A DNA stretch of 64,000 nucleotides. It comes from Protula sp. h YS-2021. Taxonomy: Eukaryota > Annelida > Polychaeta > Sabellida > Serpulidae. This document shows positions 1 to 64,000 of the stretch, piece by piece. Within the stretch, counting starts at the first letter, position 1. Each line of letters opens with the position of its first letter. The notes beneath the pieces are model-generated. The model did no database searches and was not told where the DNA came from. It saw nothing but the letters and a program-made list of their open reading frames with translations. The translations under genes were made by a program, and so were the position numbers. The stretch covers positions 64,276,329 to 64,340,328 of the forward strand of contig OX457027.1 in NCBI GenBank assembly GCA_949752745.1, in the 5' to 3' direction.

Positions 1-1
1 A

Positions 2-1315
2 CTTGTCTCCTTCATGCTTTTTCGTGAAACATTCAAAGTCTGCATAAATGACAAACGGCGCTCGCTGTTGTTTGGCTACATTCTTGAACTTGATGAAGGG
101 TTCCTTGGGAAATGATAAACGTTGTGCGCCATGCTTGCCACACACTTCACGATGCTTGTCTAAAAGATCTTGTCGCATAAACCCATGAAGACAGTTGAAA
201 CAATAAAATATTGCATTCTGACGCTTTGTTCGATAAGCCATCAGTCTGCTGAAATTCTTGATGAGGCAGTAATGTCTTGTCTTGTCATTGCTAATCAAAA
301 GCAAGTTAATTTCTCTGACGCTGTTGGCGCTGGTGTTTCGACTGAGTTGTATGGGAACAACGACATCATGTTCATATCCAAACACGTTAATGGACATATC
401 GTTCTCCTTTTCAAACTTTGGAATGTCTGTAATCGGTGTTGGAAATGTCATGTCTTCCACCTTCAATTCGTTCTCAAATAGCTTGTATTGATGCACACGC
501 TGTGGGTCATTGCTTGTTGAAGGGTGAAGGTGAGCCAATACAGACCATAAGAAGCACTTGTTGTCTTTATTCTGAATGTTTAACACCGCCTTTGTAGTCT
601 TTACTTTCTTCGGTAGTGGGATAAAACTGCTCGCTTCCAGTGGCGCTGACGTAGCTGTATGCACTTCAATGAATAATATGTTATCCAACACCCAACCAGA
701 GCCTTGTCGCTCATGTTCATCAAACCTGGTAAACAATTCTTTATAGGCTTCTGGTAAGTCCTTCTCAATATCCGTTGGATTGTATGCTGCATATGTCGGA
801 CTACTGATGAAGGCATTATCCACTTGTTCTACCATCACACCTTCAACATTTGGTGTCATTTTCTTGAAGCGTGCATGTACCACAATGTACCATTTCATGC
901 CACGGTTTAACGTTTCTAGCAAATGTCTCTTGATTCTATTCTCTTGTTGTCGCATTTCAAGTAACAAATCTGATCCATCTTCAGGCTCAAACCGTCTTTC
1001 CTGCGCGTTTTCACCAAGACTCACTCTTCTACCTCTGCCTACTTGTCCTGTCTCTTTCTTTCTTTGTTCTTCATGAGGTATGCATACATGTGTCTCAAAC
1101 GCATCCAAAGATGAAAATATCTTGACGCATTTACAGCAGAGGACTGGATCAGGTCTGTCAACACCATCTTGTAACGTCTTTTGTCTCTTGGCTTGAATCT
1201 GCTCAACAAGCTCATCATGAGCACGTTTCATCCTAGTTTTCTTACATGTGTGTGTCACGAACAATTCCAGAGATGGAAATGTCACATCACAATCATGACA
1301 GTAGACTGCTGTCAT
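2..1315 (-). CDS. Family B DNA polymerase, protein-primed Polinton/adintovirus type; N-terminal 438 codons, runs off the left edge
   Basis: The frame is open without a stop from ATG 1315 to the window edge. Seen: paired Cys/His knuckles near the N-terminus (C-x2-C then H-x-C, and C-x2-C then H-x2-C), then a third Cys-x2-Cys/His/Cys cluster just before the end. The visible part finishes with a PFVIYADFE motif, the ExoI-type 3'-5' exonuclease signature of B-family polymerases, preceded by HYCLIKNFSRL. This order is typical of polymerase genes of Maverick/Polinton and adintovirus-like elements in invertebrates. Palm and fingers motifs would lie left of the window. The gene would copy the element by protein priming. 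There are no introns, and a TATA box lies 60 nt upstream. Family call confident; exact element class is inferred. Confidence 0.85.
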   Translation of the reverse strand, partial: MTAVYCHDCDVTFPSLELFVTHTCKKTRMKRAHDELVEQIQAKRQKTLQDGVDRPDPVLCCKCVKIFSSLDAFETHVCIPHEEQRKKETGQVGRGRRVSLGENAQERRFEPEDGSDLLLEMRQQENRIKRHLLETLNRGMKWYIVVHARFKKMTPNVEGVMVEQVDNAFISSPTYAAYNPTDIEKDLPEAYKELFTRFDEHERQGSGWVLDNILFIEVHTATSAPLEASSFIPLPKKVKTTKAVLNIQNKDNKCFLWSVLAHLHPSTSNDPQRVHQYKLFENELKVEDMTFPTPITDIPKFEKENDMSINVFGYEHDVVVPIQLSRNTSANSVREINLLLISNDKTRHYCLIKNFSRLMAYRTKRQNAIFYCFNCLHGFMRQDLLDKHREVCGKHGAQRLSFPKEPFIKFKNVAKQQRAPFVIYADFECFTKKHEGDK

Positions 1316-1374
1316 CCTTGTTGTTTCTTCAACTGCTAGAACTGAAATGAAGTAAAATACACGTTTCACTCTTC

Positions 1375-1382
1375 CTTTTATA
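1375..1382 (-). promoter_or_regulatory. TATA box of the polymerase gene
   Basis: TATAAAAG on the minus strand, 60 nt before the polymerase ATG. The other two genes of this island have TATA boxes at similar distances. Confidence 0.6.
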
Positions 1383-1685
1383 CCACTTCAATGGTGTGTT
1401 AACTCAGCAGAATGTATCACTAGTTGACTAGTTGACATGTTTCACTCATGCTTTTATGCTACTTCCATGTAATCAAAATATGGTGTGTAACTTGTTTCAA
1501 AAATGTTAAAATTGCTGACTCAGCAGAATTTTACTTGTGTATATGAATGTCTCACTTACAGTTGTACAGCTGCACTGCTGCACAGCAGAGACATCTAGCG
1601 GTGAAGTCAAATGGTCTGCCAAATGGTATTCATCCGTCAAATGGTATTCATCCGCCAAATAGACCTGAAATGTGATAAAATGTAT

Positions 1686-1686
<1 letters not shown>

Positions 1687-1729
<43 letters not shown>
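1687..1729. repeat. (CT)n(CA)n microsatellite
   Basis: A short CT run followed by about 16 CA repeats, between the polymerase gene and the small Cys-rich gene. Confidence 0.95.
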
Positions 1730-1732
<3 letters not shown>

Positions 1733-1795
1733 TGTTTTGCTTCATTTCATAATATAGGATGGCCCTTAAAAGGGCTGAAAGATGTTAGTACTTCT

Positions 1796-2161
1796 TCACC
1801 AGCAAGTGGGATTTCCACAATCACACTGGTATCTGTAAAACTGCTCCATGGAGAAAGGCCTTCTCGAGCACTTGAACGGATGAAAGTTGTAATAGCCGAA
1901 GTTTTTCAGCGTCGCACCGCACCACCAGCAGTCCGTGCATGGCTCCGGTCCTGGCAATCTTGCAGTAAACTTATACCAGAGCAATCCACCACAGGTTTTG
2001 CAGCAGTAATGCCGTGGTGCGTTGTGGTGCACTGGACAGTTGTGTGGTTGACCTGGGTACTCCAACCACACCCAACACTTATAACATTCTGTCGTTAGTG
2101 TCACTACCCTGCCCTCTCGCATCACTTTCTTACTTGTCGTAGTAGCTGGTGTGTTGTCCAT
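1796..2161 (-). CDS. Small Cys/His-rich putative zinc-binding protein, 121 aa
   Basis: Intact ORF from ATG 2161. Seen: CYKC, CCKTC, CTDCWWC and CDCGNPTC clusters plus several His and many aromatic residues, so two or more zinc-ribbon-like knuckles are likely. I do not recognise the family. It has no introns, and a TATA box (2219-2226) lies 57 nt upstream of the ATG. It is on the same strand as the polymerase and divergent from the RING-like gene at 2643. Its place in the island suggests a small accessory protein of the same mobile or viral element; that is inference. Confidence 0.6.
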   Translation of the reverse strand: MDNTPATTTSKKVMREGRVVTLTTECYKCWVWLEYPGQPHNCPVHHNAPRHYCCKTCGGLLWYKFTARLPGPEPCTDCWWCGATLKNFGYYNFHPFKCSRRPFSMEQFYRYQCDCGNPTCW

Positions 2162-2218
2162 GATGTGTCTAATGATGTCTGTCTATGTCTGACGGTGTCT
2201 GAGCCTCGAGACACTACA

Positions 2219-2226
2219 CTTATATA
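2219..2226 (-). promoter_or_regulatory. TATA box of the small Cys-rich gene
   Basis: TATATAAG on the minus strand, 57 nt before ATG 2161. Confidence 0.6.
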
Positions 2227-2295
2227 CGATTTTATCATGCTGAATCAACGATTTCATCAAGCTGATTCAGCACAATTTTTTTTTTTTGCTCTCTT

Positions 2296-2525
2296 GGGGG
2301 GGGGGGGGGGGGGGTCGGTACATAGTCTGTCCCGGGGGGGGGGGTCGGTACATAGTCTGTCCCGGGGGGGGGGGTCGGTACATAGTCTGTCCCGGGGGGG
2401 GGTCGGTACATAGTCTGTCCCGGGGGGGGGGGGGGTCGGTACATAGTCTGTCCCGGGGGGGGGGGGGTCGGTACATAGTCTGTCCCGGGGGGGGGGTCGG
2501 TACATAGTCTGTCCCGGGGGGGGGG
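2296..2525. repeat. Poly-G interspersed tandem repeat, about 7 units
   Basis: Seven units of about 27-33 bp. Each is a run of 8-14 G followed by GTCGGTACATAGTCTGTCCC. The constant part is nearly unchanged; only the G-run length varies. The array lies exactly between the divergent TATA boxes of the two flanking genes. ORFs predicted through it on either strand are artefacts of the repeat. The G runs could form quadruplexes, and their exact lengths may be assembly-limited. Confidence 0.95.
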
Positions 2526-2589
2526 TTAGACGTTAACTTTTTTCCATCTTTACATCATTTTGCAATGACGTCATTTTGGTTTTCTACCC

Positions 2590-2598
2590 TATATATAT
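2590..2598 (+). promoter_or_regulatory. TATA box of the RING-like gene
   Basis: TATATATAT about 45 nt before ATG 2643. It supports that ATG over the in-frame start at 2565, which lies upstream of the TATA box. Confidence 0.55.
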
Positions 2599-2642
2599 GT
2601 GCTATCTTCACAGCTTTCCACAGTTTACCACTGCCTGCTGAC

Positions 2643-3197
2643 ATGGAAGTTCTAGCCGCGATCGACGATTCACGCATAATAAGAGAGATTAGAGAGGTGG
2701 TTGTTCAAGTAACACCACCAATCTATCCGTCTGAGAGACAGTCGTTTTTGCATCTGCTGCCGGATCCAGCTAAAGCCGCTGCGCTGTGCATTCCGATATA
2801 CTTCCATAGAGGGGCTATGATTGGGCAACGCATTAGAGACATAGAAGACGGGTGTTACAGGCAGGCCTACTTCAGATCTGCTGTTCTAGGAGAAGACATT
2901 CCATCAAAGACTGAAGAGGATGAATACCCGGCCTGGGGTCGATACTTCCTACAGGAAGACATCCAATTTTGCATTGGATGTGGGTGCATGCTGTCCCCAG
3001 ACCGGGTCATAGCAGCAGGATGTGGACATCAAACATGTCTCTTTTGCGCCTTCATCTGGACCTGCCACTCCGCGCTGAGAGACAGATATACGCTGAGATG
3101 TTTTACATGTGGTTTGACAACAGACCACTTCTTATTCAACTCTCAGCAGATGACCTCATGTGCCAGACCAGTACAACAAACAGTAGTCTTCTACTAG
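2643..3197 (+). CDS. RING-like zinc-finger protein, 184 aa
   Basis: Intronless ORF; ATG 2643 is chosen because it follows a TATA box. Seen: a C-terminal cysteine cluster, C110-x2-C113, C127-x-H129-x2-C132-x2-C135, C153-x2-C156, matching a C3HC4-type RING with one expected ligand not obvious. The first 100 residues have no motif I know. RING folds usually act as E3 ubiquitin ligases, and several large DNA viruses encode small ones. Here it diverges from the Cys-rich gene across the poly-G array, in what looks like a viral-type element. The E3 role is inferred. Confidence 0.6.
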   Translation: MEVLAAIDDSRIIREIREVVVQVTPPIYPSERQSFLHLLPDPAKAAALCIPIYFHRGAMIGQRIRDIEDGCYRQAYFRSAVLGEDIPSKTEEDEYPAWGRYFLQEDIQFCIGCGCMLSPDRVIAAGCGHQTCLFCAFIWTCHSALRDRYTLRCFTCGLTTDHFLFNSQQMTSCARPVQQTVVFY

Positions 3198-3349
3198 ACT
3201 GGAAGCAAAAAGAGTGAGAAGTTTCAACTCCAGGCTGCTCTTTTCAGAGCGGCCGCCACTTATTACAAAATAAGCAAAACAATTTATCATGGTGTTGGTA
3301 TATGTGTGTATGCATGAGAGTGTGGGAAATGGGAAAAAAAAAAGTTATC

Positions 3350-3558
3350 GTCTGTCCGTCTGTCCGTCTGACCGTCTGTCTACCATCTGCCGATTCTGCA
3401 GCAGAACCAACGTTGGTTCTGCTGCAATGCAAAACATTGGTTCTGCAGCAGAACCAAACGTTGGTTCTACCGCACTTGCGGTAGAACCAACGTTGGTTCT
3501 ACCGCAAGTGCGGTAGAACCAACGTTGGTTCTACCGCAAGTGCGGTAGAACCAACGTT
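3350..3558. repeat. GTCY run followed by an array of perfect 26-28 bp palindromes
   Basis: A (GTCY)n stretch at 3350-3380 is followed by joined palindromes at 3398-3558. The first is GCAGCAGAACCAAC and its mirror (3398-3425); later ones alternate arms GCGGTAGAACCAAC around AACGTT with GGTTCTACCGCA around a short centre. On either strand the block can fold into a chain of hairpins. It may be the outer part of the left-hand island or an independent element. Confidence 0.85.
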
Positions 3559-3930
3559 TTCATACTACTATTTAATGTTATTTGTTATTTTAATTTCTTT
3601 GTATACTTTTTTATTAATGATGTTTTTTTTAATTTAATTACTGGTTATTATTATTAACTATCTATTATATAAAAATAATTAGTTTATTTTAATTTTTATG
3701 TATATTTGTTGTTACTTTGTTAATTGCATATTTTTGTAGTTGTTAACTTTATGTTTATTATTTCTTATCAGTTTCTTTATTTAGTTGGCTACTTCAAAGA
3801 CAGACTTCTACAAAGGTTTAATGGATTGTGTTGACGCAGCAAGAGCATAAACATCACCAAAAGGCATATCCCTCTTAGTTATTTAAAATTAGAATAGATG
3901 CAATCTATCTGGGGGATTATAGTAGGTAAG
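3559..3930. other. AT-rich non-coding stretch
   Basis: Very AT-rich with T-runs and no credible ORF, splice pair or repeat boundary. Confidence 0.7.
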
Positions 3931-4600
3931 AAACGACAGTTTCAAAACAGGAAGTGACGTCATAATGACATCATAGGGTGTTTTGAAACTGTTTTGACAG
4001 TTTTAAAACATTTGACGTCACAATGACGTGATAATGACGTGATCATGACGTCATCAGCCATGTGACCAATGAAAAGCCAATGAAGGCAATGAAGCCCCGC
4101 CCACTTTCTATCTATCACCTGTCAATCATTGTGAGGTCATAAATCACCTGACCAATGAAAAGCCAATGAACTCAATGAATGCAATGAAGCCCGACCCACT
4201 TCCTCTCTATCACCAGTCAATCATCGTGGCGTCAGACCCCCTCCCCCCTCATATCTATTTTTAGACTGAGAAAGTTTTACCACATTTATTTTTAGTAACA
4301 TTTAAAAAAGAAAATTAGATTACTTTCGTCATATCTAACCGATTTCAATAAAAATTTTACCGTTTGATCAAGTTTTATAACTAGTTTTGACATAATGTAA
4401 TCACAGGCTATTTGCATATATGGCTGTAAGCATAATTTTTTTTCATCTCAAAATTTTAATTTTTAAAAATTCAGAAGAGTAGAGAAAGCTCTCGCTATGT
4501 TTGACGTAATTCAATCAAAATTTTACTGTTTTATCTAGTTTTATACATTCGAACACGTCTTTGATTTATGACGTCACTTCCTGTTTTAAAGTGTCGTTTT
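3931..4600. mobile_element. MITE-like element whose inverted ends carry a CRE/ATF site
   Basis: The left end (3931-3966) and the reverse complement of the right end (4565-4600) match closely: AACGACA, an A/T-rich spacer, then ACAGGAAGTGACGTCATAA. Each end therefore contains a perfect TGACGTCA (3955-3962 and 4569-4576). The interior near 3970-4045 adds more TGACGTCA and TGACGTGA copies, and 4060-4190 holds a duplicated block with several CCAAT boxes. No coding capacity. No target duplication could be fixed. Confidence 0.6.
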
Positions 4601-5543
4601 TTTTTGTGATGGGGGAACTTGTTTTACCTTGATTTGAAGGCGACTTTCAAATTAGAGCACAATCTTCAACCTGAATGATTGGTGAGTGCAAAAATTCTCT
4701 GAAGCACTTTATTTGAAGGTATTTTGAAGGACTAGAAAGTATGTTACGATAAACACATTTACAAGTTCGGCATGCTTCTATGTTGCTTATTCAGCTTCAA
4801 CAATATGCTTGCTGTCGTTGGACACAAAGATATTTATTGCATTGCAAAGAAATTATTTCGTATCCTGTTGAGACTTTTAAACATTCATTTGTAATTATAA
4901 TCGGTGATATCTCTTGTCCATTAATTGCCTTAATGTTAGTTGATGACATATGGGTCATGATGGTCACGTAGGCAGTCGTCGGATCAGTGGCAGGAAAGTC
5001 GAGTGTTCGACGGCATTCCTGGAGTGCAAGTGAATACTGCATAAAAGTATGTTCTCTCTCCATGCTCAGGAGTGCACACGTATATAATATGATATATTAC
5101 TGCAGTCAAAAATGCATCACAAGATGGAGTTTCAGTGCTAATTGTAAATAGTAGGCAGCCAGCCCGTTAAAACGGGGTACACTTGTACTTGAAAGGGAGC
5201 AACAAAGAAGACGACTTTATTACAATTTGTGCTCAGAGAGACAATTTTGCAATAACATTCTTCTTTATAATAAGTATAACTCTCGGCAACTGTATTCAAT
5301 CAAAAGTGAGAGGAAAGCGTTGAAAAAGCATCATCCACGGTAAGGTATGGAAGAAGAGCATCTTATCAAATTGCCGGATTATTTTATTTCCTGGATCAAA
5401 AGGCATGACGAATCATCACACTTGAAATACCACAATACAGCACGTGGTGGGATACTAGAAGACAAATTTATATCTAAGTCCTTACGAAAAATTGGCTGAA
5501 AAGTGTCATTTGTATTCGGTTCAAAAGTTGAATTGTGTGGAAT

Positions 5544-5581
<38 letters not shown>

Positions 5582-6357
5582 TTATTTTTTTTTTTTGAAA
5601 AGAAAGACTGAATGAACTTCAGTACATGTTCTTATTTTGCCACCACTACCATCGCCACCTGCCATCAACTCATAAATGAAACTTAATTCACAAATTCGGT
5701 TATTAACGGATCTAATGGGAAAAAAAGATTCTTATTGCAAAGGCAGATATTTTAAGGGAAACGTCAAATTATCGGATTTTCAAGACTGTTATCAAGTATT
5801 AGTTATTATGCGTACAGACGTTTGACGAGTAGAATTCTTGATTGTAAATAAATATTGGCGCTTTTTCAAACGTTTGATTTCCACCCATCAGCATTTGATT
5901 TTATTTGAATGGTTTACAAAGTGTGGCAGATATGCAGCTGGATGCAGGGGATCCTTCTGAATGGCCGGCAGATTTTCCAGAAATGAAGGTGAGTGAGCGA
6001 TAATGAGTTCCAGTCGCTCGTTCGACGGGTACATACGACGGAGAGTAGAACCGAGTCAGCTCTGGCTTATAAGCCAAGTCACACTTTGAGTGTTTCGAAT
6101 AAAATGCGCAAGAATTTTGAATTTGACTGTGAAGGAACCGAGTAAATAAATGAAAGAAACATACAAAAGAACTATCACACAAGTGTACAAGTACTTGGAA
6201 CATAAAAAACTGAAACTTGAAACTATTTGTTAAAACTTCTAATAAATTTTTTCAATAGCATACGGGTTGTTAAAAACCGACTGCTCTTTGGTGCAAGAGA
6301 AATTTGACATTTAGGCGAAATCTACCTATAATTTCTTTCATTTTTACTTGGTTATTA
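4601..6357. other. Non-coding stretch with a (TTA)n microsatellite
   Basis: No convincing exon. A (TTA)n tract of about 13 units lies at 5545-5582. ORFs predicted at 4780-5063 and 5901-6203 have no recognisable domain or splice context. Confidence 0.6.
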
Positions 6358-6674
6358 GTCCCCCGCCACCGCGCGTGGGGCGGAGCGGGGGACTTATGAA
6401 ACGGGCCGTTTCTGTTCGTCTGTCCCCATCTATATTGATAAGTTTGTACGCGCTATATCTCAGTAACTAATAACGTTATTTCATTTCCTTTCTTGCAGAG
6501 AGAGTACATATTTTGGAGGTGTGCAACGCGTGATTATTTTTTATTTTTCTCAAAAATTAAAAAAATTGCCATGTTTTTGAAATGTTGTGAAAATCTGCAG
6601 TTGCCCCTATATAAAGTGGTAAGTTTGTACGCGCTAGATCTCATTCACTATTAAAGTGATTTTTTTTCTCTTGC

Positions 6675-6750
<76 letters not shown>

Positions 6751-7385
6751 TATATTGGAGGTGTGCAACGCGTGGTTATTTTTTGTCTCCAAAAATGAAA
6801 AATTGCCAGATTTTTTAAATGTTGTAAAAATGTGTGATAACCACTATTTATAGTGTTAAGTTTGTACGCGCCATATTTCAGTAACTTGTACAGTTATTTC
6901 ATTTCTTTCTTGCACAGAGAGTACATATATTGGAGCTGTGCAACATGTGGTTATTTTTTATTTTTCTGAAAAAAAAAGAAAAAATTGCCAGATTTTTGAG
7001 ATGTGAAAATATGCAATTGCCCCTATGTATAGTGGTAAGTTTGTACGCGCTAGATCTCAGTCACTATTTAAGGGATGTTATTTTTCTCTTACACAGAGAC
7101 AGAGACATAGAGAGCATATAGTGGAGGTGTGCAACGCGTCGTTGTTTATTTTTTTTTGTCGGTATTGAAAAATTGCCGGATTTTTTAAATGCTATGAAAA
7201 TGTGTTATAGCCATTGTTTTATAGTGTTAAGTTTGTACGCGGCATATTTCAGTAACTAATACAGTGATTTCATTTCTTTCTTGCACAGAAAGAGAACATA
7301 TATTGGAGGTGTGCAACGGGTGGTTATTTTTTTTTTCTAAAAAAAAAAAATAAAAAATTGCCAGATTTGTTAAATGTTATGAAAA
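6358..7385. mobile_element. Hairpin-GTCY-tandem repeat element (Helentron/HINE-like), about five core units
   Basis: Starts with a hairpin of arms GTCCCCCGC (6358-6366) and GCGGGGGAC (6385-6393), then a short GTCTGTCC stretch. About five diverged copies of a ~200-bp unit follow, each beginning near TAAGTTTGTACGCGC (about 6440, 6630, 6857, 7036, 7228) with a repeated GTGCAACGCGTG motif. One unit holds an expanded GA tract. The design matches Helentron-associated non-autonomous elements. The right end was not found. Confidence 0.6.
6679..6748. repeat. (GA)n microsatellite inside the tandem-repeat element
   Basis: About 35 GA units. The other core units have only a short GAGAGA or CAGAGAG at the same place, so this is a local expansion. 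Confidence 0.95.
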
Positions 7386-7427
7386 ATGTGTAATTTCGAC
7401 TACTTATGAATCATAAGCCCACAACCT

Positions 7428-7485
7428 GTTTTTGAACTCCGTACCTATCGTTTGTCGAGCGAGCATCATACCAACTGAGCTAAAC
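7428..7485 (-). repeat. tRNA-derived fragment (SINE head or tRNA pseudogene)
   Basis: On the minus strand an A-box-like TAGCTCAGTTGG (7471-7482) is followed by a degenerate B box (7428-7440). No full acceptor stem is seen. Confidence 0.45.
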
Positions 7486-7614
7486 CGGCGAAGTGCGAAT
7501 GCCAGCTTTGAAGTGTGCTCTCATTAGTTATTGATCGATAGTGATCTAGAGCTTCAGGGCCTGCAGTTATATGATTGCTGTTGTATAAGGCGGGCATCTC
7601 AAGTTTAGCTGGAC

Positions 7615-7905
7615 AGATTTAAACCAAAATTGGTAGGTAGAATGGTGGGCAAAGGCACTTGACCTGATTAGGTTTTGGTGACCTTGGGTCAAAGTGAAGG
7701 TAACTTTTTAAGGTCACTGAAACTTTTAAATTTTTCTCTTGGGGGCACATTAACATCTCAGGTTGTGCGCCATGTGCACGCTGTTGTGGACATGATATGT
7801 CAAGTTCGGCTATAGGGATTACAACTGAAATTGGCAGCTGGGTTGGGAAGCTAAGGATCTTGACCTGATTAGGTTTTGGTGACCTTGGGTCAAAGGTCAA
7901 GGTCA
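7615..7905. repeat. Two copies of a 201-bp repeat carrying nuclear-receptor-like half-sites
   Basis: CTTGACCTGATTAGGTTTTG recurs at 7658 and 7859, period 201 bp, each followed by TGACCTTGGGTCAAAG. The second copy continues into AGGTCAAGGTCA, giving several AGGTCA half-sites in a row. It may be the tail of the preceding element. Confidence 0.6.
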
Positions 7906-8984
7906 TTCGAACTGTTTTATTTCAAAAACGGAGATGCGGCGGGGTTCACTGGTATACTTGTTTTTATTCGAAACGCAGAATTCTGCGCATTTTTATTGGG
8001 AACGCCCAAAGTGTGGTTTGGCTTATACAATATCGTATATCTCTGTGTCAGAGTTATGAAGCCTTACCTTGTTCTGCTGATAGGGGTCAATTTCATATGT
8101 TATGAGGAACGAATCCTGCATACCAGTGCAGAATTTCAAGATTTATTGTAAGCTCATACGTAAATTACCCTTTTTGCAAAACAGGCACAATTTTTATTGG
8201 GCTACATATCTTTCATTTCTTCCTACAGTACAGAAACGTCAGCTTCCTCACTCCCGTGTCAAATATCTCTTTACGTCCTGGGCTTTAAATGTCATGTGAC
8301 CAAAGTCAAATGACCAAAAATTGAAATAAAGGGATTAATGATTATCTGTGAAATATATACTCAAATAAGTGGTGGATGCAGAATTGGGTATAAATTTAGT
8401 CCGCACACGCACAGTATTTCACGTTTAATTGCTGCCATGCTTTTTGGAATACCACTTCAGAAGTTGTTGATGAATAATAAAATTACTGTCACTTTTTCAC
8501 GTCATAAACCATGCTCCCTGGGTGTAAACAAATATCACTTATTGCGGTTGATTTATTGTTATTTTCGTATCCTTCTCTTTTAAGGAACGCGTCACGCAGA
8601 AGTTGTATATCATTGCCTCTGTACTTTGAGGGCCTTTAGTAAATGCCAGTAAAGGCTTGTGGGTCGTTAAATTTGGCACAAAATCGAAGGAGCGGTGACT
8701 CAAAGGGAGCGCAGTTGACTTCCATATTGTTATATAGCGAGGATTTGAAGCGGTACGTCGAACTTCAGTGGCGGACCGCTTCTTGGAGCTAGAGGAAGGA
8801 GAGATACATCTAGGAAGATTGTCGAATATTATAGCCACAGAGCTGGTTAATTTTACCCCGCATTTCTTATGCATTTTTACGAAAACATTTTCGTCATAAT
8901 ATGTGGGACTTGTCAAAAGAGGAAATCAGCCATTTCGTACTTTCGCGCCTTTCCGATAGAGGTACCGTTTTGAATGCTTTTTTT
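7906..8984. other. Unassigned stretch; possible RAD18 first exon near 8910-8945
   Basis: No recognised gene. A minus-strand ORF at 8539-8916 has no domain. On the plus strand an ATG within AATATGTGG near 8900 opens a short frame (MWDLSKEEISHF) that could end at a GT in phase 0, which would fit the first visible RAD18 exon. Homology is too weak to assert this. Confidence 0.2.
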
Positions 8985-10112
8985 CAGGGCTGGCAAGTTT
9001 TGGACATGGTGGTTTAAACCGTAGTTCTATACCAAAATAGGTTGTGGACAGTTTGAGACGGGTTTTTGATATCCAGTATTAAAGCCCATGGCTATTTTGT
9101 CCCCCAATACTTGAGACGTGTTTGTTTGACGAAGTAATGAAGAAGTAATCATTGTCTTCACCAATGTAAGCAATGAGCAACTGTCAATATACAAACAAAT
9201 GTTGGGTCGAGGGTGGTTCTATGTGCAAAACTGTTTTTTGCAAACATTTTGTGTCCGTTTACAGATATTATTTACATTTGTCTTCGAGTTATCTTGCGGC
9301 ATAAACCAGCCAACAAATTTTATTGGCTCCCTTTAGTCGTACTGCGTTCGCATACATGGCATGGTCACTGGCAATAGGCAAATATAAACCGTGGATTTTT
9401 TTTAAGTTATCATTATTATTTCAATGGAAATGCAAGTTGTTTTACAAGAAAATAACAGAATGTGCAAAGACGGAAGGATCCATTTGGGAGCATTTTTTTG
9501 AAATTAGAAAGGATAACAAAATATTTGCTCAATGTAAAGAATGCGATTACACGATAATAGGAAAGACATTAAGAATGAGAGGGCACATTGAAAAATGCAA
9601 AAGAGAAGTTGTTTGTGTTGAAAATAAAAGTAATCCTGATTTTATTGCCATGGCCATACAACTGTTATCCACGCCGCCATCGTCTGCCTCTATAGAGCGA
9701 ATTTTCTTAAATTTTGGATATATTCACAACAAACGCCGGAATCGTCTCGGAAATAAGAAAGCGGCCAAATTAGTCGTTCTGCTTTCGAATGCTTAGGGGC
9801 GACCGGGACTTGGATGATTGAGATTATTGACAAAAAATGTCGATGTGATTTGCAGACTTTTATTTTTAGTGTGACATTTTCACATTTTTAATAGCGTGTT
9901 GACTTACAGAGATACACTTAAAACGTTCATTATATTTGTGTTCAATGTACTCGGTTTTGATCTACAGAAAAATGAATGCAGTGATAAGCTTATTAGATGT
10001 TTTATGGTTTTGGACATTTTGGACAGTTTTACACGTTTTTAGATGGTTAAGAACTAGTTTTAGACCATGTCCTGTCTAAAATATTTTTTGTACGGTCCAA
10101 AACCCAACCCTG
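8985..10112 (+). mobile_element. hAT transposon, internally deleted, with 8-bp target duplication
   Basis: The ends are inverted repeats. The left starts CAGGGCTGGCAAGTTTTGGAC; the right, read inward, is CAGGGTTGGGTTTTGGAC, the CAGGG start usual for hAT. The flanks are identical 8-mers CTTTTTTT (8977-8984 and 10113-10120), the hAT duplication length. At 1,128 bp it is far shorter than an autonomous hAT. Its ORF keeps only the two ends of a transposase. Confidence 0.88.
9356..9796 (+). pseudogene. Deleted hAT transposase: BED finger joined to the hATC dimerisation region
   Basis: One open frame codes for a BED-type zinc finger (C-x2-C, then H-x4-C, around CKECDY and MRGHIEKCK) and continues after a short linker into the hAT C-terminal dimerisation motif (SSASIERIF, NFGYIHNKRRNRLG). 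A full hAT transposase is roughly 500-700 residues, so the catalytic RNase-H core and its acidic triad are missing. The frame is intact across the deletion, so a DNA-binding and dimerising fragment could be made. It cannot be catalytic. ATG 9356 is one possible start. Confidence 0.8.
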
Positions 10113-10120
10113 CTTTTTTT

Positions 10121-10969
10121 GGTATAAATTATAAAGAAGTGATAGGATGAAACATCAGAATTCTAATTTCTTCTCAACATGTTCACTTTTAAATTTAAAA
10201 AGCCAACGTGTGATCTTTTTTTACGTTTATTTTACTATACTATTTTACGTTTCTTGCAAAGTGGAATTTTGTTGATTTTTGCATTTTTTTTCTGTAATTT
10301 TTTATGCCTTAAACACAAACTAATTTGGCCGAAACGCCAAAGCTTTTCGGCAAAATTTCAACTACGAATCCGCTTACTTATGTGCGAGAAAAGAGGAATG
10401 GGAAGGGGTATGACGCCCGGGCAAGAGCCAAAAGGGATTGTTGAGTTACAAGACCGGATAGGGAGAAAAGGTTTCGTACACAGACAGGCATTTGCACAAG
10501 AATTAATTTCCAAAGAGACTGAATTGCGGAAACTAAGAGATGGCCAGGGGAATGACGCAGGTGGGGTGGTTTATATCGAAATAATTCAAGTGGGAGACAT
10601 CGGGTTGCTGGAGAAGGGGGGGGGGGGTGCAGGACATAAAAACTGAGCTACCTCGCTCACCATTAGGGACGCATCATGGTGGCTCTGGGCAGGCAAAACG
10701 GGGAAGTCCTGGAATGGGGTATTTGACCAAAGTGTTGGTTTGTTGCAGTGCAGACTTTTTCTCGCAAGTTCCCAATTTTCGTTCAGCATCTACAAGGGAT
10801 TCGACAAAAACGTGACACATAAGTTTAATACACATTTTAAGAGCCTGTTTGCAAAAGTCTTTGCATTTCCATTTATTTTTAAGGATACAAATACAGAAAG
10901 TGCTAAATTTCTTTGAAATGTGAAGATTTGTAGTAGTTAGTGAATGTCATGTTGCACTCACTAATTTTA
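10121..10969. other. Non-coding or unassigned stretch
   Basis: An ORF at 10179-10646 begins in AT-rich sequence and ends in a G run, with no recognised domain. I treat it as chance. Confidence 0.5.
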
Positions 10970-12298
10970 TGTCTCCCCCTGAGGGGAGACATATATAGAT
11001 TTTGTTGCGTCCGTCTGTCTGTTCGCAGCGATTTCTCAGAAACTAACCAGCCGATTGTCTCAAAACTGGTATGCATGTTTGGGGCACATGTTCAAATGAT
11101 GCCCTTGTTAATTTTTTGTCGTTCTTCCAAAAATCCAATTTTTTACGAACTTTTTTAACTTACGGCGGTTTTTCGTGCAATTTTTTACTTTGTGCAGGCG
11201 ATTTATCCGAAACGGTTGGTTGGATTTTGCTCAAACGTTGCGAGAAGAACACATATATAGTGCAAATGTCCACTGCTATTTTATTTTTCATTTTCGTTAA
11301 AAATTGTCTTTTTGGCGATTTTTTAAATTTTTGACATGTGTATGTTTTTCACTCGGTGTGTTCGATATCTCCGAAACTATTCATTGAATTGTGCTCAAAC
11401 CTTCAAAGAAGAACGACCATAGAATGCAATTGTACAGAGGGGCTGTTGTTTGTTTTCGTCAAAAAATGGATTTTTTTGCGGTTTTTTTAAATTTTTTATT
11501 TATGTTTTATTAAGTTGTAATGGTTAGCGCGTTAGACTTTAAATCGTGAGGCCATGATTTGGATTCCCGGCTGGGGCGCTAAGTATTTTTTTGCCGGATT
11601 GAATTGATTTCTGGTCGAAAACATCCCTTGGCATCCTGTATGCCTCTTTTTATTTTTTAGTCGATTGTTCAATTGTTAAATTTGTAACGAATGTTTTAAA
11701 TTTCAAAAATACTTATATACGTGAAGTAGAAAAAAGTGTTCAAAGTGTACCTCCTACAATGGTTGAGGCCGGACATCGATTTCAAAATCTAAGATAGTTG
11801 AAGGGGTACATGCATAAACTTTATAACTGTAGTTATCAGCAGTGGAGAAAAACGCCTTTAAAGTTTGAAATTTTAGTAACAAACATCGGTTTTTCCCATC
11901 GCATTTTTCTTAAAAATGCCCACTTCTAATCGGTTTTGAGGTGTAAGACTTACATATGTGATAGAACAGAGGCCAAGAAATACCGTGGTGGTAATAGTGC
12001 ATTTTCCTGATAAGTGGAGTTATCAAGTTTATGCATGGACCCCTTCAGTTATTCCGGCTCCCTGCAAGTATGGCTTTTCGTTTTTGGAACGGTTCCGAAA
12101 TTTTAATATTTCTGCCTATGACGTCATCAGTTACGAGTTATATGACGGTATTTATGTTTTAAAGCTCAGTAACTGAAAAACTAATGAAACGTCCTTTTCA
12201 CAACAGAATACTCATGGTAAGCAAGTAATCTTGGTGGCATGTTTACTTCTGTATTCGTTCTGTTCAAAGTGACTGACTGGGGACTGGGGAGACATCCG
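10970..12298. mobile_element. Helentron/HINE-like element with TGTCTCCCC inverted ends
   Basis: Left end TGTCTCCCC (10970-10978) forms a hairpin with GGGGAGAC (10983-10990). The mirror GGGGAGACA recurs at 12286-12294. A GTCCGTCTGTCTG stretch follows the left hairpin, then diverged tandem segments around 11030-11500 (each a 'gaaac' plus 'ttgctcaaac' pattern). It contains a tRNA-like fragment at 11511-11580. No coding capacity. Confidence 0.6.
11511..11580 (+). repeat. tRNA-like (SINE-like) fragment
   Basis: TGGTTAGCGCGTTAGAC resembles a Pol III A box, and a B-box-like GATTTGGATTCCC follows 35 nt later. Degenerate. Confidence 0.35.
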
Positions 12299-13300
12299 TT
12301 TTTGTTTTAACAAAAACACTGACCGCTCGATTTTTATTGACAATTTAAAAACTGAGTTTTACTCACGTTTATATAGGTTTTGGCATTAGAGCAGGACGTC
12401 GAGAATTTTAAAAATACACCATAATTCATACCAAGAAGGGGTTTTCATAATGCTCGAATGAGCACATAAGTTCCTCTAGTGTATCTAAATTGTTCAAGGG
12501 AGAGGAGATGAAATTGCATACAGTAGATCGTAATTTCAACTCCATTTAATAAATAAGTCGGATGCAAATTTGGCAACCCTATTACATCAAATATTGTTTA
12601 TTTTGCGACACTTGACAAATCAGCTTACGTGCCTGTATAGCCAATAGCCATATATACGGTTGGTATAGCAGCACTAAAAAAATGTTAAGTTATAAAATTT
12701 CTCAGATGCAATTCCAATATGCTCAGGGCGTAATTTTGAGCAACTTTTGTACTTTTGTCTGTGTTTTAATGTCTGAAGTGTTGACTGAGTGTATAGTCAA
12801 TGTGAGCTGGCCGATTCAGTTTCGTTAGCCCCCGTCGGACCTTTCTATCTTCCCATGAGAGAAAGAGAAATAGCTCACAAATAGCCTTTAAACATAACGT
12901 ATAAGTAGTGCCACTAAAAATCTGTTTTAACTTTAAAAAATGTTAAATCGCATACAGGCTGTTAAAAAATTTTAAAATTAAATTTTGTTCTTCGACGAAA
13001 AGAACTTTGACGATTAACATAAATGTGTCTTTCGTTGCTGGCTTGATTTGCAGTCAAAACACAATTTTTGTGTATTTTATTCGGAACGGTCAACATGTCA
13101 TTCGCCTTATTGGCGGATGTCGGTCTAATCGTGCGTCCGTGATTCCGGACTTCCATTATGTACCGTTTTGCACCATTCACTGTCCTTAATGTGCATTGCA
13201 TCCCACATTTATTTATCCGCCTGGTTCTTCGAAAATGTAAACACAGACTAAGATTTTTCTGCATTGCCCATGCAAAACGTATACTAAACAAGCATATCAA

Positions 13301-13680
13301 ATGATGCACATTGAAAATAAACTTAATAGCATTGACGGGAAGATGAATAATTTTAAAAAAGAAGATATCAACATCATTATCTTTACCTGAAACATTCACT
13401 GAAAAACAGCAAACGAAGTATTTAGCTTCAGCATACCAGTTACAAGAATCGACACAAGAAATAAATTAAACACAATGAAACAAAAAAAAAAAAAAAAAGA
13501 AGAAAACTGCTGTCATTCTAGATGAATACCAAGTCGGAAAAGATGTTTGAAGAAAGTTATAATATTTGGAATTCTTGAAACTGACAGTGAAGCAAACAGT
13601 AATGTAGCTAATGTGAAAAGCATTCTTCAAAAAACATGAAATAAGGGACTACAAGATGCAGAGATTTACACTCATAATTT
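13301..13680 (+). pseudogene. Decayed LINE ORF1-like fragments
   Basis: A short frame reads KLNSIDGKMNNFKKED (coiled-coil like). About 200 bp on, another reads KVIIFGILETDSEANSN then VKSILQK before a stop, resembling the RNA-binding region of LINE ORF1 proteins (pattern VIIFGIPE). Broken by stops and an A-rich tract. Confidence 0.35.
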
Positions 13681-13932
13681 ACAGTCTCAATATAATAAGA
13701 TAGACAAAGAGATTGGGAACAGCAAACACGCTGAGGGAAACACAAGACAACCCCAGACGTATTTCTCTTACCTGATTTCACTCCAATGCAGCTTACCCCC
13801 CCCCCCCCCCAAAAAAAAAAAAAAAATGAAAGAAAACTTGGATCGGAATGTAAGGAAAGTCAGGAGAAGAAAACGGTCATTTGGGCGAATAATGCTGATG
13901 TAGTTCAATCCCGATGAATGCTATGTTTCCAG

Positions 13933-16900
13933 GAAATTGACACTTTGTTGAGGTGCGGCGTTTGTTATGAAATGATGGAAACAGCGATGATAGTTCCTGC
14001 TTGTTCGCACAATTGTAAGTTGAAACCTCTGATTTGGCACAAATATATTAATAAGATTTCACTTTCATGTTTGGATATGAAGGGAACTGAACAAAGAAAA
14101 ATAGAGTGAGCTCTGTTGTTATTACACATTTGCTGTATAAATTTATGTAGTGGGGCAAACATGCAGTGAATAGGCAGAATTGTCAACTAAATATATATGA
14201 TTTATTCATTTCAGATTGCACCCTCTGCATAAGAAAGTACATTTCCTTCAAAACCGAATGTCCGACGTGTAGAATTGTAAGTAAATGAATCCTGCCAATT
14301 ACTGGTAACGACACATGAGTGTAGGGTATACTCCACAGGGCCAGTATTCACGACTTCACCTAAAAAGTTATTTAAAATTAGTAAGCGCAAAAACAAAGTC
14401 TGCTCTCTGATCCCTGGTTGATGCTGCGCAGTTTCGAATGCCGTTGAAAAAAAAATGAAATGTGGCACGGAACAATGATGTACCAATTACTGTACAACTT
14501 GTTTACTCCCTCCAGTTGTGATTGGTCTAAGTCATTTCATTTCAGTTAAGTTTGACAAATGTCACCTGAATTGAAAGGCAGGAAGGGTTTCACCGACAGT
14601 TACTTTCAACTCTTGAGAAGAAAGTTAATAAAACACAGCCAGTTGATTAGTAGTAAAGTAGTTAGAACTCGCGGTGTTTATTTGTCTTTGCAGAATGTAA
14701 CCGATTTGGATTTACGAAACAATCGCGTTCTGGATGAGCTTATCAAACACTTTAGCTCAGTGAGGTAAGTTGCAAAGTGGGAGAAACGGAGCCCTTAAAC
14801 AGTTGGCAGGTATTGGCCTTATTGTGAATCAAAATTTTCTCACTGGTCCAAAACCTCTTCGTGTTGACTCGAAATAAGAAAACATATTCTCTTTTACATT
14901 ACTTATTTGGTGTTTTGTTTACAAATAACTGCAATAGCCATCAGCGTTTGCATTCTGGTTAGTATTGAACAATTATTGACTTGGCAATCAACCAATCAGA
15001 TCACAGCATTTACCTGAGTTATTTAACAATGTCCTTTGCTGCATTTGTAAATAAAAAGCTCATTTCCAATTGGTTGAGGGATGTTTGACAAATCTGACTG
15101 TTACATGTCCGATTTCCGTATTTATTGCAAAATGAGTTGAAACTGACGTGTTAGGTGAACATGAAGTTTTACGAGATGTAAGTTATTGTTAAATATACCC
15201 TTAAACAGTCATTTTACCGGCAAGAAATGTGTGATTTTGCTGATTATTTCCTTGGAATGTTTGCGAATTCTTTATAATTCCAAAGCTCTTCTTGGAGTGT
15301 GAGTCGTAAGTACCGGCATACTGTCACATGACGAACCCAGTGACATAGTGCATATCGCGTTGTCGAAGTACTGGATAGTCGAAGTACTGGATAGTCGAAG
15401 TACTGGATAGTCGAAGTACTGGATAGTGGGGGTAGTTGACAGCATGGCACGTATTTGTTAATCTAGGCTCCTGTAGCTCTTACAAATACGACAAAGTAAT
15501 TGTGACATAGTTCGGAGTGTGACATGCAGTTTATTCAGTGTCTTAACTATATCACAATTGTGTATTGGTACAGAACGACCACAGTGTTGAACTTAAAGCC
15601 TGAGGCAAATTCCCCAATTTGGGCCTCAATATTTAACACTTGTTTCTTTTCGTGAATGGGGCATCATTAAGGTGATTCAGTGTTATGAAGTGTGTTGCGG
15701 TTTACTGCGTGAACTGTATGTCCCAAATGAAGCCTCACTGAAGATCATTTGAGATTGGGTAAAATTTTAGGCGTCATTATGATGTCAATAATCCATGCAC
15801 TGCATCCACTATATAAGGAAGGTGGTTAGTGTGTAGTTTCATTCACAACTTTTCAAGTGACTTAGCTAGCACTGAAATTTACAATTAGAACTTGGTTGAG
15901 GCCAGTGAATGTTTAAAAAAAATCAAAGCCGTGAAAAAATGTCGCCACTTTCAAGAGAGAGCTCAAATGCGGACAAAATGTTGCCGACAGACGGACCAAT
16001 GCCTTTAGAAATTGTGTTTTCATTTGACACAACTGGCTCAATGGGCTCTTGCATTGCAGAGGTGAGCACACGTCTTGTCTTGCAATCTTTTTCTTTTCTC
16101 ATTATCACATTTATTACGTTCTCAACGGTTAATATAACTATGCCGTTAACTCGATTTATTAAATAAGGAAGAGTAGCTGGATAAACTACACGAAAGACAC
16201 ATTGCATTCTGCAATATATTCCCATGCTTGTTTTTTCTTGTCCGCAGGTCCGAAAGAAGGTGCAAGAAATCATGGAGCGCCTGAAGAAGGACATCCCGGC
16301 GCTGCGCATGGCCGTGTTCGCTCACGGAGATTACTGCGACTCGCACAACTACGTCACCAAGTGGCTCGACTTCAGCACTGACGTCAGCGAGCTGTGCGAC
16401 TTTGTCAAGAACGTGAGCGGCACGGGAGGCGGGGATTTCCCAGAATGCTATGAGCTGGTTCTGCGGCAAGTGCGCGAGGAGTTGAGCTGGACTTCCGGTA
16501 CACAGCGCTCTCTGGTGATGATCGGCGACGCTATTCCGCACGAAGCAAATGATCCGCAAAATAAACTCAAGATTGATTGGAAGGAAGAAGTGGAACGCCT
16601 CTATAACGAAATGGTGAGTTTCAATTCATATTTAAACAAAAATATACACACTAATAAATGTGAAATAGTAAGTCAGTAATATCGAATAGAAAATTTATAC
16701 GTGACATACATAATAGAGGAAAAGAGTATTTTTTAAACTAGATCTCAACATTTTTCTTTACACAGGGAGTACAGATCTATTCAGTCCAATGCAATGAAAA
16801 CAACCAGACAGAGAAATTCTTCAGTTCCATGGCAGAAGTGACTAACGGCCGACACTTGAAGCTGCAGAATTTCGAGACCATTGTTGACATGATGATGTCC

Positions 16901-19900
16901 ATTGTCTTCAGAGAAAGAGGAGCAGAGTTCTTTGAGGTGAGCGCGTATTTCTTTATTCTTCTTACCAAGTAGACAGATACACTATGTGTTCTGTGTAATC
17001 AATAATCGTTGTAATTATTTTTTCGACAATTAAATATTTTAATAATCTCGATCGATAAGGTGCAGCTTATATATAATTTAAGATATGCATAAATGATCGA
17101 TAAGGAAAAAATAGTCACTTTTAGTCCAGAAATAGTTTTGTGTGCTTACATTAAGTACTTTTTTGCTGACTTCCAGGCATATGAAAAAGAAGTGCGTGCA
17201 CGAGAAGGCGCAGGTATACGATGGGAACTAGAGCGCATGTTCAAAACGCTTGGCGACGGTATTACTTCTCCCTCCGTAGCAACCGTATCACCGATTCCCA
17301 GCGCAGTAAAAATTAAACCACCAGGTGCCCCGAAGAAGCCACGTACTCCGGCAACGACCAAGACTGGTACAGCTGCGAGAAAACTGTTCACGCCATCGCT
17401 GAAGAAAGTCAAAGCTGGTGGAATCACGAAAAGGACAAGTGCCAAAACTGGCCCGAAGACTCTGACACGCATCGTCAAGGCCACGGTCGCCGGTGGGCCG
17501 TCCACATCTGGGACTTCTAAGCGTCTGCTCCGTGAAAATGTTACCGACAGTCATTTACTTCACGGGCTCAAGTGGAGTAAATGGAGCGAGGCATTCCGGT
17601 CAACGACGCCACGCAGTCATGCCCAATTGTGGAAAGAAAGGCGGGGAAACCACGATGGTTACCGGTGTAAACTCGCCTTCCGTGACACAGACAAACCGGC
17701 AATGTACGAACTATCCGTACAAACCGCCGACAGCACTCGCAAGGTTCCAGTCTGGGGTGGATTCACCAACGGTTTTGACGAACAAAACTGGGACACTTAC
17801 TTCCTGCGAGGCGCCAAAATGCAGGCAAACATTGATGACGTTCTACAGAGAGGCTGTAAACTATATGTGCGCAGAGCGACCGAATTCAAAAGCGCGAGCA
17901 TTACCCACTCAGGGAAATCCTGCTCTACGATAGATGAACTGAAAAACTTAGTACGTAGCACTTACGATTATGCGTGGTCTGGAAAAACCACGCCTCGGCA
18001 ACTGTTTCCTAGGCGAAGCCGACGTAGCGTCGTGCTTGCACGAAAAGGGCAGCCATTTTGAATATCTAGTTATATAAATAACTGAAGTTCTTAACCGCAT
18101 TTTGTGTTCTGAAATGCGAAAAAAGAAATTTTTTTTTGTTTGAATTAGATAATCCAACATATAAGTAACCTTATTAATATGGTTTTGTTTTATTGATTTT
18201 GAATTTTATAATAAAGTGAGGAAGTATTTATATTCTCATATTATATAAATCTCTTATAGTTGAAACGATAAACTACTGCTAAATCTAACTTGGTCTGTAA
18301 AATTATGGCGTTACTGTCGCTTCCAGATCTCGACAATTTGTAGATAGTTAGTAGGCAAAGAAAATGCTCTTTTTTTGTCTTTGCCATTGTAGTGTATTTA
18401 TGAGGTAGATGTCTAGAAGTCAGCAGAAATTGTTATTTTGTCAGTTCCAGCAGCTGATGGCATGATATTGTTGGGTTGATTTTTTAGTATTTACAATTTG
18501 TTGAATAAAAATATCTTGTTCACAGTGTATTGAACAAAATTTCAAGTACATTGTCTTGAATACTGCTTTCTTCTGTTGTTTTTCTTTCAGTATCTTCAAG
18601 CAAGCAGATTTTTATTATTGAAAGGCTTCAGGTTTGGGGGGAGGGGGGGAGGGGGGCGAGAGGGGAGGGAAAGGACATGCCGCAGGATTGTTGTGGAGCT
18701 TTATGATTCTTTCAAACGGCTTATTGGGGTGAATTCGCTGCACTTTTCAAGCTGTGTTGTTAGCACCGGAGCTCAGGACTGTACGGCCTTGGGGTACTAG
18801 TGTTTGGGTCTGTCCGTCGTTCTGTATATGCATGCGGCACTTTTCGTTAACACGTTCAAGCCTACATTTCTTGATCGACTTTGAAATGTTTTAAATATTT
18901 GTTAAGACGCTCAAGTCATAACAGTTCCTTGATTTATTGTTGAAATATTTAAAAAAATGTAGTTAGTGACCTAACAAGGATCGGTGCCGTATTGTAAATG
19001 AACCAGGTCGGCCCAAGGACCGTGGCCCAATGGGACAAATTATGCAATCGTTGAGTACTTAAATCAGTTTAACACGCTACATTTCTTGATCGATTGCTAA
19101 AGAAGAAAACATTTACTGTTGTATCCTGTTGTAGTGCATCAACCACTTTCAATGCTTATTCAGGTCATCAGAATTCAGTAAATTTTCAGTCAAACTAATT
19201 TATCCTGCTTGCCCACCTAGATTCAAATAGCAGAGGCGCTTTGTTAGCCCCCAAACGGGGGCTTTGGCTCCCGGAGGGGAGCTATTGGTTTGGGTGTGTT
19301 GTCCGTCTGTCTGTCTGTCTGTCACTTTTATGCATTGTTTTGTCGACGCCATATCTCATCAACTATCAGGCGGACTGATTTGATATTTCACTGAGTGAAC
19401 AAATATATCATGTAGATGTGCAAAGGCGTATTAATTTTGACGAAATGGGAAATTGTAAAAAAATATGACATTCCTGGATGGAACTTAGCGAAAACGCAGT
19501 ATTTTGTCGACGCCATATCTCATCAACTATCAGGCGGACTGATTTGATGTTTCACTGAGTGAACAAATATATCATGTAGATGTGCAAAGGCGTATTAATT
19601 TTGACGAAATGGGAAATGGTAAAAAAAATATGACATTCCTGGATGGAACTTAGCGAAAACGCGGTATTTTGTCCGTAGAATTTGTGATACTGTCTATTCA
19701 TTGAAATGTACATACGAAAATTCTCAGACCCCCCCCCCCCCCCGCACCCCCCATGTGTATACACTTCATGGATATGTTACAGGGAATGTGTGTAATTAGG
19801 GATTTCATGAAATCCCTAGGGAATTCGTGTAACGAATAAGCTTATATTGATTGTAACACTATTTTGAAAAATTATTCATTCAGAAAGGCTGTTAGCGGTT

Positions 19901-22900
19901 CTTCAAAACTGTGTATCCCTTTTCACATTGAAAGCAATTGGAATTTATAACATTACCATCCAAAAATAACAGAATTTGGCGTGAAATGTGACATAAGTTA
20001 CGTAGGATAAAAAATACCGCTAAATTCAGGTACAAGCATCTCTTGAATGATAGTTTGGCAATGGAGTGCTTTGAGTATATTAATTCAAATTTACTATTAA
20101 TTTCGGTAAAATAGTACATTGCAAACATGAAAATTCTCAATAGAAACATCAAAATTGATTGAGCAAGTTATTACACGAATCCATTAGGGATTTCATGAAA
20201 TCCCTAATTTCACAGATTCCCTGTAACAGATATACATATATATTTCATCGGATTTTGACCAGGTTTTATCAATTTCCAGGACTCAAGCATTTATTTCTAA
20301 TAAATACTTTTCTTGTGTTAACAGCACACTGATTTTGAAAAAAAAAAAACGAAGGAAAATATTTGTTTATGGCACGTTTAATGTGGCAAGTGGTAAATAC
20401 TTAGCTAGTTGCATAGTACTTAACGAATGAATATGGATTTGGGACTAGTGTACCAAGTTTGATTTAATCATAAATTAAAGAGTACTTTAATTTTCTCATG
20501 TGTTAATAAGAAAAAGGGAAATATATTGTTCAACTTATTATATTTACTGCACATTAAATCCAGTAACAAATTAAATTAATAACATTTCTTTACATAAACT
20601 CAACAACAGTTCTCCACAACAGTACATGCAATATATGTTACAATGTGAATGCAAGATCTGGTCTTTTTACGGGGTACCTTAATCCCCGAAAGAATTCGCA
20701 AGAGCAGTTCATTGAAACCTAAGTTACTTGAAATTTATATTTCAAGGGTTAATTGTAATGCATTGCCACAAGCGAGAATTGCATTCGGACATATCCCTGG
20801 AGACAGCTTCCAAACATACGTCCATTTTCCCCTAAATGATTTCGTTATGTCTATAATTTGCGATGGTTTCAGTTTTTTTTATTTCTGTAAAATATCTACT
20901 TTAAATTTTTTGTTTTAAATAAATACTTGATGTATTATTACTAAAGACGTGTTTTCCAGATCTATATTTCCAGAAGAAACAGATTCCATGCATTTCAGTG
21001 TCTGTATTTCTACGTCTTTCAAAAAAAGCTTAACGTATTTTTATCCCCCGCCGTCCTGACGGAGGCGGCGCATATAGAAACGCACTCTGTCCGTCCGTCC
21101 GTGTGTCCGTCCGTCCGTCAGTCGCCAGTGTTGTTTCCAGACGATATCTCGAAGCCCATCTGGATCTGTATTTGGAGTTAGAATCCCCAAATCCGGATCT
21201 CAACATGTACTTTGGTTTCCAGGCGATATCCCCGAAACTAGTGAGCGGATCCGGTTCATATTTGATATGCGTAACAATCAAGACATCTAGATGTGCCTTT
21301 TGGGGGTTTTGATCGGATCGAAGCCCATCTGGATCTTTATTTGGACTTAGAATCCTAAAATCCGGATCTCAACGTGTACTTTGGTTTCCAGGCGATATCC
21401 CCGAAACTAGTGAGCGGATCCGGTTTATATTTGAAATACGTAACAACCGAGACATCTAGATGTGCCTTTTGGGAGTTTTGATCGGATCCAAGCCCATCTG
21501 GATCGATCTGTATTTGGACTTAGAATCCCAAAATTCGGATCTCAATGTGCAGTTTGGTTTCAAGGCGATATCTCCGATACTAGTGAGCGGATCCGCTTCA
21601 TATTTGATATGCGTAACAACAATATAGTGTAGTTGTTTTATCTTCCTAGTTTAAGTGCGACGTACAGCACCCGCCTTACTAATTACACCCTAAATACGAA
21701 ATATATCTTCAACAATGAGAACACAAATGTTAGAATAACATCAGTTATTTACATAATAAAAAGTTCAATATGGCTGTCCTTTTCGTGCAAGCACGGCGCT
21801 ACGTCGGCTACGCCTAGGAAACAGTTGCCGGGGCGTGGTTTTTCCAGACCACGCATAATCGTAAGTGCCACGTACTAAGTTTTTCAGTTCTTGTATCGTA
21901 GAGCAGGATTTCCCTGAGTGGGTAATGCTCGCGCTTTTGAATTCGGTCGCTCTGCGCACATATAGTTTACAGCCTCTCTGCAGAACGTCATCAACGTTTG
22001 CCTGCATTTTGGCGCCTCGCAAGAAGTAAGTGTCCCAGTTTTGTTCGTCAAAACCGGTGGTGAAGCCTCCCCAGACTGGAACCTTGCGAGTGCTGTCGGC
22101 GGTTTGTACGGATAGTTCGTACATTGCCGGTTTGTCTGTGTCACGGAAGGCGAGTTTACACCGGTAACCATCGTGGTTTCCCCGCCTTTCTTTCCACAAC
22201 TGGGCATGACTGCGAGGCGTCGTAGACCGGAATGCCTCGCTCCATTTACTCCACTTTAGCCCGTGAAGTAAATGACGGTCGGTGACATTTTCACGGAGCA
22301 GACGCTTAGAAGTCCCGGATGTGGATGGCGCCCCGGCGACCGTGGCCTTGACGGTGCGTGTCAGAGTCTTCGGGCCAGTTTTCGCACTTGTCCTTTTCGT
22401 GATTCCACCAGCTTTGACTTTCTTCAGCGATGACGTGAACAGTTTTCTCGCAGCTGTACCAGTCTTGGGCGTTGCTGGAGTACGTGGCTTCTTCGGGACA
22501 GCTGGTGGTTTAATTTTTACTGCGCTCGGAATCGGTGATACTGTTGCTACGGCAGGAGAAGTAGTACCGTCGCCATTGCCAAGCGTTTTGAACATGCGCT
22601 CCAGTTCCCATCGTATTCCTGCGCCTTCTCGTGCACGCACTTCTTTTTCATACGCCTGGAAGTCAACAAAAAAGTACTTAATATAACCACAAAAAATAAT
22701 GAAACTACTGCTAGACTTAATGTAATTCTTTTCTTCGTTTTCACTTGTACATCTGTCGGAGGGTAAATCAGATACAACCTAGATAAACGGATTATCAAAC
22801 AATTATATTATTGTATAAAAAATATGATGATTATTGAATTAAAGTTAAAATTGGAGAATTAACCGCTCACCTCAAAGAACTCTGCTCCTCTTTCTCTGAA

Positions 22901-25900
22901 GATAATGGACATCATCATGTCAACAATGGTCTCGAAATTCTGCAGCTTCAAGTGTCGGCCGTTAGTCACTTTTGCCATGGAACTGAAGAATTTCTCTGTC
23001 TGGTTGTTTTCGTTGCATTGGACTGAATAGATCTGCACTCCCTATGGAAAAAAATTTTGAGATCTAGTTTAAGAAATACTCTTCACTTACATTTTGTATG
23101 TCATCCATAAATTTTCTATTCAGTATTACTGATTTACTTTTTGGCCTTTATTAGTTTGTATATTTTTGTTTAAATGTGAATTGAAACTCACCATTTCATT
23201 ATAGAGGCGTTCCACTTCTTCCTTCCAATCAATCTTGAGTTTATTTTGCGGATCATTTGCTTCGTGCGGAATAGCGTCGCCGATCATCACCAGAGAGCGC
23301 TGTGTACCGGAAGTCCAGCTCAACTCCTCGCGCACTTGCCGCAGAACCAGCTCATAGCATTCTGGGAAATCACCACCTCCCGTACCGCTCACGTTCTTGA
23401 CAAAGTCGCACAGCTCGCTGACGTCAGTGCTGAAATCGAGCCACTTGGTGACGTAGTTGTGCGAGTCGCAGTAATCTCCGTGAGCGAACACGGCCATGCG
23501 CAGCGCCGGGATGTCCTTCTTCAGACGCTCCATGATTTCCTGCACCTTCTTTCGGACCTGAGAACAAGAGAGTGGGCTGGTAATTGCACAGTCAATGTAA
23601 TTATCACGCACGGTTTAAAAATTGAACAAAAATGTAGTCATTCATGTCACATATCATGTGCTAAACTGTTTTTCCATTTGGAAATTTGAATCAGCTAAGA
23701 ACTGTTCCAGTTAATTCGAAAAGTTCCATAAAATAACACGATATTTAACTTAAAATTTTCTGTATTCTTTGTTCCACTTCTGCCAGTAATTTTCTATTGG
23801 TAGCTTTGCTTACCTCGGCGATACATCCCGACATGGAACCAGTGGTGTCAAAGGAAAAGACAATTTCTAGTGGCATCGGCCCATCTGTGGGCATCATTTT
23901 ATTTACTCCCGAATTCTCCCTGGACAAAGGGGACATTTTGGTGTTGTCTTCTTTGTTAAATTAGACTAGTTTCTTTCTTCTGAACGTCTTTGAAGTTGCT
24001 TGTTTTCTTGTAGTGGCTATGCTAGAAAATGCTTTGAATAAAACTGGATGGTAGTCGTTGAATTTATATAGTAATAGCGTGTGTAGAAATCTGTTGACAT
24101 CATTATGACGATTCACAAGTAGCCAATTGGAAAGCCATATCGGTGTTTGCGTTCTTACTTGTTATTAAGGTTTGTGGGCTAAGTTGGGAAAGTAAACTGT
24201 TAAAGACGGCATGCATGCCTTGTATTAACGCCGTAATACCCATATTGAGCCTCATGCAAGTCATTCGTATTGCCGACCTAAGATAAGGCCGGATTTGGGT
24301 AATTTTGTACGGCTTGACAACATTTTGTACAAGTTCTTTTGTAAACTAATTTCTGCTTGAAAAATATCTGCTTCTGGTAGTTTAATTTTGGCCTAGGACC
24401 CGCAAAAACTTTCAAAAAGTGAATAAAACTTTCATTGAAAGAATTGCAGTTTTGTTAATTAAAGTTGGTCAGAGGTATTGTCCCCTTTCGGGGTGGGGCG
24501 GGGGGAGGTATTGGCACGGTGGTAAAGGTATGGGGGTATTATCTCGGGGAGTGTAAGATCCGGGATGTGTTCGAGGGCGGAACGGTCCGGAATCCGTGGG
24601 AGGGGGGGGGGGGGGAGCTGGTAGCCCAGTTGGTAGAGCGCTCGTTTTCAAATCTAGGGTGTATAGCCGGTGCGGGTTTGAATCCTGCTCGTGCCTATTA
24701 GCTGTGCACTCAGTTATGATCCCCCCTAGGGATTCAAACTGGAATGGCCCATTTTACTATAATGTTGCAGGGTAGTCCTGATATAGCGCTGAGAATGTGG
24801 AAAATGTAGCGCAGTTAAAATGTAGAAACCACAACTGAGTCTGCCGCATAAGTTCATTTTCCCCATTTTATGCTCCTCCTAAATGTTTTCACTCTAACCT
24901 TTTAGGAGTGAGTCCTTTTAACCTGCCCCCTCCCCATCCTTGTTCGCAGAAGTTGTGATACGGACTATTCTCTGAAATGTACGTACGAAAAATCTCAGAC
25001 CGCCCCCCTCCCGCACCGCCCATACGTATGCACTTCATGGATGAACCCTGACTACCCTCCCCCACCCCCACCCCCCACAAGAATGCTACTTACAGATTTA
25101 GCTTATTAAAAATTATAAATCGAGACACGTATTTGATTCGATTTCATCGGATTTTGACCAGATGTTATCCATTTCCAGCGCTCAAGAATCTGGTTCTAAT
25201 AAATACTTTTCTTGTGTTAATTACACACTGATTATTAAAAAAAAAAAAAAAACAAAGGAAAATATTTGTTTATGGCGCGTTTAATGTGGAAAGTATTGAA
25301 TGCTTAGCTAGATGTACAGTACTTAACGAATGAATATTGATTTGCGGCTAGTGTACTGAGTTTGATTTAATCATAATTTAGAGAGTACTTTCATTTTCTC
25401 TTTTGTTAATAAGAAAAAGGGAGATACATTGTTCAACTTATTATCCCCCGTGTAACGGAGGGATATAGTTTTCAGCTTGTCCGTCCGTCCGTCCGCTCTA
25501 ATATACTATTTTTTGTCCAGGCTGTGACTCCAAAATTGTTCATGCTAATGCTTTTTCGTATTTTGTGTATATTGAAGGTGTACAATGCAATTGATGAAAA
25601 ATTGTCAAAATGACAGTATTTTGAAAATAGATAAAAATTTAGTTCGAATGATGTGACATTTTGTCCAGGCCGTAAGTCCATAAGTATTAATGCTGATGCT
25701 TTTTCGTTTTGCATGCTGTTAATACGTATATTGCAGTTGTACAACGTCGTATTTGTGTTCGATTTGGTGAAAAATTGTTAAAATGACAGTATTTTGAAAA
25801 TAGGTAAAAATTAAGTTCGAATGTACAAAGATGTGACATTTTGTCCAAGTCGTAACTCTAGAACTGTTAATGCTAATGCTTTTTCGTTTTTCATGCGGTT

Positions 25901-28900
25901 AATACGTATATTGGAGGTATGCAACGTCGTCTTATTTTTTAAATCGACCAAAAAACATCCAATGACATTATGTGTTACACGGGGGATCCTGCGTCACTGA
26001 AGCTCTAGTTATATTTATTGCACATTAAATCCAGTAGCAAGTTAAATTAATAACATCTCTGTACAGAAACTCAGCAACAATTCTACCACTACAGTACATG
26101 CAATATGTTACAATGTGAATGCAAGATCTGGACTTGTTACGGAATACCTTAATACCCGAAAGAATTCACAAGAGCAGTTCATTGAAACCTAAGTTACCTA
26201 ATTTCTATTGCAACAATTAATTGTAATGCATTGCCACAAGCGAGAATTGTACTGGGATATGCCCAGAGAAAGCTTTCAAACATACGTCCATTTTTCTAGT
26301 AAATTATTTTGTTTTGTCTATAATTTATAGTGGCTTAAGTTTTTTATTCTTTTTAAATGTCTGCTTCATATTTTTTGTTTTAAATAAATACTTATTTATA
26401 AAAGTGTGTTTTCCAGATCTATATTTCCAGAAGAAACCAATCAAGTGCATTTCCGTTTCTTTATTTCTACATCTTTGAAAAAAGCTGAACGTATTTTTAA
26501 AAACATTCATGTTTAAATAACAAATATATCTTCAACAATGAGAACACAAATGCTGATAAAACATCAGTTATTTATATAACGAGAAGTTCAATATGGCTGT
26601 CCTTTTCGTGCAAGCACGACGCTACGTCGGCTTCGCCTAGGAAACAGTTGCCGAGGCGTGGCTTTTCCAGACCACGCATAATCGTAAGTGCTATGTACTA
26701 AGTTTTTCAGTTCCTCTATCGTAGAGCAGGATTTCCCTGAGTGGGTAATGTTCACGGTTTTGAATTCGGTCGCTCTGCGCACATACAGTTTACAGCCTCT
26801 CTGCAGAACGTCATCAATGTTTGCCTGCATTTTGGCGCCTCGTAGAAAGTAAGTGTCCCAGTTTTGTTCGTCAAAACCGTTGGTGAAGCCTCCCCAGACT
26901 GGAACCTTGCGAGTGCTGTCGGCGGTTTGTACGGATAATTCGTACATTGCCGGTCTGTCTGTGTCACGGAAGGCGAGTTTACACCGGTAACCGTCGTGGT
27001 TTCCCCGCCTTTCTTTCCACAAGTGGGCATGACTGCGAGGCGTCGTAGATCGGAATGCTTCGCTCCATTTACTCCAATTGAGCACGCGAAGTAAATGATG
27101 GTCGGTAACATTTTCACGGAGCAGACGCTTAGAAGTCCCGGATGTGGATGGCCCACCGGCGACCGTGGCCTTGACGGTGCGTGTCAGAGTCTTCGGGCCA
27201 GTTTTCGCAGTTGTCCTTTTCGTGATTCCACCAGCTTTGACTTTCTTCAGCGATGGCGTGAACAGTTTTCTCGCAGCTGTACCAGTCTTGGGCGTTGCTG
27301 GAGTACGTGGCTTCTTCGGGGCACCTGGTGGTTTAATTTTTGCTGCGCTGGGAATCGGTGATACGGTTGCTACGGCAGGAGAAGTAGTCCCATCGCCATC
27401 GCCAAGCGTTTTGAACATGCGCTCTAGTTCCCATCGTATTCCTGCGCCTTCTCGTGCACGCACTTCTTTTTCATACGCCTGGAAGTCAACAAAAAAGTAC
27501 TTAATATAAGTACACAAAATAATGAAACTTTTAGACTAAAGGTAATTCTTTTCTTCGTTTTCACTTACACATCTGACGGAGGATCAATCAGATACAACCT
27601 AGATAGACAGATTATCAAACAATTATACTATTAAATAAAAACTATGATGATTATTGAATTAAAGTTAAAATTGGAGAATTAACCGCTCACCTCAAAGAAC
27701 TCTGCTCCTCTTTCTCTGAAGACAATGGACATCATCATGTCAACAATGGTCTCAAAATTCTGCAGCTTCAAGTGTCGGCCGTTAGTCACTTTTGCCATGG
27801 AACTGAAGAATTTCTCTGTCTGGTTGTTTTCGTTGCATTGGACTGAATAGATCTGCACTCCCTGTGTAAAGAAAAATGTTGAGATCTAGTTTAAAAAATA
27901 CTCTTTTCCTCTATTATGTATGTCACGTATAAATTTTCTATTCGATATTACTGACTTACTATTTCACATTTATTAGTGTGTATATTTTTGTTTAAATATG
28001 AATTGAAACTCCTCACCATTTCGTTATAGAGGCGTTCCACTTCTTCCTTCCAATCAATCTTGAGTTTATTTTGCGGATCATTTGCTTCGTGCGGAATAGC
28101 GTCGCCGATCATCACCAGAGAGCGCTGTGTACCGGACGTCCAGCTCAACTCCTCGCGCACCTGCCGCAGAACCAGCTCGTAGCATTCTGGGAAATCACCT
28201 CCTCCCGTGCCGCTCACATTCTTGACAAAGTCGCACAGCTCGCTGACGTCAGTGCTGAAGTCGAGCCACTTGGTGACGTAGGTGTGCGAGTCGCAGTAAT
28301 CTCCGTGAGCGAACACGGCCATGCGCAGAGCCGGGATGTCCTTCTTCAGGCGCTCCATGATTTCCTGCACCTTTTTACGGACCTGTGAGAGCAAGAGAGT
28401 GGACTCGTAATTGTACAGTCAATATAATTATCGCTCTTAAAATTGTCAAGCGCTTTAAAAAATGAATAAAAATGTAGAGTCAGTCATGTCACATGCCATG
28501 TATTAAGTTATTCTGTTTTTTTTGTTTTTTTTTTGTTTTTTTTTTTTTTTGTTTTTTTTCTGTTTTTTTATTTCTTTTTTTTTTTTTTGAAATGGAAAAT
28601 TAAAAAGAAAATGAAGTCAATTTCCATTTAGAAATTTGAAATAGCTAAGAACTCGTTCTATTTAATTTGAAAGGTTCGACGTTATTTGGCTTAAAATTTT
28701 CTGTATTTTTGTTCGACTCTCGACAGTATTTTGTATTAGGAGCTTTGCTTACCTCTGCGATACATCCTGACATGGAACCAGTGGTGTCAAAGGAAAAGAC
28801 AATTTCTAGTGGCATCGGCCCATCTGTGGGCATCATTTTATCCACTCCCGAATTCTCCCTGGACAAAGGGGCCATTTTGGTGTTATCTTCTTTGTTAAAT

Positions 28901-29922
28901 TAGACTAGTTTCTTTCTTCTGAACGTCTTTGAAGTTGCTTGTTTTCTTGCAGCGGCTATGCTGGAAAATGCTGTGAATAAAACTGGGTGGTAGTCGTTGG
29001 ATTTATATAGTAATTTTCGTGTGTAGAAATCTGTTGACATCATTATGACGATTCACAAGTAGCCAATTGGAAAGCCATATCGGAGTTTGCGTTCTTGCTT
29101 GTTGTTTAGGTCTGGGGGCTAAGTTAGGGAAATAACCGTCAGAAAAGGTATGCATGACTAGTGTTAACGCCGGCAATACCCATATTGAGCCTCGTGTAAT
29201 ATCATTCACATTGCCGAACTAAGATAAGGCCAAGTTTGGGTAATTCATACACACAAATACGCGACAGCTTCATAATATTTTGTTCCACGTTCTTTTGTAG
29301 ACTAAATTCTACTTTAAAAAAGTGTCTGTCTCTGGTAGTTGTCTTGGTCAAGACAGTAAAAATGATAACGATAAAAAAGTGAATAAAACTTTCATTGAAA
29401 AAAGTGCAGTTTTGTTAAAGTTGTTCGAGGGGGGGGGGGGGGGGATGTAATGACCTCCTTCGCCGCGGATGGGGGTGGGGAGGGGGGGTTGGAATATTGG
29501 CTACCGGGGATGAGGTACGCGATATCATCTGGGGAGGGGGTAATGTCGGCTGGAGGGGGGGGAGGTTACGATCCAGGGGGTACGGTCCGGATCCGGTTTT
29601 ATCTTTTTAAGTGAAAACGTTTTTGTGCAAGACGTGTAAGCTGTGAAAATTCCTCAGGTGAAAATTTTCTTCTTGATATGAGTAATATATCGAACTGCGT
29701 AAAATAGTTACTGTTTCACTCTGAAGAGAAAGAAGAGGGCCGTTTGGTAAGAAGCAGAAGTTTGTAGACACCGCAACTGTGTTCAATCTCTCACACAAGT
29801 TAATTTTCCCCATTTTGTGCCTCCTAAAGGTTTTTCAAGATAACCTTTCAATTCTGAGGCCTCGATTGGGATGTGGCTTACATTCTTGTACCTTCTCGAG
29901 TTTCGTGATCTTTTCCACATAC

Positions 29923-29991
<69 letters not shown>

Positions 29992-32900
29992 CAATGTGCA
30001 TATATATATACATTTTTGTCGTGGGTGAACTAACGCATTTAAGACTACGGTAGTCTATTCCGGAATAGACTACCGGCCTTCAAATCCTTTTAAATGGAAC
30101 GTTTTTGTGTAATTTCAAATTTAAATATTATAAAACCTGTAAGTAATATCTGCTACAATGTAATATATGTGAAAAAATTAAAACGTTCTATTCCAGAGAA
30201 CTTTTAATTTCGGTAGTCTATTCCAGAATAGACGGTTGTCTATTCCGGAATAGACTACCGTAGTCAATTTAGCCAATTTCACCCGTGATAAAAATTATCT
30301 GAATTCTTATTTGCTTGATAAATTCTTATTTTAAATAATACAGTGTTATATATATATATGCACAATTTTTATGTTGCAGGTCCCGCCTTTTGGAGTTGGT
30401 TTCTGGCAAAAAACGTGTGACTGAAAATCATACAAGCATTTCTGGATCAAAACCGGTACCTTATAGATTCTTGATGCAAAACATTTCATGAGATTGCCTC
30501 TTGCATTCGTTTTGAGAAATTATCAACAGAAGTGTACCAAAGACTAGTCGGAACAAACCAATAGTTTGTTAGGGAATATTCTAAGATTAAAAGTGTATCA
30601 AAATCGAGTGGCGAGTTTTATCCAGGGCAGTTACACACCTAAAAAACAAGAATATTTTTAAGAAGATTTCCGATGTGTGGTGTACAGTTAACTGCACAGT
30701 TAACTTTTGTGAATTCCGGGCGGATAATCATTTACTAAATTCATTATTTTTATCACAGACAGTAACTCCACACGTGAAAAAGAACCTTGGTGGTGGTCAG
30801 CGCAAGGTAATTGATAAAATCACCAAATGTAATTAAACGTAAAGGAAAAATGCAATTACAAGTTTACAGATTAAAGAAAATTATTTTCTTCTGTGGTTTT
30901 GGCAACAGGCAATGATAACAATATTAATAGCGGTAGCAGTAGTTATAATAATAATAATAATAATAATAAGAAGAAGAAGAAGAAGAAGAAGAAGAAAACA
31001 TACGAAAAAATATAAAACAAACATGTTATGAGTGTCAAATACTTTCAGATTTTCAGATATTTTCAAAATGGTTTCAGAATGAACACACAACGCTGGGAAA
31101 CAAAACACCATTAAATACAAGGACGAAAAAAAGCAAGCGATGCCGCGTGTCGGATGAAGGGAGTGATGAGGACTTTGTTCCTGCGCTACGATCTACAAAG
31201 AAAAAGTACGTGGCAGAAAAAGAAAATAGTTCCCTGGTTAAGACGAGAAATTACATAGGAATTCAACTTAAAGAGATAAAATCGACATAAAAAATTACAA
31301 TAACATGTTTAGTGTTTATTATGTGATCACCACACGCTGTTTAAAATGGTCTCTTTCGTTATATGTTATATAATATAGCCTATGTCTTTTTGGAGTCTTT
31401 GGTTTTAAAGCCATGAGGTATACCGAAATGAGGCAACAAGTAATTACTTATTAAGGGTTCGGTACATGTGTTTTACAGGCGATATTTTGTGGAATCAGAA
31501 ACCGATTCGGATGAAAGTGACATCATTATCGTCGAAGATTCTAAAGAAAATACAAACCAATCTAACAGCCGCGTAATGAATTCACCTGCCACCTTTGCCA
31601 GCATGCCAGACTTAGTAAAAACTGCAACCGTTCAAACTCCTAAGCACGGAGACAACCAGTCAGATGCGTGGAAATTTCCATCCCCGAGCGAAACTAAAAC
31701 TGGAAAATTCCGCAGTCCTGAGCCATCATCAAGTACAGTGCCACAAAGTTCGTCGTTTAAAAGTGAAAGTGCATCGCCCAAATTTACTTCCCCTCAACAG
31801 TCAACAAGTGGATTGCCAAAGAAAGGTTTTTGTCAAGTTTTTTTTCTATTAGTTTACGACCGACAATAGTTGAAGAAAATATTTGTAGCCGCCGGTTACA
31901 TTTTCATATTGGTGGTAACAATGATGGATTGAACTCTGTACAAGTATTTTTCCAAAACAAATTTCAAAAAACGCCAAATAAACATCCCAAAATAAGTTCT
32001 GTCCAGTGTCGCGTTCAGTGCGAATCTGTCAAGAAGAGCATAGATATTTCGGTTATTCGTGTTTAGTTTCATATTTCTTGCGTAAGGTCACCCGTATCTG
32101 TACAGCTACTGGTGCAATTCACTCATCTCCAGACCAGTTCTGAGTGTCCCATGCGCGAATTTTAATCGAATGGACGCGTCTACCAAAATGGTAGCAGAGC
32201 GTGGTTTCGATCCACGGACCTCTGGGTTATGGGCCCAGCACGCTTCCACTGCGCCACTCTGCTGTTATGAACATCGCGATCTCAAAGTCCTTGCTCCTAT
32301 TGTGGAAACTCAGGGTTTGGCTGATGCAATTTTTGGCTTTTCAACAAATTAGTATATTGGTGATGTGTTTGGGGTACGGGTACATTGTGTGTGCAGCAGT
32401 AGAGCAATGGCTAATACGACTCATGAATATGTATGAGCGCCTGATGAATATTCATTATTACTAAACAATCCAAAAATATTGCATCAGCCAAGTTCAGTAA
32501 GCAGTTTAGCATTTGACCCAATGCATTGAGTGGTGATATCATGTTAGCAGAGTGGCGCAGTGGAAGCGTGCTGGGCCCATAACCCAGAGGTCCGTGGATC
32601 GAAACCAAGCTCTGCTATATTTTGTATAAATTATCACAAAAAAAGAAGAGAAAATAAAAAATCCAGCAAAATATAATAATAACAGTGCAGTAGTTTTTAG
32701 CCCCCAGCCAAAGTTTGACTGAGGGCTATTGCTATCGGTTAGTCCGTCTGTCCGTCTTGCCGTCCGTTAACATTTGGGGTGCTATATTTTGTACGCACCA
32801 AAAAGTCAAGTTTCCGTCGTCGGGTCGTTTTCAAATTTGACACAGTGAAAGAATATATATTAAAGATGTGCAATGTCAAGGATTCAGTTTGATCGACCAA

Positions 32901-33534
32901 AAATTCTCGAAATTATGGCCCTCTGAACTTGGGCAATTTTTCGTGTGTTGCACAGTCATACAGGCGACTTTGTACGCATCACTTCGACATGAACGCTTTG
33001 ATATAAGGCGTTGAACATAAAGGCGCTGGCTGGGGGCTTTGCATCTCTGATGCCTGTGTTTGACCTTTTGCCCAGTGTCTGTGCTGTTTGGTTTTTTGCA
33101 GTCAGCTGTCCCGTGTGTAGTATCCCGGTGACAGAGCGCTACATCAACCTGCATTTGGATCGATGCCTCAATGGTCCACCTCCTCAGCAAACCCGCCAGA
33201 AGTGAGTCTGGAAAAGCACGAAAAATAAAAAACAGTAATAAAAAATAGAAAGAAAAAATGCCATTTGATCATCGCGTTCTATGTTCTGATCAACACCTCA
33301 CTATTAAATCGCATTTTTTTTCTTTGATATTTATTACTATGACGTGACATTGTATTGCTTATAAATTGGAGAATCATAGCCCAGTGTTGTAGAAATTGGT
33401 TATACAGCGAGCATCAGTAAAAAACTGGGGGAAATATTTTGGAAATATATGTGTACAATGTCGTGATTTATTTTAAGGTGATGTTTATTTTTTGGCGCTT
33501 ATGGAAGTGTCACTTTTAATCATTACACGCTTCA

Positions 33535-33587
<53 letters not shown>

Positions 33588-36500
33588 CGCCTGAATTCCA
33601 CCCGAAAGGTTCCGTTGCGCCCAGAATACTTTTTTTATATTTTCAGCGTTGCCACATCATGCTTTTTTTTAAAAAGTAGTATACATTTTTTTAATTCTTA
33701 AAATCATACTTTTTTCTCCTTACTACTTTTTTATACTTTTTTTTTTTAATCAGCCGGATGAAACTACTTTTTTATCCTTATTTTTATCAATCTAATTGTT
33801 ATAAACATTATCTTTCATGTCGTTTATTGCATGTAAGTTTGGAAAAGACATGAGATACACACATTTCACAAAGCTGCATGAGATAAGATAATGTCTTTTT
33901 AATTAGTTCCACGTCAGGTAATTTTACAATTAAAGATTTTATTCTTATTTCGCGGAACATGGAGGGTCTGAATGCGTTTTATTAAAAATTCTTGATAATT
34001 TTTACTTATTATTTTGATACTATTTTAATACTTTTTTTTTCAAAAAATTATCGTTGACAAGACATTTTTTACTTTTTTGTGGCGACATTGTATTTTTACA
34101 CATCCAGGTTTATACTTTGCAGCCCGACACCAAAACGAAAAAAGCTGCCAAAGTTGGTGTACAATCTGATGAATGATAAAGACGTCCGCAAGCGATTAGC
34201 TGATGTGGGGTTACCCACGCACGGCGATAAACGGACGCTTGTGAAACGCCACCAAGAGTTCACGCTACTCTACAATACACAGTGCGATTCACTCAATCCA
34301 AAATCAAGTACGCTCTCTGCGTTGAATCGTTGGCTTCTATGATAATAACACAATTGTCTCCGCAACCTAACATGAAAATAGTAATTAAATAAATAGATGA
34401 ATAAATAAGTTAATAATACTCGAAAGCACTTTTTCTTGTCCTGTTAAAGGAATTTGCCGTGAACGGTCATTTGTTAAGATTTAATATAAATATTTGGTAA
34501 TTTTGAGATAGGTCTGCGTGTTGAAAAAAAACTGAGGACTCTGAAAAAAGTAGCATACCGATTAGTCCCGGGCCGCCACGTAGCTCGGCTTGGGGGGGAC
34601 ATAGTTTTCGGTCTGTCTGTCCGCCCGTCTGTCTGTCTGTACACTTTTTGTTAACAAACTCAAGCCTACATTTCTTAATCGATTGGCGAAATATTTTACA
34701 TATAGGTAGTACGAGTCCTAACAAGAGCTGGTATTGTAAATGAGCCACGTCGGCCCAAGGACATTGGCCCAAGCTGAACTTTAAAATTCACAGTCTTTGA
34801 GCACTTCTGTGAGTTTGTTAACATATATTCCTTAATTGTTTGAGGGTTTTAGTCCAACCCAACAAAATCAAATACTGGGAATTTACGCCGGCGGGAGACA
34901 TAGTCAGTTTCATTGACCTACCTGTTTCCTCTATCCGAGTTATCAGGTCATCGAACCGACTATATTTTGGTTCCAGCTGAGGAAATTGTGAGAGACATGC
35001 AGAAAAGCACGACGAAGCTGCTGTTCCAGCTATCCACGAGTAAGCCCACGAACACGCTGACCATCAACAAGGGCGCAACCAGCGAACAGATAGAGAAAGC
35101 TCAGAAAAACTATGGTAAAGATAATAGACCGGATTTCCTTCTCTAAGACGGCTTTTTGACAACTGTAATGTTGTTCATCAAACTCCGGGGTCCTTCTGTT
35201 TTGAAAGGGGCAGGGGGGTGTTGAAGGGGGAGGGAGGGTGGTGTTTTGAGCATTTTTCTCCAAAGAAACTAGAAAAAGTATGTTGTTGTCCTGCCCTTCC
35301 AACATAACATAAATAAATAGAATTCATAACAAACTAAGAACAATGTAATTTTACTGCAGAAGTGCTTGTGATTAAAGTAAGTTGATATCGGGGTGTTATA
35401 ACTGCTTTATGTAGTCCCTGAATGTGCAATGGGGGTCATATACAAGTAAGCCTTATAGCTACCTCTAAAACTGTTACATCGCAAGCAGATGACTTACCGA
35501 TTTATTTATTACAGCTAAACAACATAAGAGTCAGTTTGACCAATTGATCGCGGAGACCAGGGCCAGAATGAAACGAAGAAAGGAGGAACTGAGAGCGAAG
35601 AAAACGGAGAGTGAGGAAAAGCAAAATGAAAACGGTGACAGCAAGAATTCAAAATCCGACACAGACGAAAACCCCTCAACATCTGGTTCGGGAAATATGA
35701 CATCCAACTTGGATCATGGCGACAAGTGTGACGTCGGTGACGTGACGTCATCGGAGCAGTGTCGTGACGCTCAGTCGCCGCTGATTGCTGGGGAGATTTC
35801 TGCAGTCTCTGAAAAGCTCCCGAGAGTCGGCTCATTCCAGTCCGATTCTTCTTCGAAAGACCTTTTCGGGGAGGAGACAGTCGAAGGCAAACCAGAAAGC
35901 TCACATATCAACGAGTCGCGTACTGTTTTTGAAAACTTAGAGACGAGCCATCAAGATAGTGGCCCTGCTTGTGATACATACAAAGAGAGCGGCTCGAGTG
36001 GACAAGGCGACAACTCGCAGCCGGTCTCGGAGGCCTCGGACAATCTGGCATGGCTGTCACAGACAGCACCCCTGGAGGACAGCCAGAGAACGGAGTCTTA
36101 CAGGAGCGGCGCATCGTTTCGCTTGTTTGGGGAGTCAGACGAGGAGCTGGCCTTGGGCGATTCGGGAGTGGTGAGTGTTTAGCCTTGTAAAATTCGCTTC
36201 CAGACGGATATCAGTCTTGAACTGTGTCTGTTGTGTGAATTTTTGATGTCTGAAGATCACTTCATGGCAACGTTTTTGCTTTGCTGCATATGAATGTACA
36301 TATATATTCAGTAACTTTCATTTGTGGTGATTGGAGTAAGTGTGTAATTATAAGAGTTATGGCATGTCAAAGCAATTTTTTCGTGAAAGAACTGTGTGAA
36401 TAATCTTTTGGAGTATCGTATTAATTTGTTTTTTTTTTTTCTCTCTCTTGAACATCAGCACATTTTATACAGCGTTATATTTTTTTTAACATTACAAAGT

Positions 36501-37520
36501 ACGATATCTAGGTGTGTGGTATTGTTATAGGCAACCGCCGAGACTGCTTCTTGTGGTGACCTTAAAGATACGGGTCAAGGTGAAGAAGAGGAAGATGAGG
36601 AAGAGTCACAGTCGCTTCTCACGCCTCAGATCAGATGCGTTGTGCTTGACAACCCAAATGGATCGCAGAAGGATGAGGGGGCAGTGCTTGGTTACCCAGA
36701 TGGTTTACAGAAGGATGAGGAGGCAGTGCTTGGTTACCCAGATGGTTCGCTGAAGAATGAGGGGGCAGTATCTGGCAACCCAAATTGTTCACCGAAGAAT
36801 GATTGGGCAGTGCTTGGCAACCCAGATGGTTTACAGAAGGATGAGGGGACAGTGCTTGGTTTACCGGAGAATGAAGGGGCAGTTGTTTCCTACCCAAGCG
36901 GTTCGCCGAACTATGAGAGGGCAATACGACAGGGCAGCAGTCCACGTATGCACACTCATGGAGACAAAGATGATAAAGGGGGAAATGCCAAAATGGAGTA
37001 CCAATGTCAACTTGAGGATACGTTTGAAAATGGGGACCGTCTCCAAGTCGTTGGCAGACAGGGTTTGAATGTTTTTGAAAATCAAGCACTTCTCCCATGT
37101 GTGGATGAAAAAGATGAACGCACAGCACACACGGTCGGAAAGTGTGCGGAGGAATCGTCCTGTGAGACGAAGTGCGCAGGCCCACCGCTAGCGCTCCAGA
37201 TTGCCTTAGATCCAGAAAGTGACTGCCCAGCAGCACCCAACACACGCCGAAGATCAAAACGCTCCATGGTTAAGCGAAATCGACAGGTGGAGAAAGAGCC
37301 TTCGTATGCCGCGGCTGGCTCGTCAAGGCGAACGACAAGGGCTTCCACGGCGACTTCAAAGGCCAGCCTCGATTGTGACGCAATGAACGTGGGCAACACC
37401 GGCACTTGTGACGTCACACACACAGAGCACACAGAAGGCATTGAAGACATTGGCATTGAAGAGCCGAAAAAGCGACGATCGGATAGAAAGAAGAAGGGAC
37501 GAAGGCGAGAAACTCATTGA
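13933..37520 (+). CDS. RAD18: E3 ubiquitin-protein ligase RAD18 (12 visible exons, 960 aa; first exon not identified)
   Basis: Known role: with RAD6 it monoubiquitinates PCNA at stalled forks and opens translesion synthesis, in the nucleus. Exons whose phases all join: 13933-14014, 14215-14276, 14694-14764, 30380-30455, 30759-30806, 31078-31205, 31479-31825, 33102-33201, 34123-34307, 34977-35114, 35515-36170, 36531-37520. Seen: RING (LLRCGVCYE, CSHNYCTLC, ECPTC; residues 9-47 of the visible part), then DLRNNRVLDEL, UBZ4 finger (CPVCSIPV, H, C; about 272-305), SAP (LVYNLMNDKDVRKRL) and a RAD6-binding-like stretch (EEIVRDMQKS to KQHKSQFDQLIAETR). At 34977 the acceptor was chosen because it restores KSTEEIV, matching the family. 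Odd: about 540 extra acidic/Ser-rich C-terminal residues with a 14-aa repeat and a basic end; human RAD18 is 495 aa. The upstream in-frame ATG 13918 looks like an intron end. Confidence 0.92.
15363..15427. repeat. 16-bp minisatellite, 4 units
   Basis: Four consecutive copies of TCGAAGTACTGGATAG without change. The unit contains the palindrome AGTACT. Confidence 0.95.
15772..15817 (+). promoter_or_regulatory. Conserved promoter of vWA copy 1 (17-bp element plus TATA)
   Basis: CGTCATTATGATGTCAA at 15772-15788, then TATATAAG at 15810-15817, 129 nt before the ATG. The same element, with one base changed, stands 24-25 nt before the TATA box of both other copies, while the surrounding sequence is only loosely similar. 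Confidence 0.65.
15939..18061 (+). CDS. von Willebrand A domain protein, copy 1 (4 exons, 514 aa)
   Basis: Exons 15939-16061, 16248-16613, 16766-16936, 17177-18061, all phase 0, GT-AG. ATG 15939 is chosen over 15909 because the other two copies start at the equivalent Met. Seen: vWA domain across exons 1-3 with the metal site D30-T-T-G-S-M, FAHGDYCD, GTGGGDFPE (about residues 99-107) and LVMIGDAIPHE. This is closest in style to the vWA of alpha-kinase vwkA-type proteins. A basic Pro/Thr/Lys linker follows (about 235-330), then an unrecognised globular C-terminus (WKERRGNHDGY, VPVWGGF, NWDTYFLRGA) and an Arg-rich end. No signal peptide or membrane segment, so probably intracellular. It lies in the same orientation as its host gene RAD18. 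AATAAA at 18210-18215. Function unknown. Confidence 0.88.
18800..19060. mobile_element. GTCY-containing repeat, same family as 34564-34890
   Basis: GTCTGTCCGTC near 18808 is followed by GTTAACA, CAAGCCTACATTTCTT and later GGTCGGCCCAAGGAC. The copy at 34564 carries the same order of blocks. No ends could be set here. Confidence 0.5.
19246..19670. mobile_element. Hairpin-GTCY-tandem repeat element, two 164-bp units
   Basis: Hairpin AGCCCCC/GGGGGCT (19246-19263), a second hairpin around GGCTCCCGGAGGGGAGC, then (GTCT)n. Two nearly identical ~164-bp units follow, each starting TTTTGTCGACGCCATATCTC (about 19338 and 19502). Confidence 0.7.
19776..20227. mobile_element. 452-bp MITE with inverted ends containing a 22-bp palindrome
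   Basis: Ends are GTTACAGGGAAT and its mirror. Just inside each is TAGGGATTTCATGAAATCCC, a perfect palindrome with its flanking TA. A second copy in opposite orientation lies at 45388-45840. It is absent from unit B at the matching site. Confidence 0.85.
21042..21690. mobile_element. Hairpin-GTCY-tandem repeat element, three units of about 170 bp
   Basis: ATCCCCCGCCGTCCTGACGG start, a long (GTCCGTCC)n stretch, then three diverged units with CCCATCTGGATCTG and CTAGTGAGCGGATCCG. Unit B lacks it at the matching GTATTTTT site, so it inserted after the duplication or was lost from B. The right edge is approximate. Confidence 0.65.
21765..23936 (-). CDS. von Willebrand A domain protein, copy 2 (4 exons, 516 aa)
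   Basis: Exons 23814-23936, 23192-23557, 22871-23041, 21765-22655, all phase 0 with GT-AG sites at the same places as copy 1. The exon 2 product (122 aa) is identical to copy 1. Differences cluster in the N-terminus (ENSGVNKMM) and the linker, which has two more residues. It is antisense to RAD18 and converges on copy 1. The intact frame and splice sites suggest it is active. It is the 5'-proximal member of the tandem duplicated block with copy 3. Confidence 0.88.
24063..24110 (-). promoter_or_regulatory. Conserved promoter of vWA copy 2
   Basis: TATATAAA (24063-24070) 134 nt before the ATG, with CGTCATAATGATGTCAA (24094-24110) upstream of it. Confidence 0.65.
24615..24700 (+). repeat. tRNA-derived SINE-like element
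   Basis: A box TAGCCCAGTTGG (24622-24633) and B box GGTTTGAATCC (24675-24685), 41 nt apart, in a tRNA-like frame but without a closed acceptor stem. The body may run on to about 24800. It has no counterpart in unit B. Confidence 0.55.
25442..26009. mobile_element. Helentron-like non-autonomous element (568 bp), exact ends from an empty site
   Basis: Unit A has the uninterrupted site CAACTTATTATATTT. Unit B has 568 extra bases between the two T of the TT. Inside are perfect 14-bp subterminal inverted repeats ATCCCCCGTGTAAC (25443-25456) and its mirror (25974-25987), a (GTCC)n run, and three diverged ~150-180 bp units (TTTTGTCCAGG near 25509, 25661 and 25840). It ends GCTCTAGT. Insertion in TT without target duplication is the Helentron habit. 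Confidence 0.85.
26588..28875 (-). CDS. von Willebrand A domain protein, copy 3 (4 exons, 516 aa)
   Basis: Exons 28753-28875, 28017-28382, 27691-27861, 26588-27478, all phase 0. The metal-site motif D-T-T-G-S-M is kept. The exon 2 product differs from copies 1 and 2 at a single residue (SHTYVT for SHNYVT). More changes occur in the C-terminus (HHLLRVLNWSKW). It has the same strand and architecture as copy 2 and lies antisense in the RAD18 intron. A long poly-T tract (28513-28587) sits in its first intron. Confidence 0.88.
29002..29050 (-). promoter_or_regulatory. Conserved promoter of vWA copy 3
   Basis: TATATAAA (29002-29009) 134 nt before the ATG, and CGTCATAATGATGTCAA (29034-29050) 25 nt upstream of it. 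Confidence 0.65.
29430..29600. repeat. G-rich low-complexity tract
   Basis: Several G runs separated by short spacers, with no reading frame of interest. Confidence 0.8.
29925..29988. repeat. (TA)n microsatellite
   Basis: About 32 TA units. The Tyr/Ile-repeat ORFs across it are artefacts. Confidence 0.98.
30010..30295. mobile_element. Short MITE with long imperfect inverted ends and internal palindromes
   Basis: The left end (GTGGGTGAACTAACG, then GACTACGGTAGTC) and the reverse of the right end (CGGGTGAAATTGGC, then GACTACGGTAGTC) match over about 55 bp. Within each lies the palindrome GTCTATTCCGGAATAGAC, and a third related copy sits at about 30213-30230. It lies beside the (TA)n tract. 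Confidence 0.7.
32192..32263 (-). tRNA. Initiator tRNA-Met (CAT)
   Basis: The 72-nt minus-strand sequence folds as a tRNA. Acceptor arms AGCAGAG and CTCTGCT pair fully, the D arm has TGGCGCAGTGGAAGC, the anticodon stem has the GGG/CCC pairs flanking a CAT anticodon (GGGCCCATAACCC), and the T arm is CGTGG-ATCGAAA-CCACG. The A start, the three G-C anticodon-stem pairs and ATCGAAA in place of TTCGA are initiator hallmarks. It lies in a RAD18 intron, antisense to it. Confidence 0.93.
32264..32545. repeat. Inverted flanks between the two tRNA-iMet genes
   Basis: GGCTGATGCAATTTTTGG near 32318 and its inverse CCAAAAATATTGCATCAGCC near 32470 show that the inverted repeat extends beyond the tRNAs. 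Confidence 0.7.
32546..32617 (+). tRNA. Initiator tRNA-Met (CAT), second copy with one T-stem mismatch
   Basis: Same 72 nt as the copy at 32192-32263 except CCAAG for CCACG in the 3' side of the T stem, which breaks one G-C pair. Acceptor, D and anticodon arms are intact. It is oriented head to head with the first copy, 282 bp apart, and their 5' flanks are inverted repeats of each other. It may be functional or an early pseudogene. Confidence 0.85.
32699..33055. mobile_element. Helentron/HINE-like element with AGCCCCCAGCC ends
   Basis: AGCCCCCAGCC (32699-32709) and its mirror GGCTGGGGGCT (33028-33038) are perfect subterminal repeats. GTCCGTCTGTCCGTC follows the left end, and a small stem GCAT/ATGC (33041-33053) follows the right. 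It ends about 45 bp before the RAD18 UBZ4 exon. Confidence 0.7.
33536..33586. repeat. (TAA)n microsatellite
   Basis: About 17 TAA units in a RAD18 intron. Confidence 0.97.
34564..34890. mobile_element. Hairpin-GTCY repeat, same family as 18800-19060
   Basis: GTCCCGGGCC start with a matching GGGGGGGAC about 35 nt on, then (GTCTGTCC)n, then blocks CAAGCCTACATTTCTTAATC and CGTCGGCCCAAGGACATTGG shared with 18800-19060. It lies in a RAD18 intron. Confidence 0.55.
36642..36930 (+). repeat. 42-bp coding tandem repeat in the last RAD18 exon
   Basis: About six 14-residue units of the type AVLGYPDGLQKDEG, each diverged by a few residues, all in frame. The last is shortened. The repeat lies in the C-terminal extension beyond the conserved RAD18 domains. 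Confidence 0.85.
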
Positions 37521-40298
37521 AATATCCTTCTACTTGTATTTTTTCTCATCAGTTTTTCCATATGCAAGTGTTCGGTGTTGATGGTCGTTTAAATCCAGAC
37601 TCGTTTTGAGTTACATCTACCAATGTGTTCATTTTTAAAAAAGAGATTGATATGAACGAGGCTCATTTATGCAATTTTTTGGTTTATGTTCATTTAATAT
37701 AATTCAGCCAGTGTGTTCAATGTGCAAAGTATTAAGGATTTTTTTTTAACTTTGCTCAAATACAGAAACAAGAATCGAATCTCTGTTCTCTCGTGAACAT
37801 ACCCAAGATCCGAAGAAGGTCATCCAAATGAAATCGTAAGACACTTGACAAAAAGAGATTGAGATTTTGTATGGCTTTGTGCGGTATATTTTTGAGGGTT
37901 TCGCCTCTTGTTATTGTCTTTTTTTTTTTTTTTTTTTTTTTGGGTCGTCACTTTGGGTCGACCTCCCCCCTTTCCTATGAGTAACAAGTAAATTGTAAGA
38001 CAAGCGCAGTGTAAAACTGTTACGATTTATGTACTGTACTTGTTTATTAGAAAATCAATATCAATATGCTTTTTTTCAGCAATATTGTGCTGAGTCGAGA
38101 AATAACTAATAAGGTTCGCAAATTGGGCGCAATTTGTAGCGGATTTCACAGCACGCATTGTACACGATTACTTACGCTTATTACTAGTGTTGTAGTTATA
38201 GAAAACATATCAAGTGTTCACGGGAAAAGTACAATAATATAAACAACAATATAAACGACTTACTCGGTTCACAAGACATGGCATTGTTTGGTCTGAAGCC
38301 AAATAAGATTTCAATCGCTTAAGCTAGTTGTTTGTTGGACAAATACAGTCAAAAGAATGTGTTGAAGGGAGGGGGTATTAAAGATATATTTGGAGAGTAT
38401 GCATTTCTTGAGATATAGCGGATTCCACTCTCCACCTTAGTTCAGATTAGAAACTAATTTAGGTCATTATCATAAGATGATCTTACGATACTAGTCATTT
38501 TGGAAATTACAGGTCGTATTTAGAAACACATTTCGTCCCCGCTGCGAAAGAAAGGTGATATATTTACTTATAGACGACTGTTTCCTCTTCAATTTTTTTT
38601 CTGTTTGTAAGTACAGGGTAGTAATAATTTCCGGTAATGCATTTAGTCTTAGATATTGCTCAGGAAAACAAAACAATCCCAAATTTCTTCTACCATTCCG
38701 GCTCTTTATCAATTGATCTGGGAACGGCGGGATGGGGAGGGGGGGGTGTTGGTCATCCCCCAGACACCCCTTCATGTCGCTGCACCTACCCTCAGCCCCA
38801 CCCCCCCCCCCCAAAAAAAAGTGAGTGTATTCCAAATGGCCCTCTGTTCTTGTGTGCCTTGTGGATGGTGGTGGTTTCGATGATGGATATGAAAGTGATG
38901 CTTATCATTATTATTATTATTATCACTATTATTATTGTCATTATTGTTATTAATATACGGGTATATCAGCCAAGGCAGTATCATGCTTCATAACACTTAC
39001 TGTGTTGTTTTACATTTTTGTTTTATGATGATTTGCATTTTCTTTATTCGGAGCGATTAAATTTATTTAAATGCAAAGTTTGATTAAAAATTAAGTTAAG
39101 TTAAAATTCCTGCACATCTTGTTTTAGAAATAACATACCTTTTTTGGTTGACAATCTAAAATGGTGTACAGCAAAACCTCGTTAAAACGACATCGCTGAG
39201 ACCATAAAACATGTCAGCTTAACTTTGTTTTCGCGTAGAATTCAGTTCCACTGGGTCCGTTGATAGGATTTTTTTGGTTTATGTCGCCATGTTGGTTTAT
39301 GTGTGAGTTATTATAAATATATATTTACCGTACGCAGTACCGCATTATTACTTTATGTGATTACATTTAGAAATGATTGCTAACACTTCTTGTCATCTTA
39401 TGAAAATAAAATGTATCACATGACTGTCTTTTATTTTTGTGTTTTTGAAACGGGTGAAATTCTTAACTGGGAATATTAAAATTTGTTAACTCTGCTCTCG
39501 GTCTCATTACATTTATGAAAAACATAATTAGCAGGGCTCGCTTTATCACGCTTCAGCAGAACACAGCGTAACGTTTTTAACTTTTTTTAAGAATTGATAA
39601 AAGAATTTTGAAAATATCAAGAAAAATTCCCTCTCGAAAACACTATTATATTCAATGAAACCCGCCCCGCCAATAAACGTTCCTTTCCAGCATTCTGATT
39701 CGCCAGCTACGTAGTTAGGCGTAAAGACGTTTGTGAATGTGGACATGGGATTTGATCCCGATGATCTGTGAGACAGTGGATTAAACCGCTGTCAAAAGGC
39801 AGTGCACTACTAACATGTATCCATAATCCTGTTTTCTTTAATAAAATGCAACGAATTAATAGAAAGGCAAGTCATGATCACTTATAACAATCTTACAACA
39901 ACAATGGCCCAGATACAAACCGAAGGCATTTTCCCTCTAAAGTGCCAAAGACCAGAGTTCAAAAAGTAGACAATTTCTTCTGCATTTCCATTTTGGATTT
40001 AAGTAGAATACCTTGGGTGTTTTAACAGGTTTTAGGAACTTATAAACTGCTTTAAGGTTGGAATAAAATGACGAAAAAACTAGTCAGAAGTCTTTATTCA
40101 AATTAAAGAAAACGCTTCGCTTCAACTGGATATAATTCTTAATTTCATTTCCAAGGGCTATCAATGGATTCTTTGGTATGAACTTTCAAGCATGGCGATT
40201 GGCAACTCTTATTTTATTTAATTAAAACATAACAAAAAGTTGCAGAATTCAGTAATTCCGTTTGATTAAAGAGAGAGAGAGAAAAAAAAGTTGAAATC
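37521..40298. other. Intergenic region between RAD18 and the CNBD2-like gene
   Basis: No exon found. Notable: a poly-T tract (37916-37940), (ATT)n near 38908, a C/G-rich stretch at 38730-38815, and a sequence at 39167-39260 (CAGCAAAACCTCGTTAAAAC) that resembles one end of a pogo/Tigger-type mariner element, with no partner end in view. A degenerate tRNA-like fragment lies at about 39740-39800 on the minus strand. Confidence 0.6.
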
Positions 40299-54916
<14,618 letters not shown>

Positions 54917-57083
54917 TGCTGGAGTGAGACATCGTTTCAAGTGTACCGTAGCAGTATTTAATATTTTAGAGCCTGGGTAGTGCCGGGTAATTATTTCACA
55001 GTTGTGCAGTTGAAGGATTAAGCTGTTGCTAAATACTAAATCACGGCCATAATGATTGTTGTTTATTCTGTCTATTTTGTATTTAATCCCGAAAGATTTG
55101 TGTTTGCTCAAATTTATTCTGGGTACGATGATGAACAGCCTTTCCCAGTTCTTAAAGTGTCCTGCCTCATCTCAGGGAAGTCTGTTGCTTGACTTTGGTC
55201 TAAGTCAGTTACTGATCTGTTTTAGACGGGAACCGGACAAAATACTACCGGACATAATATCACCGGACAAAATACCTTCCTTTGCTTTTCTTATGGAGGT
55301 GGTGGGGTGTTGGGTGAAAAGATTCACGTGAAGCTCTATGGAAAATTTTAACAATGATGTCCGTGAATTGCACCCAATCATCAAAGTGAAGATATTATAA
55401 AGGTAAAATCAGAACGCAAACTACATTTCAGCGAAATCGCCAAAAAATATCTCCTGAGCACACTACTTGAAAAGTTAAAAGCAATCTAGCCATAAGTGTA
55501 GGAAGAATAACAGTTCTGCGTTCACTTGAAATTTGGTCTTTTTATTTTTATATTATTTTTCATCCCAAAATCGCCAAGTGAAAACATTTGTGACGAGTAC
55601 CATCATTTCTGCCATTATTTCAAGAAATGTTACAAGAATACTACATTTTGTACATACCCGGAAGATGGCTGTTCTTTGGTCAATATTTTAACAAGATTAG
55701 GTCAAAACTAAAACAAAATATTCATTGAAGAATATTCATTTCACATTTTAAAGGGGAGAGATAATCAGTATTGGAGTAGTAGCATTATTGTGTTTATCTG
55801 CAGATTGGTCATTCTTGTCGAACAAAATACAACCCTGATTAGGGCCCAGTTGTAAAGCAAACATCTATCTTAAAAATGATCTCGCATGAGTTTATCTAGT
55901 TCTACTTAGTAAAATAAAGCAGCATACAGTAAATTAAACCTTAGAATCACTCCATGTGGAGTACACTCTCAACTTGTATTAAAGGGACATGGCACGCACA
56001 AGGCGTTATGTGGATGGTGAGCTTTCGGGAATGATTCTTTTCCGATAAGAATTTATACTCTTCTTATATTTAATATACATAAAAACCCCGCATTTTGACG
56101 TTTGTGTTTGAGTCTACTGTATGGAGTCAGAGGGAATGTAAACATTTGTGAGTTCAGCAGGTTAACTTCTGTCGTCCAGCTTTTTATTCAATAGTAGTGG
56201 ATTTATAATCGTGATGTAAGTGTAAAAGAACATCTGTGATTACCAATAAACATTTTGGATTAAGCCATATATAAAGTTTCTACGAAACGTGTGCACTCAC
56301 TGGACACTGTGCTGTTTGTTGATGAACACCGACCGGGTTAAGTGTAAACTAATACATGGGGTGAGAAGCAAGACTGTTTTTCCTTCCTGGCCTTAGTAAC
56401 AGAATGCATACTGAGAGGTAGGTGTAATGCAAAAACAAGCTTCGAAGTACTTGTCCTGTTTAGAAACTGCTGCTGTTGAATATCACCAGCCAGAATATCG
56501 TCGCTGCTTGCTACTGTTTCAAAACGATAGATTTCAGTTTCTTAAGGTCCTTTAACTGTCTCAGGAAATATTGTTAATTTGTTGATTAAAGGATCTTTCT
56601 TTTTGCTGTATCTTGCCTTTGAGTGGTCAAATATTTTATTCTACGCCTAAATCAAATCACTCACTTTTGAAGAAAATTCAATAATCAGAGCAAACTTTAA
56701 CAAGATTTAGATATGTGACCAGCTAGATTATCTTGAAAAATAACCACAGGCCTGATGGAATTCCTATGGGGTTCCAGGGGCATGATACATTTAAATATGT
56801 TTCTTTATTGATATGGCTGAACTCAGTGAATTTGTCATTTGCCTAGTATGGCCCCTGTTACTCGAAATATGACGACATAGGTACATCTCCCTCATATATG
56901 AACATAGTTGGCACCCACAAGCAATGGACATTGATACAAATGGCTACCTGAACACCTTGGTATACTTGGTACGTGATGTGACGCTTCGACGGAACAACTT
57001 TTTTGTTTTATGCTTCGGATAAAACCATGTCTCACCTATATTATAACTCCTATCTGTACATGTTATAACAGCAATACTTACTG
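54917..57083. other. CNBD2-like 3' flank, no further gene seen
   Basis: AATAAA hexamers at 55913-55918 and near 56245 could end the transcript, implying a 3' UTR of about 1 kb or more. No exon recognised. Confidence 0.45.
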
Positions 57084-59457
57084 GAAACTTTTGGATATGG
57101 GAAAATAAAGTACCCATCACCCTACGTTTGCTCATCACCGTCCTTACAGGGTCAATCAGAATGGAGGTCAAGCACGGAGGTGTGGCTGGTGACTGCGGAA
57201 ACCATTCCTCAGGCCGTTGGAAGCAAGGTTCAAAGAATAACAAGTTCAGGCCTCATGCTAAGGTTATCCATGACAGTCGAACAGAATTATCTCAGAATTT
57301 CAATTCTTCCTTTGTATGCAGAATTATGACATAATCCATTAACGCACCGGTGCAGGCCACATTATTAAGTGCGTAGTTTGTGGCTGCCCTTCGTACTGTA
57401 ACTACTGATAGGACACCATTTGCGACTTATATCCTCCCACCCACCCTCGAAACCGCATTTCAACGACATAACCTTCTGCTAACTGTCTTCTACAAATACA
57501 AACGGTATTAGAATCAATTTGCCAACCGGATTTGAATATTCTGGTTGATGTCCTGTCTCACTGATGGCAATTTCGTGACCAATAAACTTTAATTGTGTAG
57601 AATCAAAGTAATCTGTTACTAAAATTGTCAAATAATACCAACCTTGTATCCAAGTACTGAAATGTTCAGGATTTTCAAAGATAAGCGTCATCAAGATTTA
57701 CATTGTGGCATCCAATCAGCCAATTTTGGAAAATGTGTTTTTACCACAAAGCATTTATGCACCATAATATTTCAAACTTTATGAAGCTTTTGCGTCACTC
57801 AGTGATCCCACAAACTGCGTGTAAGATGAGATGAGAACAAATAACTGTTACAATAACTTGAAATATCTATATAAAAAAAGGTGGATGGTTTTAATAGAAT
57901 AACAAAAACTTACGACTTGAACACGTTAGAAAGGACAGGTTATGAAAAAGATTCGAAAATTTTAATGAAATATCCTTTGCTATTTTGTTTCACTTCTTTG
58001 ATTCTTAGTCTTTTCTCCCTTCATATACTTCTTAACCATAAACATTAGAAGAAAAGCGAACATGGCATCTGCACAATGGTATGATAATCAGTGTAATGGT
58101 ATTTCTTTCAGCGCATGAATTTTGTGAATATGACTGTTGTTTTCCAGGTCAAGTCTCACAATGAACCGTTTTTAATTACTTTCCGATGTAGAACTTACTG
58201 GTGCCTCATTTTTATAAATGTTTTACTTGACCAGCTTACCTTCACCTTTGGGAGGGCGACAACTCCTTCACACTCGAACTTAAAATAACCAAATTGTTGC
58301 ACCCCATCCCAAAAATACACCATTGCATTCACTTTTCGGGAAAATTTTGACATCCTGTTCAAACTTGACCACATAAGGACAATTAAAAGAACAATAGACA
58401 TAAAAAAACTCAGCTTAACCTATTCGGACACAATTTCTAAAAATATCAAAATGTTTGCCGCTGAAGAATTTTACACATAAAATACAATTTTAGCAAATAA
58501 GTAAAAATAGAGCTTGCATGGAATAAACGTTTTTATTCACAATAATGTTACTAATGGGAAAATTTACTGTGTATGTTTTTTGAAAGCTTAGTCATTATAG
58601 GTTGATTTAGAGTAGCGGTAGGGGTTTAACATCACAAGTAAAAAGAAATAAAATCATCTTTCTGTGTTTTTTTACTACCGGAAAGGGTCTGTCTAGAAAG
58701 CGATCAATTAGATTGCTTTAGCACATCCACAAAATATTATACAGTGTACAAAAAAATTAATTGTTCTTTCTAAAATGTGTTGATACGTCACTACATTACT
58801 ATATCACCTCTTTCGACCAAAACAAATTGAATTTTCAAGTTGTAAGTATTAATGCATTGATCTATCACTGGTTTCTATTGCATTCAAACTTTTAAAAATA
58901 TTCGGTGCAAGTTTAAACAATACAGAGTATTTATAACTTTAATCTATGGTGGCATTGATCTCAGTTTCATCTCAGTAAATTTAAGACTATACTAAGCTCC
59001 TTTCCAACCGCTCCACCTGATGCCGTCATAGGCTTCGATGTGACTGGAAGACTGATAGCGTGCATTGAGGTCTACCCGAAAGAGACTACGATAACATTTT
59101 ATACCATCGTAACAAATTGCTGTACGCCGTCATCGTGCACAATCAGATTATTCAGCCTGCTGTTCCCACATAGTTATCCACATATAGCACGTAATTGTCA
59201 GGATCTTGTATCACCTCCATACTTCGCATAAGCCGTGTTATTTTCCTAATCACTCAACTCAACCCTTACCTTCGATGTTGCTTGGCTAGTCAGCGCGTGA
59301 ACATACCTCAGACCTATCAAAACATTTTCTGAGATTGTCAACTCCTTCGCGGTAGTCTCCCAAATTGCGGTAAAAATTGATCAGTCCTGGCGCCTTGGCG
59401 ATTTTTACAGCTTCCGTTCCTTGAGGATCTACCCCCACTGTGATTGCTCTTGGTATC
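57084..59457 (-). other. Coding-like fragments on the minus strand, possible unassigned gene or pseudogene
   Basis: Several minus-strand segments look protein-coding. One around 59307-59457 reads AITVGVDPQGTEAVKIAKAP with a GTATGT donor after it. One near 57545-57670 reads TWIQGWYYLTILVTDYFDST. One near 57084-57200 reads ILIDPVRTVMSKRRVMGTLF and ends at CCA/GTAAGT. One near 58240-58350 is open in two frames. At 59000-59220 all three frames hold stops. I could not join these in phase and do not recognise the protein, so a decayed or misjoined gene is possible. Confidence 0.3.
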
Positions 59458-61549
59458 CTGAAGTCTCAGGATGTGAGTTTTTTTTTTAGCATTTTTGGCG
59501 AGTGTAGGATCTATGACACTTTAGACACTGTACATTTGCTTCACTGTATCTACAATGTGGTTGAAAAATTAATGAAAGGCTTGTAATCATTATAACGAAA
59601 GCAGTTGTTGTTGCAACAACAAGAGTAAAAATGCCATATTTTTGTGGCTGTTCTGTGGCAGTAATTCAAAGTTCAATTGACTAATATCACTTGTTTTCTA
59701 TGTAGGTGTATTCAAATTCCCCATGCTTAAATAACTAAATTTTCATACGCAAATACATAAAATCCCTTGTTAAATAAAATATTTCTTGTTTAAAGTTATC
59801 ACACTGTTTAAATTTTGAAACACTATTTTACTATAGATATATGCTTTACCAGTCAGTACACTCCCAAATGTGAGTAACAGTTAAGTACAAGGTCACTCAT
59901 CAATGGAGTCAGAAGCTTTGAAAGTAAAGCAACTGCTTGCTCTGGGATAAACTGGAGTGACTGTAATTAAGCGCAATACTGCGGAATCATGGATGTTTTG
60001 GAATTAACTGGGATTTAGTCTCAGATAAGTAGAATAGCGTGTTCTAACACAAATAAAGCGTAACACAACATTTCTAAAATGAATTTTTCAACACACAGAT
60101 AGGGATTTTTCTCTTTCTTGTTGAGTTGGAAAAGTTCGATAAATAATAGTAACAAGTAGACGATTTTTACTACAAATCTATAACAAAGGATATACTCAAA
60201 TAACCGTTTTTCTGTCAACTATTTTGGTATGTTTTAAGGGTGTTGAAATAGGGAATTTAACTCGACAGATATATTTTAACTAATCTCAAAGTTCGTAGTA
60301 GCAGACACAAAATTTAGTCATGCTTGTGATGCAAGAGACAGGCCCTGTCATTTCTAGAATATCCCTTAGCACGATAAGCTAACTCGGTGAATCCATTACT
60401 AAAGTACCAAGAGAAATCCATCGAATAATTTTACACTGTTATAACATATACCTAAACTTATGTAATGGTAGTACGGATTAATGTATAATAAAATATAAAG
60501 TTAAAGACATTTTCGAACAGTAACGAGACCTCATGGTATGTATAGACTTTCATCCCATCTTTGTGGCAGAAAAAGCTTATTTATGTTCTTTTCGTTGTTT
60601 CTCATAGTGCCAAAGCAAGTCGATATGGGCGTACTGTGGGCGTATGTCGACAGATATGTTTATTTCTAGATCAGGGACATTGAGGACTTGATATTTAAGA
60701 CATCGCCATTATGGTCCCTCTGTAACTGCGATATTTGGGCAATGTTCATTGTCTCGGGAAATCGAACGATAATGGTCTTCTGGCTTCTGATTGGTTAAAG
60801 CAACCCCCTAAACTCGGCATGGCTTCGTCCTCTCTGCAGTGAATGCACACGATGCCCACCCAAACACCATGTCGGCATATGTTACGCTCTGCTAATTGAC
60901 CAAGCGCTTATTATCGGCGCAGCTGCTTCTAATATATAAATGTCCTCTGCTAATTCACAACATTCAGCCATTTTAAGCTTTTTCAAGGATACAAAATTGT
61001 TTATATCTTCTTAATTTATACCTAAATGTATATTTATATGACGGGTTTTTGCTCACTTTCCATCCTCTTTCTCCATCTTATCGTATTAGCAACGTATAAG
61101 TTCCCTCTTTGTCCACCCCTTTCCTCATCACTCCAGTAAGTTAGCAGAGATGGTGGAATTACCTCCGAAATGCAATCAATATAATTGCAATAGAGTTTGA
61201 AACTACTCTCGTTCTTGATAAAAATCTCTGATTCAATCGCATAATTGCAATATAAAATATAACGGTATTCAGACACTTTCAAACTGGGCATTTCCCAACT
61301 GAAAATTTTCTGATTAGACATTTTCTGACTATTTGTCAGCTAGATATATTCAAAACCTCGACAACGAGTTCAACACATTTATTTTTCATATTTTAAAAAC
61401 TGGTTATTGAAAATGTTTCAAAGACCGACATTTCCCTAAGTAAAACAGTCCTAACGTTGGACTACACCTAAAAAATGAAAGTAATCTGACTAAAATTACT
61501 TGCAGAAGAATTATTTTAAAAAAAATGATCCCCAAAACATTCAAACGGC
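59458..61549. other. Non-coding or unassigned stretch
   Basis: AT-rich. A minus-strand ORF at 61034-61321 has a plausible amino-acid mix but no recognised motif or splice partners. Confidence 0.5.
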
Positions 61550-64000
61550 GGAATGAGGCCAATTTTTTAAGAAAACATAAAATGAAGACTAATATTTTAA
61601 AAGATAAATCCAATCAAAGTCCAATCAGGCAACGCATTTTGGAAAAGAAAAGGATTTAAAATGACGCAAATAGGCCAATTTCTGCAAATCCGCGAAAAAT
61701 GTAATTTTAGATCTGGGGAGAGAAAGATCTATGGAACATTCGTGCAAAATTTTATAGGAGTCCAGCCAAACTTGTCGTCGAAGAAGCATTTTTAAAATTG
61801 ATCAATAATTTTTTTAAATGCCCCTCATTCAGCCAATTTTTGGCGGATCTCCAAAAGTAACTTTTCAAGAGAAGACCGCCTAGTGAACATTTGTGCCAAA
61901 ATAGAAAGCATTAACGATCAAAATTGTGGAAGAAAAAAACTTTTTGAAAACTGGCTACCAAGAAAATTTAAAATGCCCCTATTGGATAATTACTGGCGGT
62001 TTGCCGAAATACTTAAAGAGAAACAGTAACATTTGTTTTAAAGGTTATCTTATCAAAATTGTGGGAATAGAACCATTTTAAATATTGCTCAGCAAATTTT
62101 TTAATTCCCCCATTTGGCATATTTCTTGCGGGTCGCCAATAAGTAACTTTTCAAGACAGGACCGCCTAGTGCAAAGCTAATGCAAAATTTGATGGCAATC
62201 CGATCTAAATTGTGACAGAAAAAGCATTTTGAAAACTGTCAACCAACAACAAATTACAAATGCCTCCCCCCTCCCCCCATTTAGCCAATTTTGATGGCTC
62301 GCCAAAAAACAGGACAGCCTAGTAAACATTTATGTAAACTTTCAAGGCAATGCGAACAGAACTGCGGAAGAAAAAAACCTTAGGAAAATTGGTTACAAAA
62401 AATTTTAAAATGTCCCATATTTGGTCAGTTTTTGGTGGATGGCCAAAAAATTTCAAGACAGGCCTGTCCAGTAAAAATTTACAAAACTTGAAAGGAATCC
62501 GAACAAAACTGAAGCCGAAGAAGAAATTTTAAATAAAAGTTTACATACGTACACACACATATACAATGCCCCCCACTTGGTCAATTTCTGGCAGATCGCC
62601 AAAAAAGTAATTTTTCAAGAGAGAACCGTCTACGGAACAATCGTACAAAATTGGAAAGAAATTCGATCCAAATTGTGGGAGAAGCATGTTGAAAATTAGC
62701 TCCCAATAAAAATAAAAAATGCCCCCAATTTGGTCAATTTTTGGTTGATCGCCAAAACAAAAAGTCACATAGTCAAGAGAGGCCTACCTAGTAAACATTA
62801 TGCAAAATTTGAAGACAATCCGATCACAGTTGTCGGGGGAAGAAGCATTTTGAAAATCGACAACCAAAAAATTTTAAATGTCCCCATTTGGTCAATTTTT
62901 GGCGGATTGCGAAAGAGTTTTTCAAGGGAGGCCTACCTAGAGAACACTGCTAAACAATTTAAAGGAATCCAATCAAAACTGAGGGAGAAGAAGCATTTTA
63001 AATAACACACAGTAAGATTATCCCTAGCGTTTGTTAAGAAATTAGTTTTTGACCAATATTTCTGCCAAAATTTTTCCGACTCACGAAAAAAAGGTTATGG
63101 CAAGGTAATTACCAACAACCGCTATCTTAACAAGAATTCAATTTTTCTGGCGTCGTTTAATATTTAGTTTAAAAAATTCTGTGGCCAATTTTTGTGAATC
63201 ACCAAAACAAGTAACATTCAGGAAGGTAGTGATGCCTGCTTCAAGACAATAAGCAATTACTCCGGTATCAGTTAAGAGTTTGAGAAAAAGAGTTTTGCAA
63301 GTATTTCTGCCATTTTTTTCGAATCACAGAGTGAGTATTAATGACCGCTATCTTTTACAAAATTTTCAAGATACAGTAAGTAAATTTTTTTTCCTAAGTT
63401 AAGATTTTACTGAATTTTTGGGGGATTTTCTTCAATATTTCCACTGCTTTTGGCGAATCAAAAAAAAAAGATAAAAAAAAAAACAGCCAAGTAGGTAGGA
63501 GTGTCTTCTTCCCACATCAAAATTTTAAGAAGGCAAGATTACGTAACTAGCGTTAGTTCTGATTTTAATAAGAAATTGATTTTCAACAATATTTCTATAA
63601 CTGCTTTCCGAATTACAACAAGCAGTAATGGCCCGGTAATGACTGCCACTAACTTTCGCTAAAATTTCAAGACAGTAAGGCCATTTCTCTGGAGTGCATT
63701 TACTGAGAGTTTTGGGGGGTTATCCAATATTTCCGCCATTTTTTTTTTGCGAATCATAAAAAAGTAATGGTCAGGTAATTAGTAATGCCTGCTACCTTTG
63801 CTAAAATATAAGACAGTAAGACTATTTTCCTTGAGTTAGTTGAGATTTTACAAAAAAAAAAAAAAAAAAAAAAATTGTGTTGTTTTTCGCCAAAATTTCC
63901 GCCAATTTTGGGCAATCGCAAAAAAAGGAAAAAAAAATAAATAGCCAAGTGGACGCTTATGCCCCCTACCTTTCATCACAATTTCAAGACATTAAAATTT
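61550..64000. repeat. Degenerate tandem array, period about 155 bp, running off the right edge
   Basis: The block TTTGGTCAATTTTTGGCGGA followed by CGCCAAAA, TTTCAAGA, CGCCTAGT and a GAAGCATTTTGAAAA block recurs near 61668, 61822, 61977, 62105, 62270, 62410, 62566, 62718 and 62877 (spacing about 128-165 bp). More diverged copies run to the end. ORFs here follow the repeat and are not genes. Confidence 0.8.

Follow-up and report, generated by a model that had tools for sequence, protein, structure and literature searches.

A likely adintovirus-type Polinton with mirrored ends and a NADAR gene in the annelid Protula

Adintoviruses and Polintons bridge transposons and adenovirus-like viruses, and little is known of how those of animals handle their hosts and maintain their ends. 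Members of the Polinton group replicate by protein priming, integrate and package their DNA; adintoviruses are reportedly the subject of Starrett 2021. The stretch of Protula DNA analysed here (the window, 64,000 nucleotides) begins with three intronless genes that a first-pass annotation took for the end of a Polinton/adintovirus-like element, recently inserted and carrying two small genes of no known family. Is this such an element, and what sets it apart from those already described?

Results

Boundaries and gene content of the element

We confirmed three intronless open reading frames at the left edge of the window, encoding a polymerase N-terminus, a Cys-rich protein and a RING-like protein. 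They lie in an 18,822-bp element of Polinton/adintovirus type (C4:64261076-64279897) that extends from L010:4747 on the left to window position 3569, so that window 1-3569 is its right end. Its termini are AGTAGT...ACTACT with inverted repeats; the left-end sequence is AGTAGTATGAAAACG and the right end is its complement. The right terminal inverted repeat (3204..3569, unstranded) is 97% identical to L010:4758-5050 over 293 bp and 98% identical over the last 56 bp; it contains palindromic tandem repeats at 3394-3558, and the repeat ends TACTACT. A 6-bp target-site duplication, ATTTAA (3570..3575, unstranded), is repeated without change just outside the left end (L010:4741-4746). The region is thus the end of the element, as annotated, but the boundary lies at 3569, 339 bp beyond the 3230 first proposed. 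When we checked the junctions of 22 copies, both sides were readable in 14, and all 14 had identical, copy-specific 6-bp duplications. The AGT-type terminal inverted repeats and 6-bp target duplication are those of a Polinton/Maverick. Searching window 3570-64000 with the element proteins (tblastn, E 0.001) gave no recurrence.

DNA to the left of the window encodes the rest of the polymerase, a chromodomain-bearing integrase, a packaging ATPase, a candidate adenain-like protease, PC4 proteins and a NADAR protein, and together with the ends this bears out the original assignment; a stop-riddled polymerase and a lack of further element genes, either of which was to count against it, were not what we found. 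The integrase matched rve (E 7.1e-11) and a C-terminal Chromo domain (E 6.1e-8), and the ATPase matched Adeno_IVa2 (27.4 bits) and Pox_A32 (26 bits), all over the Pfam cut-offs; the protease fell slightly below (Peptidase_C5, E 3.5e-4, 20.7 bits against 21.3). Integrase, ATPase and the PC4/MoSub1-like protein are all as expected of an adintovirus. Two viral structure matches of the PC4-like proteins are named MOSUB and come from adintoviruses, which rules these proteins out as new to the group. The NADAR protein matched PF08719 at E 5.4e-18 (66.2 bits against a curated cut-off of 35.1) and, in NCBIfam, TIGR02464 at E 3e-17, yet below that model's own cut-off. A 457-aa ORF is, by its expected location, a candidate for the hexon-type major capsid protein of adintoviruses; it had no Pfam family, only chance-level PDB matches and no IMG/VR relative. 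IMG/VR likewise held no relative for the RING, polymerase or polymerase-motif pattern queries; an alignment search with the polymerase returned two relatives at 43% identity, in which tblastn (E 0.01) found no match for the RING, Cys-rich, NADAR, PC4 or capsid proteins.

The N-terminal 438 codons of the family B DNA polymerase occupy 1..1315 on the minus strand (ATG at 1315). This frame is open to the window edge, as had been noted, and continues open into L009:7643-9999 for a total of about 1,223 aa by coordinate arithmetic. With the C-terminal 784 aa as query, all 7,992 scored candidates had E values of 0.001 or better, and these homologues point to a family B polymerase of the protein-primed type, as in Polintons/Mavericks. 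Among the 120 listed, the named relatives were from molluscs and anthozoans. The stretches YLDANNLYG, NNSVFGKTMEN and DTDSL, which we take to be polymerase motifs, are conserved among the relatives, as are NKDNKCFLWSV, with a candidate Cys, and HYCLIK, with a candidate His, in the N-terminal part, where an adintovirus polymerase is expected to have an OTU-like domain. The OTU-like domain of polymerases in this group has been proposed to detach the terminal protein (accessible part of PMC11071308).

Each of the three genes has an upstream TATA box, that of the polymerase being TATAAA at 1377..1382 on the minus strand, 67 nt before the ATG. The first-pass annotation had these boxes 45-60 nt upstream; they start 67, 65 and 53 nt before the ATGs. 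Across the element, a TATAWA lies 35-80 nt upstream of 8 of the 21 ORFs; the expectation from mononucleotide shuffles is 1.3 (maximum 6 in 1000).

Paralogous RING-like genes in mirrored end blocks

The Cys-rich gene, cys121 (1796..2161, minus strand), encodes 121 aa of no known family, probably a zinc-binding protein. The RING-like gene at the right end, RING-R (2643..3197, plus strand), encodes 184 aa with a C3HC4 RING-like pattern, and has a paralogue, RING-L, in the opposite end (L010:5053-5607). The RING-R ORF is nested in a 210-aa ORF beginning at 2565. Both paralogues have C-x2-C-x13-C-x-H-x2-C-x2-C-x17-C-x2-C in common, a zinc-ligand spacing that is presumably that of a RING finger; the general C3HC4 pattern, present in both, recurred in 0 and 1 of 20,000 shuffles. 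The best RING profile models scored E 0.8-7.5, below curated cut-offs, so we call the proteins RING-like by their Cys/His pattern and not by profile. A structure prediction reached a pLDDT of 36 and was unusable.

A search of 5.8 billion proteins gave no candidate for cys121, and the RING pair had no relative at E 10 or better among 542 candidates. None of the three matched PHROGs. In NCBIfam the RING pair had no match and cys121 a single chance-level one (plantaricin, E 0.06), and a PDB profile search with the RING pair gave three chance matches. The annotation's statement that both small genes match no known family stands for cys121 in these profile searches, whereas the RING-like protein does have a C3HC4 pattern, below profile cut-offs.

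The two ends carry a mirrored block composed of the terminal repeat, a RING gene, G-rich 30-bp repeats and a TATA promoter repeat. The promoter repeat (2186..2285, unstranded; coordinates derived from two TATA positions) holds 22-bp repeats and the cys121 TATA box, and recurs inverted at L010:5971-6070. The G-rich tandem array (2304..2526, plus strand) has G runs of up to 19 and the core GTCGGTACATAGT; at either end the G-rich strand runs 5' to 3' toward the near terminus. In the window copy the terminal repeats agree between ends at 97% (293 bp) and the promoter repeats at 96% (100 bp), and the intervening RING proteins are 47% identical. Genes that differ between repeats that agree would be best explained by selection for two functions.

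Two arrangements in a young family

The right-end region belongs to a repeat family of this 863-Mb genome: it is matched over its full length, at 96-100% identity, in at least 14 places (13 outside the window), and at least 26 further copies are partial. We scored 40 candidates of 5,808. Of the 40 copies, tblastn typed 39 at the left end (those of C8:63.6 and C6:4.18 being partial) and 22 at the right. For another 16 LR copies the right end came from a genome similarity search with the right-end region, and for two RL copies it was read separately. Twenty-four copies have RING-L on the left and RING-R on the right (LR), 15 have the reverse (RL) and one has an unread left end. Copies with two ends of one kind (LL or RR) numbered none among the 39 typed.

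Array units, counted by a strict pattern that misses variant units, differ by end: in the eight LR copies whose right ends were read, the units there are almost wholly of the CTGTCC type, and left ends are mixed. LR copies have 3 to 9 units. An array breakpoint is clear in only part of the RL copies. Of 16 RL-type copies, five match the window up to 2401-2497, in or beside the array; in three the match continues at 88-90% into the RING region, and in the remaining eight it stops at 1790 and restarts from 2143 at 66-73%.

We compared coding changes between copies as dN/dS, excluding pairs with fewer than 4 differences. RING-R of the window copy against RL copies gave 0.06-0.19 in the ten full-length comparisons that had over 4 differences. 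Partial comparisons gave 0.30 (L033) and 0.14 (L039); L047, on just 4 differences, gave 0.88. Values for cys121 were 0.10-0.19 (four within-family comparisons with at least 4 differences) and for the polymerase N-terminus 0.14-0.23 (14 RL comparisons). RING-L was noisy: with 4-7 differences per comparison it gave 0.09-0.57, and the partial L012 reached 1.38. RING-R and cys121 are under purifying selection.

Some copies are damaged. RING frames are broken at 5 of 22 right ends (split in L005, L008, L012 and L017, one stop in L019), the cys121 frame is split in L018, and the polymerase has no in-frame stop within the tblastn match in 8 of 8 LR copies and 11 of 14 RL copies. Such broken frames, including the polymerase stops in 3 of 14 RL copies, would suit a reading in which the three ORFs belong to no functional element and are either decayed remains or genes taken from the host. 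We consider this very improbable, given the near-complete gene set, the ends and the target duplication at the window locus, and given seven other LR copies that are 99.6-99.9% identical in the polymerase region. That identity also supports the recent insertion originally proposed. In eight RL copies (L014-L017, L019, L021-L023) cys121 matched over only 26-29 residues; in L014 and L015, the two of these whose ORFs were read, it is replaced by another frame of about 93 aa with the same MDNTPA start.

How did the two arrangements arise? A left-body tree of 38 of the 40 copies (leaving out C4:14.8, with no left end, and C4:75.0, with no usable columns) needs one LR/RL change (support 79/83), as do the polymerase-region tree (24 rows, 100/100) and the RING-L tree (38 rows, 81/95). 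The RING-R tree (23 rows) needs two and conflicts with the polymerase tree, because the RL copies C7:44.8 and C1:95.6 carry an LR-type RING-R. Repeated flipping is not supported, the left-body and polymerase trees needing one change each. Together, the change counts indicate that the arrangement switched rarely and that end modules also moved between lineages. The pattern suggests inversion of the roughly 16-kb body between the ends, plus end exchange.

With just one change in the left-body and polymerase trees, the 39 typed copies can hardly count as independent. Such a single change is what would be expected of an ordinary Polinton whose ends have merely drifted, with LR and RL as two lineages from one accidental inversion and one-kind copies missing through shared descent, not selection. 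We rate this account at slightly under an even chance. It sits poorly with terminal and promoter repeats that are so much more alike than the RING proteins between them in the window copy, and with purifying selection on RING-R. Moreover, the two changes in the RING-R tree show that ends do recombine, yet one-kind copies are not seen.

LR and RL may instead have come from exchange of ends between separate element molecules, not from intramolecular inversion, an explanation that we regard as possible while leaning against it. C7:44.8 and C1:95.6 combine their LR-type RING-R with an RL-type polymerase, as exchange would predict, and LR-RL synonymous divergence varies by segment (RING-L 0.02-0.04; most RING-R comparisons 0.10-0.17; polymerase 0.08-0.14). 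A single crossover in opposite register, however, would yield one-kind copies, seen in 0 of 39, so that two exchanges per copy would be required.

The combination of a Cys-rich and a RING-like gene is older: a degraded element adjoining copy C5:88.0 holds a Cys-rich relative, 82% identical with one stop, and a RING-like fragment, so the pair predates the present family.

Discussion

The element is, very probably, an intact and recently amplified Polinton of adintovirus type. By analogy with the known family, the protein-primed polymerase would replicate its linear DNA from both termini, and PC4/PUR-fold single-strand-binding proteins would coat it; the ATPase would package it into a capsid that the protease matures, and the rve integrase would insert it with 6-bp duplications.

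For the ends, we propose that the mirrored blocks go back to an ancient long terminal repeat. Recombination would have homogenised its flanks, the RING genes would stay distinct as both are needed, and the body would have been inverted via inverted repeats inside the ends; the chances for and against this proposal seem to us about equal. The inverted promoter and array repeats would be natural recombination substrates for such an inversion. If selection maintains heterotypic ends, this would be an unusual mirrored terminal block, near-identical outside the gene and different within it.

Several of the proteins probably act on the host: the RING proteins through ubiquitin transfer, the Cys-rich protein through zinc-dependent binding, and NADAR by taking off ADP-ribose marks. 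NADAR enzymes reverse guanine ADP-ribosylation (accessible part of PMC11543638) and, in the portion of PMC9503650 available, occur in several animal-infecting viruses, bivalve picornaviruses included; countering an ADP-ribose-based defence is therefore the likeliest role by analogy. A further-reaching idea, which we think unlikely, is that the two RING genes form an obligate pair, one per end of a linear genome, and that the body flips at the inverted G-rich arrays or promoter repeats. An integrating animal DNA virus would then exist as genome isomers, and its two RING proteins would work together, for example in a heterodimeric ubiquitin ligase, next to a NADAR enzyme that removes ADP-ribose. 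The young family, with its many near-identical copies, makes the need for the RING pair, body flipping and NADAR function testable in one genome.

Belonging to the adintovirus type is unremarkable in itself; what sets this element apart from those compared here is its mirrored ends and its NADAR gene. As described in the available text of PMC11071296, adintoviruses have, as here, an rve integrase with a chromodomain at its C-terminus, a family B polymerase and a packaging ATPase, and also an adenain-like protease, for which the present element has a candidate; the PC4/MoSub1-like protein is shared by the two structure matches named MOSUB. The mirrored RING ends were not found in that text, where NADAR and PC4 have no occurrences in the main text and 'ring' has one, unrelated. 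Viral NADAR proteins resemble ours in being stand-alone domains, and their carriers are phages, giant viruses, insect iridoviruses, ascoviruses and some RNA viruses, according to the accessible text of PMC9503650, in which polinton, adintovir and maverick have no occurrences. In our literature search, which covered main texts outside subscription journals, none of the entries listed joined Polintons or adintoviruses with NADAR or PC4, and we claim no absence from print. The vertebrate Mavericks of PMC8097293, in its accessible part, have (AGT)2//(ACT)2 ends, 6-bp target duplications, intronless ORFs and accessory regions beside the core, as here, and at 12.7-24.6 kb their range includes the length of the present element. 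They differ in that the present element has paralogous RING-like genes and G-rich arrays at both ends; NADAR, PC4, RING and ubiquitin have no occurrences in that text. Module orientation in those Mavericks varies between host species, whereas in the present element it varies, relative to the end modules, between copies in one genome.

Copies and relatives of the element

Beyond the 40 copies that we examined, the end block with RING-L, one of the paralogous RING-like genes that sit one at each element end, was found at no fewer than 16 further places among the 40 matches scored (for example, C2:28660354, C3:9328524 and C11:14826932), and the element family is therefore larger. At the extreme ends of the element lie palindromic tandem repeats (AGAACCAACGTTGGTTCT / ACCGCAAGTGCGGT; window 3394-3558), the number of which varied from copy to copy. 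One copy has two left-end blocks (C5:57532377-57533629 and C5:57535296-57536622) that point the same way and are separated by 3 kb, a layout suggestive of an end duplication.

A NADAR-domain gene also lies within the Polinton-type element (L010:8990-9427, in the DNA to the left of the window). In a metagenomic relative (L064), a 245-aa Cys-rich protein is encoded at 13397-14134, close to the polymerase and integrase of that relative; its match to the TRIM66 B-box was weak (E 0.005) and under the cut-off. Next to the young copy C5:88.0, a related but older element is present as a decayed end (L058:2311-3376), which holds a Cys-rich gene with one stop, together with a RING-like fragment that represents a third kind.
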